Assembly (NCBI RefSeq): GCF_017355875.1
Contig: NZ_JAFEWC010000001.1
Span: forward strand, 1-64,000
From: Aridibaculum aurantiacum
Lineage (GTDB): Bacteria; Bacteroidota; Bacteroidia; Chitinophagales; Chitinophagaceae
Direction: 5' to 3'
DNA: 64,000 nucleotides
How positions within the stretch are numbered: position 1 is the stretch's first letter; each line of letters starts with the position of its first letter. The notes under the pieces are model-generated. The model did not search any database. It was not told the DNA's origin and saw only the letters and a program-made list of their open reading frames with translations. Shown piece by piece: positions 1 through 64,000 of this stretch. Position numbers and translations under genes: made by a program.

Positions 1-76
1 CTTCAATCTCCTGGACAACCATTAGCTTAAAGCTATTACTGTACCGGATGACTGTTCTCTCTACTTTTTGTGACAT
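1..76 (-). CDS. Transposase N-terminal fragment (IS3-type OrfA), cut by window edge
   Basis: Reading the minus strand from the ATG at 76 gives 25 residues beginning MSQKVERTVIRYSNSFK and running off the window. The motif 'RYSxSFKxxVVxEIE' is the usual N-terminus of the helix-turn-helix protein OrfA of IS3-family elements in Bacteroidota, which binds the element ends and is joined to OrfB by frameshifting. Only the start is present, so whether the element is intact cannot be judged. The start lies inside an inverted repeat (71-107). The assignment rests on a short stretch of sequence. Confidence 0.5.
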   Translation of the reverse strand, partial: MSQKVERTVIRYSNSFKLMVVQEIE

Positions 77-107
77 ATTGATTGAGTTTAATTACTTCAA
101 TATGTCA
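71..107. repeat. 11-bp perfect inverted repeat over the transposase start
   Basis: TGACATATTGA (71-81) and TCAATATGTCA (97-107) are exact reverse complements separated by 15 nt. The left arm contains the minus-strand ATG at 74-76. It could be a hairpin limiting translation initiation of the transposase, or an operator for it; the sequence shows only the symmetry. Confidence 0.5.
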
Positions 108-183
108 ACCAGTTTCAGGACGTGACATCTACCACCAACCACCAACTTCCAATCATCCAGCATCTATTATCCAGCATCCAACA

Positions 184-1539
184 TCACCCAACCACTCTCT
201 TCGCTGCCTCTTCGCCAGTATTAATAGCTCCTTCCATAAAACCCTGCCAATCGGCTAAGTGTTCGCCGGCAAAGTGTGTATGCAGAAAAGGTTTCTTTAG
301 TACAGGCATCAACGTAAACCATTGCCCGGGCTTGTACAAAGCATAAGCACCACGCGTATGCTTGTCGTTGCCCCAGTAGTAGTTGAAGTGTTGAAGCATC
401 TTTTCTTCTATGTTTCCAAAGGCAGGTTGCAGTGCCTGCTTGATGGTGGCTTTATGAAATGCCTCATCCTGGTTGGCTATCACTGCTGCTTTATCGCCAA
501 TGGTGTAGGAAATCAAAACACCGTTGCTGCCGGGTTGATTTTTAGTAGCATGGTAAAAATAATGAGCAGGCGTATCTGTTACCATATCAAAATCCTCCGG
601 CCAAAACCGATCATTAAAAAGAACAGGATGTTTATTTATTCGTGCATACTGCAGTGAACGCAATGCATGTTGTTTATCGGCTGGTAAAGCAGGTAACCAT
701 TGTACTTTGCTTACAGCAAATGTGGGCAGCGTGCATATGATCTTATCAGCAGTAAATGTTTTGCCGTTGGCACAAGTCACCTTCACCTTAGTACCTCTTT
801 GATCAACAGAAGTAACTGTATGATCTAAAAGAATATTTCCTTTTCCAATCTTGGTGGCAAGCGCTTCAGCAAGTTTGCTATTGCCGCCTTTAATCTTAAA
901 GTCCATTTCATTCTTTTCGCTGCTCTCGGCATATTCTGCCATAGCAGCATAAGCCGATACATGCCTGATGCTTTCGCCAAAGTCGGTGCTATCCAGCAGT
1001 TCACGTATCTCCAGGTCTCGACCATCGCAGCCGTTGTTCACCAGGTAGCGCCACCAGTCGTAACTGTCCAATCTTCGTTTGTCTGCATCATTCATCTTAC
1101 CGTATGCTTCCAGTAGTTTCTTCCATTTCGCATCCCACTCATCAGAGTATTTCCATGCGTGCTTGCCTGCGTATTCATTCTTATACAGCAGGTGTGTTTC
1201 AAAGCGATTGTCTTGAAGTTCTAAACCAAACTCCTTGCATAGTTCTTTTATTCGGTCATGCGAATCACCTACCCACTCAGCACCAAGTTCTACCACCAAT
1301 TCTTCTCCCGGAATTTTAGATGAATGAACCCTACCACCGATACGTGGTTGCGCTTCCAGCACTGTTACTTTTATTTTCCGTTTAGTAAGTGCATAGGCTG
1401 CGGCAAGACCTGCAAAGCCAGCTCCCAGCACTACAACATGGGCAGGTTTTGGAGCAAGAGCAAATGAACTATATGCATGTAATAATGTACCTGATACTAT
1501 TACAGCAGTTTCTTTTAAAAACGTGCGGCGTGTTGTCAT
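184..1539 (-). CDS. Flavin-dependent amine oxidase (FAD/NAD(P)-binding), Tat-exported
   Basis: 451 residues. The N-terminus TTRRTFLKETAVIVSG has the twin-arginine pattern RRxFLK followed by a hydrophobic stretch, so export in folded form is likely. Next comes the dinucleotide-binding motif VVVLGAGFAGLAAAYAL, an acidic residue ending the second strand (VLEAQ) and the GG-RV motif 'RIGGRVHS', which together define the flavin monoamine oxidase family. The C-terminal 'FAGEHLADWQGFMEGA' is the family's second FAD-contact region. The length is normal. The substrate cannot be told; polyamines, amino acids or a carotenoid-like substrate are possible. It stands alone, between the IS end and a divergently transcribed fabH. 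Confidence 0.85.
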   Translation of the reverse strand: MTTRRTFLKETAVIVSGTLLHAYSSFALAPKPAHVVVLGAGFAGLAAAYALTKRKIKVTVLEAQPRIGGRVHSSKIPGEELVVELGAEWVGDSHDRIKELCKEFGLELQDNRFETHLLYKNEYAGKHAWKYSDEWDAKWKKLLEAYGKMNDADKRRLDSYDWWRYLVNNGCDGRDLEIRELLDSTDFGESIRHVSAYAAMAEYAESSEKNEMDFKIKGGNSKLAEALATKIGKGNILLDHTVTSVDQRGTKVKVTCANGKTFTADKIICTLPTFAVSKVQWLPALPADKQHALRSLQYARINKHPVLFNDRFWPEDFDMVTDTPAHYFYHATKNQPGSNGVLISYTIGDKAAVIANQDEAFHKATIKQALQPAFGNIEEKMLQHFNYYWGNDKHTRGAYALYKPGQWFTLMPVLKKPFLHTHFAGEHLADWQGFMEGAINTGEEAAKRVVG

Positions 1540-1672
1540 AGCATTCGTTTTGGTAGGTGATGGATTGAAAACTTCTGCAGCTTTAAAGTATTATTCTTAT
1601 CTCAACTATGGAAGGAAATGATAAACAAATACCATTGTATTTCTATTTGCGGTACGAGTGCCGGTAATTCTT

Positions 1673-1679
1673 TACTTTG
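1673..1679 (+). promoter_or_regulatory. Possible -7 element of the fabH promoter
   Basis: TACTTTG lies 21 nt before the ATG at 1701 and resembles the Bacteroidota -7 box TAnnTTTG with one spacer base missing; a TTTG that could serve as the -33 element is at 1646-1649, spaced a little widely. Confidence 0.3.
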
Positions 1680-1700
1680 GTCTTCAAACGACAAGCCATT

Positions 1701-2741
1701 ATGAAACGATCGATGATTGCCGGTATAGGTATGTATGTACCAAAAAATGTAATTACCAATAATGACCTTACCCGGTACATGGACACCAGTGATGAATGGA
1801 TACAGGAACGTACCGGCATACAAGAGAGAAGGTATGCCGACAGAGAAGGCGAAACCACAACTACCATGGGTATAGCTGCTGCAACCATGGCCATAGAAAA
1901 TGCAGGTCTTCAACCAACAGATATTGACTTCATCATCTTTGCTACACTAAGCCCCGACTATTATTTCCCCGGCTGTGGCGTGCTGGTGCAGCGCGAACTA
2001 AAAATGCGTGAGATAGGTGCCTTGGATATAAGGAACCAGTGCAGCGGGTTTGTATATGCCATTAGTGTAGCCGATCAATTTATTAAAACAGGTATGTATA
2101 AGAACATACTGGTGATAGGAAGCGAGAAGCATTCGTTTGGCCTTGATATGAGCACACGCGGCAGGAATGTGAGCGTGATATTTGGTGACGGTGCAGGTGC
2201 TGTGGTATTAAAAGCCACGGATAGCGATAGAGGTATAATGAGCACCCACTTACACAGCGATGGAGAGAGCGCTGAAATTCTTGCGATGTACAATCCCGGC
2301 ACACATGCCAACCGTTGGGGAAACTATGCTGATTTTAATGATGCTGAAATAGCAGATATGTTTATGAGCCACCAGATGGTGGATAATGCGCAGTTGTTTC
2401 CTAACATGGATGGTCAGGCTGTGTTCAAAAAAGCTGTTGTAAAGTTTCCTGAAGTAATAGGGGAGGCGCTTGCTGCCAATGGTCTTCAGCCTGCTGATAT
2501 AGATATGCTGGTGCCGCACCAGGCCAATCTTCGTATTAGCCAGATGGTGCAAAAAATGCTGAAGCTTCCTGATGAGAAAGTGTATAACAACATACAGCGC
2601 TATGGCAATACTACTGCTGCCAGTGTTCCTCTTGCCTTGTACGAAGCATGGAATGAAGGCAAAATAAAAGAAGGTGATATAGTTTGTTTGGCTGCTTTTG
2701 GTAGTGGCTTCACATGGGCTAGTGCGTTAATCAGGTGGTAA
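1701..2741 (+). CDS. fabH: 3-oxoacyl-ACP synthase III (KAS III)
   Basis: 346 residues from the ATG at 1701; an in-frame start 24 nt upstream adds residues that do not fit the family. KAS III condenses an acyl-CoA with malonyl-ACP to start fatty-acid chains. The catalytic triad is visible: Cys114 in NQCSGF, His273 in VPHQANLR and Asn303 in YGNTTAAS. The N-terminal 'TSDEWIQERTGIQERRYA' and 'GDGAGAVVL' are also family hallmarks. It has no fatty-acid synthesis genes beside it, so it may be one of several paralogues, with a role in branched or secondary acyl chains possible. Confidence 0.92.
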   Translation: MKRSMIAGIGMYVPKNVITNNDLTRYMDTSDEWIQERTGIQERRYADREGETTTTMGIAAATMAIENAGLQPTDIDFIIFATLSPDYYFPGCGVLVQRELKMREIGALDIRNQCSGFVYAISVADQFIKTGMYKNILVIGSEKHSFGLDMSTRGRNVSVIFGDGAGAVVLKATDSDRGIMSTHLHSDGESAEILAMYNPGTHANRWGNYADFNDAEIADMFMSHQMVDNAQLFPNMDGQAVFKKAVVKFPEVIGEALAANGLQPADIDMLVPHQANLRISQMVQKMLKLPDEKVYNNIQRYGNTTAASVPLALYEAWNEGKIKEGDIVCLAAFGSGFTWASALIRW

Positions 2742-2802
2742 AACAAGTAAGGTATTCTCTTTAATTAGAAAAAGATGGCGACTTTCGCCACAAACACTTA
2801 TT

Positions 2803-3246
2803 ATGAAGAAACAGCTGCTAATACTCTTCGCTTTTGTTGCATTACTCGCCACTTCTGCGCAGGCTCAAAATTCTGATGAATGGCAGGTAAGACTAAATAA
2901 GCAAGTGCTACTTCGTTCTCCTGCAGAAACAGCAGAGCCTACAATAACACTTAGTAAGTCTTCTGTAAAAAAGAATGATATACTGACCATTCAATACACT
3001 ACCAATGATGGTCAGCAGGATTGGAAAAGATCATTCACCATCAATGATGCAAACGAACAAACTTTCAAGGAGCTCTCGCTGAAGAATCAAACGGGTACGG
3101 CTACCTTAAAATTGAAAGAATTGGCTAAAGCAGCTGCATCCAACAAGCCGCTTTATATATATACAATGTCTTTACCTAAAGATCCTAACCAGGCTGCCTT
3201 GGTGCGAGTAAGAAGAATATTGCTTTGTAAGATCCAGTGGAAATAA
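2803..3246 (+). CDS. Secreted hypothetical protein
   Basis: 147 residues. The first 21 residues form a clear Sec signal peptide (MKKQLLILFAFVALLATSAQA) with an AQA cleavage site. The mature part is about 125 residues, rich in Thr, Lys and Ser, with alternating polar and hydrophobic residues that suggest a small beta-sandwich. No motif was recognised. The stop overlaps the start of the lipid kinase gene (TAATG), so the two are probably translationally coupled. A short hairpin (TGGCGA-CTT-TCGCCA, 2776-2790) precedes the start. Confidence 0.75.
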   Translation: MKKQLLILFAFVALLATSAQAQNSDEWQVRLNKQVLLRSPAETAEPTITLSKSSVKKNDILTIQYTTNDGQQDWKRSFTINDANEQTFKELSLKNQTGTATLKLKELAKAAASNKPLYIYTMSLPKDPNQAALVRVRRILLCKIQWK

Positions 3247-4148
3247 TGCGGAAGATAATTTACCTGGTAAACCCAAAATCAGGCACCAGTAAGAAGGGTG
3301 CTGTGCAGAAATTAATAGAATTAAAAACTGCCGCTAAAGGAATCCATTACGAGATATTTCCTACTACCTCTACGGGTATATACGATGACCTGGTTGAAAA
3401 GATAGAGCAGGAGAATATTACCGATGTAGTGATGGTTGGTGGCGACGGTACAGTGAACCAGGTGGTGAAGGCATTGAAAGAATGCAATATCAACTTTGGT
3501 ATCATCCCTATGGGCAGTGGTAACGGCCTTGCTTATTGTGCCGGTATACCTCGTAACCCGCTTCGTGCGCTTGATATTATTTTCGATGGCACCGCCAGTT
3601 ATATAGATGCTTTCTTAATCAACGACCAGTTCAGTTGTATGCTGAGCGGCTTAGGTTTTGATGCACAGGTGGCGCATGATTTTGCCAACAAAAGCGCACG
3701 TGGATTATTGACGTACACACAGCAAAGCCTGTTTCAATACTTCAAGGCGCAGCCCTACCAGTTCGAAATAGTGCTGGATAATTTTTCTTTTTATACAGAT
3801 GCTTTCCTTGTGTGTATTGCCAACAGCAACCAGTTTGGTAATTATGTTACCATTGCTCCTAAGGCAAGTTTAAAAGACGGGCTACTGGATATTGTTGTGG
3901 TGCAAAAGATGAACAAGGCACGTCTACCTTTCGCTGTATTGCGCCAGATAAGAGGCAATAACATGTTGGAGACTTTAGTGGAAAATGTATCAAAAAAGAA
4001 TGTGCTCTACTTCCAGGCAGAGTCGCTTACCATCAGGAACCTGAAGCATGCACCACTGCATGTAGATGGAGAACCGCGTCCAACAGAAGAAGAATACCAG
4101 GTAAAGATATTACCGAAATGCTTCAAGTTGATAATGCCAGCGGTATAG
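3246..4148 (+). CDS. Diacylglycerol kinase-like lipid kinase (YegS/BmrU family)
   Basis: 300 residues from the ATG at 3246, which shares its A with the upstream stop codon; a GTG at 3237 is a weaker alternative. Members phosphorylate diacylglycerol or related lipids at the inner membrane. The nucleotide-binding signature GGDGT (residues 65-69), the N-terminal 'LVNPKSG' and 'PMGSGNGLA' are intact, and the C-terminal 'LHVDGEPR' motif of the second domain is present. The length is normal. It converges on the heme A synthase gene with 3 bp between them. The exact lipid substrate is unknown. Confidence 0.88.
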   Translation: MRKIIYLVNPKSGTSKKGAVQKLIELKTAAKGIHYEIFPTTSTGIYDDLVEKIEQENITDVVMVGGDGTVNQVVKALKECNINFGIIPMGSGNGLAYCAGIPRNPLRALDIIFDGTASYIDAFLINDQFSCMLSGLGFDAQVAHDFANKSARGLLTYTQQSLFQYFKAQPYQFEIVLDNFSFYTDAFLVCIANSNQFGNYVTIAPKASLKDGLLDIVVVQKMNKARLPFAVLRQIRGNNMLETLVENVSKKNVLYFQAESLTIRNLKHAPLHVDGEPRPTEEEYQVKILPKCFKLIMPAV

Positions 4149-4151
4149 CGG

Positions 4152-5213
4152 CTAGTTCACCTGCTTTGGCTTTCCCGCCAGGTATATAATGCCTATGAAG
4201 TTTAGGAACAGTAGCATACCATTTAGCTGGTGTAACAGTGCAGACCATTCAAATTTTCCAAAGCCGTTTGGAACAATCTTATCAGCAGTTAATAGTGCCA
4301 TTACACCTAGTATCACCTGCAGTATTACCAATGTTATAGAGGCATTGCGGTATCTACTAAAGAATGTAGAAGCTTTTACTTTTCTCGCAGCTATCCACCA
4401 AATAAAGATGATAATCGTAAGTAGGTAAGCCAGGTTGCGGTGAATGAAATGGATTGCGATCCTGTTATATACAGCATCTTTTGAAAAGCCATTGGCGAAC
4501 ATATTTTCCGGCCAGTAGCTTCCATTTATATCAGGCCAGGTAGATGCGATAGTAGCTGCTTTCAAACCTGCCATAAATGCTCCGAAAGTAAGTTGTATCA
4601 CTATCAGCACTGTTATGGCTGTAGCTGCATTTCGTAGTGCCGGTTTAGCTACAAACTGCTGTTGCGGTACTACCAGTCGCAGCCAGAAAATAAGCGCATA
4701 AGCTATCAGTATCATCGCAGCAATGAAGTGTGCTGCCAGCCTGATATGGCTTACGAACAGATCATTTTCATTCAGGCCGCTTTGTACCATTATCCAACCA
4801 ACAAAACCTTGTGCTGCTCCAAGTATAAAAAGAATAACCAGTGGTGCGATCATCCACTTTTTGAAATAACCTTTTACAATGAAATAGATGAATGGGATGA
4901 GGAAGACAATACCAATGATCCTGGCCCACAGGCGGTGAAACCATTCCCAGAAAAAAATGAACTTAAAATCGCCGATAGAAAAGTGCTGGTTGAGGTATTT
5001 GTATTGCGCAATCTGTTGGTATTGTTCAAAAGCTTTTTGCCATTGCGCCTCGGTCATTGGTGGCAATGCACCCATAATTGGTTTCCATTCTGTAATGGAA
5101 AGCCCCGAGCCGGTAAGCCGGGTGATGCCACCTAACAGTACCTGGATGACCAGCATGAATATGCCCAGCAGGATCCAATTTGCTATAACTTTTGTTGCCC
5201 TATCGTTTTGCAT
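4152..5213 (-). CDS. ctaA: Heme A synthase (COX15/CtaA)
   Basis: 353 residues from the ATG at 5213. A longer open frame extends to 5717, but that extension is antisense to RNase HII and is not family-like. CtaA oxidises the C8 methyl of heme O to a formyl group, giving heme A for cytochrome aa3 oxidases. About eight membrane segments are visible. Hallmarks are the 'GGITRLTGSGLSITEW' loop and the paired histidines in 'EWFHRLWAR' and 'HFIHRNLAY', with 'LLHQLNGM' near the end. It stands apart from ctaB and the oxidase genes. An alternative ATG lies 33 nt upstream. Confidence 0.9.
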   Translation of the reverse strand: MQNDRATKVIANWILLGIFMLVIQVLLGGITRLTGSGLSITEWKPIMGALPPMTEAQWQKAFEQYQQIAQYKYLNQHFSIGDFKFIFFWEWFHRLWARIIGIVFLIPFIYFIVKGYFKKWMIAPLVILFILGAAQGFVGWIMVQSGLNENDLFVSHIRLAAHFIAAMILIAYALIFWLRLVVPQQQFVAKPALRNAATAITVLIVIQLTFGAFMAGLKAATIASTWPDINGSYWPENMFANGFSKDAVYNRIAIHFIHRNLAYLLTIIIFIWWIAARKVKASTFFSRYRNASITLVILQVILGVMALLTADKIVPNGFGKFEWSALLHQLNGMLLFLNFIGIIYLAGKPKQVN

Positions 5214-5357
5214 ATAATGATATTTCTTAATTGGCAGAAGAGCCATGGAAATGGAAGCGGGTGCAAAATTAACCCTTATCACATCTGGATAACTTTTTGA
5301 ATAAAGAATGCTCCTGATTTTTCTTTTTTCATTCACCAAACACCATTTTTGCAGCGT

Positions 5358-5978
5358 ATGCTGCAGCCGTTTTACCAGAAAAGATATACCGAAGCCGGGT
5401 GCGATGAAGCCGGACGCGGATGCTATGCTGGTCCTGTGTTTGCCGCAGCAGTCATTCTTCCCAAAGATTTTTACCACCCGCTGCTCAACGACAGTAAACA
5501 AGTTTCTGAAGCTAACCGCAATGAACTGAGAAAGGTGATTGAGGAGCAGGCTACCTGCTACAGCGTGGCCATGGTAGACAACGAAGAGATCGACAAGATC
5601 AATATCCTGAAAGCTTCCTTCAAAGCAATGCACCTGGCACTTGACAACCTGAAGCGTAAGCCAAAATATATATTGGTTGATGGCAATCGGTTTACACCTT
5701 ACCAGGATGTAAAACACAAGTGCATCATCAAAGGAGATGGCTTGTATGCATCTATTGCTGCTGCCAGTATTTTAGCCAAAACCTACCGCGATGACTACAT
5801 GCGCAAGTTGCACGAAGAATACCCGCTGTACCACTGGTGCAACAATAAAGGCTATGGTACAGAAGAACATCGCCTGGCTATAGAAGCTTTTGGCCTTACC
5901 AAGTACCACAGGTTAAGTTTCAATATTGCAGCCAAACAACTTTCGCTCGACCTGGAAGAAGAGCATGTGCTGATGTAG
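5358..5978 (+). CDS. rnhB: Ribonuclease HII
   Basis: 206 residues from the ATG at 5358 (a TTG three codons upstream is the longest-frame start). It cleaves the RNA strand of RNA-DNA hybrids and removes misincorporated ribonucleotides. The signature GCDEAGRGCYAGPV carries the catalytic Asp and Glu (residues 16-17), and 'ILVDGN' and 'KGDGLYASIAAASILAK' bring the remaining acidic ligands and the lysine motif. The length is typical. A -7-like box (CATTTTTG) ends 6 nt before the ATG, hinting at a very short or absent leader. Confidence 0.92.
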   Translation: MLQPFYQKRYTEAGCDEAGRGCYAGPVFAAAVILPKDFYHPLLNDSKQVSEANRNELRKVIEEQATCYSVAMVDNEEIDKINILKASFKAMHLALDNLKRKPKYILVDGNRFTPYQDVKHKCIIKGDGLYASIAAASILAKTYRDDYMRKLHEEYPLYHWCNNKGYGTEEHRLAIEAFGLTKYHRLSFNIAAKQLSLDLEEEHVLM

Positions 5979-5988
5979 GAGAGTGGAG

Positions 5989-6021
5989 GATTTTTGATTT
6001 CAGATTTAAGATTTCAGATTT
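5989..6021. repeat. Low-complexity GATTTNAGATTT repeat
   Basis: The stretch is built of GATTT-A/C-AGATTT units of a kind common between Bacteroidota genes. It runs into the last codons of the nucleoside phosphorylase gene, so the C-terminal residues NLKS are encoded by the repeat. Confidence 0.5.
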
Positions 6022-6851
6022 GAAACTCCGTGAATACTTTTAACGACTTCAGCAAATAGTTGGCTCAGTTTAGCATCTGCCTTTCCTGCTACTTCTATTA
6101 TCTCAGCTATATCCACCGGCTTCAGGTTATCAGGATCACATTCATCAGTAATAACTGAAACAGCCGCACAAGGAATACCTGCCTGGTTAGCCACTATCAC
6201 TTCAGGAACTGTACTCATGCCTACCAGGTCAGCACCTATGTTCCTGAGGTAGCGATATTCTGCTCGTGTTTCCAGGTTTGGACCTATAACAGAAGCATAT
6301 ACTCCTTCATGAAGATGAAGACCTAATTCAGCTGCTTTGTTTTTAAAAGCCTTAGCAAGGACAGGTGAATAAGGCTGGCTCATATCAGGAAAACGTGAAC
6401 CAAAGGCAGGATCTGTAAGACCACGCAGCGGGTTCTCCGGTTGAAGATTTATATGGTCATCCAGCAGTACCAGGTCACCTTTTTTGTAAGCACTATTTAT
6501 ACCTCCTGCAGCATTGCTAAGCAGCAGCTGTTTTATTCCAAGCTCCTTCATCACCCTTATGGGAAATGTGATCTGCTGCATGCTGTAGCCTTCGTAGTAG
6601 TGAAAGCGCCCTTGCATAGCAAGCACTGTTACGTCACCTATTTTGCCATAAACCAGCTGCCCTTTATGAAACTCTACAGTGGCAATAGGAAAATGAGGTA
6701 TCTCGTGGTAGGGAATAGTTTTTTCAACTTCTATATGTTGCAGTAATTGTCCCAAGCCTGTTCCTAATACAATACCTGTAGAGGGCGATAAAATTCCATT
6801 TTTTATAAGGTATTGAGCTGTATCGTGTATCTTCTGCAGGTAATTTTCCAT
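6006..6851 (-). CDS. Purine nucleoside phosphorylase, PNP/MTAP class
   Basis: 281 residues. It splits purine nucleosides with phosphate into a free base and pentose 1-phosphate. The phosphate-binding loop 'VLGTGLG', 'QGRFHYYEGYS', 'SNAAGGIN' and 'VGMSTVPEVIVA' place it in the trimeric PNP/MTAP class. The base-contact Glu is present (Glu194 in GPNLET). At the specificity position, where human PNP has Asn243 in 'ITNK', this protein has Asp236 (VITDECDPDN). Asp is what MTAP uses to bind 6-aminopurines, so adenine nucleosides are a plausible substrate (inference). It is divergent from the arsenosugar genes across 95 bp, which suggests a shared control region. Confidence 0.9.
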   Translation of the reverse strand: MENYLQKIHDTAQYLIKNGILSPSTGIVLGTGLGQLLQHIEVEKTIPYHEIPHFPIATVEFHKGQLVYGKIGDVTVLAMQGRFHYYEGYSMQQITFPIRVMKELGIKQLLLSNAAGGINSAYKKGDLVLLDDHINLQPENPLRGLTDPAFGSRFPDMSQPYSPVLAKAFKNKAAELGLHLHEGVYASVIGPNLETRAEYRYLRNIGADLVGMSTVPEVIVANQAGIPCAAVSVITDECDPDNLKPVDIAEIIEVAGKADAKLSQLFAEVVKSIHGVSNLKS

Positions 6852-6946
6852 AGCGTTTAATAAACAATAAAACTAAAGCAAATGTTTATTCGTAAAGAAT
6901 ATTCAGATTTTACATCATTGGCCTTAGCTTCATAAAAAACTATTAC

Positions 6947-7282
6947 ATGAGTAACCACTACTACAACGCCACAGACCTGGGCAAGTTTGGAAACATCACA
7001 GACTTTCAAAAAGAGGCAGGAGAAAAATTCTTTGCATGGTATGGAGAAGTATTTAAAGACAGTGCACTTTCAGCAAGAGAGAAATCATTGATAGCATTGG
7101 CAGTGGCTCATGCCGTACAGTGTCCGTATTGTATAGATGCCTACAGCAGCGATGCCTACGAGAAAGGTTATAGTGAAGAGCAAATGATGGAAGCCGTACA
7201 CGTAGCAGCCGCCATTCGTGGAGGCGCATCATTGGTACACGGTGTACAAATGATGAACAAGGTGAAAGAAATAGCGATGTAA
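6947..7282 (+). CDS. Arsenosugar-associated AhpD/CMD-like protein
   Basis: 111 residues of the carboxymuconolactone decarboxylase/AhpD fold. The redox motif C59-P-Y-C62 lies in 'AHAVQCPYCIDAY', followed by the helix 'EAVHVAAAIRGGASLVHGVQM' that shapes the active site. This subgroup (peroxidase-like, found beside ArsS) is a recognised companion of the arsenosugar radical-SAM enzyme, and arsS lies 70 bp downstream on the same strand. Its biochemical role is not established; a thiol redox partner of ArsS or of an arsenic intermediate is possible. The assignment is strong because family and context agree. Confidence 0.88.
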   Translation: MSNHYYNATDLGKFGNITDFQKEAGEKFFAWYGEVFKDSALSAREKSLIALAVAHAVQCPYCIDAYSSDAYEKGYSEEQMMEAVHVAAAIRGGASLVHGVQMMNKVKEIAM

Positions 7283-7351
7283 TCTCAAATAGATTTAGAA
7301 TACCCGAAGCCAGCTTCAGGTTTGGATTAGCAGCAGGCATAAAACAGCAAC

Positions 7352-8401
7352 ATGAAGTCATTAAAAGCACAGGGAAGTAATTTAGCAGATGCACTTACAC
7401 AGGTAGATATACTGGAGCATGGCTATGGCGATTCTTTCAAGCTGGTCCCTTTCCAGGAGAAGCTGCAGAACGTTGGCTTGTTGCCTTTGCGCCCAACCAA
7501 CATTAATATCTTCCAGGTGAACGTTGGTAAGATGTGTAACCAGGTGTGTAAGCATTGCCATGTAGATGCTGGTCCTGATCGTAAAGAGATAATGACCATT
7601 GAAACCATGCAGCAATGCCTGGATGTGCTGGCCGCAAACCCGCAACTAAATGTAGTAGATCTTACAGGTGGTGCGCCTGAAATGAACCCCAACTTCAGGT
7701 GGTTTGTGCAGGAAATAAGAAAGCTGGACAGGCACGTGATCGTTCGCTGCAATCTTACCATCATTCTTGCCAATAAAAAATACCACGATCTGCCGCAGTT
7801 CTACAAAGAGCATAAGATAGAGGTGGTTTCATCGTTACCTTTTTATACGCAAGACCGAACCGACAGGCAGCGCGGCAACGGTGTGTTTGAAGACAGCATC
7901 AAAGGCCTGCAAATGCTGAACGAAGTTGGTTATGGTATAGAAGGAACAGGATTAACGCTGAACCTTGTGTACAATCCTGCCGGCGCTTTTCTTCCTCCAT
8001 CGCAAACTGCATTGGAAGCTGAGTATAAGCAGGCGCTGATGGAGCGATACAACATCCGATTCAACCAGCTTTTTGTGATAACAAATATGCCCATCAGCCG
8101 ATACCTTGACTACCTGCTGCAAACGGGTAACTATGATAAGTACATGGAAAAGCTCACGAATGCTTTCAACCCTGCAGCGGCAGCAAACGTGATGTGTCGT
8201 AGTACGCTGTCAATCGGTTGGGATGGCTATATCTATGACTGCGATTTCAACCAGATGCTGGAAATGAAAGTTGATGCATCCTCACGGCATATTTCTGCAT
8301 TTGACCTGGCAGCACTTCAACAGCGCCCAATCGTTATCAATCAACACTGCTTTGGATGCACTGCCGGATCGGGTAGTAGCTGTGGTGGAGCCGTAACTTA
8401 A
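7352..8401 (+). CDS. arsS: Arsenosugar biosynthesis radical SAM protein
   Basis: 349 residues. ArsS joins the 5'-deoxyadenosyl group of S-adenosylmethionine to dimethylated arsenic, the key step toward arsenosugars. The radical-SAM cluster motif C62-x3-C66-x2-C69 (MCNQVCKHCH) is followed by 'DLTGGAPEMNPNF'. The C-terminal Cys-rich segment 'CFGCTAGSGSSCGGAV' is typical; some relatives carry selenocysteine in this region, here all positions are Cys. It sits in a run of + strand genes (AhpD-like, arsS, DUF2064 glycosyltransferase, acyltransferase) with gaps of 16-70 bp, which looks like one operon. No arsM methyltransferase is in the window. Confidence 0.93.
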   Translation: MKSLKAQGSNLADALTQVDILEHGYGDSFKLVPFQEKLQNVGLLPLRPTNINIFQVNVGKMCNQVCKHCHVDAGPDRKEIMTIETMQQCLDVLAANPQLNVVDLTGGAPEMNPNFRWFVQEIRKLDRHVIVRCNLTIILANKKYHDLPQFYKEHKIEVVSSLPFYTQDRTDRQRGNGVFEDSIKGLQMLNEVGYGIEGTGLTLNLVYNPAGAFLPPSQTALEAEYKQALMERYNIRFNQLFVITNMPISRYLDYLLQTGNYDKYMEKLTNAFNPAAAANVMCRSTLSIGWDGYIYDCDFNQMLEMKVDASSRHISAFDLAALQQRPIVINQHCFGCTAGSGSSCGGAVT

Positions 8402-8418
8402 TCCTTAAAATTGCCAGT

Positions 8419-9039
8419 ATGGAATCTGCCATCACAAAAGCGCTCATCATATTTGTTAGGAATACGGAAAAAGGAAAAGTAAAGACACGTATAGCCAAAG
8501 ATCTTGGAGATGACAAGACACTGGAAGTATACAAGTATCTTCTCCAGTATACTGCTGATATTGCCAATACGGTCAACTGCCACCGCTTTGTTTTCTACTC
8601 AGATTATGTGCACATCAGCGACCTGTTTGACGACAAGTGTTTTACCAAGTTTGTGCAGGAAGGAAATGATCTTGGCGAGCGTATGCATAATGCATTAGAG
8701 AAAGTTTTTTCACTGGGTCATAAAGAAGTTTGCATTATCGGCAGTGATTGCTATCAACTGCAGCCAGATCATATAGATGAAGCTTTTGCAGAACTGGAGA
8801 GCCACGATGTGGTTGTAGGTCCAACTACAGATGGGGGTTATTATCTACTGGGGATGAAACAGGCAAACCTCAGGTTGTTTCAGCAAAAGGATTGGGGCAC
8901 TTCTACTGTATTTGACGATACAGTGGCCGACCTTACGCAGCTACAGTTGAAGTACAAAGAATTGGAACAACTGGACGATGTGGATACCATGGATGATTTA
9001 TTAGCTACAGATATTCTGGCTAATCTATCTTCAGATTAA
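8419..9039 (+). CDS. TIGR04282-type arsenosugar glycosyltransferase (DUF2064)
   Basis: 206 residues, nucleotidyl/glycosyltransferase-A-like fold. Motifs are the N-terminal 'ALIIFVRNTEKGKVKTRIA', where the K-G-K-x-K-T-R pattern replaces the nucleotide-binding loop, 'EGNDLGERM', 'IIGSDCYQL' and 'GPTTDGGYYLLGM'. The family is tied to ArsS-type gene clusters, and here it begins 17 bp after arsS. It would act on the sugar part of the arsenic nucleoside product; the donor and acceptor are not known. Translation coupling with arsS is likely. Confidence 0.88.
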   Translation: MESAITKALIIFVRNTEKGKVKTRIAKDLGDDKTLEVYKYLLQYTADIANTVNCHRFVFYSDYVHISDLFDDKCFTKFVQEGNDLGERMHNALEKVFSLGHKEVCIIGSDCYQLQPDHIDEAFAELESHDVVVGPTTDGGYYLLGMKQANLRLFQQKDWGTSTVFDDTVADLTQLQLKYKELEQLDDVDTMDDLLATDILANLSSD

Positions 9040-9055
9040 TTAAATCTGCTGCGGC

Positions 9056-10087
9056 TTGGGATATCAAATTCTAAAACTATACGTTCGCTTCATGATGTGG
9101 TTGTTCTGCAACCGCGTTTCCTTCAATAAAAAAGAGCTGCTGGATGTAAAAGGTCCTTTGCTTATAACCGCCAATCATCCGGACTCTTTTTTTGATGCAC
9201 TAGTGCTGGTGGTACAGTTTAAACAGCAGGTGCACTTCCTGGCGCGGGGCGATGTTTTTATAAAGAAAAGAGTTGCCGCTGTGCTTCGTTGGTTGGGCCT
9301 CATCCCCATTTACAGGATAACAGAAGGAGCACAAAACCTTCACCTGAATGAAGAAACCTTTGAAACCTGCAGGCAGTTGTTTCGAGAAGGAGGTATTGTG
9401 CTGATTTTCATAGAAGGTCTGTGCGAGAACAATTGGGTCTTGCGTCCTTTTAAAAAAGGAGCGGCAAGACTGGCTACCAGTAGCTGGGCCGGCGACGGAA
9501 TGGAAAATGAACTGCAGGTGATGCCATTAGGCATATCGTATAACCACTACCGCGGCTTTGGAAAAAACATAATTGTGGAGATGACAGACCCTGTGAGGAA
9601 GGAGCAGCTTCAATTGGAAGGTGAGGGAGCTACAGCGGTCAATATGTTCAATATCCACATGAGAAATATGATCAGCCAGTTGATGGTAAGATTGGATACT
9701 GCGGTGAAACAGAAAAAGATAAATGCAGCCTTTGCTCAGGCCACTTCTACTGTAGCAGTAAAAGAAGCCTTATATGCTGATCGTCCAAGAAAAGTGAAAG
9801 CTGGTTCTTTATTATGGTTTATCCCGGCAGCTCTTGGGGCTTTTGTTCATGCGCCACTTTATATTCCACTAAGTCAATTGGTAAAGAAGAAAACAAAAGG
9901 AACTGTTTTCTATGATTCAGTATTGTTCGCCTCACTATTAGTTTGCTACCCGCTATACCTGTTACTATTGTTCCTGCTCTTGTGGCATTATGCTGGAGGA
10001 TTGGTTGCTTTACTGGCTACACTGGCAGCACCTCTACTGGCACGAGCTGCAGTTGTATATCGTGCGCAGCATACTACTTCACTTTAG
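9056..10087 (+). CDS. Glycerol-phosphate/1-acylglycerol-phosphate acyltransferase (PlsC-like)
   Basis: 343 residues if started at the TTG at 9056, which is 16 bp after the upstream stop; an ATG at 9092 is the alternative. The acyltransferase block 'ITANHPDSFFDAL' has His41 and Asp47 separated by five residues rather than the classical four, as in the Gat/Sct1-like branch. The second block is 'FIEGLCENNWVLRPFKKGAARLA'. Two or three membrane segments are at the C-terminus (from about residue 260). It would transfer acyl chains to a glycerol-phosphate or lysolipid at the membrane. Its place at the end of the arsenosugar operon suggests acylation of an arsenosugar-glycerol species (inference). 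Confidence 0.82.
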   Translation: MGYQILKLYVRFMMWLFCNRVSFNKKELLDVKGPLLITANHPDSFFDALVLVVQFKQQVHFLARGDVFIKKRVAAVLRWLGLIPIYRITEGAQNLHLNEETFETCRQLFREGGIVLIFIEGLCENNWVLRPFKKGAARLATSSWAGDGMENELQVMPLGISYNHYRGFGKNIIVEMTDPVRKEQLQLEGEGATAVNMFNIHMRNMISQLMVRLDTAVKQKKINAAFAQATSTVAVKEALYADRPRKVKAGSLLWFIPAALGAFVHAPLYIPLSQLVKKKTKGTVFYDSVLFASLLVCYPLYLLLLFLLLWHYAGGLVALLATLAAPLLARAAVVYRAQHTTSL

Positions 10088-11108
10088 ACAAGCTCATCAT
10101 GCCAATCATCCAATCAGGCAGTGGGGTGTTCTTTTTTCTTTTCTTCAGGTCAAAGTACCAGTTGAGTTTTTTCAAGATGGGCACCTTATGTGTTTCCACC
10201 AACTCTATCAATGTACCATCCGGATCTTCTATATAAGCAAACCTGCCGGCAGAAGTTCCCATGCTAAAGCTATCGGCACTATCTACAGTAAACGGTTGGG
10301 CAGATGCAGTAGCTTTTTGCTTTAGCGCATCCATATCTGTTACATCGAAGCATACATGTATAAAGCCACAGTCGCCCCAGTAGCGGTTAGCATAGATCTT
10401 AGATGGCTCCCTGTCCAGGCACTGAACCAGTTCTATTTCTACATCGCCCAGTAATTTGGAAAAGGCACCGCAGGGTGTAAAAGTTTTATGCAACAGCACA
10501 CGCCTGTACTGCTCGTTACTAATGGTAGGAATATCATCAAAAGTCCCGGTAACATCAAATACCACTTCCTGCAGGTCAAGCAGGTCTTTGTAAAAAGCAA
10601 CCGAACGCTCCATATCACTTACGCCTATCACCACACCCAGTACACCACCAACACAGTGGCGCGTAGTTTTAAACTTCTGGTGATACTCTACTACCTGGAA
10701 GTTGTTGCCGTTGATATCTTTCATCCACGATGACCTTTGGCCATGCGGAGACACAGTGACGGGTGCATAGGAAGGGAAATTTTCTGCAAGACTATCTATA
10801 TCGCAGGAGCGCATTTTTACTCCGTAAATGCCAATATCTCCATAGGTAGGTTGAGTAAATGGAAAAGCAGGTTGCCTGCTTTGGAATTGCCAAAGTTCAA
10901 AACCACCACCACCCTGCATATTCAGTGTAAGAATGGCTTCGCGTGAATGTACCTCGTTGCCGGTGTAGCGTGTCATGAGGCTTGCTTCTGCTTTGTCCTC
11001 AAACACCAGCACATCCATACCAAAAAGGTCTTTGTAATAATGCTTTGCTTCCTGCGCGTTCACAACGCCAATGCCTACCTGTTGTATGCCGGTTACTAAC
11101 GATTTCAT
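10074..11108 (-). CDS. Double VOC (glyoxalase-fold) protein
   Basis: 344 residues with two vicinal-oxygen-chelate modules, roughly residues 1-135 and 145-305. Each starts with the typical 'GVGVV...AKHYYKDLFGMDV' or 'GVVIGVSDMERSVAFYKDLL' helix-strand pattern, and the second ends 'FAYIEDPDGTLIELVE', with the metal-ligand Glu. Members include dioxygenases, lyases and epoxide or arsenic-resistance enzymes, so the reaction is open. It lies 1 bp downstream of the glycosyltransferase gene and shares its transcript, and its 3' end overlaps the convergent acyltransferase gene by 14 bp. Context suggests a role in arsenosugar metabolism (inference). Confidence 0.8.
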   Translation of the reverse strand: MKSLVTGIQQVGIGVVNAQEAKHYYKDLFGMDVLVFEDKAEASLMTRYTGNEVHSREAILTLNMQGGGGFELWQFQSRQPAFPFTQPTYGDIGIYGVKMRSCDIDSLAENFPSYAPVTVSPHGQRSSWMKDINGNNFQVVEYHQKFKTTRHCVGGVLGVVIGVSDMERSVAFYKDLLDLQEVVFDVTGTFDDIPTISNEQYRRVLLHKTFTPCGAFSKLLGDVEIELVQCLDREPSKIYANRYWGDCGFIHVCFDVTDMDALKQKATASAQPFTVDSADSFSMGTSAGRFAYIEDPDGTLIELVETHKVPILKKLNWYFDLKKRKKNTPLPDWMIGMMSLSKVK

Positions 11109-11109
11109 G

Positions 11110-11814
11110 TTACCTGTAATTAAGGAGCCTCTTGTAAGTCATGGCCATTTCTTCATCTGATGCTTTGCCACTCTTCCACATCTTCATTACCCTGTAATTA
11201 GCATATAACACTTTGAAGTAGCTATTGGTTTCATATTTACGTGCACTTACCAATATATCTTTTGGAATTATTTTGAAACGGTATCCTGCTTCTTTAGCAC
11301 GCTTAATAAAATCATATTCTTCCATGATCCGCATACTCCTGTAGCCATCCAGATTTTCAAAAACCTGTCGCTTTACAAACAAGGTTTGATCGCCGCCCCT
11401 ACACCATATAAATGGAAACCTGGTAAAAAAGCTATTCACCTTTAGCAGCGGGTGATCGCTGTCGAACTTATACCGATAACAACCCATATCATACCCTTCT
11501 TTCAAAGCCGCGGCTATGTCTGTTATATAATCAGGGTGGATCTTTACATCAGCATGAACAAAATATAAGATCTCTTCAGGGCACAGGGAAGCAGCATAAT
11601 TCATTTGCGCAGCACGTGAGCGTTGTGGAGATACAACAGCAAGATCGGCTCCGGTGTCCTTAGCTTCCTGCAGTGTATCATCAGTACTTCCACCATCACT
11701 TACAATTATTCGCATGGAAGCTTCTCGCTTATTCTTCAGCAACGACGTGACCAGGTTGCCAATGGAGCCTGCTTCGTTGTAAGTAGGAATGATAACAGCT
11801 ATGTTCATGTGCAA
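11110..11814 (-). CDS. TIGR04283-type arsenosugar glycosyltransferase (GT2)
   Basis: 234 residues of a GT-A glycosyltransferase. The N-terminus 'IAVIIPTYNEAGSIGNLV' and 'IIVSDGGSTDDT' bind the nucleotide sugar, and the DxD-like 'FVHADVKIHPDY' holds the metal. The C-terminal 'ILVSARKYETNSYFKVLY' is the signature of the TIGR04283 subgroup, which co-occurs with ArsS. It is on the minus strand, first in a two-gene transcript with the VOC protein. With the DUF2064 enzyme it could place the glycerol or sugar on the arsenic nucleoside; the division of labour is unknown. Confidence 0.88.
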   Translation of the reverse strand: MHMNIAVIIPTYNEAGSIGNLVTSLLKNKREASMRIIVSDGGSTDDTLQEAKDTGADLAVVSPQRSRAAQMNYAASLCPEEILYFVHADVKIHPDYITDIAAALKEGYDMGCYRYKFDSDHPLLKVNSFFTRFPFIWCRGGDQTLFVKRQVFENLDGYRSMRIMEEYDFIKRAKEAGYRFKIIPKDILVSARKYETNSYFKVLYANYRVMKMWKSGKASDEEMAMTYKRLLNYR

Positions 11815-11929
11815 GCCTTTTATAAGTAATACGCAAAATCAGGGAGAAGGGTTTATACAAAAATTTTTTTCCGTCTCCTCTTTAGTTTTACAAGCTATAG
11901 TTATCTTCTCACATTATTTAAAAATACTA

Positions 11930-12433
11930 ATGGAAAATGATGTGCTGCTGCGGCAGTGGCGAAAAGAAGATTGTAATGCACTGGCAGCTATTGCTAATAA
12001 TAAAAAGATATGGCTAAACGTGCGTGACCGGTTTCCACATCCGTATACCATTAAAGATGCCTTGGAGTGGATAGATCACACCAACCAGCAGCAGCCGCTG
12101 CAAAACCTGGCCATCATTTACAAGTCCCAACTAGCCGGAAGTATAGGCGTTACAGTTCGCGATGATGTCTATAGAAAAAGTATAGAGATCGGTTATTTCA
12201 TCGGTGAACCATTTTGGGGAAAAGGAATAGCTACCATTGCCGTAGCACAAATGCTGCAATACATAAAGCAGCGTTTTGATGTAGTGCGCGTATATGCTGA
12301 AGTTTTCGAAACCAATCATGCATCCATGAAAGTATTGGAGAAGAACGGCTTCAAGCACGAAGGCATCAGGAAAAAAGCGGTCATCAAAAACAACGTGTTG
12401 ATGGATGACCACGTATGGGTAAAATTCATATAA
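11930..12433 (+). CDS. GNAT-family N-acetyltransferase (RimJ/RimL-like)
   Basis: 167 residues from the ATG at 11930 (MENDVLLRQW); the longer open frame upstream is antisense to the glycosyltransferase leader and was dropped. Members move an acetyl group from acetyl-CoA to an amine. The RimJ/L-type features are 'LRQWRKEDCNALAAIANN', the beta-4/alpha-3 acetyl-CoA loop 'IGYFIGEPFWGKGIATIAV' and the 'NHASMKVLEKNGFKHEGI' motif. The substrate is unknown; ribosomal proteins or small amines are both possible. The small ORF at 12415 starts within its last codons. Confidence 0.87.
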   Translation: MENDVLLRQWRKEDCNALAAIANNKKIWLNVRDRFPHPYTIKDALEWIDHTNQQQPLQNLAIIYKSQLAGSIGVTVRDDVYRKSIEIGYFIGEPFWGKGIATIAVAQMLQYIKQRFDVVRVYAEVFETNHASMKVLEKNGFKHEGIRKKAVIKNNVLMDDHVWVKFI

Positions 12434-12567
12434 TAAATAACGGGCGGTTACGTTATAAGCCGTATCAAAATTTTAAATGGGTACATGTGAATGGAGAAAA
12501 TGAATTTCCAGAAGCTTTTATCTATGCAGGCTTTACCGGCTACAGTAGCTGGAAACACCTCATATAA
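12415..12567 (+). CDS. Small hypothetical protein overlapping the GNAT gene end
   Basis: An ATG at 12415, inside the last 19 nt of the GNAT gene in another frame, opens a 50-residue frame (MGKIHIINNGRLRYK... ending SWKHLI). The composition is protein-like, with a Tyr/Trp/Phe-rich C-terminal half (FTGYSSWKHL) and no strong low complexity. The overlapping start suggests translational coupling. It could instead be the surviving tail of a larger gene. No family was recognised. Confidence 0.45.
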   Translation: MGKIHIINNGRLRYKPYQNFKWVHVNGENEFPEAFIYAGFTGYSSWKHLI

Positions 12568-12594
12568 TAACTTCTAAATTATCGTTCAACCTAT

Positions 12595-12602
12595 TACCTT
12601 CG
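12595..12602 (+). promoter_or_regulatory. -7 promoter box of the DUF4836 gene
   Basis: TACCTTCG matches TAnnTTTG except for C at the seventh position and lies 23 nt before the ATG at 12626, a good distance for a short leader. Confidence 0.4.
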
Positions 12603-12625
12603 TTGCCCTAAACCACTAATTGTTT

Positions 12626-14335
12626 ATGAAATCTATCACCAGGTTGTCGCTGCTGCTATTGCTTTCAGCAGCGGTCTTTACTTCATGTAAAAAATCTGCA
12701 CCCAAACAAACGAGGCATATTCCAAAAAATGCTGTTTTTGTTGCTGCCATCAACACCAAAGCCATCACCAACAAATTGGCTAAAAGCCAGGCTACGGTAG
12801 AAAATTTATTCAAGTCATTCTCGAAGGATGATACGACTGTAAGCAAAGGCAAAAAAGAATGGGAAGAATTCCAAAACTCAGGAATTGACCTAAGCGAAAA
12901 CTTCTATGTATCTGTTGTTCAGAAAAGCGGCGGCATGGGTATGGCCGGCGGTAACTCTATTGTAGCAGGTATCGGCGGTTTAAAGGATGCCGGTAAAATG
13001 GAAGCTTATGTAAAGAAGAAGCAACCCAATGCAGAAATAAGAAAAGAGAAAGATTATTCTTATGCTAATGTAGAGGGCAACAGCATTGTAGCATGGGGCA
13101 ACGACCTTGTGTTGGTAATGACTGCAAACCAGAATGCAGGAATGCAGATGGAATTTGACAGCACTACCGGCGAATACAACTTCAAGCAACCAGCCAATAC
13201 CGGCAATGACCTGAAATCTGAAGTAGCGGCTTATTTCGCTATGAAAGAGGACCAGTCTATTGCTTCTATTCCTGAGTTCAGAGACCTGATGCAGGAAAAT
13301 GCAGACGGAAGTTTCTGGGTGAACTCTACTTCAAGTTTAGAGAATATGCCTATTCCTTTACCTAAGGTGAAGGAGCTGATCGAAAATAGTTTCACCGCAG
13401 CAACACTCAATTTTGAAGATGGTAAAGTAGTGGTAGAAACAAGGTCGTATAGCAGCCCGGCGCTTAGCAATATCCTGAAGAAATATGCTGGTCCTACAGT
13501 TGACCTGAACATGGTAGAGCGTTATCCTTCTAAAAACATCAACGGTTTCATGGCTTTTGCTTTCAACCCGGGAATGATCAACGACATCATCATGCACCTG
13601 GAAGTAAAAGGTGTTGCTGACCAGTATTTGTCAAACGCTCTTGGTGGACAGTACACAGTAGAAGATGTAGCAAAAGCTATTAAAGGCGATATGGCTGTTG
13701 TTGTTTCTGATTTCACTATGCCACAGGTTGATCCTGCTACAGGTATGCCAAAGACAGCTAGCCCAATGAGGATGGTGCTGAATGTGCCTGTAGGCGATAA
13801 AGCCCAGATGAACAGGCTAATGGATAAACTGGTAGAGATGGGATTGATGGTAAAACAAGGTAATGAATATCGTGCTACTGAAGCCATCAGCAGAACCGGC
13901 TACCAGGTAGTGGTGGATGATAAAAATCTATTGGCTGCATCTGACGCAGAGTTATTGGCACAATACAAAGCCGGTAATGCAAAAGCTGGTATCAGCAACG
14001 ACATCATGGGCGACTTCAAAGGAAAGAATGCTGCCTTCTATGTAAATATTGAAAGCATCCTAAACCAGTTCCCAGCTGAAGGTGGTCCAAACGCTGTTAT
14101 GCCACAGGCAAAAGCTACTTTCCGAGATGCAAAAGGACATGCTGACAACTTCAATGGCAAGTATACTGCTGGTCATTTTGAACTAAGGATGAAGAACGAG
14201 AAAGAGAACAGCCTGGTATCGCTGGTGCAATTCCTTTCTTCTGTTGGACATACTTTTAGCAATCCTGCTAACATAAGCGTAGATGATGTAGAGCTGGAAG
14301 AACTGGAACCAAGCAAAACAGATACTGCTCAATAA
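12626..14335 (+). CDS. DUF4836-family lipoprotein
   Basis: 569 residues from the ATG at 12626 (a TTG two codons upstream is the longest-frame start). The N-terminus MKSITRLSLLLLLSAAVFTSCKK is a lipoprotein signal with the lipid-carrying Cys at residue 20, followed by the family opening 'HIPKNAVFVAAINTKAI'. The rest is a two-module protein with repeated 'NGFMAFAFNPG' and 'AAFYVNIESIL' segments. The function of DUF4836 is unknown; surface or periplasmic exposure is likely. It is followed by a strong terminator, so it is transcribed alone. Confidence 0.85.
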   Translation: MKSITRLSLLLLLSAAVFTSCKKSAPKQTRHIPKNAVFVAAINTKAITNKLAKSQATVENLFKSFSKDDTTVSKGKKEWEEFQNSGIDLSENFYVSVVQKSGGMGMAGGNSIVAGIGGLKDAGKMEAYVKKKQPNAEIRKEKDYSYANVEGNSIVAWGNDLVLVMTANQNAGMQMEFDSTTGEYNFKQPANTGNDLKSEVAAYFAMKEDQSIASIPEFRDLMQENADGSFWVNSTSSLENMPIPLPKVKELIENSFTAATLNFEDGKVVVETRSYSSPALSNILKKYAGPTVDLNMVERYPSKNINGFMAFAFNPGMINDIIMHLEVKGVADQYLSNALGGQYTVEDVAKAIKGDMAVVVSDFTMPQVDPATGMPKTASPMRMVLNVPVGDKAQMNRLMDKLVEMGLMVKQGNEYRATEAISRTGYQVVVDDKNLLAASDAELLAQYKAGNAKAGISNDIMGDFKGKNAAFYVNIESILNQFPAEGGPNAVMPQAKATFRDAKGHADNFNGKYTAGHFELRMKNEKENSLVSLVQFLSSVGHTFSNPANISVDDVELEELEPSKTDTAQ

Positions 14336-14352
14336 GCATGATAATGTATAGG

Positions 14353-14384
14353 AAAAGGTTGCGCTAAGTCGCAACCTTTTTCAT
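14353..14384 (+). terminator. Rho-independent terminator after the DUF4836 gene
   Basis: An 11-bp perfect stem (14353-14363 with 14370-14380) has a 6-nt loop and a T-run right after it. Its A-run on the other side makes it potentially bidirectional. Confidence 0.8.
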
Positions 14385-14417
14385 TTAATTTGAGTGTAAA
14401 ACTCCCGCATCAATACA

Positions 14418-15065
14418 ATGCAGATACAATTACAGCAGGTAGTGCCAATACCGCTTCGCGAAAAGATATTGGCGAGGCAATCAGGTATATGGAATACGCA
14501 GGTGGTTTTTGCCCCTGGCGAATGGATAAAAATAAAAGCACCCAGTGGTACCGGTAAAACAACCTTGATGAATATGCTGTACAAGGTGCGCCACGATTAC
14601 GAAGGCAATATCCTGTGGGGCATCAAAGATATCAGGAACATAAACGGCGTTGAGCTTGCTGAAAAAAGACAGCAACAGATGAGTGTCATCTTCCAGGACC
14701 TGCGGCTGTTTCCTAACCTTACTGCACGTGAAAACATAGAACTGAAGCGGGTAATGGGCAAACCGCTATATGAGGCAGGGGTGATAAATGAAATGGCAGA
14801 GCGATTAGGTGTAGCCGGTATACTTCATCAAAAAGCAGGCATTTGCAGCTATGGCGAACAGCAGCGGCTGGCCATCATCCGCTCGTTGATGCAGCCTTTC
14901 AAGTGGCTGATCATGGATGAGCCATTTAGCCATCTTGATAGTGAGAATACAAAAAAAGCTGCCGCCTTGATAGCTGAGGAATGTGCCAAGAGAAACGCAG
15001 GCTTTATTCTCACTGACCTGGATGATGATACCAACTTTAACTACACCCAATACTATACTTTATAA
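14418..15065 (+). CDS. ABC transporter ATP-binding protein
   Basis: 215 residues. The Walker A loop is APSGTGKTT (residues 41-49), with Ala in place of the first Gly. The ABC signature is 'CSYGEQQRLAIIRSL', an unusual CSYGE in place of LSGGQ, and the Walker B and H-loop region is 'WLIMDEPFSHLD'. Length and lack of extra domains fit a LolD/FtsE-like ATPase. It pairs with the permease gene starting 12 bp downstream; together they form a MacB/LolCDE-like system, perhaps for lipoproteins or peptides. The modified signature and the weak H-loop ('ILTDLDDDTN') are odd and may mean altered ATP turnover. Confidence 0.85.
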   Translation: MQIQLQQVVPIPLREKILARQSGIWNTQVVFAPGEWIKIKAPSGTGKTTLMNMLYKVRHDYEGNILWGIKDIRNINGVELAEKRQQQMSVIFQDLRLFPNLTARENIELKRVMGKPLYEAGVINEMAERLGVAGILHQKAGICSYGEQQRLAIIRSLMQPFKWLIMDEPFSHLDSENTKKAAALIAEECAKRNAGFILTDLDDDTNFNYTQYYTL

Positions 15066-15077
15066 CCCCGGCAGTTC

Positions 15078-16262
15078 ATGTTTCACCAATTACTAAAAAA
15101 GATCATCAGGAGCGGGATAGGGAAAAGCAGGAGATTGATGGCAGCAACCGGTTTGTCTATAGCCATGCTGCTCATTTTTTCGGCGGTGCAGGTGCAGGTA
15201 AATTACAACGAGCTGCTGCACGGCGAAAGCAACCAGGACAGTATTGCCAACTTTTTGGTCATCAACAAGAAGATAGATGGCAACAGCAGCGATAATACAT
15301 TAAGTGCTCAGCAGGTTGCTGAACTGCAGCAACAGCCTTTTATTGAAGAAGTAGGTCAACTTACAGCAAGTCGTTTCAAAGTGACGGCACAAAGCCCCAG
15401 CGACAACTTCCCTTTTTATACCGACCTGTTTTTTGAGAGCGTACCAAACAAGTTCATTGATGTTCAGTCAACAGATTGGAAGTGGGAGGAAGGTTCGCAA
15501 GTCATCCCGATGATCATTCCTAACCAGTTTTTAGACCTGTACAATTTTGGGTTCGCACCATCGCAAAACCTCATTCAGCTAACGCAGGGCATGGTCATGT
15601 CCATACCTATCATCATCAACATACATGGCAGCGGCCAGGTGGTGCAGTTTACCGGGAGGGTAGTGGGTTTCAGCGACCGTATATCTTCTGTGCTGGTGCC
15701 GGATAATTTTTTAAAATGGGCAAACCAGCGGTTTAGTGTAGGTGCAGAGTCAAGACCATCACGTGTGGTCATAAAAACAAATGATCCCGGCGATCCGCAG
15801 CTGGTGGAATATTTACAGGAAAAGGGGCTGGTAACGGATGCGGACAAAACCCGTTTTAGCAAGTACCGCCAGGTGGTAAATACGGTGGTCAATGCTTCAT
15901 GGGTCACAGGTGCAACCATGCTATTGTTTGCGCTGCTGGTGTTCTCGCTGTTCATCCAGCTGACGATCGCTTCTACAAAAACAGAGATCAACCTGCTGAT
16001 TACGCTTGGCACCTCGCCCAAGCAGCTGCAGCGTTTCCTGCTACGGCAGTTTATGCCGTTCAATATTATTATTACGCTTATTTGCCTGCTGGTGGTGGCG
16101 GTACTGCAGTGGTGGTTACAACGTTTCCTGCAGCAGCAGAACATGAACATCAGCCCGTGGATATCATATTATACTGTACTCACCGCTGCTCTTATTCTGC
16201 TGGTGCTTTGGCTGGTGAATACAAGAACCATCTATAAATACATAAAACAGGCAGAGGAATAA
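15078..16262 (+). CDS. ABC transporter permease (FtsX/LolC-like)
   Basis: 394 residues. One N-terminal membrane segment (about residues 24-40) is followed by a 220-residue periplasmic domain and three membrane helices near residues 275-390, the layout of FtsX/MacB-type permeases. It follows the ATPase gene by 12 bp in the same transcript. The cargo is not evident. The pair ends at a bidirectional terminator. Confidence 0.8.
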   Translation: MFHQLLKKIIRSGIGKSRRLMAATGLSIAMLLIFSAVQVQVNYNELLHGESNQDSIANFLVINKKIDGNSSDNTLSAQQVAELQQQPFIEEVGQLTASRFKVTAQSPSDNFPFYTDLFFESVPNKFIDVQSTDWKWEEGSQVIPMIIPNQFLDLYNFGFAPSQNLIQLTQGMVMSIPIIINIHGSGQVVQFTGRVVGFSDRISSVLVPDNFLKWANQRFSVGAESRPSRVVIKTNDPGDPQLVEYLQEKGLVTDADKTRFSKYRQVVNTVVNASWVTGATMLLFALLVFSLFIQLTIASTKTEINLLITLGTSPKQLQRFLLRQFMPFNIIITLICLLVVAVLQWWLQRFLQQQNMNISPWISYYTVLTAALILLVLWLVNTRTIYKYIKQAEE

Positions 16263-16280
16263 ATTAGTAGAGGAAATAGA

Positions 16281-16306
16281 AAAAGCCACCCGCTGAGGTG
16301 GCTTTT
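16281..16306. terminator. Bidirectional terminator between the ABC operon and ricT
   Basis: AAAAGCCACC (16281-16290) and GGTGGCTTTT (16297-16306) form a perfect 10-bp stem with a 6-nt loop. T-runs on both strands let it stop both converging transcripts. Confidence 0.85.
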
Positions 16307-16309
16307 CTT

Positions 16310-17863
16310 TTATTTATCAGATGGCTTATCGCCTTCCGGTGGTTTTTGATTTGGGCGCTGCTGCTGCGGTGGTCGTTGTTGCGGCGGCCTTTGTTGTTGC
16401 TGTTGTGGCCTTGGCTGCTGTGGTCCACGAGGCTGTTGTGGTCCACGCGGATTTTGATTTGGGCGTTGCTGCTGTTGCTGAGGCGCTTTTTGAGGTCCTG
16501 GTGCAGCATTTGGATTAGTGGCTGGCCTTTCTCTTGGTCCACGTTCACGCTGCTGTGGCCTCTGAGGCTGTGCAGCCCTGTCTTGCGGTGGCTGTGGTCC
16601 TTGTCCTTGCTGCCTTGGTTGCCCTTTGACTGCAGGTCTTCCTTCTCTTGCCTGCTGCTGCGGACGATTTCCAGCAGGTGCATTGCCACGTGGGCCGCTG
16701 TCCCTCCTGTCGCCACCACGCTGGTCGCGCTGGTCCCTGCTGTCTTTGTCTTTCCTTTTGCGGCTGTTGCGCTCCAGGCTGCGGAGGCTTATCTGCCCAA
16801 CCACATCTACAAATTCAGGTTCTACTTCTTTTATCTTGTTCGAGATCACTTCTACCGGCTCCAGTTCATCAGGTTTTTCGCCGGCAGCGTTCATGCGTAA
16901 AATTTCTTTTACCCTGGCAATGGTAAGCGGGTAGTGCTTACTGCTGTCTGGCGTGGTATACCACATCAGGTTTTTGAAGATGTCCTTCTTCACCAGGTAG
17001 GCAGGGCTGCGGGTAATGTGTATCACATCCGCATTGTCCGGGAAATGCTGAAGCGCATCCAGGTAAGTATCCAGCTCGTAATTCAAACAGCATTTCAAGC
17101 GACCACACTGGCCGCTCAACTTGGTTTGATTGATCGATAAGTTCTGGTAACGCGCTGCAGTGGTATTCACGCTTTTAAAGTCAGTAAGCCATGTGGCGCA
17201 GCAAAGTTCGCGACCACAGCTTCCTATTCCTCCCACTTTGCCAGCTTCCTGGCGTGCACCAATCTGGCGCATTTCCACCTTCACTTTAAATTCGCCAGCA
17301 AATAATCTTATCAGTTCGCGAAAGTCTACACGGTCATCTGCTGTGTAGAAAAAGGTAGCTTTTTTACCGTCTGCCTGTATTTCTACTTCCGCCAGTTTCA
17401 TGTCCAGGTTCAAGGTGCGGGCAATAGCACGGCTTCTTACCAGTGCCTCTTTCTCCCTTGCCTTATTCTCCACGAACTTATTGATGTCAGCTTCAGTGCT
17501 CCGGCGGATGATCTTTTTTAGCTGCGCGCTGTTCTCATCCACACCCTTCTTTTTGAGCTGTATCCTTACCAATTCTCCGCTTAAGGAAACTTCACCCACG
17601 TCTATTCCACTTACACCTTCCACTGTTACATATTCACCTTTCTCAAAGTGCTGGAGGGTAGCGTTTCGGTAAAAATCTTTGCGGCTACCGTTATTGAAGC
17701 TCAATTCTACAATCCGGCAAGTGCTTTCGGGGTCACTGAAAGGCAGGTTCATTAGCCAATCGTGAACATTCATTCGGTTGCAGCCACCGGTGCTGCAGCC
17801 CCCGTTACTTTTACATCCTCCTGGTTTTCCGCCTGTTGCGGTTCCACAACTTCCACATCCCAT
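16310..17863 (-). CDS. ricT: PSP1/RicT-family protein with a long Pro/Gln-rich tail
   Basis: 517 residues. The N-terminus is Cys-rich ('MGCGSCGT', 'GGCKSNGGCSTGGC'), followed by the PSP1 domain with 'EIRQIGARQEAGKVGGIGSCGR'-like core motifs ('MRQIGARQEAGKVGG', 'GRELCCATWL', 'CGRLKCCLNYE'). In Bacillus, RicT (YaaT) belongs to an iron-sulfur Ric complex acting on RNA processing and phosphorelay. Residues from about 385 on are low-complexity, rich in Pro, Gln, Arg and Gly, an RNA-binding-like tail. The gene follows holB on the same strand, an order also seen in Firmicutes, but separated here by a 480-bp gap. Confidence 0.88.
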   Translation of the reverse strand: MGCGSCGTATGGKPGGCKSNGGCSTGGCNRMNVHDWLMNLPFSDPESTCRIVELSFNNGSRKDFYRNATLQHFEKGEYVTVEGVSGIDVGEVSLSGELVRIQLKKKGVDENSAQLKKIIRRSTEADINKFVENKAREKEALVRSRAIARTLNLDMKLAEVEIQADGKKATFFYTADDRVDFRELIRLFAGEFKVKVEMRQIGARQEAGKVGGIGSCGRELCCATWLTDFKSVNTTAARYQNLSINQTKLSGQCGRLKCCLNYELDTYLDALQHFPDNADVIHITRSPAYLVKKDIFKNLMWYTTPDSSKHYPLTIARVKEILRMNAAGEKPDELEPVEVISNKIKEVEPEFVDVVGQISLRSLERNSRKRKDKDSRDQRDQRGGDRRDSGPRGNAPAGNRPQQQAREGRPAVKGQPRQQGQGPQPPQDRAAQPQRPQQRERGPRERPATNPNAAPGPQKAPQQQQQRPNQNPRGPQQPRGPQQPRPQQQQQRPPQQRPPQQQRPNQKPPEGDKPSDK

Positions 17864-18343
17864 ATCTATAGTTCGTATAAAAGATTAAATAATGCGGTAG
17901 CGCAAGAAAGGGGGAGAAATAATGAAGCAGATGCCAAACTGGTTGTTCGTGCTAAGAACACCATACCGGCTGCAGTGCTTTGTTGCTGTTAATATGTAGG
18001 AATATATCTTTTACTGTTGAATGAAAAAGCCAACCGGGCTCTTTCATTGCTGCACGCATACAAACTGCTCACTCATAAACTCTCTCCTCGCTTAGCGTGT
18101 ATTGCAGGCAATACAGCTACCATAGCACCAAAAATAATGATTTATAATCAATGCTTAACGCAAACAAAAGCATTAACTAATGTGGGCGTTTGTAGGTAAT
18201 GTGCAATAACGGGCTCAAAAACACCCATCTAGAGTTGTTGGGGGAGCAAAAGGCTATGGATTAGCCGCTGCTGTTACACAGAAACCTGCTTCTTTTTAAA
18301 GAAGGTTTCACAAGCTGCAGCTGCCAAAGAGGGAAATATGACC
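17864..18343. other. 480-bp gene-free gap between holB and ricT
   Basis: No convincing protein frame is present; the only longer frame (18017-18199) lacks protein-like features. The stretch holds the ricT promoter region and a hairpin at 18281-18309 flanked by a further GCTGC/GCAGC pairing. No tRNA, RNase P, tmRNA or SRP signature was found. Confidence 0.5.
18281..18309. other. Hairpin in the holB-ricT gap
   Basis: GAAACCT...TTCTTT pairs with AAAGAAGGTTTC over 12 bp with a 2-nt bulge and a tiny loop. An outer GCTGC/GCAGC pair across an internal loop would extend it. There is no T-run, so it is not a simple terminator; it could be part of a structured RNA. Confidence 0.4.
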
Positions 18344-19558
18344 CTAAACCGCCTTCACCAGTACCCTATTTTTAATGATATGACTAATTTTGATAGTGAG
18401 CGCCAGGAACAACATTTTTGCGTTCGCGTTTCTTTCTATGTAGTAGGTGGCACTGTCCAGCTCGTGGATGATCGCCTGCTGCTGCGTTACACCGCTGATC
18501 TTATTTACCCGCTGCGCAAAATCAATTTCGGTTTCTGCCAGCGTTACGTGCTCCTGCCCCATTATCCGCAGCCGGATGCATTGCTCCAGTACGTGGTTGA
18601 AGTATTGTAAAAATTGCTTTTGTTTTTCCCGACCCATTTTCGCCACTTCGTCCACCCACTTCACCTGGGCTGCGGGACCGCCTTTTACCGTAGCATTCAA
18701 CCACTCCCGTAGTTGTACCAGCCAGTCGTCTTCGGCATGCTGCATCAGTTGCAAGGCCTCGTGGTAATTTCCTTCAGAAAGACGGGCAATCATTTGTGCC
18801 TGCGCCGCCGACACCTGGTGGCGATCAATCAAGGCTTGTTCTACCTGTGGCGCATCCAGCAGCGGGATCTTTACCAGCTGCGTACGCGACAAGATGGTTT
18901 GCAGTATCTGCTCTTCTTTTTCTGCCACCAGGAGAAAGAGCGTATTGGCAGGTGGCTCCTCGATCAGCTTCAGCAGCTTATTTCCCTGGTTGCCCAGGTA
19001 CTCAGGCATCCACATCACTAATATTTTGTATTCGCTTTCAAAGCTCTTCAGGCTCAGCTGGCGGATAATGTCGTTACATTCCTCTGCTGTAATATTTCCC
19101 TGTTTGTTATCGGCACCAATGAACTGAAGCCAATCGTAAGCATTTCCGTAAGGCTGTTGCTTTACAAATTCGCGCCATTCAGTAATAAAATCAGAGGATT
19201 TTGGTTTGTCGCCACTTTTCTTCGACACTACCGGGAAAGAGTAGTGGATATCAGGATGCACCAGTTGCTGCGCTTTTGTACAGGCAGGGCATACACCACA
19301 GGCATCCGTAAGCATAGCGGGGGCAACGGTCTCTGCAGGTTCATCAAAACCAAAAAGAGAAGGACCGGCAGGCTCAGGATTATTAGAACGATTTACTTTT
19401 TCGCAAACAATATATTGGGCAAATGCCAGTGCAAGCGGCAAACCGCCACTACCTTCTTTTCCTAAAAATAGTAAAGCATGACTCAGACGGTTATGGTTTA
19501 TCATTTCCGCCAGGTGCTGCTTCACCTCTTCCTGTCCTATAACATCCTTAAAAAGCAT
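18344..19558 (-). CDS. holB: DNA polymerase III subunit delta'
   Basis: 404 residues of the clamp-loader family. 'DVIGQEEVKQHLAEMI' and 'LSHALLFLGKEGSGG' are the typical opening. The P-loop is degenerate: the Lys-Ser/Thr pair is replaced by Gly39-Leu40, as expected for the non-ATPase delta' subunit. A zinc module with 'CGVCPACTK' follows, then the sensor-like 'KLLKLIEEPPANTLFLLVAE' and 'ILSRTQLVKIPLL' (SRC-like). Delta' assembles with tau/gamma and delta to load the beta clamp. A -7 box ends 4 nt before the ATG. Confidence 0.9.
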   Translation of the reverse strand: MLFKDVIGQEEVKQHLAEMINHNRLSHALLFLGKEGSGGLPLALAFAQYIVCEKVNRSNNPEPAGPSLFGFDEPAETVAPAMLTDACGVCPACTKAQQLVHPDIHYSFPVVSKKSGDKPKSSDFITEWREFVKQQPYGNAYDWLQFIGADNKQGNITAEECNDIIRQLSLKSFESEYKILVMWMPEYLGNQGNKLLKLIEEPPANTLFLLVAEKEEQILQTILSRTQLVKIPLLDAPQVEQALIDRHQVSAAQAQMIARLSEGNYHEALQLMQHAEDDWLVQLREWLNATVKGGPAAQVKWVDEVAKMGREKQKQFLQYFNHVLEQCIRLRIMGQEHVTLAETEIDFAQRVNKISGVTQQQAIIHELDSATYYIERNANAKMLFLALTIKISHIIKNRVLVKAV

Positions 19559-19562
19559 GTGG

Positions 19563-19570
19563 CGAAGATA
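19563..19570 (-). promoter_or_regulatory. -7 box 4 nt before the holB ATG (leaderless candidate)
   Basis: The minus strand reads TATCTTCG-CCAC-ATG. The box matches TAnnTTTG with one change. Transcription starting some 5-7 nt downstream would begin at or beside the ATG. Confidence 0.45.
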
Positions 19571-19721
19571 GGGGTGGTGCTACAGATTTTCCGGCTTTCT
19601 GTACAAAAGGAAATCCCCATCTACATCACAAGCAGCAGCAGCTTTAGCATTTCATTAAGTGCAACGGTTTCCTCAAAGCCATTGTCAGGAGGGCATTATT
19701 AAATAATAAAACCAACTACAT

Positions 19722-20099
19722 ATGAAACTGATTGTAGCACTACCATTAATGTTCCTCTTGTTTGGTGCATGTAAAAAATCCGCTGATGGCGTGGTGATAA
19801 AAGGAAAGCTCGTCCACCGCAGTTGCGCCACTGTAGCTGTGCAAGTTCTGGATACAGCTTTTTACCACCTGGGTCAGCCTATATGGCAGCAAGCACCCAA
19901 CAAACCAGCGTACGAGCATGTGTTTTCAGTAGAGAATATTTGTTCATTTCCTTCAGCTGCAACGGTAGGACAGGAGATAACTTTTAAAGTGATCTCTACA
20001 GATCCTTCAATAAAAGAATGTGTTACTTGTGCTTTATGGGATAATCCGCCGGCTCAGAAGCAACTAATACAAGTTGTTTCTGTAGGAAAAGACAAATAA
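19722..20099 (+). CDS. Small four-cysteine lipoprotein, paralogue 1
   Basis: 125 residues. A lipoprotein signal ends in 'LLFGACKKS'. The mature protein carries 'HRSCATVAVQVLD', 'CSFP' and 'CVTCALWDNPP', four cysteines that are all kept in the neighbouring paralogue, which suggests two disulfides or a metal site. No known family was recognised. The next gene, 73 bp on, encodes a protein alignable along the whole mature length, so the pair arose by tandem duplication. Confidence 0.72.
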   Translation: MKLIVALPLMFLLFGACKKSADGVVIKGKLVHRSCATVAVQVLDTAFYHLGQPIWQQAPNKPAYEHVFSVENICSFPSAATVGQEITFKVISTDPSIKECVTCALWDNPPAQKQLIQVVSVGKDK

Positions 20100-20172
20100 G
20101 GAAATCAGGCTTTACTGGTTAACGAGAAAATTCTAGCTTACAAGCCGGCATCAATCGTGCCGGCATTTTAAT

Positions 20173-20538
20173 ATGAAAATCTTGTTCAGCGTTCTATTGT
20201 TCAGCATTTCTTACAAGAGCTGCGACCAGCTGAAAACGAGCCCGGCTATTGTAAATGGTACAATAATCCACCGCAGCTGTGCTACCATTGCTGTGCAGGT
20301 ATTGGATGAAACTCATTATAATTTGGGGCAGGCTTCGTGGCAACAAGGCAGCGGACAGCCAGTTTTTGAACATGTTTTTTCAGTAGCCAATCAATGTAGT
20401 TTTCCTGCAGAGGCTAAAGTGGGTGAGAAGATCAAGTTTGCAGTACTTGCCTCTGACAGCACTGCAGCGGATTGTATGCTTTGCGAGTTGTGGGATAACC
20501 CACCAAAGAAGAAGCAGTTGATAAAGGTGATCAAGTGA
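20173..20538 (+). CDS. Small four-cysteine exported protein, paralogue 2
   Basis: 121 residues, a tandem paralogue of the gene before it. It shares 'IIHRSCATIAVQVLD', 'YNLGQASWQQ', 'FEHVFSVANQCSFP' and 'CMLCELWDNPP'. The N-terminal hydrophobic stretch ends 'SYKSC', a poor lipobox, so it may be secreted rather than lipid-anchored, or the anchor may be weak. The last codons form one arm of an 18-bp terminator palindrome. The function is unknown. Confidence 0.7.
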   Translation: MKILFSVLLFSISYKSCDQLKTSPAIVNGTIIHRSCATIAVQVLDETHYNLGQASWQQGSGQPVFEHVFSVANQCSFPAEAKVGEKIKFAVLASDSTAADCMLCELWDNPPKKKQLIKVIK

Positions 20539-20557
20539 CCACCTTTATCAACTGCTT
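20512..20557. terminator. 18-bp perfect palindrome, bidirectional terminator overlapping a coding end
   Basis: Positions 20512-20529 and 20540-20557 are exact reverse complements around a 10-nt loop. The left arm codes for the last residues of the upstream protein, and the stop codon is in the loop. It lies between convergent genes and would end both transcripts, although the T-run is short. Confidence 0.65.
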
Positions 20558-20572
20558 TAAAAAGTTGTTTAC

Positions 20573-21181
20573 CTATTTCAGGTATGCCAGTATCTCTTCG
20601 CTTTGCGGCTCTGTCTTGCTTGGGAAATATGCCAGCAGGTTTCCTTTTTCATCCAGCAGAAACTTGTTGAAATTCCATTTGATGGTAGCATCCAAAACTT
20701 CGTTATGGCGTTTTTCAGTAAGCCATGTAAAAAGTTCATGTCGATTTTCTCCTACTACATCCACCTTGGCTGTTAAAGGAAAAGTAACTCCGTAGTTCTT
20801 TTTGCAGAAAGAAGCGATCTCTTCATTGGTTCCTGGTTCCTGTCCACCAAAGTTGTTGGCCGGAACGCCTACTACTACCAGTTTGTCTTTGTGAGCCTGG
20901 TAAAGTTTTTCCAAACCTTCGTATTGGCGGGTATAGCCACATTCGCTGGCAGTATTTACTACAAGAATTTTCTTTCCCCTGTAGTCGCCAAAGTTGATGG
21001 TGCTGCCATCTATGGAAGCTAGCTGGAAGCGGTGGATATTGTTGGGAGCCCTGCTGCCTCCTGTTTCTGTACTTGTAGTTGTCTCCATAGTATTTGAAGT
21101 AGTTGTATTGCTATTTGTTCTTTGGGCAGAATTGCATGCTGCAAAAGCAAGTGCGGTTATAACAATAGGAAGAAGTCTCAT
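20573..21181 (-). CDS. Glutathione peroxidase-like lipoprotein (cysteine type)
   Basis: 202 residues. The signal ends in the lipobox 'LAFAAC' (Cys16) and a Thr/Ser/Asn-rich linker follows to about residue 46. The enzyme domain has the peroxidatic Cys81 in 'NTASECGYTRQYEGL', the Gln/Trp/Asn partners in 'NNFGGQEPGTNEEI' and 'IKWNFNKFLLDEKG'. Cys replaces the Sec of animal enzymes, so it is probably thioredoxin-dependent, reducing hydroperoxides. A lipid anchor places it at the periplasmic or outer face of the envelope. It is transcribed alone. Confidence 0.88.
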   Translation of the reverse strand: MRLLPIVITALAFAACNSAQRTNSNTTTSNTMETTTSTETGGSRAPNNIHRFQLASIDGSTINFGDYRGKKILVVNTASECGYTRQYEGLEKLYQAHKDKLVVVGVPANNFGGQEPGTNEEIASFCKKNYGVTFPLTAKVDVVGENRHELFTWLTEKRHNEVLDATIKWNFNKFLLDEKGNLLAYFPSKTEPQSEEILAYLK

Positions 21182-21249
21182 GTTTTTATTTTAGATGATA
21201 ACAAGAACTATACTTAAAAAGTTGCAGTCATTGTAGTTATTGAAGAAGA

Positions 21250-22647
21250 TTAGTGTTCATAACACCCAATATCAGGGATGCCCGTACGCGTTTTGCCATC
21301 AAGATCTATCAGCGTACTTGTATTTACACCTATATTTATTGCAGGCGATTGAGCCGCTAAACGGAAATTAAAGATCCTGTTTCCAACATTGATACTATCA
21401 AAACGAGGAGATTCGTTTCTAAGACTGTTACTGAAAATCACCCCGGGTATTGCTGGATCTTCCTTTTGCTTATATAGAACATTGGTAAAAGTAACATTAA
21501 AAGGTGCTGTTGTTCCTTTGCTGTCGAGTACGATCTCGTTCTCTACTATTCCTCCTTCACCGTATATAATGCAATTAGTAAAATTAGCTGCAACTGGATT
21601 GGTGAGTGTTTGCGAAACCGCATTGGAGATGAAGAGCACCGGGTTCCTGTGCTGGATGTAGCTGTTGCCAATACTGGCTACCGTGCAGTGGGTAAAATTG
21701 TAGCTACCGCCTGCAGTAATCCCTATGTTGTTTCCGCAATTGCTTATCAGGCAATTGGTAGCATCGATGGTGGTAGCAATGCCAAGTATACCTACATCGT
21801 AAATATTGTCAATGATGGTTTGGTTGAGCCTGACCTTCGGCTGGTTGTTGCGTGCAGGAAGCTCTGAAATGATGCCTTGGTAAGCGTTTTTTATAATCGC
21901 GTAATTCAGCACATTATCTTGGCTGGAAGAAAGGAAATAGATGCCTGGCCAGCTTCCGGGGAAGTCGCGGTAATATTGATCTAACCGGTCGCCCTGGAAA
22001 CGAACACGAAGGCTGTCTTCTTTTTCACCCATAACCTTCAGGCTGCCTCGTACTATGAAAGGCGCATCAGCATGATGATAGATCCTGCAGCCTTTATTGA
22101 TGGTGAGCGTTACACTGCTATCGACCGTAACACCGCCAAGGATCACAAACGGCAGATCGTTGTTCCAGGTGGAGTCGCGGGTAATGCGGCGGTTGCGGTA
22201 AAAGTTGGCGTTCTGCCCAAAGGCATCAAGCTGTACGAAACGGGTGTTGCCATTAAATATGATCTGTATGCTGTCCTGCACTATGAAAGGAAGGTCTGCT
22301 GCATTAGGATTGATGGTAACAGTTACAAATACATAAATACTGTCATTAGGAGCTACCTCTATGTTTCTTACGGATGTACTTGCTGTTCCGTCTACATTCA
22401 TCCTGAACGGCGAATTTGATCCACCCATCAGTTGCACAGATGACAACCGCAGCTTCTGGTCGTTGTGATTGAAGATTTTGAAAGATTGCGTGATGGAACC
22501 AGTGCTGGTAAAAACAGTATCGAAATGAAGTGTATCCTGCGATGTAGTCAGAAAGGCATCAGGAGATTCAATAAAGCCTGTTTTGCGGCATGCATTGACT
22601 ATAAAGATTAATAGAACCGCCGCCACTATATTCCACAAATTTTTCAT
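21250..22647 (-). CDS. Right-handed beta-helix repeat lipoprotein
   Basis: 465 residues. The signal 'MKNLWNIVAAVLLIFIVNAC' carries a lipidated Cys at residue 20. An N-terminal Ig-like part (about 35-160, 'FDTVFTSTGSITQSFKIFNH') precedes a parallel beta-helix with stacked short strands such as 'NYAIIKNAYQGI', 'LNQTIIDNIYDVGI' and 'DATNCLISNCGNNI', and it ends with 'DLDGKTRTGIPDIGCYEH', a common C-terminal motif of such proteins. A surface-exposed carbohydrate-binding or degrading role is possible, but no catalytic residues could be identified. A perfect -7 box sits 5 nt before the ATG. Confidence 0.8.
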   Translation of the reverse strand: MKNLWNIVAAVLLIFIVNACRKTGFIESPDAFLTTSQDTLHFDTVFTSTGSITQSFKIFNHNDQKLRLSSVQLMGGSNSPFRMNVDGTASTSVRNIEVAPNDSIYVFVTVTINPNAADLPFIVQDSIQIIFNGNTRFVQLDAFGQNANFYRNRRITRDSTWNNDLPFVILGGVTVDSSVTLTINKGCRIYHHADAPFIVRGSLKVMGEKEDSLRVRFQGDRLDQYYRDFPGSWPGIYFLSSSQDNVLNYAIIKNAYQGIISELPARNNQPKVRLNQTIIDNIYDVGILGIATTIDATNCLISNCGNNIGITAGGSYNFTHCTVASIGNSYIQHRNPVLFISNAVSQTLTNPVAANFTNCIIYGEGGIVENEIVLDSKGTTAPFNVTFTNVLYKQKEDPAIPGVIFSNSLRNESPRFDSINVGNRIFNFRLAAQSPAINIGVNTSTLIDLDGKTRTGIPDIGCYEH

Positions 22648-22652
22648 CTACT

Positions 22653-22660
22653 CAAAAGTA
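22653..22660 (-). promoter_or_regulatory. -7 box 5 nt before the beta-helix gene ATG (leaderless candidate)
   Basis: The minus strand reads TACTTTTG-AGTAG-ATG; the box is a perfect TAnnTTTG. Confidence 0.5.
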
Positions 22661-22713
22661 AAGGAAATGAGGAGAAGAAATGGTTATTGGCACTGTTGAA
22701 GAGAAAGGGTTCT

Positions 22714-23412
22714 TTATATAGTGTAAGCGAGTGTGGCTATGCTGAGATTGGTGCCGGCAACTTTCAATATTTCGCTGCCACAAGCTTCCAATGTAGCGCC
22801 GGTGGTTACCACATCATCTACCAGCAGCAGGTGTTTGCCCTGCAGCGCCGGTTCGTCTAAAACAGCAAATACACCATCCATGTTCTCCCACCTGTTTATC
22901 CTGCCCATCTGCGTCTGCGTTTCCGTATATACTTTTCGTATCACCACCTTGTCAATAACAGGTATATTGGTGACAGCCGCTATTCCATTGCAAAGAGCGG
23001 TAGCCTGGTTGTAGCCTCTTTTCTTTTCCTTCCTTGGGTTTAGTGGCAGCGGGATCATGGCATCTACTGTAGCAAATGCATTGTGTGCTTTTATTAGATA
23101 ACCCAGCTGTTGACCAAGGTAATAGCCAATTTCCTGGTTGCCTCTATACTTCAGCTGAATGAGTAAGTGTTGCAGCAGTGATTGCTTGGTGAAAAAGTAA
23201 CCTGCCGCCGCCTGGTAAACGTTCAGCCTGCCGTAAAAGATTTGTTCTACAGGATTGCCGGGATGTCCAAAGAAGTTTGTAACAGGAAGATCATTAAGAC
23301 AGTGCAGGCACAGTTGCTGATCAGGAGCTAATATATCTGTACCGCAGCCAGTGCAAATGTGCGGGTAGAACATATGCAACAAATGGTCTATGGATGACTT
23401 CAGCAACTGCAT
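22714..23412 (-). CDS. ComF-family phosphoribosyltransferase-like protein
   Basis: 232 residues. The N-terminal zinc module has the pairs C20-x2-C23 ('CTGCG') and C35-x2-C38 ('CLHC'). The C-terminal half is a type-I phosphoribosyltransferase fold with the PRPP loop 'LLLVDDVVTTGATLEACG' and 'KKRGYNQATAL'. ComF acts in DNA uptake during natural transformation, and comEC is also in this window (40080-42170), so the organism may be naturally competent. It lies between radA and the beta-helix gene on the same strand. Confidence 0.88.
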   Translation of the reverse strand: MQLLKSSIDHLLHMFYPHICTGCGTDILAPDQQLCLHCLNDLPVTNFFGHPGNPVEQIFYGRLNVYQAAAGYFFTKQSLLQHLLIQLKYRGNQEIGYYLGQQLGYLIKAHNAFATVDAMIPLPLNPRKEKKRGYNQATALCNGIAAVTNIPVIDKVVIRKVYTETQTQMGRINRWENMDGVFAVLDEPALQGKHLLLVDDVVTTGATLEACGSEILKVAGTNLSIATLAYTI

Positions 23413-23466
23413 CTACTAATCTACAAATCGTTTTGCTGAAAGTAAAGCAACTGGTTATAGATCCTG

Positions 23467-24837
23467 CTAAAACAACAACTGGTAAACCTCGCTTACCTGG
23501 GCTACAGCTACTACCTGTATACCTGATCCTTTGGCAAAGCCTTTTTTGTTGTACCGAGAAACGATGATCTTTTCAAAACCTAGCTTTTCTGCTTCGGCTA
23601 TACGTTGTTCAATGCGGTTCACTGCGCGTATCTCACCATTCAAACCTACTTCACCGGCAAAGCAAATATTTTGCGGTAGTGGTACATCTTCGTAGCTGCT
23701 CAAGAGAGCACAGATAACAGCAAGGTCAGTAGACGGATCTTCTATTTTCAGTCCTCCCGCTATGTTTACAAAAACATCTTTTACGCCAAAATGAAAACCA
23801 CCGCGTTTTTCTAGAACAGCAAGCAATAGTTGCAGCCTTCTCAAGTCAAAACCACTTACGGTTCTTTGAGGAGTACCATAAACACTCTGCGTCACCAACG
23901 CCTGTACCTCTATCAGCAGTGGTCTCAAGCCTTCTAAAGTAGCAGCTATGGCACTACCGCTTAGTTGTTCTTCTTTTTGTGTGATGAGAATTTCTGAAGG
24001 ATTGGACACGCTGCGCATACCATCGCCACTCATTTCATAAATGCCGAGTTCTGCGGTACTTCCAAACCTGTTTTTTAGGGTACGTAGTATTCGGTATGCA
24101 TAATGACGGTCCCCTTCAAACTGCAGAACAGTATCCACCATGTGCTCTAATATTTTAGGGCCTGCTATAGCGCCATCTTTTGTAATGTGACCAATAAGAA
24201 TGACAGGCGTATTGGTCTCTTTAGCGAAACGTTGAAACTCAGCAGCACATATTCTTATTTGTGAAACACTACCTGCAGAAGACTCTACAAAATTTGATTG
24301 AAGGGTTTGGATGGAATCAACGATCACTAAATGAGGACGCACCTTCTTTATCTCCTGGAAAATAGTATTGGTGGTAGTTTCAGTAAGAAGGTAAAAGTTT
24401 TCGTTATCGTGGTTCAAACGGTTGGCCCGCATCTTTATTTGCTGCTCGCTTTCTTCACCACTTATGTATAAGGTTGTAATTCCTTTTAGCAGTAAACCTG
24501 CTTGCAGTAACAAGGTACTCTTACCAATGCCTGGCTCACCTGCAACCAATATTATACTTCCGGCAACTATGCCTCCACCTAATACGCGATTTAGTTCGGG
24601 GTCAGTTGTTGTTATCCTTTCTTCTTTTGTACTGGTTACATCATTTAGTAAAACTGTCTTGGTTAAACGAGGACTGTTGTTGTAATCATTCCATCCTTTG
24701 TCATTCTTGTCATTCCCTTTTTGAAGCACCTCTTCTACAAAGGAATTCCACGTGTTGCACGATGGACATTTGCCAAGCCACTTGGCACTTTCATGACCAC
24801 AGTTGCTACAGAAAAAAGCAGTTTTTGATTTGCTCAT
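23467..24837 (-). CDS. radA: DNA repair protein RadA
   Basis: 456 residues. An N-terminal zinc finger (C10-x2-C13, C24-x2-C27) is followed by a RecA-like ATPase with Walker A 'GEPGIGKST', the RadA-specific 'KNRFG' motif ('LKNRFGSTAELGIYEM') and a C-terminal Lon-protease-like domain ('GLNGEIRAVNRIEQRIAEAEKLGF'). RadA drives branch migration in recombinational repair and in transformation. It precedes comF by 54 bp on the same strand. A -7 box lies 4 nt before the ATG. Confidence 0.94.
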   Translation of the reverse strand: MSKSKTAFFCSNCGHESAKWLGKCPSCNTWNSFVEEVLQKGNDKNDKGWNDYNNSPRLTKTVLLNDVTSTKEERITTTDPELNRVLGGGIVAGSIILVAGEPGIGKSTLLLQAGLLLKGITTLYISGEESEQQIKMRANRLNHDNENFYLLTETTTNTIFQEIKKVRPHLVIVDSIQTLQSNFVESSAGSVSQIRICAAEFQRFAKETNTPVILIGHITKDGAIAGPKILEHMVDTVLQFEGDRHYAYRILRTLKNRFGSTAELGIYEMSGDGMRSVSNPSEILITQKEEQLSGSAIAATLEGLRPLLIEVQALVTQSVYGTPQRTVSGFDLRRLQLLLAVLEKRGGFHFGVKDVFVNIAGGLKIEDPSTDLAVICALLSSYEDVPLPQNICFAGEVGLNGEIRAVNRIEQRIAEAEKLGFEKIIVSRYNKKGFAKGSGIQVVAVAQVSEVYQLLF

Positions 24838-24841
24838 GCGC

Positions 24842-24849
24842 TAAAGATA
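24842..24849 (-). promoter_or_regulatory. -7 box 4 nt before the radA ATG (leaderless candidate)
   Basis: The minus strand reads TATCTTTA-GCGC-ATG. The same TTTAGCGCATG ending precedes the unrelated gene at 55353. Confidence 0.45.
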
Positions 24850-24946
24850 AGGATACAACTACCAGCAATGATTACGGCAGGTTCAGCTTTAAAGTAGCTG
24901 TATAAAGTTGATAAACAAAGAGGTAAGAAACATGATAAAAAAGAAA

Positions 24947-24968
24947 GGGTCGTCAAGAATGACGACCC
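24947..24968 (-). terminator. Terminator-like hairpin upstream of radA
   Basis: GGGTCGTCA and TGACGACCC form a perfect 9-bp stem with a 4-nt loop; the minus strand continues with CTTTCTTTTTT. It would stop a minus-strand transcript beginning in the region 24970-25240, where no gene is known. Confidence 0.5.
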
Positions 24969-25241
24969 CGTTTACTTACTAACCCATTAAATTCTGCCAC
25001 TAAATTACAAATATGGTTCACATTTCAAAATTAAATTTAAGCCGTGTGAATAACTTTTGAACGTCATTATTCGCACTTGTGAGGCCTATATTTCTAGGTG
25101 AAATCTCTTCTTGTTGTGCTGGTATGGCAGGTTGAGAGAGCCTGTTTCGGACATTATGACTGATTTAACAGCGGAATTATCTCCTTGTTTTCAGCCTCAA
25201 CGATTTGGTGGGTAAATTGCAAGAACAAATAAAAAACGACT

Positions 25242-25928
25242 ATGCAATCAATAATGATCATATCCCTGATTTTCGTAGGCATCAGTTTCCTGGTGTCTTC
25301 TACGTTAAAGGGAAAGTTTGCGAAATATAGCCAGCTGCCATTGCGCAACGGAATGACAGGCAAGGAGATAGCTGAAAAAATGCTTCACGAAAACGGTATT
25401 TATAATGTGCAGGTGGTATCGGTGCAAGGTTATTTAACCGATCATTACGATCCTGCAAAGAGAACAGTAAACCTTAGCCCTGAAGTGTATGCGGGGAATA
25501 GTATAGCTGCGGCTGCGGTGGCGGCACACGAATGTGGACATGCTATACAACACGCTACAGCTTACCAATGGTTACAAATGCGGAGCAAGTTGGTGCCTGT
25601 GGTGCAGTTTAGCAGCGGCATTGTTCAATGGGTATTGCTTGCAGGTATACTTATGATCAATGTATTCCCGATGCTCCTGTTGGGTGGTATTATACTTTTT
25701 GCGCTGACGACCATATTTGCTTTTGTTACGCTGCCGGTAGAATTTGATGCCAGCCGTCGTGCCCTTGCCTGGTTGAATAACACCAATGTAACATCTGGCC
25801 AGCAGCATGAGCAAGCAAAAGATGCTTTAAAATGGGCTGCAATGACATATGTTGTTGCTGCTATCGCTTCGCTTGTTATCCTAATTCAGTATGTGCTGAT
25901 CTTCCTTGGTGGAAGAAACAGGGAGTAA
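25242..25928 (+). CDS. YugP-type neutral zinc metallopeptidase, membrane-bound
   Basis: 228 residues. The zinc-binding HECGH motif (residues 96-100, in 'AAHECGHAIQHA') has the H-E-x-x-H pattern. There is an N-terminal membrane segment (about 3-20) and three further ones: near 118-140, 144-165 and at the C-terminus 205-223. 'LPVEFDASRRALAWL' is the usual downstream motif of the family. It cleaves unknown membrane or envelope substrates. It ends at a strong bidirectional terminator. Confidence 0.87.
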   Translation: MQSIMIISLIFVGISFLVSSTLKGKFAKYSQLPLRNGMTGKEIAEKMLHENGIYNVQVVSVQGYLTDHYDPAKRTVNLSPEVYAGNSIAAAAVAAHECGHAIQHATAYQWLQMRSKLVPVVQFSSGIVQWVLLAGILMINVFPMLLLGGIILFALTTIFAFVTLPVEFDASRRALAWLNNTNVTSGQQHEQAKDALKWAAMTYVVAAIASLVILIQYVLIFLGGRNRE

Positions 25929-25946
25929 TTTTATAGCTGATGATTT

Positions 25947-25975
25947 AAAAAGCCGGTAGCGATACCGGCTTTTTT
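25947..25975. terminator. Bidirectional terminator between metallopeptidase and sterol desaturase genes
   Basis: AAAAAGCCGGTA (25947-25958), loop GCGA, TACCGGCTTTTT (25963-25974) form a perfect 12-bp stem with flanking T-runs on both strands, between convergent genes. Confidence 0.88.
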
Positions 25976-26762
25976 ATTTTACCCCTGTAGTTTTTTCTTC
26001 AAACAGCGGCAAGTAGTTGGGACTTTCTGTATCCTTAAGTTTGTCCCAAAAGGTAAAATACAGACCATAGTTATACCTAAACTGCTTGTGGTGTAGCGAG
26101 TGGTGCGTAGCGCCAATTAGCCACCTGCCTAACCAATGCCTGCTGAACCCTTGCGGGTAAACTTCAATCTCGAGATGATTGATAACACTGCTAAAGGTCA
26201 TAATGGTCAATTGCAATAGCAGGACGTACACGTGCATAGGCAATACGAGAATGATCAGGGGGAGGATCAGTGACTGTAGCAGACCTTCTAATGGGTGAAA
26301 TGAAAAAGCTGTCCAGGCACTGGTAGTATTGCTGTCATGGTGCACCTTGTGCAGCAGTTTAAACACCTTTGGCCGGTGCATCCACCGGTGAAGCCAGTAG
26401 TAATAGGTCTCGTGGATTATCATGGAAGCCAGCAGGCTAACAGGCAGGTACCACCATCCAAATGCTGCTACATCCGTATAAATTTTGGTGTGTCCATTTT
26501 GCCATAGTAAAGCTGTAAAGGCGCCTGCTATTGCAAAAATGAAAGAGGTGATCATCGACCAGCGTATCTCTGCAAGAAACTGCTTGCGGTTCACAGCTTT
26601 CTTCCCAAGGTTTCTTGAATGCCATTTTTCCTTGTTCCACACATAAAACCAAAGATGAAAAAGGCCGGCAATGAGAAAGTACCTGCCTATTACTACAAGC
26701 ATAAAGAGGAGGGTAACAAACCCAAAAATCAATGGATCAGAAAGATCGGGTAGTTCAGCCAT
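25974..26762 (-). CDS. Sterol desaturase/fatty-acid hydroxylase-family membrane protein
   Basis: 262 residues. The di-iron histidine motifs are visible: 'HETYYYWLHRWMHRP', 'HKVHHDSNT' and 'THHSLHHKQ', together with four membrane segments. Such enzymes use O2 to hydroxylate or desaturate sterols, carotenoids or fatty acyl chains in the inner membrane. No carotenoid or hopanoid genes are next to it, so the substrate is open. Confidence 0.87.
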   Translation of the reverse strand: MAELPDLSDPLIFGFVTLLFMLVVIGRYFLIAGLFHLWFYVWNKEKWHSRNLGKKAVNRKQFLAEIRWSMITSFIFAIAGAFTALLWQNGHTKIYTDVAAFGWWYLPVSLLASMIIHETYYYWLHRWMHRPKVFKLLHKVHHDSNTTSAWTAFSFHPLEGLLQSLILPLIILVLPMHVYVLLLQLTIMTFSSVINHLEIEVYPQGFSRHWLGRWLIGATHHSLHHKQFRYNYGLYFTFWDKLKDTESPNYLPLFEEKTTGVK

Positions 26763-26810
26763 AAATTTAATTAACCTGTTCTGAAGGTATTTTGTTTGGG
26801 GGCTAAAACA

Positions 26811-26833
26811 AAAATACCCGGCTTAAAACCGGG
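26811..26833 (-). terminator. Terminator of the RNase G gene
   Basis: On the minus strand CCCGG and CCGGG form a short stem around a 7-nt loop, followed by TATTTTTGTTTT. It lies just past the RNase G stop codon. Confidence 0.7.
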
Positions 26834-26839
26834 CATTTC

Positions 26840-28393
26840 TTAAAATTTTATTTCTTCCTCATTGTGATCGTAAAAATGGAACTCTGTAAGATGGTATGTA
26901 TTGTTCGGCAATACCTTGATCTTGGTCTTATACTTCCTGTTCCACTTATGGCGGATGGAATTAAAGAACCATCCTTTGGTAAGATGCGAATGGAGGATTG
27001 GATGGACATGAAGAGCAAGGTTCTTATGCTGGTGTGTCACCAGGTACAACAGTTTCTTTTCTATCTCATCTTCTAATAAGAGGGATGAAGCTATTTTACC
27101 TGTACCATTACATGCCGGGCAAAGTTCAGAGGTATTGATGTTCACCTCCGGGCGCATTCTCTGCCGGGTGATCTGCATCAATCCAAACTTAGAAATTGGC
27201 AGCACAGCATGCTTTGCTCTGTCTGGACGCATAAAACCGTCCATGGCATCCTGCAACTTTTTTTTGTTGTCAGGAAGCTTCATGTCAATGAAATCGACCA
27301 CTATTATTCCGCCGATATCTCGAAGCCTGAGTTGGCGTGCTATTTCTTCAGCCGCTTCCAGGTTTGTTTGCAGCGCATTTTCTTCCTGGTTGTTGCTTAC
27401 GCTTTTGTACCCACTGTTTACATCAATTACGTGCAAAGCTTCGGTGTGTTCTATTATCAGGTAGGCACCACTATTCAGGTTTACTGTTTTACCAAATGCA
27501 CTTTTCACCTGTTTTGTTACACCGTAATTATCAAAAATTGCTGTGCCATTGTGGTAGTAGGTAACAATGTCTGCTTTCTCCGGTGCTATTTTCTGAATGT
27601 AGTTCCGGGTTTCTGCATACACAGTTTTATCATTAACCACTATTCGGTTAAAATCTTCGGTAAGCAGATCACGCAGCATACTGGTAGCTTTTGTCTGCTC
27701 ACTTAGTATACGGGTAGGAGCAACAGCACCACGCAGGTTCTTCTGTATGCTCTTCCAAGTGTTTATCAGTGTAGTAAGATCTTCGTGAAGTTCAGCAGTA
27801 TTCTTGCCTTCGGCGGCGGTGCGTACTATCACACCATAATTTTTCTGCTTGATGGCTTCTACAATCTTCTGCAGGCGCTTTCGCTCGTCGCTACTATGTA
27901 TTTTTTTAGAAACAGCAACTATATCATTGAATGGAGTAAGTACAACAAAACGACCAGGTAGAGATATCTCGCAGCTTAAACGTGGTCCTTTGGCAGCAAT
28001 TGGCTCTTTTAGAATTTGAACCAATACGTTTGGCTTGCCACCCAGTACTTCATTTATTTTACCGGTTTTTATAATCTCCGGTTCCACTTCGAACTTACTG
28101 AAGTCAAAACCACCTTCGCTCTTATCGTTCATCGCGTATTGCGTGAACTTCAAAATAGAACGGGCATATGGGCTGAGATCGGTATAGTGAAGAAAGGCAT
28201 CCTTTTCGAAACCAACATCTATGAAGGCAGCATTTAAACCGGGAATAAGTTTTTTCACCTTACCCAGGTACAAGTCGCCAACACCAAAAGTGGCATCTGT
28301 TAGCTCATTGTGTAGCTCTACAAGCTTTTTATCTTCAAGTAAAGCTATTTCCACCCCTTGTGGGGTAGAGTTTATAATTAATTCTTTGTTCAA
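26840..28393 (-). CDS. rng: Ribonuclease E/G
   Basis: 517 residues. An S1 RNA-binding domain (about residues 35-125, 'LYLGKVKKLIPGLNAAFIDVGFEKDAFLHYTDL') precedes the RNase E/G catalytic core with 'HVIDVNSG' and 'GIIVVDFIDMK' carrying the magnesium-binding aspartates, and the zinc-link 'CPACNGTGKI'. It makes single-strand endonucleolytic cuts in rRNA precursors and mRNA. The long C-terminal scaffold of enterobacterial RNase E is missing, normal for RNase G types. It ends at a terminator and is preceded by the small basic protein gene. Confidence 0.93.
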   Translation of the reverse strand: MNKELIINSTPQGVEIALLEDKKLVELHNELTDATFGVGDLYLGKVKKLIPGLNAAFIDVGFEKDAFLHYTDLSPYARSILKFTQYAMNDKSEGGFDFSKFEVEPEIIKTGKINEVLGGKPNVLVQILKEPIAAKGPRLSCEISLPGRFVVLTPFNDIVAVSKKIHSSDERKRLQKIVEAIKQKNYGVIVRTAAEGKNTAELHEDLTTLINTWKSIQKNLRGAVAPTRILSEQTKATSMLRDLLTEDFNRIVVNDKTVYAETRNYIQKIAPEKADIVTYYHNGTAIFDNYGVTKQVKSAFGKTVNLNSGAYLIIEHTEALHVIDVNSGYKSVSNNQEENALQTNLEAAEEIARQLRLRDIGGIIVVDFIDMKLPDNKKKLQDAMDGFMRPDRAKHAVLPISKFGLMQITRQRMRPEVNINTSELCPACNGTGKIASSLLLEDEIEKKLLYLVTHQHKNLALHVHPILHSHLTKGWFFNSIRHKWNRKYKTKIKVLPNNTYHLTEFHFYDHNEEEIKF

Positions 28394-28557
28394 AACGCAA
28401 CTTTTAAAAATTCACACACTGCTCCCGCAAAGGAGCAAATCCTTCTTCTCGTGTTGTTCCAACACAGAGGTATCCTGCCACTTTTAATTGAGATTGATAA
28501 GGAAAAGGTAAAAGTTGCAAAACAAGATGGTTGGTAAGACCAGTAGAAAGTAACAAA

Positions 28558-28586
28558 TGCCGGAGATCAAGGTATAATCTCCGGCA
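28558..28586 (-). terminator. Terminator-like stem after the small basic protein gene
   Basis: A perfect 10-bp stem (28558-28567 with 28577-28586, loop 9 nt). On the minus strand it lies about 30 nt after the stop at 28619. The T-run is weak. Confidence 0.55.
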
Positions 28587-28618
28587 TAAGGAAATGACAG
28601 GATCAGAAAAAGAAAAGA

Positions 28619-28711
28619 TTACTTTCTCTTCTTATGACGATTTTTTCTTAGTCTCTTTTTACGCTTGTGCGTAGCAATTTTATGACGCTTTCTTTTCTTT
28701 CCGCAAGGCAT
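28619..28711 (-). CDS. Small basic AURKAIP1/COX24-domain protein (mS38-like)
   Basis: 30 residues, too short for routine gene calls. The sequence starts MPCGKKRKRHKIATHKRKKR and continues with Arg, Lys and His, with no acidic residues. It belongs to the small AURKAIP1/COX24-type proteins found throughout Bacteroidota, related to the mitochondrial small-subunit protein mS38. A ribosome-bound role, binding rRNA, is expected from this likeness (inference). It sits between the TPR and RNase G genes, with a terminator-like stem behind it. Confidence 0.85.
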   Translation of the reverse strand: MPCGKKRKRHKIATHKRKKRLRKNRHKKRK

Positions 28712-28742
28712 GTTCTAATTTATTTAAAATATAAAAAAACGG

Positions 28743-29585
28743 TTATTTCAATGTCTTTATCCTCTGTTCAAGTTCTTTCTTCACTTCAGGATTTGGAATT
28801 TTATCCTTGATATAGGTATACCACTTAATGGCATTTGCTTTATCTCCTTTCCTGTCGTACGATTCTGCAAGGTTGATGGCGGCTTCCAGGTTATCCGGCT
28901 CGTTGGCCATTACTATTGTAAATCTTTCAATAGCCCTATCATACTGTCCACTTCGTACACCACCCAATCCCAGTATTAGCTGCGCATACATATTATCCGG
29001 GTCCCTTTCAGCAATAGCTCTGATGGGTCCAATACCCTCCATTGGATTGTTGGAGATGTGTCCGAAAATATAACATGCACCTAAGCCAATTCTGCTGCTA
29101 TCATTAGCAGGATTGAGTTGTAACGCTTGCTCAAAAAGAACTTTCGCATTGCTTGCCAACCATGTTTGCATAGCTGGTTCGCTCTCTGTTTTTAGGTTGT
29201 TTAAAAACAAATGGGCAGCAAAGGTGAGGGATTTTTCAGAATTTTCCAACTTGGCCGCTTCAGCGGTATAATGTGCATATGGTTCAAAAAGGCGGGCAGT
29301 ATCGCCCCAGAAGGCTGCAAGTTGTTGATATGCCTTAAGTTGTTGATTTTTTACGTCGCCGCGTACTACTGAATTTTCTAAGGCTGTAACACGTTGGATC
29401 TGGTCCATATTCAGCCTTTCTTTGGCATGTTTCAGTAGATCATCTATATCTACAGCTTTTTCTGTATGTGGCGTATTTTCAGCTACTGTGGCTACTTTTT
29501 TAGCAGGAACAGTATTGCCAAACAAGAAGAGTAACACTGTGGCAATAGCACCAAAAGTTACCAGTAGGATTTGCTGTCTTTTCAC
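28743..29585 (-). CDS. Tetratricopeptide-repeat protein, membrane-anchored
   Basis: 280 residues. One N-terminal membrane segment (about 5-22) is followed by a periplasmic part with an Ala/Leu-rich array of TPR helices, most clearly 'NMYAQLILGLGGVRSGQYDRAIERF' split over two repeats and 'LEAAINLAESYDRKGDKANAIKWY'. TPRs mediate protein-protein contacts; the partner is not known. A perfect -7 box is 21 nt upstream of the ATG. The neighbouring HU gene is on the same strand, 101 bp away. Confidence 0.8.
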   Translation of the reverse strand: MKRQQILLVTFGAIATVLLFLFGNTVPAKKVATVAENTPHTEKAVDIDDLLKHAKERLNMDQIQRVTALENSVVRGDVKNQQLKAYQQLAAFWGDTARLFEPYAHYTAEAAKLENSEKSLTFAAHLFLNNLKTESEPAMQTWLASNAKVLFEQALQLNPANDSSRIGLGACYIFGHISNNPMEGIGPIRAIAERDPDNMYAQLILGLGGVRSGQYDRAIERFTIVMANEPDNLEAAINLAESYDRKGDKANAIKWYTYIKDKIPNPEVKKELEQRIKTLK

Positions 29586-29606
29586 GAAAGGCTTTTAATT
29601 TGGCGG

Positions 29607-29614
29607 CAAAAGTA
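29607..29614 (-). promoter_or_regulatory. -7 promoter box of the TPR gene
   Basis: The minus strand reads TACTTTTG, a perfect TAnnTTTG, with 21 nt to the ATG at 29585. Confidence 0.5.
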
Positions 29615-29686
29615 TACTAAATGCCTTTCATTCTGGTAAAGCTATACGTTAAAAGCAGCTGATGGCTTAAACTAAAAAAGGAAGTT

Positions 29687-29980
29687 TTAGGCTTCCTCTT
29701 TTCTTTTATTTTTTACCTCGCTTACAAATTCCTTTGCCGGTTTAAAGGCAGGAATGAAATGCTCCGGTATTTCTACGGCAACATTTCGCTTGATGTTTCT
29801 ACCAATTTTGGCTGCGCGTTTTTTAGTTATAAAACTTCCAAAACCCCGGATGTAGATGTTTTCCCCGTTGGCCAAGCTTTCTTTCACCTCCTTGAACATT
29901 GTTTCTAATGTTACCAGTACATCCACTTTTGGAATGCCGGTCTTTTCAGAAATTTGATTTATCAGATCTGACTTTCTCAT
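29687..29980 (-). CDS. HU/IHF-family DNA-binding protein
   Basis: 97 residues. The HU fold is clear: 'MRKSDLINQISEKTGIP' helix pair, 'YIRGFGSFITKKRAAKIGRN' beta-arm base and 'IPEHFIPAFKPAKEF' at the arm tip and end. It bends and packs DNA, shaping the nucleoid. It lies next to mutY in divergent orientation, the usual order in Bacteroidota. The 202-bp spacer between them is AT-rich and holds both promoters, but no clear -7 box could be placed. Confidence 0.92.
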   Translation of the reverse strand: MRKSDLINQISEKTGIPKVDVLVTLETMFKEVKESLANGENIYIRGFGSFITKKRAAKIGRNIKRNVAVEIPEHFIPAFKPAKEFVSEVKNKRKEEA

Positions 29981-30182
29981 TGGGTTTTTGTTTTTCTTTT
30001 TTTAGCAGCTTTGCCTGGGTTTTCTTTCTTCTATCCAGGAATTTCTGCTTTAATATTTAGAACCCTTATTAATAGCATTACACATCAAAAATAAAAATAA
30101 AAGATGTAGCTGCGCACTGTAAATCAAATAGTTATTTGACTTATATAATTATTAGCTGATGCATAAACATCTTTTATAGCCT

Positions 30183-31280
30183 ATGAAAAACCTGCACATG
30201 AATAAGCCTTATTTCCAGAACGAATTCATATACAAACTTCTAGACTGGCATGATTCTGAAAATAAAAGAACCATGCCATGGAAGGGTGAAAAAGACCCTT
30301 ATAAAATTTGGCTAAGCGAGATTATTCTTCAGCAAACGCGTGTTGCACAAGGTCTTGCATACTACGAAAGATTTGTATCTGCGTTTCCTACCATACAAGC
30401 CTTAGCCAGTGCCCCTGATACGGAGGTTTATAAACTATGGGAGGGTTTAGGTTATTATTCCCGGTGCAGGAACTTAATAGCTACTGCCAGAGAGGTGGCT
30501 GCTCAAGGTCATTTTCCATCTTCTTACGAAACACTTTTACAATTAAAAGGAGTTGGACCATATACCGCCGCCGCCATTGCTTCGTTTGCTTTTGGCTTAC
30601 CGCATGCCGTTGTGGATGGTAATGTGTACCGGGTGCTGTCAAGATACTTTGGGGAAAGTGTACCTATAGACTCCACAAAAGGAAAGCAGCTCTTCAATGA
30701 GTTGGCTACTAAACTTTTATACCAACCCGAACCGGCCAAGTATAACCAAGCTATCATGGATTTCGGAGCTATCGTATGTACGCCTCAACAGCCAGCTTGC
30801 GAAGCTTGTCCTTTGCAATACAGGTGTATCGCCTATCAAAAAGGAAAGGTTGACCTGCTGCCTGTAAAAGAAAAGGTGATGGTAATAAAGCATCGCTGGT
30901 TTTACTACTTTGTTTTTTTATACCAGGGGCACGTAATGGTGCGCCAAAGGTTGGGTAAAGACATCTGGCAAAACCTCCATGAGTTCTACTTGATTGAATC
31001 TTCAAAAAGGCAACAATTGACCAGACCGCAGGTTATAAAGCTATTACATCAAATTGAAATAAAAGATTTCTCGTTACTTGAAATAATACAGGAACATAAG
31101 CAACAACTAACCCATCAATCACTTGTAATACAGCTTGCGATAGTGCGAGTGCATGAACATCCAAAGACGCTAAATGAGTTTTCGTTAATAGACCCGGGTA
31201 AGATGGATGACATAGCTTTTCCAAAAACCTTAAAAGCCTTTGTTCCTCATATACAATCACTGGTTCAATCTGCTGGTTAG
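30183..31280 (+). CDS. mutY: A/G-specific adenine glycosylase
   Basis: 365 residues. It removes adenine mispaired with 8-oxoguanine. The catalytic Glu46 lies in 'SEIILQQTRV', the helix-hairpin-helix is 'LKGVGPYTAAAIASFAFG' with the catalytic Asp145 in 'AVVDGNVYRV', and the 4Fe-4S cluster is bound by C199-x6-C206-x2-C209-x5-C215. The NUDIX-like C-terminal domain for 8-oxoG recognition begins around residue 240. An ATG at 30198 is an alternative start. The gene heads a cluster with ssb, gldE and gldD. Confidence 0.95.
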   Translation: MKNLHMNKPYFQNEFIYKLLDWHDSENKRTMPWKGEKDPYKIWLSEIILQQTRVAQGLAYYERFVSAFPTIQALASAPDTEVYKLWEGLGYYSRCRNLIATAREVAAQGHFPSSYETLLQLKGVGPYTAAAIASFAFGLPHAVVDGNVYRVLSRYFGESVPIDSTKGKQLFNELATKLLYQPEPAKYNQAIMDFGAIVCTPQQPACEACPLQYRCIAYQKGKVDLLPVKEKVMVIKHRWFYYFVFLYQGHVMVRQRLGKDIWQNLHEFYLIESSKRQQLTRPQVIKLLHQIEIKDFSLLEIIQEHKQQLTHQSLVIQLAIVRVHEHPKTLNEFSLIDPGKMDDIAFPKTLKAFVPHIQSLVQSAG

Positions 31281-31442
31281 AAATGAAAAATTGCATGGAC
31301 GAAGACGCATGATGTACACTTGTTTTGATTCATATATTAGAAAAAGAACAATTTTTTTTTTCACCTTGAATTGTGTCGCAAAAACAATTAATTTTAAAAG
31401 GCTAACCTATCATCAGGCGATTAATCATTAAATAAGATCATC

Positions 31443-31880
31443 ATGAGAGGTGTAAACAGAGTAATGCTAATTGGCAATCTTGGTAAAGATCCGGACGTAC
31501 AATACCTGGAAGGAAACATTGGTGTAGCAAAATTTAGTTTAGCAACTACGGAGACCTATAAGGATCGTGGGGGCAAGCTTGTTTCGCAAACAGAATGGCA
31601 TACTGTAGTGCTATGGCGCGGACTTGCAGAACTTGCCCAGAAATACTTACACAAAGGAAGCCTTGTTTACATAGAAGGTAGATTAAGAACCCGCAGTTGG
31701 GAGGATAAAGAAGGAAATAAAAAATTTGCTACAGAGGTTGTTGGTGACAACCTGATAATGCTGGATAAGCGCGGCGAAGGCCATGGTTTACATAACATTG
31801 CACATCACGATACTCTAGAAGGTATGACCAGTGCAGACATGCCACCCATAGGTGAACCTTCGGAAGATCTTCCTTTTTAA
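31443..31880 (+). CDS. ssb: Single-stranded DNA-binding protein
   Basis: 145 residues. The OB fold opens with 'MRGVNRVMLIGNLGKDPDVQY' and contains 'TEWHTVVLWRGLAELAQKYLHKG', and the acidic C-terminal tip is 'PSEDLPF', which recruits replication and repair partners. The linker is short. It binds single-stranded DNA in replication and recombination. It sits between mutY and gldE, the conserved Bacteroidota order. The 162-bp upstream spacer has an A/T-rich run (T10 near 31350). Confidence 0.94.
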   Translation: MRGVNRVMLIGNLGKDPDVQYLEGNIGVAKFSLATTETYKDRGGKLVSQTEWHTVVLWRGLAELAQKYLHKGSLVYIEGRLRTRSWEDKEGNKKFATEVVGDNLIMLDKRGEGHGLHNIAHHDTLEGMTSADMPPIGEPSEDLPF

Positions 31881-31893
31881 GTGAACCCATTTA

Positions 31894-31901
31894 TATATTT
31901 G
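31894..31901 (+). promoter_or_regulatory. -7 promoter box of the gldE-gldD unit
   Basis: TATATTTG is a perfect TAnnTTTG match, 55 nt before the gldE start and after the ssb stop, so gldE-gldD can be transcribed apart from ssb. Confidence 0.5.
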
Positions 31902-31956
31902 TGTACAAAAACATGCTGGCAAACTTTTTAAGCGCCAGTTATTATTCATCAAAAAC

Positions 31957-33309
31957 TTGATTTTGGATCATCACTCGGTACTTATTTATAAATTTCTTCC
32001 TGCTTATTTTGCTGCCATCACCCCCCAGGCTACTACTATTTTAATATTCCTGCTACTGTTTTTCCTGGTGATCTCGTTTTTTGTTTCAGGAGCTGAGGTT
32101 GCATTTTTTTCGCTTACATACAAAGATGTAAATATGCTGAAGACCAAGCAGCAACGTTCGTACAAACGAATAGTTGACCTGCTTGAACAGCCTAAAACAT
32201 TGCTGGCTTCATTGCTGATAGCTAATAGCTTTGTCAACATTGCTATTATCATCATCTCCAACTTTGTGATAGATGAAATGATACCGCTCAACAACCAGTT
32301 ATGGTGGGTTGAGTTTTTGATCAAAGTAGTTACAGTTACTTTTCTATTGGTGCTTTTTGGTGAAGTAATGCCTAAAGTAATGGCTACTCAAAATAATATC
32401 AGGTTTGCAAAAGATGCCGGGCCGTTAGTTGAAACCATCTCTTACCTTTTCAGAGGTTTTAGTAAACGACTCGTCTTTACCTCCGATTTTATAGAGCGTA
32501 AACTAGCAAAGAAATCCAGCTCATCTTATAGCCTAGAAGAACTTGATCATGCAATTGATATTACTTCCGAAACGGAAGCATCAGCCAAGGAAAAGAACAT
32601 TTTGAAAGGGATTGTGAAGTTTGGTAATATTTCAGCCAAGCAAGTTATGAAAGCGCGGCTGGATGTTAGCGGTCTTGAATATGACACCACATTTGGCGAC
32701 CTGGTGAAAAAGGTGGAAGAGCTGCACTATAGCAGGTTACCGGTTTTCAAGGAAGATATGGATGAAGTGGTTGGTATGATTCATACGAAAGATCTACTTC
32801 CTTTTTTAGATAAGCCCGATGACTTTGACTGGCACCCGATCATGCGTCCTCCTTACTTTATCCATGAGCAAAAAATGATAGAAGACCTGCTGAAGGACTT
32901 CCAGACCAAGCGAATACATTTTGCTATAGTGGTAGATGAATTTGGCGGCACCAGCGGTATCGTTACACTGGAAGATATCATGGAAGAGATCATTGGTGAC
33001 ATAAAAGATGAATTTGATGAAGAGGACATTGCTCACGTTAAAATAGATGAACACAATTACATCTTTGAAGGCAAGACAATGATCAACGATGTCTGCAGGC
33101 TGATGGAACTGCCATCGGAAACTTTTGATGAAGTGCGCGGAGAAAGTGAATCGCTGGCAGGACTGGTATTAGAACTTGCAGGTGATATTCCGCACCGTGA
33201 CCAGGTAATCACTTCAGGCGATTTTCTATTTACCGTAATGGAAGTGGAGAAAAATCGTTTGCAAAAAATTAAGGTCACCATTCAGCAACAAGCACCTGAG
33301 GAAGTGTAG
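31957..33309 (+). CDS. gldE: Gliding motility-associated membrane protein GldE
   Basis: 450 residues with a probable TTG start. Four membrane segments in the DUF21 part (residues about 20-160) are followed by a pair of CBS domains ('HYSRLPVFKEDMDEVVGMIHTKDLLPFL' and 'IHFAIVVDEFGGTSGIVTLEDIMEEIIGDI') and a C-terminal CorC/HlyC domain ('LAGLVLELAGDIP'). The architecture is that of CNNM/HlyC transporters; GldE is the gliding-associated branch and its gene is next to gldD. The CBS pair likely binds adenine nucleotides or magnesium. Gliding depends on it in flavobacteria. Confidence 0.9.
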   Translation: MILDHHSVLIYKFLPAYFAAITPQATTILIFLLLFFLVISFFVSGAEVAFFSLTYKDVNMLKTKQQRSYKRIVDLLEQPKTLLASLLIANSFVNIAIIIISNFVIDEMIPLNNQLWWVEFLIKVVTVTFLLVLFGEVMPKVMATQNNIRFAKDAGPLVETISYLFRGFSKRLVFTSDFIERKLAKKSSSSYSLEELDHAIDITSETEASAKEKNILKGIVKFGNISAKQVMKARLDVSGLEYDTTFGDLVKKVEELHYSRLPVFKEDMDEVVGMIHTKDLLPFLDKPDDFDWHPIMRPPYFIHEQKMIEDLLKDFQTKRIHFAIVVDEFGGTSGIVTLEDIMEEIIGDIKDEFDEEDIAHVKIDEHNYIFEGKTMINDVCRLMELPSETFDEVRGESESLAGLVLELAGDIPHRDQVITSGDFLFTVMEVEKNRLQKIKVTIQQQAPEEV

Positions 33310-33318
33310 TTTTGAAAG

Positions 33319-33942
33319 ATGAAGTTTTACATGCGTTCTCTTTTGTTCTTGTCCAATATGTTCAAACTTATTCTTGTTATCCTTATTCTCGGTTGCACCA
33401 TTTCAGCATGTAACAGCGATTACACAGCAAAGCCTAAAGGATATTTTAAAATAAATTTTCCTGAAAAGAAATACCAGCTATTCGATCAGCCGGGCTACCC
33501 GTACCAGTTTGAATATCCGGTGTATGCCAACATTGTAAAAGATACCAGCTTCTTTGGAGAGGCTACTGAAAACCCGTGGTGGATAAATGTAGACTACCCG
33601 CAGTTCAACGGCAAGGTGCATATTAGCTATAAGGAAATTGGTAAGAATAACTTCGACAAGTTGGTTACCGATGCTTACACCATGACCAATAAGCATACGC
33701 TTAAAGCCTACAGCATCAATGATTCCCTCATCACTACGCCCAATGAAGTGCATGGTGTTTATTTTAAGGTAGGGGGTAATGTAGCTACAGGCAACCAGTT
33801 TTTCCTCACTGACTCTACCAGGCATTTTTTGCGCGGGGCATTGTATTTCGATGCTACGCCCAACGAAGATTCGTTACTGGTGGTAAATCGTTTTCTGCAG
33901 GAAGATCTGAAGCACATGATCAATACTTTCAAATGGAAGTAA
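33319..33942 (+). CDS. gldD: Gliding motility lipoprotein GldD
   Basis: 207 residues. The signal ends in 'TISACNSDY', placing the lipidated Cys at about residue 31; an internal start shortens the n-region. The mature part begins with the GldD pattern 'YTAKPKGYFKINFPEKKYQ' and contains 'NPWWINVDYPQFNGKVHISYK'. GldD is needed for gliding and T9SS-dependent secretion in flavobacteria and is encoded behind gldE, as here (9 bp). Its exact role in the motor is not known. Confidence 0.92.
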   Translation: MKFYMRSLLFLSNMFKLILVILILGCTISACNSDYTAKPKGYFKINFPEKKYQLFDQPGYPYQFEYPVYANIVKDTSFFGEATENPWWINVDYPQFNGKVHISYKEIGKNNFDKLVTDAYTMTNKHTLKAYSINDSLITTPNEVHGVYFKVGGNVATGNQFFLTDSTRHFLRGALYFDATPNEDSLLVVNRFLQEDLKHMINTFKWK

Positions 33943-34013
33943 ACCAACAATGTAGCTCAACTGGCTTTAGTTTCGTTTTCTACTGATGTTTATTCTACCG
34001 CTTATTTAAAAAC

Positions 34014-34021
34014 TATCTTCG
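34014..34021 (+). promoter_or_regulatory. -7 promoter box of the DUF3109 gene
   Basis: TATCTTCG (one change from TAnnTTTG) lies 17 nt before the ATG at 34039. Confidence 0.45.
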
Positions 34022-34038
34022 CCGCAAGAAATTATACT

Positions 34039-34623
34039 ATGATAGCTATTGACAATGTACTGGTAAGTGACGAGGTAGTAGAAGAGCAGTTTGTATGCGA
34101 CCTTACCAAGTGCAAAGGTGGATGCTGCGAAGACGGGGATGCCGGTGCTCCACTGGAGGTGAGTGAACTGGAAGAACTACGGAAAGTATACGCGCTTGTT
34201 GAACCTTACATGACCGAAGAGGGTAAGCGTGAAATAGAGCGCCAGGGAAAATACCTTTACGACCAGGAGTTTGGCTGGGTAACACCAACAGTTGGTGGTA
34301 AGATCTGCGCCTATGGTTACAGGGACAAACAAGGAATTATAAAATGTGCCATTGAGCAGGCTTACAACGACGAAAAGATCTCGTGGAAAAAGCCGATTAG
34401 TTGCCACCTGTTTCCCATCAGGATTAATAAAAGCAGGGACGGCAAAACGGAATATGTGAACTACGAACCACGTCCTGATCTATGCGCTGCGGCATGTAAG
34501 CTTGGTAAAAAATTAAAAGTTCCTACTTATATCTTTTTAAAAGAAGCTATTACCAGGAAGTATGGCGAAGAGTTTTACGAAACACTGGAAGCCACAGCAA
34601 AATACATGGAAGCGAGTAAGTAA
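34039..34623 (+). CDS. DUF3109-family cysteine-rich protein
   Basis: 194 residues. The family opening 'FVCDLTKCKGGCCEDGDAGAPL' has four cysteines spaced like an iron-sulfur or zinc site, and further cysteines appear in 'GGKICAYGY', 'IKCAIEQAY', 'ISCHLFPIR' and 'DLCAAACKLGKKL'. The pattern looks like a metal-binding enzyme related to the YkgJ/zinc-iron chelating proteins. The function of DUF3109 is unknown. It has no obvious operon partner. Confidence 0.87.
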   Translation: MIAIDNVLVSDEVVEEQFVCDLTKCKGGCCEDGDAGAPLEVSELEELRKVYALVEPYMTEEGKREIERQGKYLYDQEFGWVTPTVGGKICAYGYRDKQGIIKCAIEQAYNDEKISWKKPISCHLFPIRINKSRDGKTEYVNYEPRPDLCAAACKLGKKLKVPTYIFLKEAITRKYGEEFYETLEATAKYMEASK

Positions 34624-34684
34624 GATCACCATGTGTTTCTTATTAAACCTACTCCACTAATACTGAGCATCTAATTGTACCGCA

Positions 34685-36061
34685 ATGAATGATAATGCTG
34701 CATCTTTTATAGCAAAAAGTACCATAAAGGCGGCCGACCTCGAGCACAGGCGAAAGATCAATTTCAACATTAGTAAATACAATGCGGTAGTGCCTGTAGG
34801 CAAACTGCAGTTTACCAATGTAGAACTGGCGCGGGAAAGGGCAAAGAATGCCAAATGGCGCGCTATAGAAACTTTAGATCAGCAGTTGGAGCAGTTTGAA
34901 AAACAATTTACCAACAGAGGTGGAAAAGTGATCTGGGCAGAAACGGCAGAACAGGCACTAAAAGAAATAGGCGCCATTTGCAAGCAAAAGAACTGCAAGA
35001 CAGTGGTGAAGAGCAAGAGCATGGTCACCGAAGAAATTCACCTGAACAAGTTCCTGGAGAAACAAGGAATTGAAAGCGTAGAGACTGACCTGGGTGAATA
35101 CATACAACAACTGGATGACGAGCCGCCGTATCATATTGTAACTCCCGCCATGCACAAAAGCAAGGAGGATGTGGCAAAACTATTTGCAGAAAAACTAGGC
35201 ACTTCACCTGATCTTACACCCGAACAACTTACTATAGTAGCGCGTCATAAGCTGCGTGAGAAATATGTGGCCGCCGAAGTGGGTGTTACGGGAGCCAACT
35301 TCATTATCAGCGATATTGGAGGGGTAGCCGTAACAGAAAATGAAGGCAATGCCCGACTTAGTAGCGCATTTCCAAAAACCCATATTGTAATTGTAGGCAT
35401 TGAAAAAGTTATTCCAACGATGGCCGATCTAGCCTTGTTCTGGCCGCTGTTGTCAACCTTTGGTACTGGGCAAAAAGTGACGGTTTACAATTCAATAATA
35501 AGTGGTCCCCGGCAGGCAAATGAAGTAGATGGTCCGGAAGAAATGTACGTGATACTGCTGGACAATGGCAGAACAAATCTTTTAGCCAATCCCACCACTC
35601 GTGAAGCATTGTACTGCATTAGGTGCGGTGCATGTTTAAATGCATGCCCTGTTTACAAGAACATTGGTGGTCATGCATACGAAGCAACTTACAGTGGCCC
35701 GATAGGCAGTGTGATCACGCCACACCTGAAGGATATGGATGACTTTAAGCATTTAAGTTATGCATCATCGTTGTGTGGCAACTGTACACAGGTATGCCCG
35801 GTGCGTATCAACCTGCATGAATTGCTGTTAGAGAACAGGCATGAATCGGTTGAATTTGGAATGGCTTCATTGAGCGAAAAGTTTGCTTGGAAAGGTTGGA
35901 AGATGGCCATGATGAACCGGAAATGGATGAATATGGGTAATGGTAAAATGAAGAATATGGTGATCAACAAGATCTTCAAGCCGTGGACTGCCCACAGAGG
36001 TCATCTTGATTTTTCGCAGAAAACCTTCAATGAATTGTGGAAGGAGAAGAATGGAGAATAG
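34685..36061 (+). CDS. LutB-like iron-sulfur lactate utilisation protein
   Basis: 458 residues. An N-terminal LUD domain ('SKSMVTEEIHLNKFLEKQGIESVETDLGEYI') is followed by two 4Fe-4S sites: 'CIRCGACLNACPVY' and 'SLCGNCTQVCPVRINLHELLLENR'. LutB, with LutA and LutC, oxidises L-lactate to pyruvate. No lutA or lutC is adjacent in this window, so they must be elsewhere or missing. It could instead be a related ferredoxin-type electron carrier. The length fits LutB. Confidence 0.88.
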   Translation: MNDNAASFIAKSTIKAADLEHRRKINFNISKYNAVVPVGKLQFTNVELARERAKNAKWRAIETLDQQLEQFEKQFTNRGGKVIWAETAEQALKEIGAICKQKNCKTVVKSKSMVTEEIHLNKFLEKQGIESVETDLGEYIQQLDDEPPYHIVTPAMHKSKEDVAKLFAEKLGTSPDLTPEQLTIVARHKLREKYVAAEVGVTGANFIISDIGGVAVTENEGNARLSSAFPKTHIVIVGIEKVIPTMADLALFWPLLSTFGTGQKVTVYNSIISGPRQANEVDGPEEMYVILLDNGRTNLLANPTTREALYCIRCGACLNACPVYKNIGGHAYEATYSGPIGSVITPHLKDMDDFKHLSYASSLCGNCTQVCPVRINLHELLLENRHESVEFGMASLSEKFAWKGWKMAMMNRKWMNMGNGKMKNMVINKIFKPWTAHRGHLDFSQKTFNELWKEKNGE

Positions 36062-36110
36062 AGCATGTTTCAACTGTGATAAGTAGAGATGGTATATCTT
36101 GAGCCTACCG

Positions 36111-37409
36111 ATGCTAATGCTTATTTACATTCCTAGTTCAACAGCCCGCACTCAATACATCTTCTCCACTTTATCGGCGGCTATGGGTGTTGAATACAAG
36201 ATCACCACGCATGTAGAAGAATACCTTGCTTTTGCGGGGCCGCGCATCAATTACTCCAATGAACGATTAACAACAGGTGAGGTTTGGATAGAACCTGTTT
36301 CTCTATTATATAAAACAGGCGTACATCAACAGGATATTACATGTTTCGAATGGAGCGGTGTAAAAGCTTTTTTTGCCTCTGGTGGAGATTTACCTTTTGA
36401 TGTTTTTGCTGCAGCTTTCTATTTGCTTACACGTTACGAAGAATACCTTCCGCACAAGCAGGATATGTATGGCAGGTATGCACATGAGAATAGCATCGCG
36501 TATAGAAATGGATTTCTTCACCAGCCACTTATAAACCTTTGGCTTCAGCGATTTGAAAAGATTTTATTACAGAAGTTTCCTGCATTACAATTCTCTCCTC
36601 CATCTTTTGCTTTTACTCCCACATACGATATAGACATTGCCTGGGGCTACCGGCATAAAGGATTTTTGAGAAATGCAGGCGGGTTTGCAAAGGCATTAAC
36701 CAAAGGCCGAATCAAAGATGTATTCCAAAGGCTGCGTGTATTGCTGGGTAAGCAAAAAGATCCATTTGATGTATATGATTGGCTGGATGAACTGCACCGG
36801 GTCCATCAACTGCAGCCTATTTATTTTTTCTTATTAGCACAGCAAAACAAAGGCTACGACAAGAATATTCTTCCTTCTTACTCAGCTTACCAACAGCTGG
36901 TAAAACGGCATGCAGAGAAGTATAATACAGGCATTCATCCTTCGTGGCAGAGTGGCGATGATGATAATAAGTTGCAACAAGAGATACATCTTCTTGCATC
37001 ACTTGCAGGTAATGTTGTAAAAAGCAGGCAGCATTATATCCGCATGACTTTGCCCAAAACCTACAGGCGTTTACTTGCTGCAGGTATACAAGAAGATTAT
37101 TCGATGGGCTATGGGAGCATCAATGGATTTAGGGCTTCTTATTGTTTACCATACAAATGGTACGATCTAGAAAAGGATGAAGAGTCAAACCTGCTGATTT
37201 TTCCTTTCTGCTACATGGAAGCTAATTCGCTTTTTGAACAGCATTATTCAGCAGCCCAAGCCTTTGATGAACTGAAACAATACTACGAGCAGGTAAAGCA
37301 GGTAAATGGACACATGATCACCATCTTTCATAATCACCTTCTTTCGATGGAGCCTGCACAGCTTGAATGGCGGAAAATGTATGAGCGCTTTTTACAAGAA
37401 ATGGTGTAA
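36111..37409 (+). CDS. Polysaccharide deacetylase-family protein
   Basis: 432 residues from the ATG at 36111, the start that matches 'MLMLIYIPSSTARTQYIF' of relatives; a TTG 12 nt upstream is the longest-frame start. The first 170 residues are a beta-rich module without enzyme motifs. The NodB-like part begins at 'FTPTYDIDIAWG' with the metal Asp pair, and holds 'GIHPSWQS' (His) and a C-terminal 'HMITIFHNHL'. These enzymes remove acetyl groups from polysaccharides. The place of action and the substrate are not evident. Confidence 0.75.
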   Translation: MLMLIYIPSSTARTQYIFSTLSAAMGVEYKITTHVEEYLAFAGPRINYSNERLTTGEVWIEPVSLLYKTGVHQQDITCFEWSGVKAFFASGGDLPFDVFAAAFYLLTRYEEYLPHKQDMYGRYAHENSIAYRNGFLHQPLINLWLQRFEKILLQKFPALQFSPPSFAFTPTYDIDIAWGYRHKGFLRNAGGFAKALTKGRIKDVFQRLRVLLGKQKDPFDVYDWLDELHRVHQLQPIYFFLLAQQNKGYDKNILPSYSAYQQLVKRHAEKYNTGIHPSWQSGDDDNKLQQEIHLLASLAGNVVKSRQHYIRMTLPKTYRRLLAAGIQEDYSMGYGSINGFRASYCLPYKWYDLEKDEESNLLIFPFCYMEANSLFEQHYSAAQAFDELKQYYEQVKQVNGHMITIFHNHLLSMEPAQLEWRKMYERFLQEMV

Positions 37410-37432
37410 CCAATGCGCACCTATAGCAGTGG

Positions 37433-38362
37433 TCATCTTTTCTTAATACTCCTATTCACGATGTAAACACCCACAAGTGTTACCAGTGAACCAATGATGA
37501 TGGTGAACGTAAGTTTTTCTTTTAGTACTACTGCACCAATGAGTAAAGCAATGATAGGGTTAAAGTAGCCGTAAAGGGAGGCAATGGCAACCGGGAGATG
37601 TTTCATAGTGTAGATCATCCCGACGAAGGCAGCAACTGAACCAATAGCAATCAGGTAGGAAACAGCCATCCAGGATTGAGTCGGCACTGCGCTAAAAGGT
37701 ATATTATTTCCGGTGCAGATGGCAAGCAGGTATATAAGGAACGAACCGAGGAACATCTGCCAACCCATTGCATAGTAAGGGTTCATTTTCAACTTTGACC
37801 TTGCCACTAATATTGTTCCTATACTCCACGAAATAGTAGAAAATAAACAGAGCGATATGCCGAACACATACCCATCAGGTTGGTGATGAAACGCGTTCTG
37901 GTAAAACACTAGGCTCAAGCCTGCAATGCCCATGATCATTCCTAATACAGTAAACCTGTTGTTTGGACTGTTCCTGAACCAGATCATTTCTATGATAACT
38001 ACGAAGAGCGGGAACAGTGTTCCTATAAGAGCAGCCATTCCACTGGGCACGTATTTGATGCCCCAGGTGGTAATGCCATTGGCTAGCACAATCATAAACA
38101 GAGACATTAGCAGCAGCCACTTGAAGTCTCCGAGCTTTGGCCAAGGTTCGCCTTTTAGCTTAAAGAAGGAAAGAAAGATCAGGCCCGCACAAAATTGCCT
38201 GATGTAAGCGAGCTGCAGACCAGGAATTCCTTGCACGCCTATTTTACTTACCACCCAGGTACTACCCCAAAACAGGCTGATAGCTGCAAGTGCCAAATAA
38301 GCTTTTTTGTTCGTGGGCTTTGGCTCCTCCAACGCTATTGCTGCCGGTTCTATCTTGTCCAT
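37433..38362 (-). CDS. EamA/DMT-superfamily transporter
   Basis: 309 residues with ten predicted membrane segments in two five-helix EamA repeats. The first starts 'LALAAISLFWGSTWVVSKIGVQGIPGLQLAYIRQ' and the second near residue 160 ('FGISLCLFSTISWSIGTILVA'). 'GMAALIGTLFPLFVVIIE' and 'IASLYGYFNPIIALLIGAVVLKE' are the typical conserved loops. Members export small metabolites or amino acids. It is followed on the same strand side by purH 37 bp away, without functional link. Confidence 0.87.
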   Translation of the reverse strand: MDKIEPAAIALEEPKPTNKKAYLALAAISLFWGSTWVVSKIGVQGIPGLQLAYIRQFCAGLIFLSFFKLKGEPWPKLGDFKWLLLMSLFMIVLANGITTWGIKYVPSGMAALIGTLFPLFVVIIEMIWFRNSPNNRFTVLGMIMGIAGLSLVFYQNAFHHQPDGYVFGISLCLFSTISWSIGTILVARSKLKMNPYYAMGWQMFLGSFLIYLLAICTGNNIPFSAVPTQSWMAVSYLIAIGSVAAFVGMIYTMKHLPVAIASLYGYFNPIIALLIGAVVLKEKLTFTIIIGSLVTLVGVYIVNRSIKKR

Positions 38363-38399
38363 TTTGCCTGTGGAATTTATCCTTTGCTGCGCTGCAAAA

Positions 38400-39911
38400 T
38401 CAATGCTTAAAGTGACGCATGCCTGTCATTACCATTGCGAGGTTCTTTTCTACGCAATAGTCAATGCTGTCTTTATCCCGAATAGAGCCACCAGGTTGTA
38501 TGAAAGCATGGATACCTTCAGCATAAGCTATCTGTACACAATCATTAAAAGGAAAGAAAGCATCTGATGCCAGCACTGCACCCTGCAGGTCAAAATTGAA
38601 TTGCTTGGCTTTTTCAATTGACTGGCGTAGTGCATCTATACGGCTTGTTTGCCCGCAACCTTTACCAACCAGTTGTTTATTTTTAACCAGCGCAATTGCA
38701 TTGCTCTTTAGGTGCTTACAGACCAGGTTAGCAAAAGCAAGATCTTCTCTTTCAGCTTCAGTGGTCTCTCTGCCACCTACTTCTTCCCATTTGCTGTAAT
38801 TGCCTTCATCTGTTTGTTGAGTAAGAAAACCATTCACTACAGATTTCACTTGCTGTGTTTCTCCCAGTAGATGTGGATGGCATATCAAGAGTATCCTGTT
38901 CTTTTTGCTCTTCAATATTTCCATGGCATCAGCATCGTATTGCTGTGCTATAAGCACTTCAAAAAATATCTCGTTAATAGCTTCTGCAGTAGACTTATCA
39001 ATGGTTCCATTGCAAACAAGCACACCACCAAACGCACTTTCGGGATCGCCGGCCAGCGCTACATCCCATGCTTCACGAATGGTAGAGCGCGATGCAATAC
39101 CGCACACATTTGTATGCTTGATGATAGCAAATGTTGTTTCATTGAATTCTTTTATGAGCTGGATAGCCGCGTCTATATCTACCAGGTTGTTGTACGAGAT
39201 CTCCTTACCATGGCACTGCGTAAACACTTTTTTCAGGTCGCCGTAAAACACGGCTTGCTGGTGCGGGTTCTCGCCATAGCGCAGCGTTTGTTGTATAGAA
39301 GATTGAATGGTCTGTAAAGGTTTATCAGCATTAAAATAGTTGCTGATGGCGATATCATATTTCATTACCACCTCGAAAGCCTTTGCAGCAAAGGATTTGC
39401 GTTGTTCTATAGTGGTGCTGCCTTCCTGTTCTACCAAAAGTTTTTCAAGCGATGCATAATCTTCTTTTGCTGCCACTACCAGCAGGTCTTTAAAGTTTTT
39501 CGCCGCAGCTCTAATCATCGATGGACCACCAATATCAATCTTCTCAATGATCTGTTTTTCTTCGTTGGTCGATGCAAGCGTTTCTTCAAAAGGGTACAGA
39601 TCCACAATTACAAGATCAATCTCAGGAATATTATACTGGCGCATTTCCTGCATGTCCTGCTCGTCATCGCGCCTGCCAAGTATGCCACCAAACACCGATG
39701 GATGAAGCGTTTTCACTCTGCCACCCAGTATAGATGGGTACGATGTAAGGCTCTCCACCGCCACACATGGAATACCAAGATCTTTAATGAATTTTTCCGT
39801 CCCGCCGGTAGAGTAGATCACCACGCCCAGCTTATGCAGTTGCCTGGCAATGGAATCCATACCATCTTTATAAAAAACAGAAATAAGTGCAGATTGAATT
39901 TTCTTTTGCAT
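38400..39911 (-). CDS. purH: Bifunctional AICAR formyltransferase/IMP cyclohydrolase
   Basis: 503 residues from the ATG at 39911 (MQKKIQSALISV); an extension to 39944 is not family-like. The N-terminal MGS-like IMP cyclohydrolase domain has 'STGGTEKFIKDLGIP' and 'GGRVKTLHPSVFGGILGR', and the C-terminal AICAR transformylase has 'RYGENPHQQAVFY', 'IKHTNVCG' and 'SDAFFPFNDCVQ'. It carries out the last two steps of IMP synthesis. It has the normal length and is preceded by a repeat-containing spacer of 168 bp. Confidence 0.95.
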   Translation of the reverse strand: MQKKIQSALISVFYKDGMDSIARQLHKLGVVIYSTGGTEKFIKDLGIPCVAVESLTSYPSILGGRVKTLHPSVFGGILGRRDDEQDMQEMRQYNIPEIDLVIVDLYPFEETLASTNEEKQIIEKIDIGGPSMIRAAAKNFKDLLVVAAKEDYASLEKLLVEQEGSTTIEQRKSFAAKAFEVVMKYDIAISNYFNADKPLQTIQSSIQQTLRYGENPHQQAVFYGDLKKVFTQCHGKEISYNNLVDIDAAIQLIKEFNETTFAIIKHTNVCGIASRSTIREAWDVALAGDPESAFGGVLVCNGTIDKSTAEAINEIFFEVLIAQQYDADAMEILKSKKNRILLICHPHLLGETQQVKSVVNGFLTQQTDEGNYSKWEEVGGRETTEAEREDLAFANLVCKHLKSNAIALVKNKQLVGKGCGQTSRIDALRQSIEKAKQFNFDLQGAVLASDAFFPFNDCVQIAYAEGIHAFIQPGGSIRDKDSIDYCVEKNLAMVMTGMRHFKH

Positions 39912-39965
39912 GACGATTTGATTAGAACGAATAAATGGTGGCAAGCAGTCGTACCCTGGTTAGAG

Positions 39966-39998
39966 ATCGTTGCGACGCTCCGTTCATCGGTAGTGCTG
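39966..39998. repeat. Dispersed intergenic repeat, copy 1 (divergent)
   Basis: ATCGTTGCGACGC-TCCGTTCAT-CGGTAGTGCTG aligns with the copy at 55261 (ATCGTTGCGTCGC-ACACTTGTA-CGGCAGTGCTG): the flanks are alike and the middle 9 nt differ. A small hairpin CTGCTA-TG-TAGCAG follows. Confidence 0.45.
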
Positions 39999-40079
39999 CT
40001 ATGTAGCAGTGATGCAGCCGCAACTTGGCTGTACTAAATGAATTAGTTTGTTCAGCTAAACAACGATCAACCAAAGCAT

Positions 40080-42170
40080 TTACAACTCCATTACATAAGC
40101 ACCTTGCTCAGGTGTGGAATGGTGGCGCAAATGTAGGCTGTCACAATCTTTTTTCCAGAGGTTAATTTTCCATTGCGGGTTCGATGCATCAAAAACATAG
40201 AGCTTGCAATCAAAGGCCTTGTTCAATTGGTTAATGTAGATCTTAGGGTTCTTTGATATAAGGATCATATCTACGGGTATTCGCTTTTGTGTATCAAACT
40301 TCAGCGGCTTATCTATCACCAGTATCCGCTTATCATGAAAGTATACAAACGGGTATTGAAACACCAGTTGTTCTAGCTGCACTTCATTATTTATTCTATA
40401 GTTGATCCGCGCCGGCTTCAGGTGAAAATTGGCTAGTGCCGGTGCTACGGCCACTGCAGTATCACCTACAAACTGGCACCGCTCACCATCTATAAAATCC
40501 AAAGCCATATGTTTAGATACATTATATACCACCAGCCTCGCCCTATTTCCAATAGTGGCTTTTTCATAACTGTCTATTGCAACAAAGGCCAGGAAACAAA
40601 GCGCGGTAATATGAAATGACATTTTCCAGCGGCGTATCAACCAACAACTGCCGGCTATAATGGCGCCATATAGCAGGTAAGCCTGCAGCAGGTTCACCTG
40701 TATGTTGTCATAGGTTACAAACGAAAGCTGGTCAATATGCTTGATAAAGCTGTTTAGCATCCAGATAAAAAAATGTGTTACTCCACCAACCAGGTTTGCC
40801 AGGGGTTCATAAAAAGAAAAAATCACTAAGACTAGCTCCAGCTTTAGTATGATACCCGCTAGTGGTACAGCCAGTAGATTGCTAAACAAAAACAACAACG
40901 GGAACTGGTGGAAGTAATAAATGACAATAGGGAAAGTAAGCACTTGTGCAGACAAGGTAACAGATGAAAGTTTCCATAACAGGTCAAGGAGTTTGTTCTT
41001 TATGTAAAACCACCTACATATAGGCTGCATGAATGTAACGATGCTAAGTACAGCTGTGTAAGACAACTGGAAGCCAACATCCCACAAGTAGAATGGGTTG
41101 TAGCAGAGCATAACAAAAGCAGAGCCTGAGAGTATATTATAAATAGAAGCTTTCCTGTTGAACAGCTTGCCAAATATCAAAAAGCTGAACATTGTAGCTG
41201 AGCGAACAATAGATGGTGCAGCACCCGCCACCAGCGCAAACATCCATAGCACCAGCAGCATCAGTACTGAACTGATGATCCTGTTCGATTTAGTCTGTTT
41301 TAATTTCTTGCTAAGCCAGAACAATATACCATAGATCAACCCGAGGTGCAATCCAGAGATAGCAATGATGTGCACGACGCCCGTATTGCTGTATGCCTGT
41401 ACCAGGTCTTTATCCAGGTCATTCCTGTAGCCTACCAGCAACGCTTCAGCTACAGCGCTTTCTTCTTTTCCATCAACATGTTTTTTCAGAACATCCAGTA
41501 CATACAGCTTTACCTGCAGCAGGTAGTAAGAAAGATCTTTTCCAGGCGCTGAGGGTAATGTCTGATAATGATCTGCCTTGAGATAAACCTGGTGATGTAT
41601 ATCTCGAAAAGCATTGTAGCGTGCATAATCAAAAGCACCGGGATTACCTGAGTTCTTGATGGGTTGTAGTGCGTTTACAAACAATATTTGCGAGCCATAT
41701 TGAAGTGGAGGAGGAGTAGAGTCTTTTTGTAGATAGATGATGATATCACCTGTTACTTCCACCCACTCTTCCTGTTGGCGTATAGCAATAACACTAGCCT
41801 GTGCTTTATACGATCTTTCTTTTTCTACCAGCGGTTCTTGCAGTACTACCAGCACTGCATCCTGTGGTTCGTAATGGTGCCCCAGCCATTTTTCGTTGTT
41901 TCTGATGTCTTGCTGGTGTGTTACCAGCATACCTATACATGCCATTGCGGTATAGATCAACCCGCCTTGTATCCACCTGAGCCTGTACACCCAGTTGATA
42001 TGAAGAAATGAGATGAACACGGAAATGATACAGCATGCAAGCAGCAAAAACAACGTGATCTCCAGGGGAGGCTGAAGGTACCATTGCGCTGCTATGCCTG
42101 CAATGAAAGGAATGATCAGCCTTGCAAAAGGCATCTGCTTCCAAATGTATGGTGAGCGGTGGTGCTGCAT
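40080..42170 (-). CDS. comEC: ComEC/Rec2-family DNA-uptake channel
   Basis: 696 residues from the ATG at 42170. Ten or more membrane segments surround the competence core: 'SNTGVVHIIAISGLHLGLIYGILF' with the ComEC motif 'ISGLH', 'AGAAPSIVRSATMF' and 'WDVGFQLSYTAVLSI', preceded by the DUF4131-like N-terminal part. The C-terminal 150 residues replace the metallo-beta-lactamase domain of Bacillus ComEC with a short region ('RLVVYNVSKHMALDFIDGERCQFV') as in other Bacteroidota. It moves single-stranded DNA into the cell during natural transformation. Confidence 0.9.
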   Translation of the reverse strand: MQHHRSPYIWKQMPFARLIIPFIAGIAAQWYLQPPLEITLFLLLACCIISVFISFLHINWVYRLRWIQGGLIYTAMACIGMLVTHQQDIRNNEKWLGHHYEPQDAVLVVLQEPLVEKERSYKAQASVIAIRQQEEWVEVTGDIIIYLQKDSTPPPLQYGSQILFVNALQPIKNSGNPGAFDYARYNAFRDIHHQVYLKADHYQTLPSAPGKDLSYYLLQVKLYVLDVLKKHVDGKEESAVAEALLVGYRNDLDKDLVQAYSNTGVVHIIAISGLHLGLIYGILFWLSKKLKQTKSNRIISSVLMLLVLWMFALVAGAAPSIVRSATMFSFLIFGKLFNRKASIYNILSGSAFVMLCYNPFYLWDVGFQLSYTAVLSIVTFMQPICRWFYIKNKLLDLLWKLSSVTLSAQVLTFPIVIYYFHQFPLLFLFSNLLAVPLAGIILKLELVLVIFSFYEPLANLVGGVTHFFIWMLNSFIKHIDQLSFVTYDNIQVNLLQAYLLYGAIIAGSCWLIRRWKMSFHITALCFLAFVAIDSYEKATIGNRARLVVYNVSKHMALDFIDGERCQFVGDTAVAVAPALANFHLKPARINYRINNEVQLEQLVFQYPFVYFHDKRILVIDKPLKFDTQKRIPVDMILISKNPKIYINQLNKAFDCKLYVFDASNPQWKINLWKKDCDSLHLRHHSTPEQGAYVMEL

Positions 42171-42252
42171 TTTATGGCAAGTGTTTATTAAGATAAACAC
42201 GCAAAAAAGAAAATGCAAGAGCCGCAGCTACATAAAGTTCTTGCAAACAAAA

Positions 42253-42278
42253 ATGCCGCACCTGTAGGGGTGCGGCAT
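42253..42278 (-). terminator. Terminator of the carB-half gene
   Basis: ATGCCGCACC (42253-42262) and GGTGCGGCAT (42269-42278) form a perfect 10-bp stem with a 6-nt loop. On the minus strand it is followed by TTTTTGTTTG, so it ends the gene above it. Confidence 0.8.
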
Positions 42279-42298
42279 GTAAAAGTTCTATAGAACAA

Positions 42299-43492
42299 TT
42301 ATTTACTTAAGTGCATGCTTCTTTCCTTATACAGCGTTCTGAAGTATGGATCTCTCAGATCCTTGATGAAGCGTATAGCTTCACCAGTGCTCTTCATTTC
42401 TGGTCCTAATTCCTTACTTACACCCGGAAATTTATTGAAGCTGAAGACAGGTTCTTTTATGGCAAAACCTTCTAGCTTTTTCTCATATGTGAAGTCCTTC
42501 ACTTTTGCTTCGCCTAACATCACTTTAGTAGCAATGTTCAGGTATGGTATCTGGTAAGCTTTTGCAATAAATGGCGTAGTACGCGAAGCACGTGGATTTG
42601 CCTCTATCACGTATACTTTTCCGTCTTTTATAGCAAACTGAATGTTGATGAGTCCACGGATATTTAGAGCCTTCGCAATTTTCTCCGAGTAATATTCCAT
42701 GGTGGTTACTTCAAGTGGAGTAAGATTGAATGCAGGTAAAACCGCGTTACTATCACCACTATGGATACCAGCAGGTTCAATATGCTCCATCACGCCCATC
42801 ACATGAAAAGTTTCACCGTCGTAAATGGCATCCACTTCAGCTTCCTGGCAGCGATCAAGAAAGTGGTCAATCAATATCTTATTATCGGGTATGTGACGCA
42901 GCAGGCTTACCACAGCCTTTTCTACCTCTTCATCGTTAATCACTATCCGCATTCTTTGTCCACCAAGCACATAACTTGGGCGAACCAGTACAGGATAACC
43001 AACTTTATTGGCAACTTCTATGGCTTCATCAGCAGTATAAGCAGTACCATAAGAAGGGTAAGGTATTTCAAGCTCTTTCAAAAGATCGCTAAAGCGGCCA
43101 CGATCTTCGGCAATGTCCATGTCGTCGAAAGAAGTTCCGATGATCTTAATGCCGCGAGCTACTAGCTTTTTTGCAAGTTTCAGCGCGGTTTGACCACCGA
43201 GTTGTACAATTACGCCTTCTGGTTTCTCAAGTTCAATGATCTCCCAAAGATGCTCCCAATACACAGGCTCGAAGTATAACTTGTCAGCCATGTCAAAATC
43301 TGTACTCACAGTTTCAGGATTACAGTTGACCATAATAGCCTCGTAACCACACTCTTTGATAGCAAGAAGACCATGTACGCAGCAGTAATCGAACTCTATT
43401 CCCTGGCCAATGCGGTTGGGGCCACTGCCAAGAACAATAATCTTTTTACGTTGCGAAGGGATGGACTCGTTGGACGGTAATGATTGATACAT
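42299..43492 (-). CDS. carB: C-terminal half of carbamoyl-phosphate synthase large subunit (carB), stand-alone
   Basis: 397 residues covering only the second synthetase half. It starts just before 'KKIIVLGSGPNRIGQGIEFDYCCVHG', which in full-length CarB (about 940-1070 residues) is the junction near residue 550, and it ends after 'STGEAIRFIKDL...ERSMHLSK', the normal end of the MGS-less Bacteroidota form. The ATP-grasp core ('VLVRPSYVLGGQRM', 'VIEANPRASRTTPF') is intact. The first half is not upstream: a TAA lies in frame at 43514-43516 and beyond is a divergent gene. A -7 box upstream (43509-43516) suggests it is expressed. Either carB is split with the N-half elsewhere, or this is a remnant. 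Confidence 0.8.
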   Translation of the reverse strand: MYQSLPSNESIPSQRKKIIVLGSGPNRIGQGIEFDYCCVHGLLAIKECGYEAIMVNCNPETVSTDFDMADKLYFEPVYWEHLWEIIELEKPEGVIVQLGGQTALKLAKKLVARGIKIIGTSFDDMDIAEDRGRFSDLLKELEIPYPSYGTAYTADEAIEVANKVGYPVLVRPSYVLGGQRMRIVINDEEVEKAVVSLLRHIPDNKILIDHFLDRCQEAEVDAIYDGETFHVMGVMEHIEPAGIHSGDSNAVLPAFNLTPLEVTTMEYYSEKIAKALNIRGLINIQFAIKDGKVYVIEANPRASRTTPFIAKAYQIPYLNIATKVMLGEAKVKDFTYEKKLEGFAIKEPVFSFNKFPGVSKELGPEMKSTGEAIRFIKDLRDPYFRTLYKERSMHLSK

Positions 43493-43508
43493 GTAGCGAA
43501 AGATTTCG

Positions 43509-43516
43509 CGAATTTA
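43509..43516 (-). promoter_or_regulatory. -7 box before the carB half
   Basis: The minus strand reads TAAATTCG, one change from TAnnTTTG, 16 nt before the ATG at 43492. It supports an own promoter. Confidence 0.4.
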
Positions 43517-43601
43517 AGGCTACAGCAGAAATGGTGTGTTATTTTTTGTCGGAACTATGACTGCTGGTGCATGCTGACTGTGAAACTTTAGATCTGCACA
43601 C

Positions 43602-43609
43602 TACTTTTG
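43602..43609 (+). promoter_or_regulatory. -7 box of the Sua5-type gene
   Basis: TACTTTTG is a perfect TAnnTTTG, 49 nt before the ATG at 43659. Confidence 0.45.
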
Positions 43610-43658
43610 CAGCCGGCATCTGAACGATGATTCAACACTTGATGATGCTTTAATTAGT

Positions 43659-44612
43659 ATGAAAGATGTAACAATAGATGAAGCGGTACAACTGCTACAA
43701 ATGGATGAAGTAGTGGCAATTCCAACGGAAACGGTTTATGGTTTAGCAGCAAATATTTTTAGTGAAGCGGCTATTAAAAAAATATTTGAGAAAAAAGGCC
43801 GACCACTTACAAACCCGCTCATTGTTCACATTCCTTCAGTAGATGCATTGGAAACTTTGGCTCAAAACATACCACCACTTGCGTACAAACTGGCGGAGAA
43901 GTTTTGGCCGGGGCCGCTGACACTGGTATTGGAAAAGCGGCCTGAAATTCTTGATATCATTACAGCGGGTGGTCCTACCGTAGCAGTACGCATACCTAAT
44001 CACCCGGTGTCGCTGGAGCTGCTTAGGAAGCTGCCTTTTCCTGTGGCTGCACCGAGTGCTAATCCATCAAACTATTTAAGTCCAACGAGTGCGGAGCAGG
44101 TAAAGCAGGCATTTGGCGCTGCGCGTCCTTATATTTTAGATGGTGGACGTTGTAAAAGAGGAATAGAATCAACCGTAGTGGCTGTGAAAGAGGATGGTGT
44201 TCACCTGTACCGTTTTGGAGCTATTTCAAAAGAAGAAATAGAGGCGGTGATAGGTGAGCCGGTTATTGTAGCCAATTCAGAAAAGACCATTGCAGCATCT
44301 CCTGGAATGATGAAGAAGCATTACTCGCCGAGGAGCAGGCTTATTTTGACTAATGATGTAGTGGCAACAGTAGAGGAACTGGACGGAAGGATTGGGGTGT
44401 TGTCGTTTGCCAACGAATACCAACACGAAAAAATTCACCAGCAGCTGGTTTTATCTGGTACTGGGGATATGGCTGAAGCCGCCCACAACTTATTTTCTTA
44501 CCTATACGACTTAGATACGCTTGAACTGGATGTGATCGTGGCAGAACTCTTACCCGAAGAAGGATTAGGCAGATCGGTTAATGACCGGCTGCGAAGAGGG
44601 GCGGTGCGTTAG
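43659..44612 (+). CDS. L-threonylcarbamoyladenylate synthase (Sua5 type)
   Basis: 317 residues. It makes threonylcarbamoyl-AMP from threonine, bicarbonate and ATP for the t6A modification of tRNA position 37. The N-terminal YrdC core has 'AIPTETVYGLAANIF', 'KKRGRPL'-like 'EKKGRPLTNPLIVHI', 'WPGPLTLVL', 'RIPNHP' and 'PSANPSNYLSPTSAEQV'. The C-terminal 110 residues are the Sua5 domain ('SPGMMKKHYSPRSRLIL'), which separates it from the shorter TsaC. The gene ends before the repeat-rich region 44613-45382. Confidence 0.93.
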   Translation: MKDVTIDEAVQLLQMDEVVAIPTETVYGLAANIFSEAAIKKIFEKKGRPLTNPLIVHIPSVDALETLAQNIPPLAYKLAEKFWPGPLTLVLEKRPEILDIITAGGPTVAVRIPNHPVSLELLRKLPFPVAAPSANPSNYLSPTSAEQVKQAFGAARPYILDGGRCKRGIESTVVAVKEDGVHLYRFGAISKEEIEAVIGEPVIVANSEKTIAASPGMMKKHYSPRSRLILTNDVVATVEELDGRIGVLSFANEYQHEKIHQQLVLSGTGDMAEAAHNLFSYLYDLDTLELDVIVAELLPEEGLGRSVNDRLRRGAVR

Positions 44613-44708
44613 GTTTGTTAGGCGGAAGGTGGTAGGCGAGAGATGTGAGGGATTAAAGGTGAGTATAAGATGTCAGGAAGGTTTGCCCATTTTTTTGGAG
44701 TAGATGTA

Positions 44709-44950
44709 TACAGGCTTGGGCTATGCCCAAGGAATATGCTTTCTGATATGATTGCTACAAACGGTGTTGGGCTATGCCCAACGTTATTCCAAAATATAAT
44801 GCACGTCTTAAATCGCGCTGCCAACATTGCAGTCATAATTTAACTCACAGTGCTATGCTTTTTATGCGTCATTCATCAATGCGCGTAGCGCATTCCTGTT
44901 TGTATAACATGGCAAACACCGAAGAATTATTGTTGGGCGTAGCCCAACCC
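44709..44950. repeat. Palindrome-rich element, unit A
   Basis: About 242 bp with four short-loop palindromes: CTTGGGC-TAT-GCCCAAG (44715-44731), GTTGGGC-TAT-GCCCAAC (44766-44782), ATGCGC-GTA-GCGCAT (44879-44893) and GTTGGGC-GTA-GCCCAAC (44932-44948). Conserved linkers include ATTGCTACAAACGGT before the second palindrome and ATTCCTGT after the third. Spacings match unit B. Confidence 0.8.
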
Positions 44951-45006
44951 CCTAATAAGTTTATTAGGTTCAAATATTCAATGGTTGCTTCAAAACGTTG
45001 TTTGGC

Positions 45007-45246
45007 TACAGGCTTGGGCTACGCCCAAGGAACTTCCTTCTTATTGAAATTGCTACAAACGGTGTTGGGCTATGCCCAACGTTTCTCTATTGATCTATTT
45101 ATTAAAGAGCAACGCGCATCATTCGCTTCTCCTGGAAATTTCATACACGGCTATGCTTTTGTTTCGTCATTCTTCTATGCGCGTAGCGCATTCCTGTATG
45201 TAGAGCAATGGCAAACATCAAAGTCATGTTGGGCGTAGCCCAACCC
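45007..45246. repeat. Palindrome-rich element, unit B
   Basis: About 240 bp, offset 298 bp from unit A. Palindromes: CTTGGGC-TAC-GCCCAAG (45013-45029), GTTGGGC-TAT-GCCCAAC (45064-45080), ATGCGC-GTA-GCGCAT (45177-45191) and GTTGGGC-GTA-GCCCAAC (45228-45244). The first-to-second (51 nt) and second-to-third (113 nt) distances equal those of unit A; the third-to-fourth is 51 against 53. Linker sequences between palindromes have diverged more than the palindromes. Confidence 0.8.
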
Positions 45247-45313
45247 TTATCAAGGATTTAGCAGTTTTAAAAAGTTCAGGAGGATAGGCTCTGAAGCTGT
45301 TCCAAAGAGATAT

Positions 45314-45336
45314 GCCGTACAAGTGTGCGACGCAAC
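45314..45336. repeat. Dispersed intergenic repeat, copy 2
   Basis: These 23 nt are the exact reverse complement of 55264-55286, ten kilobases away, and correspond to the core of the dispersed repeat. Confidence 0.7.
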
Positions 45337-45382
45337 CGGAGCTGCCAATAGTGCGAATGTTGGCTTCCTCTTAATATCCCCT

Positions 45383-47737
45383 CTATTTTACCAGCACGAT
45401 TTTGGTTGCCAGGCGCTCAGGCGATGCATCGTCTTTTACCAGCACCAGGTATACACCACTGGCTACTTTTTCTCCTTTATAATTTCTGCCGTCCCAGGTA
45501 GCCTGTCCCCCCAAGGCGCGTACCTGGTACACCAGTCGCCCATTCAGCTCTGCAATTTTTACCAGTGCGCCGTTACTTACACCGCGGATGGCAATGGTAC
45601 CATTGTAACCGGGTGGTACAGGGTTAGGGAACACCAACACGTCTTTGTTGGTGGCCGTACCTTCTGTGGCAGTGCTTCGGAAGCTACAGATGCCAATGAA
45701 GGTGGATATGAAGACTTCGCTGGTTTGAGGGTCGATGGCAATACGCCTGACATCGTTGCTAAGCAGCGGGCTATTGTCCTGGGTAAAACGGTAAATGATT
45801 TTGTCGCCGTCGGGGCTGATAAGCCAGGCACCATTGCGGGTACCGACCCACTTGCGATTGGCACCATCCACAGCTATCGTGCGTACTTCTTCATCCTGAA
45901 AAAGAAAGCCGGCAAAGCGGTCCTGCTGTATGACTGGCAGCACAGCCTCGCACCCCTGCGCACTAAATAGCTGGTCAGGACATTGGATCACTGCTATACC
46001 ACGCGCTGTACCAATCCAGATAAAGCCATTTCGGTCTTTGGCCAGGCTAAAAACCTCGTTGGACGGCAGGTTGCCGTTTCCACTTCCCGACCTTAAATAT
46101 TTCCATCGGTCATCATTCAGCTGATCGATATTTTGCCCGGGATCGTATACAAATACACCATTTCCTTTCGGACTCACCGCCCATACCTGGTTGGCATCAT
46201 CGGTCTCTAGTTGGCTGATAGCATTTTCTGTATGAAAAAAAGGAACTGAAAAAGCGCGGAAGCTGCCGTCTGGCTTACGCACCTGCAGGTTTTGCGGTGC
46301 GCCATAATTTGCTATCCACAGATTTCCCTGCGCATCGAAGGTGAGCCCGCTAACGCGGTAGCTGGAAAGATCGCCAATGGCTGGCTGAAGTGAGGAGTTG
46401 TTTTGTTTAAAGATGCTGATGCCGCTGCCGGTAAAATTGACCAGGCCACCGCCATAGCTTCCGGCCCACAGCGTTTCATTAGATGGATCAATAGCTAATG
46501 GAATAAAATCCAGGACAGTGTCTAAGGAGGGGCTATTAAAAATATTAGTAGCTGACCATTCGCCATTAGAAAAGGTATAAATGCCGTTGCGGTTGTACTG
46601 GTAGTTCCAGGCATCATTTACTGAGCCGGCTGCCACATAAAGTGTGTTCTTATGCACTACCATTTCACCGGTGGCTGGTGCAGGTGGACCATTAGGAATA
46701 TAGCGTTCTACAGTAGATCCAAAGCGGGAGAGGCCGCCAAAGAAATCCGCCACCCACACATCATTGTTATAGATAGTTGCCCACCGCGGAAATGAAATAA
46801 CACCAGGCTGTGCCAATGTTCTTTCTATCACACCAGTGTTATTCATGACTATTACGCGGCTATTTCCCGATGCCATCCGCTGGGTTACCAGCAGCTTATT
46901 ATTACTTGTATTGATGCTAACGATCGGCCAGTTAGGGTCGTTATAAAAGAGACTCCAGCTGTTGCCGTTATTGATAAATATGCTGTCATTCTTCAATGCC
47001 AGCACCTGGTTTTGAAGCGTCATCACTGACCTGACAACACCCGGTGTAAGACCTTGTGCTGCGGAAACCAGGTTCCAGTTTTGAAAATTAGAAAGGTTGC
47101 TACCAGAAACGGGCGCGACCTTCAATCCTTCCTCTGTTGCTGCATACCAGCTTTGCCCGGCAGCAGTTATACCATTGATTTTTACCTGGCTACCATTATT
47201 GCCAATGCGCCATGTATCATTTACCTGGTACCGCAAAAGATCGGCTACCACTATTCCAAGTCCTGTAGATATATAAGCAAGGCCATTACGGCAGTAGATG
47301 TAATAGATGGTTTTATCGCCATTGATACTGCTGCGTTTGATGTCGCCAATGTTCCTGATGGTTCTGTCTTTCAGGATGTCAAGGTTGCTGTTGGCGTAGC
47401 CAATTACCATTTGTTGTGTGGTTTCATCCCAGGCAATGGCCTGTACACCTACTTCATTTAGGCCGGTCACTTTGCTGTAGCGCCTGATTTCGTCTGCTTC
47501 TACACTGAATAAAGCATATTGTGTGGCTGCAAAAACTTTGTTGTTTGTGGCCACTACCTGCAACGTGTTTTGGTAGGGCAGGTGTTCGCGCCACTGGCCA
47601 ATTGGCTGCAGTTGCGATTGGGCAGTAGCAGGTTGTGTATGGTAAAAAAGTAAGTATAGCAGGATGAGCCTTGTTAAGGCTGTTATCAACCGCCCGGGTA
47701 TACCTGTAGCTGTTTGCTTGCCAATGTTGTAAGGCAT
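45383..47737 (-). CDS. porZ: T9SS protein PorZ (beta-propeller, T9SS-sorted)
   Basis: 784 residues from the ATG at 47737 (MPYNIGKQ), chosen because a perfect -7 box lies 3 nt before it; a longer frame starts at 47794. After the signal peptide (ending 'TQPATAQ') comes the PorZ opening 'PIGQWREHLPYQNTLQVVA', then two-component-regulator-type beta-propeller blades ('FIWIGTARGIAVIQ', 'NRKWVGTRNGAWLISPDG') and a C-terminal T9SS sorting domain ('FPNPVPPGYNGTIAIRG' to 'GVYLVLVK'). PorZ is part of the attachment complex that fixes T9SS cargo to surface polysaccharide. Its presence, with gldD/gldE and a sorting-domain protein, indicates a working T9SS. Confidence 0.87.
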   Translation of the reverse strand: MPYNIGKQTATGIPGRLITALTRLILLYLLFYHTQPATAQSQLQPIGQWREHLPYQNTLQVVATNNKVFAATQYALFSVEADEIRRYSKVTGLNEVGVQAIAWDETTQQMVIGYANSNLDILKDRTIRNIGDIKRSSINGDKTIYYIYCRNGLAYISTGLGIVVADLLRYQVNDTWRIGNNGSQVKINGITAAGQSWYAATEEGLKVAPVSGSNLSNFQNWNLVSAAQGLTPGVVRSVMTLQNQVLALKNDSIFINNGNSWSLFYNDPNWPIVSINTSNNKLLVTQRMASGNSRVIVMNNTGVIERTLAQPGVISFPRWATIYNNDVWVADFFGGLSRFGSTVERYIPNGPPAPATGEMVVHKNTLYVAAGSVNDAWNYQYNRNGIYTFSNGEWSATNIFNSPSLDTVLDFIPLAIDPSNETLWAGSYGGGLVNFTGSGISIFKQNNSSLQPAIGDLSSYRVSGLTFDAQGNLWIANYGAPQNLQVRKPDGSFRAFSVPFFHTENAISQLETDDANQVWAVSPKGNGVFVYDPGQNIDQLNDDRWKYLRSGSGNGNLPSNEVFSLAKDRNGFIWIGTARGIAVIQCPDQLFSAQGCEAVLPVIQQDRFAGFLFQDEEVRTIAVDGANRKWVGTRNGAWLISPDGDKIIYRFTQDNSPLLSNDVRRIAIDPQTSEVFISTFIGICSFRSTATEGTATNKDVLVFPNPVPPGYNGTIAIRGVSNGALVKIAELNGRLVYQVRALGGQATWDGRNYKGEKVASGVYLVLVKDDASPERLATKIVLVK

Positions 47738-47740
47738 TCT

Positions 47741-47748
47741 CAAAAATA
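47741..47748 (-). promoter_or_regulatory. -7 box 3 nt before the porZ ATG (leaderless candidate)
   Basis: The minus strand reads TATTTTTG-AGA-ATG; the box is a perfect TAnnTTTG. Confidence 0.5.
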
Positions 47749-47821
47749 GGAGAAACGCTGCCATCCGCTGATATTCCGTTTCTTTGCGCGGCATTTTTTA
47801 TACTACCGAAAACACCTAGTT

Positions 47822-50149
47822 ATGTGGTTTAAGCTTGGACAATGGGTTCTTAAGTATCGTGTGGCGCTTCTTGCTATACTGGTTATTTCTACAGCAATCA
47901 TGGGATACTTTGCTTCCAAAGTTCAGCTGAGCTACGACTTTACCCGCGCAATACCTACCGACAACCAGAAGTATATAGATTACCAGGCTTTTAAACAGCG
48001 TTTTGGTGAAGATGGAAACCTGCTGGTGCTGGGCCTTGAGACGGATAAATTTTATGAACAGGAGATCTTTAATGCTGTAAAGGACCTGGGAAAACAGCTG
48101 CGGACTGTAAATGGCGTGGAGAACGTGCTAAGCGTTCCGGAAGCTATCACTTTAATAATCAACGACTCCACTGAAAAGCTGGTACCCACCAGGATCTTTG
48201 CTGATAGAGCAATCACTCAGGCGGAAGTGGATAGCGGAAGGCAGGTTTTTGAAAACCTCCCTTTTTACCAGGGTCTACTGTACAATGCAACCACCAATTC
48301 GTACCTGGTGGCAGTAAATGTGAACCGGGAACTGATGAACAGCAAAGTGAGGAGCAAGGTGGTGGCTGGCATCATGGAAAAAGTGAAAGCTTTTGAACAA
48401 GGTACAGGAGTACAGGTACGTGCAAGTGGATTGCCATTTATCCGTACTTCTGTTGGCGACCTGCTGCAGAAAGAAATGCAGTACTTCCTGATCGGCTCCC
48501 TGGTTTTATCTGCTATTACACTACTTATTTTCTTCAGGTCGTATAGTGCTATGGCAATCAGCCTGGTAGTAGTAATAATAGGCGTTGTTTGGAGCCTTGG
48601 TGTAATGGTATTGTTTGGCTACAAAATAACCTTGCTGACGGCACTTATTCCTCCACTGCTGGTGGTAATAGGTGTTCCAAATTGTATCTACTTCCTCAAT
48701 AAATACCATGCATCTTACAGGGAAACAGGCGAAAAGCATCATGCTTTGGTGACCATGGTAGGCAAAATGGGGATAGTTACCCTGTTTTGTAACATAGCTG
48801 CCGCCATCGGTTTTGCTGTATTTGCATTTACAAAAAGTGAGTTGCTGAAAGAGTTTGGCGTGGTAGCAGGTATCAACATCATGATGTTGTTTTTCATTTC
48901 GCTTGTATTTATTCCTGCAGTACTTAGTTACCTGCCAGAGCCAAAGCCTGCACATCTTCGTTACCTCGATAATAAACTTTTGGTAAGGCTGCTGGAGCGG
49001 ATTGAGCGGTGGACAATTCACCACCAGAAGTGGGTTTATATAGTGACTTTAGTTATAACCGGTGCCGCCGTGGCCGGTATCTTCAGGCTGAACAGCGAAG
49101 CATTCATAGTAGATGATCTGCCAAAGACAGAAAGAATTTACCAGGACCTGAAGTGGTTTGAACAAAATTTCAAAGGTGTGATGCCACTGGAAGTGATGAT
49201 TGACACCAAGAAGAAAAACGGTGTTGTTTCTTCCATTAAAACATTTGAGCGTATAGAAGAATTCTCCAGCTATGTGCGTGAGAACCCAGATATGGCAAGG
49301 CCGCTAAGCGTGCTGGAAGGTTTGAAGTTTGCCAAGCAGGCGTATTACGAAGGCGACAGCCTTAGCTATGCTGCACCTAGTGAATTTGATATGCCTTTCC
49401 TGGCGCCATACCTGCGGGCAAAACCAGACACAGGCGTGAAAGGCGGTGCAGGTAAGCTGATGCAAGGATTTATTGATACCACTAAACAATACACGCGCAT
49501 AAGTATCAGCATGAAAGACATAGGCAGTAAGCGCCTCCCGGTCTTGCTCGACAGTTTACAGGCTAAAGCGACAGAGGTTTTTGATACTGCTTCCTATAAT
49601 ATACAATTTACCGGTGCCAGCGTCACTTTCCTGGAAGGAAGTAGGTTTATCATTAATGGTTTGAAAGAAAGTATTGTACTGGCCTTCATCCTGATAGCGC
49701 TTTGTATGTTATACCTGTTCCGTTCGTTCAGGATATTAGTTTGTTCACTCATACCTAATGTGGTGCCGCTGGTAATTACGGCTGGTGTGATGGGTTGGAC
49801 AGGCGTTCCGCTGAAGCCATCAACAGTTTTGGTATTCAGTGTAGCACTAGGAATAGCCATCGATGTTACCATCCGCTTCCTGGTAAACTATAAACAGGAA
49901 TTGCCGAAGTTCAACTACAAGGTTCAACCAACATTGATTGAAACCATTCATCATACAGGCATCAGTATCATCTACACTTCACTGGTTCTAATAGCCGGGT
50001 TTATCATTTTTTGCTTTAGCGGCTTTGGAGGAACAAAAGCATTAGGATGGCTTACCTCCCTTACATTAATTGTTGGAACTATAACCAACCTTGTATTGTT
50101 GCCTGTACTATTGCTTCACTTTTCGAAGCACCCGAAGGAAAGGAAATAA
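47822..50149 (+). CDS. MMPL/RND-superfamily exporter
   Basis: 775 residues with about 12 membrane segments in two six-helix halves, each preceded by a large periplasmic loop (residues 30-210 and 400-590). 'LPFIRTSVGDLLQKEMQYFLIG' leads into the first half. The second half has 'LKPSTVLVFSVALGIAIDVTIRFLVNY', the family's conserved helix 4 with the proton-relay Asp-like residue. Hydrophobic compounds, lipids or hopanoid-type molecules are the usual cargo. It stands alone with a terminator behind it and a divergent porZ in front. Confidence 0.88.
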   Translation: MWFKLGQWVLKYRVALLAILVISTAIMGYFASKVQLSYDFTRAIPTDNQKYIDYQAFKQRFGEDGNLLVLGLETDKFYEQEIFNAVKDLGKQLRTVNGVENVLSVPEAITLIINDSTEKLVPTRIFADRAITQAEVDSGRQVFENLPFYQGLLYNATTNSYLVAVNVNRELMNSKVRSKVVAGIMEKVKAFEQGTGVQVRASGLPFIRTSVGDLLQKEMQYFLIGSLVLSAITLLIFFRSYSAMAISLVVVIIGVVWSLGVMVLFGYKITLLTALIPPLLVVIGVPNCIYFLNKYHASYRETGEKHHALVTMVGKMGIVTLFCNIAAAIGFAVFAFTKSELLKEFGVVAGINIMMLFFISLVFIPAVLSYLPEPKPAHLRYLDNKLLVRLLERIERWTIHHQKWVYIVTLVITGAAVAGIFRLNSEAFIVDDLPKTERIYQDLKWFEQNFKGVMPLEVMIDTKKKNGVVSSIKTFERIEEFSSYVRENPDMARPLSVLEGLKFAKQAYYEGDSLSYAAPSEFDMPFLAPYLRAKPDTGVKGGAGKLMQGFIDTTKQYTRISISMKDIGSKRLPVLLDSLQAKATEVFDTASYNIQFTGASVTFLEGSRFIINGLKESIVLAFILIALCMLYLFRSFRILVCSLIPNVVPLVITAGVMGWTGVPLKPSTVLVFSVALGIAIDVTIRFLVNYKQELPKFNYKVQPTLIETIHHTGISIIYTSLVLIAGFIIFCFSGFGGTKALGWLTSLTLIVGTITNLVLLPVLLLHFSKHPKERK

Positions 50150-50174
50150 TTTTTCTGCTATAGCTACTGTTTTG

Positions 50175-50199
50175 AATGCACCACTGTTTGTGGTGCATT
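50175..50199 (+). terminator. Terminator after the MMPL gene
   Basis: AATGCACCAC (50175-50184) and GTGGTGCATT (50190-50199) form a perfect 10-bp stem with a 5-nt loop, followed by a short T-rich tail. Confidence 0.8.
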
Positions 50200-50322
50200 T
50201 TCATTTGTGAAAGGGTGGAAAATCCACTACTTCAAGTATCCACAATTAATAAATCTGTATTCACCGAGCAGCATTATTTATCAACCGCTTGTCAATTTTA
50301 AGGTTTATTTTATTGTTAACAA

Positions 50323-50330
50323 TATATTCG
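50323..50330 (+). promoter_or_regulatory. -7 box of the susC-susD operon
   Basis: TATATTCG (one change from TAnnTTTG) lies 30 nt before the susC ATG at 50361. Confidence 0.45.
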
Positions 50331-50360
50331 TACAGTATTACTAATCAAATTTCTACACAC

Positions 50361-53300
50361 ATGAAGAAAATCTTGGCGCTTTTGTTCGCCCTAGCATTAT
50401 TAGGGCAGATGTATGCACAGACCCGGGCAGTATCCGGGATTGTGACCGACCCTACAGGAAGTCCGATGGCTGGAGTTTCTGTAGTAGCCATTCCTTCGGG
50501 CGTGGGTACCACTACCGACAATGGCGGTAGGTATTCCATTTCTATCCCTGCCAACACACGTTCGCTGGAGTTTTCTGCAGTGAATTTTGCTACACAATCT
50601 CTCCCTGTTGGAAATCGTAGCACATTGGATGTTCGTATGACAACTGAAGACCGCAGCCTTGCTGAGGTAGTAGTTGTAGGTTACGGTACCCAAAGAAGAA
50701 GAGATCTTACGGGTAGCGTAGCTAGTGTATCTGGTCAAAAAATTAAGGACGCTCCTGTTCAAAGTTTCGACCAGGCGCTGTCTGGTAGAATGGCCGGGGT
50801 GAACGTAACCATGCCAAATGGTGTTTTAAACAATCCTCCTGTTATTCGTATCCGTGGTGTAAACTCTATCAGCTTGAGTTCATTTCCTCTGGTAGTAATT
50901 GATGGAGTTCCAACTTTTACAGGAAACACAGGTGGCGCTATTGCTGCCACTGCAGCTAGTAACCCATTAGGCGATATCAACCCTTCTGATATTGAAAGTG
51001 TGGAAGTATTGAAAGATGCTGCTGCAACTGCAATCTATGGTTCAAGGGCTGCTGCCGGTGTATTACTGATCACAACTAAAAGAGGAAGACAAGGTCGCGC
51101 AAGAGTTTCTTACGATGGCTGGGTTGGTTCTACCAAAGCATTCCGCCTGGTTCCTTTGTTAACTGGTCCTCAGTATACACAGATCAAAAACGAAGGATTA
51201 ACTAACCTGGGTACACCTCCAAACGGAACTACGGTTGGTTTTTACAATACATTAGATGCTAATGGAAACCCTATCAGCACCAACTGGTACGATGAAGTTT
51301 ATCGCACAGGTATCTCTCAAAGCCATACAGTGAACGTAGCAGGTGCTAACGAATCAACTAACTACTATTTCTCTGTTGGTTATTCTAACCAGGAAGGTAT
51401 GTTGAGGAACAACGACTTCAAACGTCTTTCTACTCGTATGAACCTGGATCATAAAGTAAACACGCGCCTTTCTGTTGGTGGTGGATTTACTTATACCAAC
51501 TCTTTGAACTCAGCTCCTAACTCAGGTTCACTTCCTGGACAGGCTTTCTCTATTGCCGGTTTAGGTCGTCTGCCTTTGGTGCTGGCTCCTAACGTTTCTC
51601 CTTTCCTTCCTAATGGTGCGTACAACATCAATACGGCCACCAATACTATAGGACAAGGAGCAAACAAAACAGCTCTCTCTTTCTACAATCCAAATTTCAT
51701 ACTGAACGAGAACAAGTTCACCAGCGAAAACGACAGGATCGTGGCTAACGCTTATGGTCAGTTCCGCATCATTGATGGACTTACTTTCAGAAGTGGATAT
51801 GGCATTGACTACCTGCAAAACGTAAACAAAGAGTTTCGTTCTGCAGTGCATGGTGATGGTGTTCAGTTTCAGGGAGCTGCTAGTAATAACCTGCAGACAT
51901 TCAGAAGAACCAACTGGCAGAACCTGTTGACCTTTGACAGGACACTGGGACAAAACCACAACCTGAACATACTTTTAGGAAACGAACAGCAGTATACTTA
52001 CATGGAAGGTTGGGGTGCTGACCGCAGAATACAGGCAGACCCGCTGTATGACGAGTTCCAGGGCCAGTTCAACCAGATAGTTCCTGTAGGAAACTATATT
52101 GGTGAAAACTACCTGGTGTCTTTCTTCTCTCGTATCAACTACGATTATAGAAGAAAGTACCTGGTATCGATCAACGCACGTCGTGATGGTTATTCAGCAT
52201 TTGCTCCAGGTAATAAATACGGAAACTTTGGGGGTGCTTCATTAGGTTGGGTACTTTCTGAAGAAAACTTCTTCAAAAACTCTGGTATTGCTTCTCGTGT
52301 GAATTCAGTGAAATTGCGCGCTAGTTATGGTCTTGTTGGTAACAACCAGGGTATTGGTGACTACGCATACTATAGCTTCTTTGGAGGTGGTTTGTATGGT
52401 ACACAATCAACTTCATTCTACCAGCAGGCTGGTAACACTAACCTGCAGTGGGAAACTTCTAAGAAACTTGATGTAGGAATGGATGTTGGTTTACTGAACA
52501 ACAGGTTGAACCTCGAGTTCACTTATTTTAGAAATGAAATTGATGGTTTGATCCTGAATGCTCCTCAAGCACCATCAGCAGGTATTCCAGGTAATGCAAT
52601 TCTTGAGAACGTAGGTAGCATGCGCAATACTGGTATAGAACTTGGTATTAATGCAGCTGTGATCCAAAAGCAAGACTTCTCCTGGAACTCTAATTTCAAC
52701 ATCTCATTTGTACAGAATAAAGTATTAGCCCTTGCAGGTGGTAATGCTGATATCTTCCCTCCAACTGCTGGTCTTGAAACACCAAGCATCATCAGGGTAG
52801 GTGAGTCAATCGGTAGTTTCTATGCTGTTCAAACAGCGGGTGTTAACCCAGCTAATGGACAAAGGATTTTTGTTTACAAAGATGGTACTCGTGTACAATA
52901 CAACCATGCTGCACCTGTAGCTTCAAGATGGACAAGAGTAGATAACGGTCAACCAACCCGCGCTGCTAACCAGGCTGCTGACGGAGTTGTTATGGGGCCA
53001 GCTCTTCCAAAATGGACCGGTGGTTGGGATAACACTGTACGTTACAAAGGATTTGACCTGAACATGCTGTTGTTCTTTAGCGGTGGCAACTACATATACA
53101 ATGGTACCAAAGCTGGTTTGAGAGATATGAGAAACTGGAACAACGCAGCAGAGGTAATGAATAGGTGGACCAAAGCAGGTGATCAAACCAACATCCCACG
53201 TTATGTGTTTGGCGATAACATTTCTAACGGTTCTGGTATCGTAATATCTGAAAACGTAGAAAAAGGTGATTTCTTAAAGATCAGGAACCTTGCGCTTGGT

Positions 53301-53510
53301 TATACTTTCAACAGGTCATTGGTACAAAGAGCAGGTATCAACAGCGTACGTTTTTATGTATCAGCTCAAAACCTTGCTACCATCACCAACTATTCAGGTT
53401 TCGATCCTGAGGTATCAACAAACGGTAACGCAAATGGTAATCCTAGCGTAGACAGGAACTCTGTTCCACAGGCAAGAACCATAACTTTTGGTGTGAACGT
53501 AGGATTCTAA
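50361..53510 (+). CDS. SusC/RagA-family TonB-linked outer-membrane protein
   Basis: 1049 residues from the ATG at 50361 (MKKILALLFALALLGQ); a longer frame from 50289 adds an AT-rich stretch. After the signal peptide comes a carboxypeptidase-like domain ('VSGIVTDPTGSPMAGVSV'), the TonB-dependent plug with 'EVVVVGYGTQRRRDLTGSV' and 'RIRGVNS', then a 22-strand barrel ending in Phe ('TFGVNVGF'). It imports oligomers through the outer membrane with its SusD partner downstream (14-26 bp). No glycoside hydrolase or peptidase gene is attached. Confidence 0.93.
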   Translation: MKKILALLFALALLGQMYAQTRAVSGIVTDPTGSPMAGVSVVAIPSGVGTTTDNGGRYSISIPANTRSLEFSAVNFATQSLPVGNRSTLDVRMTTEDRSLAEVVVVGYGTQRRRDLTGSVASVSGQKIKDAPVQSFDQALSGRMAGVNVTMPNGVLNNPPVIRIRGVNSISLSSFPLVVIDGVPTFTGNTGGAIAATAASNPLGDINPSDIESVEVLKDAAATAIYGSRAAAGVLLITTKRGRQGRARVSYDGWVGSTKAFRLVPLLTGPQYTQIKNEGLTNLGTPPNGTTVGFYNTLDANGNPISTNWYDEVYRTGISQSHTVNVAGANESTNYYFSVGYSNQEGMLRNNDFKRLSTRMNLDHKVNTRLSVGGGFTYTNSLNSAPNSGSLPGQAFSIAGLGRLPLVLAPNVSPFLPNGAYNINTATNTIGQGANKTALSFYNPNFILNENKFTSENDRIVANAYGQFRIIDGLTFRSGYGIDYLQNVNKEFRSAVHGDGVQFQGAASNNLQTFRRTNWQNLLTFDRTLGQNHNLNILLGNEQQYTYMEGWGADRRIQADPLYDEFQGQFNQIVPVGNYIGENYLVSFFSRINYDYRRKYLVSINARRDGYSAFAPGNKYGNFGGASLGWVLSEENFFKNSGIASRVNSVKLRASYGLVGNNQGIGDYAYYSFFGGGLYGTQSTSFYQQAGNTNLQWETSKKLDVGMDVGLLNNRLNLEFTYFRNEIDGLILNAPQAPSAGIPGNAILENVGSMRNTGIELGINAAVIQKQDFSWNSNFNISFVQNKVLALAGGNADIFPPTAGLETPSIIRVGESIGSFYAVQTAGVNPANGQRIFVYKDGTRVQYNHAAPVASRWTRVDNGQPTRAANQAADGVVMGPALPKWTGGWDNTVRYKGFDLNMLLFFSGGNYIYNGTKAGLRDMRNWNNAAEVMNRWTKAGDQTNIPRYVFGDNISNGSGIVISENVEKGDFLKIRNLALGYTFNRSLVQRAGINSVRFYVSAQNLATITNYSGFDPEVSTNGNANGNPSVDRNSVPQARTITFGVNVGF

Positions 53511-53536
53511 ACTTTTAAAACTTAATGAAAGAAATT

Positions 53537-55018
53537 ATGAAGATCAGAAACTTATCATATGGTTTATTAACCGCTGCGGTGCTGATGGCAGGCTGCGATA
53601 AAAGTAAGCTGGATCCTGTGCCACAAACGCAGATCTCGGATGCTACGGCTTTCCAAACGCCGCAAAGGGTTCTGCAACAAGTTAACGGCTTGTATGCTGC
53701 CATGAAATCAGGACAGTTCTATGGTGGCCGCTACCTGGTATACCAGGATGTACGTGGCGAAGATTTCCTAAACGTAACGGAGAATAACGTTACTGCGTTC
53801 CAGGTTTACAACTTTACTGCATCGCCTACAGATAACCCTGTACAAAACCTTTGGGGTTTTACAGGTACAACCAATGCGCTGGGTATTTATCATGTTATCA
53901 ATAAGTGCAACATCCTTTTAGAAGGTTTGGCTACTTCGCCAATTGATGCACAATTGAAAACATCTTACGCAGCAGAAGCTAAATTCATCCGTGCGGTGTC
54001 TTACTTCTCTTTACTGCAGTTTTATGCGCGTCCTTATACCGAAAATAACGGTGCTAGTCCTGGCGTTCCTTTACGTTTGACTCCCGTTAAATCAAGTGGC
54101 AATAACAACATTGCCCGCTCAACAGTAGCAGAAGTGTATACACAGATCTTAAAAGATCTGAATGAAGCTGAGAATGAACTACCAGCTAACCACGGTTCAA
54201 ATGCAACTGGTACAAATGCAAATCCTATCAATGCTACAAGGGCTCATAAGAACACAGCTATTGCCTTCAAAACACGCGTTTATCTTGCTATGGGCAGGTA
54301 CAACGATGTAATAACAGAAGGTAACAAACTGGTTCCTGTAGCTCCTCCTTATGTTGCTCCTTCTAATGTGCAGAATGGTTTGGCTCCTACGCTGAACTTC
54401 ACTACGCTAAACCAGGAGTTCATACTGGCTATGCCTTTCGATCCATTGGATCTGCCAGGTACACAGAATGGTTTGGGTAGCTACTACAATCCTGGTCCAA
54501 ATGGTAATGGAGATTTTGCTTTGAACACAGGTGCAAATGCCATCATCAACCATCCCCAGTTTGGTGCTAACGACGCAAGAAGAGCGTGGGTAGTATTGAA
54601 TGCTAATGGCAGAACTTACCTGCGCAAGTGGCCAACATTACCTCATACTGATTTCGTTCCTGTAATCCGTTATGCAGAAGTAATGCTGAACCTTGCTGAA
54701 GCGCTAGCCAGAACAACACCTGGTGCTGCCAATCCAAGGGCTCTTGCCTTGCTGACAGCTGTACACCAGCGTTCAGATCCGGGTTATACTTTTGCAGTAG
54801 CTACACAGGCACAGCTTATTGAAGCTATCATGATCGAGAGAAGGATCGAGTTCATTGGCGAAGGTCACAGGACAACTGATATTACTCGTTTACTGCAGCC
54901 ATTCCCAGCTAAGGGATCTGTAGGAGCAGTGCCGGTAACAGCCGCTCAATACATTTGGCCTATACCAAATTCAGAGTTGATCACAAACCAACTGATCATT
55001 CAGAATCCTGGATACTAA
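53537..55018 (+). CDS. SusD/RagB-family nutrient-binding lipoprotein
   Basis: 493 residues from the ATG at 53537; an ATG at 53525 is four codons upstream. The signal ends 'VLMAGCDKS' (Cys20). The mature protein shows the SusD order: 'FQTPQRVLQQVNGLYAAM', 'AEAKFIRAVSYFSLLQFYARPYTENNG', TPR-like helices, and the C-terminal RagB part 'VIRYAEVMLNLAEAL' and 'IMIERRIEFIGEGHR'. It caps SusC at the cell surface and binds glycan or peptide ligands. It is in one operon with susC and ends at a palindromic terminator. Confidence 0.9.
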   Translation: MKIRNLSYGLLTAAVLMAGCDKSKLDPVPQTQISDATAFQTPQRVLQQVNGLYAAMKSGQFYGGRYLVYQDVRGEDFLNVTENNVTAFQVYNFTASPTDNPVQNLWGFTGTTNALGIYHVINKCNILLEGLATSPIDAQLKTSYAAEAKFIRAVSYFSLLQFYARPYTENNGASPGVPLRLTPVKSSGNNNIARSTVAEVYTQILKDLNEAENELPANHGSNATGTNANPINATRAHKNTAIAFKTRVYLAMGRYNDVITEGNKLVPVAPPYVAPSNVQNGLAPTLNFTTLNQEFILAMPFDPLDLPGTQNGLGSYYNPGPNGNGDFALNTGANAIINHPQFGANDARRAWVVLNANGRTYLRKWPTLPHTDFVPVIRYAEVMLNLAEALARTTPGAANPRALALLTAVHQRSDPGYTFAVATQAQLIEAIMIERRIEFIGEGHRTTDITRLLQPFPAKGSVGAVPVTAAQYIWPIPNSELITNQLIIQNPGY

Positions 55019-55041
55019 AACCTATCGGTTTTTATAGCAAG

Positions 55042-55070
55042 AACCCATTGCAATTGCAATGGGTTTTTTA
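55042..55070 (+). terminator. Terminator of the susCD operon
   Basis: AACCCATTGCAA-TTGCAATGGGTT (55042-55065) is a perfect 12-bp palindrome with no loop, followed by a T-run to 55069. Confidence 0.8.
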
Positions 55071-55183
55071 TTTGTACTAATGAAGAACTGGTATTACGCT
55101 GAATGAGATGAACCGCAAAGGATAGCTAATTGGTTAACAGTCTCCTCATTTAACACCCCGAGGCGCGAAGAGCCTTCTATTGC

Positions 55184-55222
55184 TTGTCACTCCGACGAAG
55201 GAGGAGGCCCCTGAAGATTAGC
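55184..55222. repeat. Probable Bacteroidota dispersed repeat (GTCACTCCGACGAAGGAGG type)
   Basis: The sequence TTGTCACTCCGACGAAGGAG followed by GAGGCCCCTGAAG is typical of a repeat often seen between genes in Bacteroidota (recognised from general knowledge). There is one copy in the window. Confidence 0.4.
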
Positions 55223-55260
55223 AGGAAGATAATGGAATGAGCAGTAGTTACCTAATCAAC

Positions 55261-55302
55261 ATCGTTGCGTCGCACACTTGTACGGCAGTGCTGGTGGCGG
55301 CG
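55261..55302. repeat. Dispersed intergenic repeat, copy 3
   Basis: Contains the 23-nt core GTTGCGTCGCACACTTGTAC plus GGC (55264-55286), identical in reverse to copy 2, followed by AGTGCTGGTGGCGGCG, which copy 4 shares in diverged form. Confidence 0.7.
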
Positions 55303-55340
55303 CGAGTTTATTTTGCTTACCTGACTTATAACATCTCCCG

Positions 55341-55348
55341 TATATTTA
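55341..55348 (+). promoter_or_regulatory. -7 box 4 nt before the T9SS-protein ATG (leaderless candidate)
   Basis: TATATTTA-GCGC-ATG, the same layout as radA. Confidence 0.4.
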
Positions 55349-55352
55349 GCGC

Positions 55353-58300
55353 ATGAACCCCAGAACCGTTGCCAGCCTGCTGTTTTTACTGCTGTTTTCA
55401 CTCACTGCATTGTCACAAAAGCAATGGTCCAACTGGTACATGAATGGCGACAACCTGCTTACATTCAGGAACAATAACATCATAGAGCGTCAGCGGAACT
55501 TTGTTACAACAAATAGCTGGCTTAACTTTTCTGTTTCCTCCTCGTCTGGTGTTGCTTACTCAGACCCCGCTACGGGCCAAATGAAGTTCCTGCTATCCAG
55601 CATTTTTACATACGACAGGAATTTTGATATGCTGAACACGCCTTTCCTGCGGATGTGCCCCGGGGATAAATACAGCTATCACATCCTGCCTTTTCATAAC
55701 AATCCAAACAAGTTTTACATCGTCCAGTTTCAGAGCAGGGCTGCAGACGCGCTGGCGCAGGAAACGGGGCTGCAGGTTAGGTGCCCCAATGCTATTGGTC
55801 TTGGCTATTCTGTTTTTGACCTTTCGCTCAACAATGGTTTAGGTGACTACCAAAGCATAAATAATGTGTTGCTGACAGGCCTACCCGAACGCATTTCAGC
55901 AGTACGGCATGCGAATGGCTTTGACGTTTGGATAGTGGTGCATACTTGGGGTAGCAACGAGTTCAAAGCCTACCTATTTTCTGACAGTGGCGTAGCTACA
56001 CCAGTCAGTAGCTTCGCCGGGCCTGTTATTACGGGCAATGCTTTGTCTGCTCATGGCAACATGGTAGCCTCGCATGATGGTACCATGTTAGCGGCACAGC
56101 AGGAAGGGAAGAATTACATCGAACTATATAATTTTAATAATGCAACTGGTATGGTGAGCAACTTCCGTAGCCTGCAAACACCCTCTCCTGCATTACGTTT
56201 TGTTTTTTCGCCTGACGATACTAAACTTTACTTCATCGGGAACTACCTGGCATCGGGTATCTACCAGTTTAACCTGTCGGCACCGCAAGTCCAGCAATCA
56301 TTGATAAAGATTGGTGATGACCCACATGGTTACTTCCGCGACTTGCAGGTTGGGCTGGATGGAAAGATCTATATCTCATCCCACAACTACTACGATCAAA
56401 GCATTAATGATTACCAATACTTTTTGCCGGTAATAAGTTGTCCCAACCTGCCGGAGTATGCCTGCAATTACAAGCTGAAAGGCTTTCACGGAACCGGCGG
56501 CACCTTCCAGAATTTCATCAATGACTATGTGCGCCAACCTACGGCGCCACCTACCACTAAATTTTCTATTGGTAACGACACAGCAGTGTGCTTCGGCTCG
56601 TATACCCTTACAGCGCCACAAAGCTGGCAGCGATACGAGTGGAATACCGGCGACACCACCCGGTCAATCACCATCACCGGGCCTGGCACCTATTACGTGC
56701 TTGCTTCCAACACAGGCTTCTCCTGCCCTTCCGGCTATGGCTACATAAAAATTACTAACGCAGCAGCACCATTATATCTCGGCCGCGATACGACCCTCTG
56801 TCCTAAAACTTCCTACGACATCGTTGTGCCTGCTAATTTCAACAATATTCTATGGTCGGATGGATCTACAGACAGGGTGAAGACGGTTGTACGATCCGGC
56901 AGTTATGCACTTCAGGCTACCGACCAAAATGGTTGTACTAACCGGGATACAATAAATGTTAGTTTTCGAAGCACCCCCGTCGCAAATTTTGGAAACGATA
57001 CGTCACTCTGCAACAACCAGACACTCCTGCTGGAACTGAAGCCACGCAGAGACGTATTTACTACCACCGGCATATATGAGTGGCAGGATGGATCTGCCAG
57101 GGATACGTTCAGGGTAAGGCAAGCGGGAGTTTACTGGGGCAAAGTAACCTACAATGGCTGCACGGTGTCCGACACCATAACGGTAAGCTATGTGAATGCC
57201 CAGGACATAAACCTGGGACCCGACACCACCCTCTGCCTTGGCGATTCCCTCCAATTACAGGTTACTACCGGCAACGCTACTTTCGCTTGGAGCACCGGTG
57301 CTACCACTCCATCTATCTATGTAAAATCAACAGGCAGATATTGGGTGAGGGTGAACAATGGAAGCTGTACGGTTACTGATACCATCAACGTGACCTTTAG
57401 ACCCAAGCCTGTCGTAAACCTTGGAAATGATACTATCGTTTGCGAGAAATCAATTGTGTCATTAAGAGCTGCTGTACCTGGCGCTACCTACTTATGGCAA
57501 AACGGTGCAACAACTGATACCTACCAGGCATCACAACCGGGCATCTATTGGGTGCAAGTAAACAGCAATGGCTGTGTGGTGCGGGATAGTATACTCATCA
57601 CAAATAAAATGCTGCCCTACGTAAATCTTGGAAGAGATTCCGGCATTTGCCAAGGGAAACAACTGGTGCTGAATGCAGCCCACCCCTCTATACAGTCTTT
57701 CCTATGGCACGACAACTCTACACAACCAACAATGGTGGCAGCCAGCGCCGGTACTTACTCCGTATCGGTAGTAGGTACCAATGGCTGTACAAATGCCGAC
57801 ACTATCCAGGTCACCACTAACCCTTTGCCGGTCTTCTCGCTCGGAAGCGATACATCCTTATGCCAAGGCCAAAAATTCACTGTAAGCATCAACGTGCCCA
57901 ATGCAAGCTATACCTGGAATAATGGCAACACCAGCAACCAGGCTACAGTGGAGCATGCAGGGTGGTATTGGCTGGATGTAGCGGTAAACGGGTGTAAGAA
58001 AAGAGACTCCTTGCAAGTGGAGGTTAAACCGTTGCCGCTAGTGTCATTAGGCAACGACACCACCTTGTGCGAAGGGAACAACCTCACGCTGAACGCTTAT
58101 AACAACAACGCAACTTACCTGTGGAATAACCAAAGCAACCAGCCAGCGTTGCTCGTTTCTGCACCCGGTACTTACTTCGTTACGGCGAACTTAAACAATT
58201 GCAAAGCTGCTGACACAATACAGGTAGCATATAGATACAAGCCGGTTTTTTCACTTGGAGCAGACACGCTGCTATGTGCGGGGCAACACCTGCTGCTAAA

Positions 58301-58721
58301 TCCACGGCTTACCAACGTGCAGTATCTCTGGCAGAACGGCACCACCGGCTCATCTTTATTGGTTACAGAACCTGGTACATACAGCCTCACAGCTTCCAAT
58401 AATTGTGGTAGTAAAACGGATGAGATCATCGTAACACGGAGCCTGTGCAAACTATTTCTGCCTACCGCGTTCACGCCCAACAACGATGGCCTTAACGATC
58501 TTTTCAGGGTGAAGTATCCCGAGTTCATTAAAGTCTTCGAGATGAAGATCTACAACCGCTGGGGCCAAATGGTTTATCATTCAACCGACCCCTACAGGGG
58601 TTGGAATGGTAAGTTTCTAAGCCTGGAACAACCGCAAGGTAATTATGTATGGCAGGTAAGCTATACAGATATTGAAGGAAACAAAGAAAGTGCACAGGGA
58701 AGTGTATTGCTAATCAGGTAG
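55353..58721 (+). CDS. Large T9SS type-B secreted protein with nine Ig-like repeats
   Basis: 1122 residues. After a signal peptide (ending 'LTALS') residues 22-390 look like a beta-propeller ('LQVGLDGKIYISSHN'). Then come nine repeats of about 65-75 residues, each opening 'LGxDTxLC' ('LGRDTTLCPKT', 'FGNDTSLCNNQ', 'LGPDTTLCLGD' and others), with a conserved W, 'GxYxVxxx' and 'C...DTI' core, an adhesin/PKD-like module. The end has the type-B T9SS sorting domain: 'LFLPTAFTPNNDGLNDLF' and 'VFEMKIYNRWGQMVYHS'. It is secreted by the T9SS and probably anchored at the surface. Confidence 0.9.
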   Translation: MNPRTVASLLFLLLFSLTALSQKQWSNWYMNGDNLLTFRNNNIIERQRNFVTTNSWLNFSVSSSSGVAYSDPATGQMKFLLSSIFTYDRNFDMLNTPFLRMCPGDKYSYHILPFHNNPNKFYIVQFQSRAADALAQETGLQVRCPNAIGLGYSVFDLSLNNGLGDYQSINNVLLTGLPERISAVRHANGFDVWIVVHTWGSNEFKAYLFSDSGVATPVSSFAGPVITGNALSAHGNMVASHDGTMLAAQQEGKNYIELYNFNNATGMVSNFRSLQTPSPALRFVFSPDDTKLYFIGNYLASGIYQFNLSAPQVQQSLIKIGDDPHGYFRDLQVGLDGKIYISSHNYYDQSINDYQYFLPVISCPNLPEYACNYKLKGFHGTGGTFQNFINDYVRQPTAPPTTKFSIGNDTAVCFGSYTLTAPQSWQRYEWNTGDTTRSITITGPGTYYVLASNTGFSCPSGYGYIKITNAAAPLYLGRDTTLCPKTSYDIVVPANFNNILWSDGSTDRVKTVVRSGSYALQATDQNGCTNRDTINVSFRSTPVANFGNDTSLCNNQTLLLELKPRRDVFTTTGIYEWQDGSARDTFRVRQAGVYWGKVTYNGCTVSDTITVSYVNAQDINLGPDTTLCLGDSLQLQVTTGNATFAWSTGATTPSIYVKSTGRYWVRVNNGSCTVTDTINVTFRPKPVVNLGNDTIVCEKSIVSLRAAVPGATYLWQNGATTDTYQASQPGIYWVQVNSNGCVVRDSILITNKMLPYVNLGRDSGICQGKQLVLNAAHPSIQSFLWHDNSTQPTMVAASAGTYSVSVVGTNGCTNADTIQVTTNPLPVFSLGSDTSLCQGQKFTVSINVPNASYTWNNGNTSNQATVEHAGWYWLDVAVNGCKKRDSLQVEVKPLPLVSLGNDTTLCEGNNLTLNAYNNNATYLWNNQSNQPALLVSAPGTYFVTANLNNCKAADTIQVAYRYKPVFSLGADTLLCAGQHLLLNPRLTNVQYLWQNGTTGSSLLVTEPGTYSLTASNNCGSKTDEIIVTRSLCKLFLPTAFTPNNDGLNDLFRVKYPEFIKVFEMKIYNRWGQMVYHSTDPYRGWNGKFLSLEQPQGNYVWQVSYTDIEGNKESAQGSVLLIR

Positions 58722-58772
58722 CAGCTGCCTGTAAAGACGGCGATAGCGGCAGTGTCAAGCCCCGATGCTATT

Positions 58773-58796
58773 GTTGTTGGCCAAGCGACCAACAAC
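58773..58796. other. 8-bp hairpin after the T9SS protein gene
   Basis: GTTGTTGG (58773-58780) pairs with CCAACAAC (58789-58796) around an 8-nt loop. No T-run follows, so its role as a terminator is uncertain. Confidence 0.4.
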
Positions 58797-58834
58797 GGCG
58801 GCGGCTGTAGCGTTAGTGTTCAAATTGCCATCAG

Positions 58835-59530
58835 TTAGGATCTCAACACACTATTTCGCTTTGTCCATCTTACTGAAGGAATAATAACTAGAAGGATAAA
58901 ACCAGCTATGAGCAATTTGTTCCGCTTACTATAAAATGCAATTTCCTCCCACACCGCCTGAACTTCCCATTTAAAAAGCTCCCATTGACTCGGCATCACT
59001 ACCTTAAATTGTTCATAATCATCTATGGTTATCGGATCTAATTGTTCATATACAATAGGTGGTGGCGGAGGATCATTGGCCCAGAAGATAAAGTTGTCAT
59101 CGAGGTATGCCCATCTCTTTATATCATATACAGCTGTCAAATTAACAAGCGCCACGAAATCATTGTAACTCGCCTCTTCATCCAAAACCACCTGCAAAGC
59201 TGTAGTTGTGTCACGGCTAAACTGCAAACGCTTTATCTCGGACTCAATGAAGGCGCGCTGATGTATTGCAAGATTTCGTCCCCTTTCTTCTGGGTAATAT
59301 CCATTGAAGCTTTCCAAGTACACACGCGTTATTTTTTTGCTTTTAAGATTTTCTAATACAAAATCCCTGGAAAATACGGGTTCTGAATTTTTTGGCACTT
59401 CATCCCGGGGCAGAAGTATTCTTAATGCATTGGGCTGTACCGGGTCTTCAATTGGACACAAGAAGAACATGATAGGTAAACCGATGAGGCTAATTAGGCC
59501 TGGGACATAATAGATCCGTTTCCTTTTCAT
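58835..59530 (-). CDS. Hypothetical membrane protein with two membrane segments
   Basis: 231 residues. A hydrophobic segment near residues 6-24 ('YYVPGLISLIGLPIMFFLC') and one near residues 207-224 ('LLIAGFILLVIIPSVRW') flank a largely polar middle part with charged residues ('NLKSKKITRVYLESFNGYYPEERG'). The topology suggests a central domain of about 180 residues on one side of the inner membrane. No family was recognised. It is neighboured by a repeat-bearing spacer and the T9SS protein gene. Confidence 0.65.
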   Translation of the reverse strand: MKRKRIYYVPGLISLIGLPIMFFLCPIEDPVQPNALRILLPRDEVPKNSEPVFSRDFVLENLKSKKITRVYLESFNGYYPEERGRNLAIHQRAFIESEIKRLQFSRDTTTALQVVLDEEASYNDFVALVNLTAVYDIKRWAYLDDNFIFWANDPPPPPIVYEQLDPITIDDYEQFKVVMPSQWELFKWEVQAVWEEIAFYSKRNKLLIAGFILLVIIPSVRWTKRNSVLRS

Positions 59531-59916
59531 GTACTTAAGTTACATATTTTCCTGCAGTTCATGTTATAATGGGCGATCAGCAGCGTAGACCAAGTTAGCT
59601 GTGTACTAGTTCTTTTTCCTCATTAATGGAATTCCCCCAGCCCCGCCTTTGCTAGTTTTTCCTTCAACTGCATCACAGGTATAAGTAATTTAAGAAGTAC
59701 ATAACTTCCCCTGTTTGTCGAATTTCAGAAGGATGATTTCGACCTTACATGGTAGCAGACTGCGTCCGGCAACAGAATTACTGAAGTAAATGTTTTTATC
59801 AATCTGGTTCGTCCACGCACATTAGCCAAGCCCGCCGCCACTCCCACAACCGTACAAGTGAGTGACACAACGATGCTCAATAGCACCCCCACCGCCGGCT
59901 CCAAAAATCCACCTCC
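59531..59916. other. 386-bp gene-free region
   Basis: No coding frame is supported. It contains the dispersed repeat copy 4 at 59829-59876, and otherwise only A/T-rich sequence without clear hairpins or RNA signatures. Confidence 0.5.
59829..59876. repeat. Dispersed intergenic repeat, copy 4
   Basis: In reverse complement it reads GCATCGTTGTGTCACTCACT then TGTACGG and continues with GTGGCGGCG, aligning with copy 3 at most positions. Confidence 0.65.
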
Positions 59917-60603
59917 CTAACTACTCCTCTCTATCAACTTATACCCAAAACCTCTGATCGTCAGGATCTCCACGCACTTATCAGCATCCAGGTAGTTGCG
60001 CAACCTGTTTATATAAACATTCATGGTTTTGCTGTTGAACACATTGTCGCTGCCCCAGAGTTCTGCCAGGAGTAACTGCCGGTCCACAACCGTTGACTTC
60101 GCCTCGCAAAGCCTTTTCAGCAGTTCTACTTCTTTGTACGAAAGCTGGAAACGGTTGGAATGGTTTACCAGCTCATGCGTAGAAGTATTGAAGGTGAAGC
60201 TGCCCAGCTTGTACACGTTTTGCGCGGTGTGCGACACATTACCCGATACCCTCGCTAACGACCTGATCCGCGCAATGAGTTCTTCCATCACAAAAGGTTT
60301 TCGTATGAAGTCATTGCAGCCAAGATCGAAAGCTTTTACCAGGTCTTCCGTAAGCGGCTTTGCGGTCAGCATGATAATAGGTACGTCTTTGTTAACCGCC
60401 CTTACCTGCTTTACCGCAGCAAATCCATCGCTTCCCGGCATCATAATATCTATGATCACGAGTTTAGGATCAAGGGTAGTGAATAGATTGTAACCATCAT
60501 CACCATTATGCGCATACGTTACATCGAAGCCATAGAGGCCAAGCGTGTCTTTTAAAATCTGGCAAAGCTCAACCTGGTCTTCTATCAGTAGAATTGGTAT
60601 CAT
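59917..60603 (-). CDS. OmpR/PhoB-type response regulator
   Basis: 228 residues. The receiver domain has the phospho-acceptor Asp in 'KLVIIDIMMPGSDGF', the conserved Thr in 'IIMLTAKP' and Lys in 'DFIRKPFVMEEL'. The winged-helix DNA-binding domain has 'SYKEVELLKRLCEAKSTVVDRQLLLAELWG' and 'VYINRLRNYLDADKCVEILTIRGFGYKL'. Its start overlaps the stop of the histidine kinase gene by 4 nt (ATGA), so kinase and regulator are one translational unit. Target genes are unknown; the divergent outer-membrane receptor gene is a candidate. Confidence 0.93.
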   Translation of the reverse strand: MIPILLIEDQVELCQILKDTLGLYGFDVTYAHNGDDGYNLFTTLDPKLVIIDIMMPGSDGFAAVKQVRAVNKDVPIIMLTAKPLTEDLVKAFDLGCNDFIRKPFVMEELIARIRSLARVSGNVSHTAQNVYKLGSFTFNTSTHELVNHSNRFQLSYKEVELLKRLCEAKSTVVDRQLLLAELWGSDNVFNSKTMNVYINRLRNYLDADKCVEILTIRGFGYKLIERSS

Positions 60604-61973
60604 AGTTCTTTGGGTAGCGTGATATTGAATTGTGTTCCTGTTTGCCCTTTCGACTGCACCGTAATATTGCCTGAATGTTTTTTGATGATGCTGCTAACAT
60701 AGTATAGTCCAAGTCCAAAACCTTTTACCGACTGCGCATCACCCTGCGGCACACGAAAGAACTTTTCAAATACACTCTTTAGGTATTGCGGCGGAATGCC
60801 CATCCCGTTGTCACGGATCTTAATGGTGCAGTCGCGGCTGTTTTCTACAAGATCGATATCAATGTTCACAGATCCGTTAGAGTATTTGATGGCGTTGTCT
60901 ATAACGTTACGAAAGGCAGTTTCAAGGTGAAGCCGGTCACCATGAATGAGCACAGGCCCTTCACCGTTTAGCTGGAAGTTCACCGGCTTTTCCTGTAGAA
61001 TAGAATAGCTACGTACCAGTTCCCCAAACAGCGCATGCAGGTCTATCTCTTCTTTCTTCAGGGTAAAATCTGACAAATCCTGTACGGCCGCATCTACAAT
61101 CCTTTCTACGAATTCGTTGAGCAGGTGCAGTTGTCTTTTGCTGGTATGCAGGTAAAAGTTTGTGCGCTCATTTGGCGGTACATGGTGTTCCAACGCATCC
61201 AATCCTGCCGAGGCAATGGTGATTGGCGTCTTCATTTCGTGCGTGATGTTATTGATGAAGTCCGTCTTCAGTTCATTGATCCTCGTTTGTTTCTTGATGG
61301 TCTGGTATACAAACACAAGCGCAGTGTTGCCTATGAGCAAGATGGCAGCAAAAGCTAATAACGGCCAAAGAAGGTCGTTCCTTACAAAAGCATCATCCGT
61401 TTTTACCTCGGCGAACACAGATATGTTAGAATTATATGGAAGACGCAACGGCCGGGTAGCGTATGGATAACCCCTTGTTCTTTTGCGGGTCCACATCTCC
61501 TGTATCATTGGCCGCACAGATTGCCGGGGTTCAAAGGTGATTGTATCGAGTCGGTAAATAGCGTGTATATTTTTAGAAAGAAGCGCTTTCTTATAAAGAC
61601 GATCAAAAGCTGCAAGGTCTATTGAACGGAAGGCCTGGTTATTCAGGAAGGCCCTTATTAGACCCGGTTGTACAGTGTCTATAGCCATGTAAGAAAGCGG
61701 GGCGTTCAATGTCACTTTATGCGTATCAAGGCGGCTCATCTCTATCTTCTCTTGGGCAAACGCTATCCATCCATGGTCCGGCGTTGACGCACTGTCCATT
61801 GCTTTTAGCTTATCGTATTCACCGATTGTAGAAATCAGTGCAGCGGAACAGGCAGCATCGAACTTGGTCTTGGTTTCCGAAATGCGTTCCAGGATGAGGA
61901 AAACCTGGAGTGCATTAAAGCAAATGAAGAAGAGAAGGATAAGTATAGAAGCAAGCCGTGCAGAAGGTTTCAT
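60600..61973 (-). CDS. Sensor histidine kinase
   Basis: 457 residues from the ATG at 61973 (MKPSARLASIL); a longer frame up to 62231 overlaps the divergent gene. Two membrane segments at residues about 7-25 and 250-270 bracket a periplasmic sensor part of about 220 residues. The cytoplasmic part has the phospho-acceptor His in 'NNITHEMKTPITIASAGL', the N box 'AFRNVIDNAIKYSNG', 'IKIRDNGMGIPPQYL' and 'GFGLGLYYVSSIIKKH'. It phosphorylates the response regulator downstream, overlapping it by 4 nt. Confidence 0.92.
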   Translation of the reverse strand: MKPSARLASILILLFFICFNALQVFLILERISETKTKFDAACSAALISTIGEYDKLKAMDSASTPDHGWIAFAQEKIEMSRLDTHKVTLNAPLSYMAIDTVQPGLIRAFLNNQAFRSIDLAAFDRLYKKALLSKNIHAIYRLDTITFEPRQSVRPMIQEMWTRKRTRGYPYATRPLRLPYNSNISVFAEVKTDDAFVRNDLLWPLLAFAAILLIGNTALVFVYQTIKKQTRINELKTDFINNITHEMKTPITIASAGLDALEHHVPPNERTNFYLHTSKRQLHLLNEFVERIVDAAVQDLSDFTLKKEEIDLHALFGELVRSYSILQEKPVNFQLNGEGPVLIHGDRLHLETAFRNVIDNAIKYSNGSVNIDIDLVENSRDCTIKIRDNGMGIPPQYLKSVFEKFFRVPQGDAQSVKGFGLGLYYVSSIIKKHSGNITVQSKGQTGTQFNITLPKEL

Positions 61974-62188
61974 CAAATTGTGGTTGAGAAGTGGAAGATA
62001 GCACGGGAAGTAGCAAAATCTGGCACCGCCTGTCCTTGCACAAGCTATCATTATCGTAAATAGTTTGCCTTCCATCAGACATTTATTTTCATTTATCTTA
62101 ATTAAGCTGAGTTGGCCATTCTTTAGGCGCCCGCCCATTTGTTTTGTTGTTTCCCAAAGAATCTTGTTAACACAAAAACGACAACAAC

Positions 62189-64000
62189 ATGAAGAACGGA
62201 ATGCAACATAAGATAGGCTTGCTACTGGCAATGTGTTTGGCGCTATTTACAATTGGCAATGCACAAGAAGTGAGTGTAAAAGGCAGGCTCGTGGATAGTG
62301 CTTCGACAAAGCAAATTGCTGACGCTACCATCAATTTCCAGGAGGTAGAGAAGAAGATCTCGAAGACAATTCTTTCAGATAAAAGCGGCGCATTCCAAAC
62401 CAATTTAGTACCAGGCAGATACAGGGTGATGATAACCCATAGCAGTTTCAGGAGAAGGCTGATGCCACTGAAGGTGGAAGCGGAACCGATAGACATAGGC
62501 AACGTACAACTTGTACCCGGGATGAAAATGCTGGGCGATGTAACGGTCACTGCTGCCAGGCCAATGGTAGAGCAGCAGGGTGACAAGCTGATCTATAATG
62601 TAGAGGATGATCCCGTGGCAAGATCGGAATCGGCCAGTGACATACTGCGGAGGACACCTTATGTAAACGTGGATGGAGATGGCGCTATCCAGGTAAATGG
62701 GCAATCAAATTTTAGAGTGTTACTGGATGGGAGAGAGACTGCTTTGTTTTCTCAGAATGTAAAGGAAGCACTGAAAGCTTTTCCGGGCGCTACCATTGCG
62801 CGCATAGAAATTATTACGTCGCCTTCGGCTAAATACGATGCGGAAGGTGTGGGCGGCATCATCAATATCATCACCAAGAAGAAAGTTGCCGGTTATAACG
62901 GAACGATCAACTCAGGTATTAACAGCCTCGGCAATACGAATGCTGGATTGAACATTAACCTGAAGGTTGGCAAGGTGGGTATAAGTGGAACATATAGCGT
63001 TATGAACAACGATGGACTTCGCAGCCGCCAGATGGGTATTACAACGCCTGTAAACCCTATTGCTTTTGCAAGCAGGCAAGTGGGTGGAGGTCGCGTAACC
63101 GACCTGTTCTTTCACCAGGGAAATTTGGAACTTAGTTATGACATCGATAGCACCAATACGTTAGTCTTTTATGGCAATATGGGCAAGCATAGAAACCGGG
63201 CTGAAAATGATTACACGATCAATACGTTGTTTGCAAACGGGAATTCGGATATAAGCCCTTATCTCCTCGACACCAGGTTCGAAATGCCGACATACGGCTT
63301 TGGTTCTGACTATATCCGCAAGTTTAAAGGAAAGCCGCAAAAGGAGTTCAACATCCGTTTCAATGCGCTTTACAACACCAACCGTTCTTTTTCCAACAGC
63401 CAGCAGGATATTGGACCTACGGATCGGTTTCTCCTTAACAACAGCGAGGCATTCAATAGCGAGTACACGGTGCAGGCAGATCTTATTGAGCCAATCAATA
63501 AGTCTACCCGGCTAGAAACAGGCGTTAAAACTATTTTGAGAAAAGCATACTCTGATTTTGAAAGCCTGATCAAATTCAATAAAGCAGAACCTTACCGCAC
63601 TAACCCCGCTAACACCGACAGGTTTGGGTACGACCAGAATGTGTATGGGGGATATGTGTCTGTAAATAAGGTTACCAAAGTAGTTACAGCCCGCCTCGGT
63701 TTACGCATTGAGCACACAAGCGTGTTTGGTGATTTTACCAGCACGTCTACCACAGTTAGGCAAGAGTATACCAACCTCATTCCCAACGTGATGCTATCGC
63801 GGCAGTTCAGCAAAACCATGAACTCCAATTTCACCTACAACATGCGGCTTGGAAGACCTTTTATACAGAGCCTGAACCCGTTTGTAAACAACAACGACTC
63901 GCTTAATATCAGCTTTGGTAATCCTAATCTCGGGCCTCAATACGTACACAGCTTCGCGCTGCAAAACCGGTTCTTCAAAGGCCCTAAGTTTATTTCTATC
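62189..64000 (+). CDS. TonB-dependent receptor-like outer-membrane barrel, 3' end outside window
   Basis: 604 codons are open to the edge with no stop. The start ATG at 62189 opens MKNGMQHKIGLLLAMCLALF, a signal peptide with cleavage near 'GNAQE'. Next is a carboxypeptidase-like domain ('VKGRLVDSASTKQIADATI'), then the plug ('DILRRTPYVNVDGDGAIQVNG', 'EIITSPSAKYDAEGVGGIINIIT'), and the barrel from about residue 240. The layout fits outer-membrane beta-barrel receptors of the OMP_b-brl_3 group. It is divergent from the two-component genes, which may control it. Confidence 0.88.
   Translation, partial: MKNGMQHKIGLLLAMCLALFTIGNAQEVSVKGRLVDSASTKQIADATINFQEVEKKISKTILSDKSGAFQTNLVPGRYRVMITHSSFRRRLMPLKVEAEPIDIGNVQLVPGMKMLGDVTVTAARPMVEQQGDKLIYNVEDDPVARSESASDILRRTPYVNVDGDGAIQVNGQSNFRVLLDGRETALFSQNVKEALKAFPGATIARIEIITSPSAKYDAEGVGGIINIITKKKVAGYNGTINSGINSLGNTNAGLNINLKVGKVGISGTYSVMNNDGLRSRQMGITTPVNPIAFASRQVGGGRVTDLFFHQGNLELSYDIDSTNTLVFYGNMGKHRNRAENDYTINTLFANGNSDISPYLLDTRFEMPTYGFGSDYIRKFKGKPQKEFNIRFNALYNTNRSFSNSQQDIGPTDRFLLNNSEAFNSEYTVQADLIEPINKSTRLETGVKTILRKAYSDFESLIKFNKAEPYRTNPANTDRFGYDQNVYGGYVSVNKVTKVVTARLGLRIEHTSVFGDFTSTSTTVRQEYTNLIPNVMLSRQFSKTMNSNFTYNMRLGRPFIQSLNPFVNNNDSLNISFGNPNLGPQYVHSFALQNRFFKGPKFISI

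Follow-up and report, generated by a model that had tools for sequence, protein, structure and literature searches.

The DNA analyzed here (the window, 64,000 nucleotides of the Aridibaculum aurantiacum genome) carries a locus in which, based on coordinates and reading frames, a gene for a PNP-family phosphorylase adjoins those for an AhpD-like protein, ArsS and a TIGR04282 protein. All of the genes, and a 95-bp spacer, were found where the initial annotation had placed them. The phosphorylase, a proposed arsenonucleoside phosphorylase of 281 amino acids, is encoded on the minus strand (6006-6851) and is separated by the spacer (6852-6946, no strand) from the divergent gene for the AhpD-like, arsenosugar biosynthesis-associated peroxidase-like protein (6947-7282, plus strand; TIGR04169, 173.5 bits, cut-off 120). 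Also on the plus strand are the genes for the radical SAM protein ArsS (7352-8401; TIGR04167, 455.1 bits, cut-off 300), the translation of which contains the CxxxCxxC motif at KMCNQVCKHC, and for the TIGR04282 protein (DUF2064, CofC-like; 8419-9039; 204.5 bits, cut-off 134), a proposed sugar 1-phosphate nucleotidyltransferase. The latter scored above the cut-off of the CofC model PF01983 (38.2 bits, cut-off 22) and under that of the CofC model TIGR03552 (40.4 bits, cut-off 105), and a single PDB relative, 3cgx, was found.

A 1-acylglycerol-3-phosphate-type acyltransferase (9056-10087, plus strand; PF01553, E 1.1e-16) possibly has a role in making an arsenolipid. The minus strand then carries a two-domain VOC/glyoxalase-fold protein (10074-11108; PF00903, E 4.2e-14), relatives of which were present in 11 of the best 80 ArsS-related loci, and a TIGR04283 family 2 glycosyltransferase (11110-11814; 192.9 bits, cut-off 182), the proposed arsenoribose transferase. 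The window thus holds TIGR04167, TIGR04169, TIGR04282 and TIGR04283 of the NCBIfam arsenosugar locus, and the fifth family, the arsenosugar-type ArsM (NF038099, 563.5 bits, cut-off 400), is encoded elsewhere in the genome (C3:80026-80988). It differs from that locus in the additional phosphorylase, which matches none of the NCBIfam models named for arsenosugars and scores best with those of purine-nucleoside phosphorylase.

The phosphorylase passed the cut-offs of NF006054 (347.8 bits, cut-off 218) and TIGR01700 (304.8 bits, cut-off 293.35), while its score with the MTAP model TIGR01694 (103.2) was under the cut-off of 274.85. Its AF2 model (mean pLDDT 90.4) was most similar to PDB entries 4m1e, 4lna and 8swt, with TM-scores of 0.91-0.93 by query length. 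The residues which we take to bind phosphate and ribose in human PNP (Ser33, His64, Arg84, His86 and Tyr88) are kept as Thr31, a Ser to Thr replacement, His62, Arg82, His84 and Tyr86; together with Leu193, Glu194, Met212, Asp236 and Ile248 they make up the pocket residues considered here. The alignment placed Glu194 and Asp236, the two residues singled out by the initial annotation, in the columns of human Glu201 and Asn243, and Ile248 in that of human His257, which lines the ribose pocket at its 5' end. In its fold, phosphate and ribose residues, Glu201 equivalent and curated cut-offs passed, the enzyme resembles trimeric PNP I (TIGR01700/NF006054; 4m1e, 4lna, 8swt and the human enzyme). It differs from human PNP and 8swt in having Ile248 in place of His257 and Leu193 in place of Phe200; in 4lna and 4m1e both positions are occupied by Leu, and His257 is not universal in PNP I. 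A further difference is one of context, the window enzyme being located in an arsenosugar locus and the His257-type PNP elsewhere in the genome.

There are also similarities to MTAP, in which Asp220 and Val233 occupy the columns of Asp236 and Ile248, a combination of Asp220 with a hydrophobic residue at 233 that fits a 5'-deoxy-5'-substituted adenosine. However, MTAP has Ser178 where the window enzyme has Glu194 (Gly in the Cupriavidus MTAP-family enzyme), a point against a base pocket of the pure MTAP type. In addition, the TD[ED]C stretch found in 28 of 34 linked PNP rows is one residue shorter than the TDYDC of MTAP, and no mtnA match was found in the window genome at E 1e-40.

The initial annotation had taken Asp236 as the basis for adenine-type specificity, while cautioning that Asp might be general among Bacteroidota PNPs. 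The caution proved justified. Asp was present in the Asn243 column of 198 of the 202 rows of the residue table (compiled without the three fragment loci L263-L265), that is in nearly all PNPs examined from the class Bacteroidia, ArsS-linked or not, among them the second PNP of the same genome (C1:1201559-1202365). It was consequently rejected as a marker of arsenosugar PNPs and does not carry the specificity argument. Immucillin H is a hypoxanthine-type analogue, and since the Asp-bearing Bacteroides fragilis PNP (8swt) was crystallized with it, Asp alone is not proof of a preference for 6-aminopurines.

Ile248, absent from the initial annotation, is the more informative difference. In the ArsS-linked PNPs first aligned, 34 of 34 combined Ile, Leu or Val at the His257 column with Leu at that of Phe200 and Asp at that of Asn243, and the second PNP of the genome keeps His at 257; a hydrophobic residue at this column is what separates the linked enzymes from that second PNP. 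The feature is distributed more widely than ArsS loci, with 71 of the 105 hydrophobic rows in the 202-row table being unlinked, and it was rejected as a marker specific to ArsS linkage. It also accompanies mtnA, found in 17 of 77 genomes with a hydrophobic 257 versus 4 of 89 others (p 0.0008, kinship ignored), so that PNPs of this kind may have 5'-deoxynucleosides in general as substrates. Tests of residue 257 against mtnA, ArsS or either, based on only four to six independent pairs, gave no significant result; for ArsS the opposite direction was more frequent (1.1 versus 0.3 pairs on average).

Co-occurrence with arsS in other genomes, a point raised by the initial annotation, was far beyond chance. 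A linked PNP was present in at least 10 of the 32 ArsS genomes of the class Bacteroidia (spread over 8 of the 20 ArsS-containing families) and in at least 9 of the 57 ArsS genomes of the order Chitinophagales, against expectations from a rough model of about 0.07 and about 0.13, respectively. For the class, 26 genomes lacking a listed PNP match were added by a further search, not all second copies being included. In a scan of loci, which may share species with the genome samples, PNP adjoined arsS in 24 of 80, with a largest reading-frame gap of 2.4 kb; as these are the 80 nearest ArsS relatives, the fraction is not that of a random sample. In 16 of the 24 PNP loci the phosphorylase gene shared its strand with a cluster gene no more than 93 bp away, and in seven of these 16 the reading frames, taken from the first start, overlapped. 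Linkage is found in several gene orders, including a six-gene same-strand run AhpD-ArsS-TIGR04282-TIGR04283-ArsM-PNP in two genomes (G111 and G083). Flavobacterium turcicum (L014) is among the relatives in which the PNP is linked.

This recurrence bears on ordinary purine salvage, in which a PNP duplicate with inosine, guanosine or adenosine as substrate would ride in the cluster with no role in the pathway. A cluster passenger agrees with the passing of TIGR01700, which is a 6-oxopurine PNP model, with the retention of Glu194 and with the Asp at 243 shared with the B. fragilis enzyme crystallized with Immucillin H. It is nevertheless an improbable explanation, because the linkage is repeated in several gene orders with overlapping reading frames, the His257 contact is lost while a second, His257-type PNP is present in the same genome, and MTAP-family enzymes occur in ArsS clusters of other bacteria.

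Gene content also differed between the 24 PNP loci and the other 56 ArsS loci. TIGR04282 was present in 17 of 24 versus 19 of 56 (p 0.003) and ArsM in 17 of 24 versus 15 of 56 (p 0.0004), kinship being ignored in both cases; among the 52 ArsS loci flanked by 5 kb in each direction, the association weakened to p 0.077 for TIGR04282 and stayed at 0.0023 for ArsM. TIGR04283 showed no significant link with PNP (9 of 24 versus 13 of 56, p 0.27). The frequency of ArsM is compatible with a role in arsenate handling, in which arsenolysis by PNP and thiol-dependent arsenate reduction would feed arsenite to ArsM. According to PMC12608789, PNP can convert arsenate into arsenite in vitro, its role in vivo being described as not known. 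Ordinary PNPs are reported to do likewise, which leaves both the changed 5' pocket and the presence of MTAP-family enzymes in ArsS clusters elsewhere unexplained, and we regard arsenate handling as very unlikely.

The 56 loci with no PNP contained no other PF01048-type frame when all reading frames were searched with six queries, and replacement of PNP by another PF01048 enzyme was therefore rejected for them. Among 20 further stretches, 16 with arsS, the same search revealed no PF01048-type enzyme in 15 of the 16; in the remaining one (G206), a PNP that most resembles the housekeeping type lies at a distance of about 7.4 kb from arsS. Runs of DUF547-TIGR04282-PNP were also found away from arsS (G108 and G307).

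In the final tree all 41 linked rows, one of them a duplicate (L308 is identical to L051), fell within a single 57-row clade (SH-aLRT 98), interspersed with unlinked members. A fragment of 49 residues (L297), included in an earlier tree, and L091, identical to L074, were left out. A clade of linked rows only was rejected (p-AU 7e-10), and with it a single origin of linkage, gain and loss being indistinguishable. Of the 22 class genomes encoding a PNP of this clade, 13 had ArsS, versus 18 of 144 others (p 4.9e-6, kinship ignored), and the remaining 9 had no ArsS over the cut-off. Among the 13 such genomes of the order, three were without ArsS, one of the 13 (G361) having been placed by score only. 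One genome (G062) has PNP-TIGR04282-rhodanese-DUF547 with no ArsS over the cut-off and no AsSugarArsM match at E 1e-40.

Besides its two PNPs the window genome encodes three PF01048 proteins, none of them over the MTAN or MTAP cut-off, and no MTAN match was found at E 1e-30; MTAN exceeded the cut-off in just 5 of 198 class genomes, the window genome not among them. This scarcity would favor a clean-up function, in which the phosphorylase removes 5'-deoxyadenosine, and methylthioadenosine, set free by radical SAM enzymes, ArsS included, and leaves the arsenic nucleoside untouched. The association of hydrophobic 257 with mtnA points in the same direction, as does the inhibition of radical SAM enzymes by 5'-deoxyadenosine stated in PMC8102628. 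On the other side, the linked PNPs accompany TIGR04282, ArsM and DUF547 and not bare AhpD-ArsS loci, mtnA was found in 0 of 10 linked class genomes and at background rate in the clade (3 of 22 versus 18 of 144, p 1), and one linked genome (G085) has an MTAN of its own. Some enzyme must, moreover, still take adenine off the arsenic nucleoside. Clean-up is thus considered unlikely, though less so than salvage.

MTAP-family phosphorylases, each over the TIGR01694 cut-off, were identified in ArsS clusters of Burkholderia glumae, Cupriavidus KK10 and Acinetobacter portensis, which also hold TIGR04282 and TIGR04283. The Burkholderia result comes from one of 47 plasmid records with ArsS in that genus. 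Three of six plasmid-borne ArsS loci had neither PNP nor MTAP in the stretch examined; in one of these, from Thiodictyon, TIGR04282 and TIGR04283 are present nonetheless.

Based on the genes of the locus, the pocket residues, the repeated association with arsS and the occurrence of MTAP-family enzymes in ArsS clusters of other bacteria, the window phosphorylase is probably the de-adenylating step of arsenosugar biosynthesis. Cleavage of adenine from the arsenic nucleoside to give a sugar phosphate, as put forward in the initial annotation, therefore remains the best reading, although not on the basis of Asp236. Points against it are the 56 of 80 ArsS loci with no PNP, the clade members in genomes with no ArsS and the presence of Glu194 at the position of MTAP Ser178. 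In this pathway ArsM would dimethylate arsenite and ArsS would attach the dimethylated arsenic to a 5'-deoxyadenosyl group. The phosphorylase would then cleave the glycosidic bond with inversion, presumably yielding adenine and 5-deoxy-5-(dimethylarsinoyl)-alpha-D-ribose 1-phosphate, with Ile248, in place of the His that contacts the 5'-hydroxyl, making room for the arsenic group at the 5' end of the pocket. Phosphorolysis, unlike hydrolysis, would preserve the activation of the anomeric carbon in the form of a sugar 1-phosphate. The CofC-like TIGR04282 protein may convert this into a nucleotide sugar, from which TIGR04283, as an inverting GT2 enzyme, may transfer the sugar to glycerol or a glycerolipid to yield the natural beta-riboside.

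An adenosyl nucleosidase has been proposed for de-adenylation in an alga, without a gene (PMC10456119), and the same review also lists arsenosugars as beta-D-ribofuranosides; according to PMC5478658, they are the main form of arsenic in seaweeds. The open-licence literature searched, as far as its accessible text extends, names no gene for removal of adenine from the arsenic nucleoside. With ArsM and ArsS giving that nucleoside, the window PNP would supply a step that has no assigned enzyme in this literature. As the candidate belongs to a separate clade, has a changed 5' pocket and is matched by MTAP-family counterparts in other bacteria, assays of a single purified enzyme could put the step to the test. 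We more tentatively suggest, as a combined reading somewhat less likely than not, that this PNP branch is a dedicated arsenonucleoside phosphorylase, that proteobacteria recruited MTAP for the same step, and that the sugar 1-phosphate stays activated, TIGR04282 being an NDP-arsenoribose nucleotidyltransferase, not a glycosyltransferase, and TIGR04283 the inverting transferase. The neighboring TIGR04282 protein would then be recast as the likely sugar-activating enzyme, and, if this is true, a chain of inversion, retention and inversion would explain why the arsenosugars of seaweeds and bacteria are beta-ribosides.

The arsenosugar-type locus of the window comprises plus-strand genes for an AhpD-like protein (TIGR04169), ArsS (TIGR04167), a TIGR04282 protein and an acyltransferase, and minus-strand genes for a two-domain VOC protein and TIGR04283. 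At 10074-11108 the VOC protein adjoins TIGR04283; relatives were found in 11 of the 80 nearest ArsS loci. The start of the PNP-family gene (6006-6851, minus strand) and the AhpD-like gene are separated by 95 bp, a spacing given in the initial annotation and confirmed by the gene coordinates. The genome (4.86 Mb, five contigs) encodes five PF01048 proteins: two PNPs, one of them in the window, an AMP nucleosidase, a futalosine hydrolase and a uridine-phosphorylase-like protein scoring under the models' cut-offs. An arsenosugar-type ArsM is encoded outside the window (C3:80026-80988), adjoined by a transporter gene resembling phosphate and sulfate permeases, under both models' cut-offs; the two lie side by side at 368-2466 of stretch L236. 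In Acinetobacter portensis (L292, 10862-13034), the cluster pairs an ArsM-like gene with a neighbour annotated as a phosphate transporter. From these two neighbourhoods, the pathway may be coupled to arsenate uptake.

Among the loci of the 80 nearest ArsS relatives, the neighbours identified were AhpD-like (68), TIGR04282 (36), ArsM (32), PNP (24), TIGR04283 (22) and DUF547 (19) proteins. Sixteen of the 24 PNP genes lie on the same strand as, and at most 93 bp from, a cluster gene; one is on the same strand at 928 bp and seven are on the opposite strand. Rhodanese NF045521 occurs in 12 of the 80 loci and, like DUF547, is associated with PNP; in L078 these proteins are encoded at 11026-11541 and 14966-15757, respectively. 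ArsS scored over cut-off in 32 of 198 Bacteroidia genomes (class sample), with a PNP within ~2.4 kb in at least 10, and in 57 of 198 Chitinophagales genomes (order sample), with a linked PNP in at least nine, from two families only (f1, f68). Co-occurrence with arsS is thus beyond chance, the expected numbers being 0.07 and 0.13 linked genomes under a rough model that assumes ~1.1 PNP per 3.8-Mb genome; the sampled genomes are related to one another. By the queries used, 12 of 15 further order ArsS loci lacking PNP held only ArsS with or without AhpD.

The initial annotation placed Glu194 and Asp236 at human Glu201 and Asn243, and the alignment columns agree. It also counted Asp236 among the signs that the enzyme cleaves the arsenic nucleoside, with the caveat that Asp may be general among Bacteroidota PNPs. 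The caveat was borne out. Asp occurs in 198 of 202 PNP rows; the other PNP of this genome has it too, as does the Bacteroides fragilis enzyme (8swt, a crystal structure with Immucillin H), and the residue is not a marker of this locus. One genome without ArsS over cut-off (G014; L267, 6376-8026) carries a tandem PNP pair with Asp versus Asn at 243, both with Leu257.

A difference is seen, by contrast, in the column of human His257, a residue that contacts the 5'-hydroxyl: here the window protein has Ile248, which opens the last helix of the predicted model (mean pLDDT 90.4), and human MTAP has Val233 in that column. Adenosine cleavage is reported for N243D calf and human PNP (PMC6274182), adenosine prodrugs are cleaved by human PNP E201Q:N243D (PMC2799393), and inhibitor complexes of human PNP show a pocket of His257, Phe200 and Phe159 of the neighbouring subunit (PMC10226123). 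A Schistosoma MTAP paper, citing earlier work, links the MTAP preference for 5'-deoxy/5'-substituted nucleosides with a 5' site that is hydrophobic and lacks hydrogen-bond partners (PMC5147791). In the alignment, the His257 column of the 34 linked PNPs holds Ile in 30, Leu in three and Val in one, and Phe200 and Val260 correspond to Leu and Ile in all of them; among the unlinked rows, including solved structures, the His257 column holds His in 75 and a hydrophobic residue in 68.

Methionine salvage served as a calibration. The substrate of mtnA is 5-methylthioribose 1-phosphate, and the gene was present in 22 of 198 class genomes. It occurred in 17 of 77 genomes with a hydrophobic-257 PNP versus 4 of 89 without (p 0.0008, kinship ignored). 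This agrees with hydrophobic 257 denoting a 5'-deoxy-5'-substituted substrate. Independent-pair tests of hydrophobic 257 (four to six pairs) gave no significance, and for residue 257 against ArsS they leaned in the opposite direction. No mtnA match was obtained in the 10 linked class genomes or in the window's genome.

A FastTree phylogeny of 202 PNPs placed every one of the 34 linked rows within a single 47-row clade (support 96), and an IQ-TREE analysis of 87 rows placed all 41 linked rows within one 57-row clade (SH-aLRT 98). Linked rows as an exclusive clade were rejected (p-AU 7e-10). Among class genomes, ArsS was found in 13 of the 22 that carry a clade PNP and in 18 of the 144 others for which a PNP sequence was available (p 4.9e-6, kinship likewise ignored). 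Unlinked clade PNPs of three genomes (G108, G062, G307) have TIGR04282 and DUF547 alongside; G062 shows the run PNP-TIGR04282-rhodanese-DUF547 (L269, 6436-9056), with neither ArsS over cut-off nor an arsenosugar-type ArsM match. The 13 other unlinked loci (10 of the class sample, plus G361, G263 and G345 of the order sample) lacked TIGR04282, DUF547, ArsM and ArsS in stretches of 13-16 kb.

Plasmid-borne ArsS was identified in six genera (52 records, 47 of them Burkholderia), and three of the six records examined, one per genus, contain MTAP. In Burkholderia glumae, TIGR04282-TIGR04283-MTAP lies ~6 kb from arsS. Consecutive genes of Cupriavidus KK10 encode ArsS, an FAD oxidoreductase, an unassigned frame, TIGR04283, TIGR04282 and MTAP, and the order in Acinetobacter portensis is MTAP, a phosphate transporter, an ArsM-like protein scoring below cut-offs, TIGR04282, TIGR04283, DUF547, an oxidoreductase and ArsS. 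Neither PNP nor MTAP was found in the Pseudanabaena, Thiodictyon and Hymenobacter ArsS stretches. With MTAP in these three clusters and PNP elsewhere, two phosphorylase families occur in arsenosugar clusters; in contrast, two Azospirillum MTAPs adjoin mtnA. MTAP-family genes on Mycetohabitans (L294, 4977-5888) and Pantoea (L295, 4983-5867) plasmids are surrounded, in similar order, by aminotransferase, desaturase, HAD and NUDIX genes, which hints at a different 5'-deoxynucleoside-derived product.

The ArsS product is presumably a 5'-deoxyadenosyl-dimethylarsenic nucleoside. PNPs convert a beta-nucleoside to an alpha-sugar 1-phosphate with inversion, CofC-like nucleotidyltransferases retain configuration and GT2 enzymes are inverting. 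Inverting phosphorolysis by the PNP would yield alpha-arsenoribose 1-phosphate, TIGR04282 would activate this sugar phosphate with its configuration kept, and TIGR04283 (GT2) would transfer the sugar with inversion, giving a beta-riboside. Model matches show the TIGR04282 protein to resemble CofC, and sugar activation is its candidate role. This inversion-retention-inversion chain predicts beta-ribofuranosides, and arsenosugars are tabulated as 5-dimethylarsenoyl-beta-D-ribofuranosides in PMC10456119. Adenosylation of arsenic by a radical SAM enzyme is mentioned in PMC12159101 (citing text and reference title). Alternatively, the phosphorylase might instead clear 5'-deoxyadenosine. In a good share of the sampled Bacteroidota the phosphorylase is a member of the arsenosugar locus, and its predicted substrate is most likely the ArsS product.
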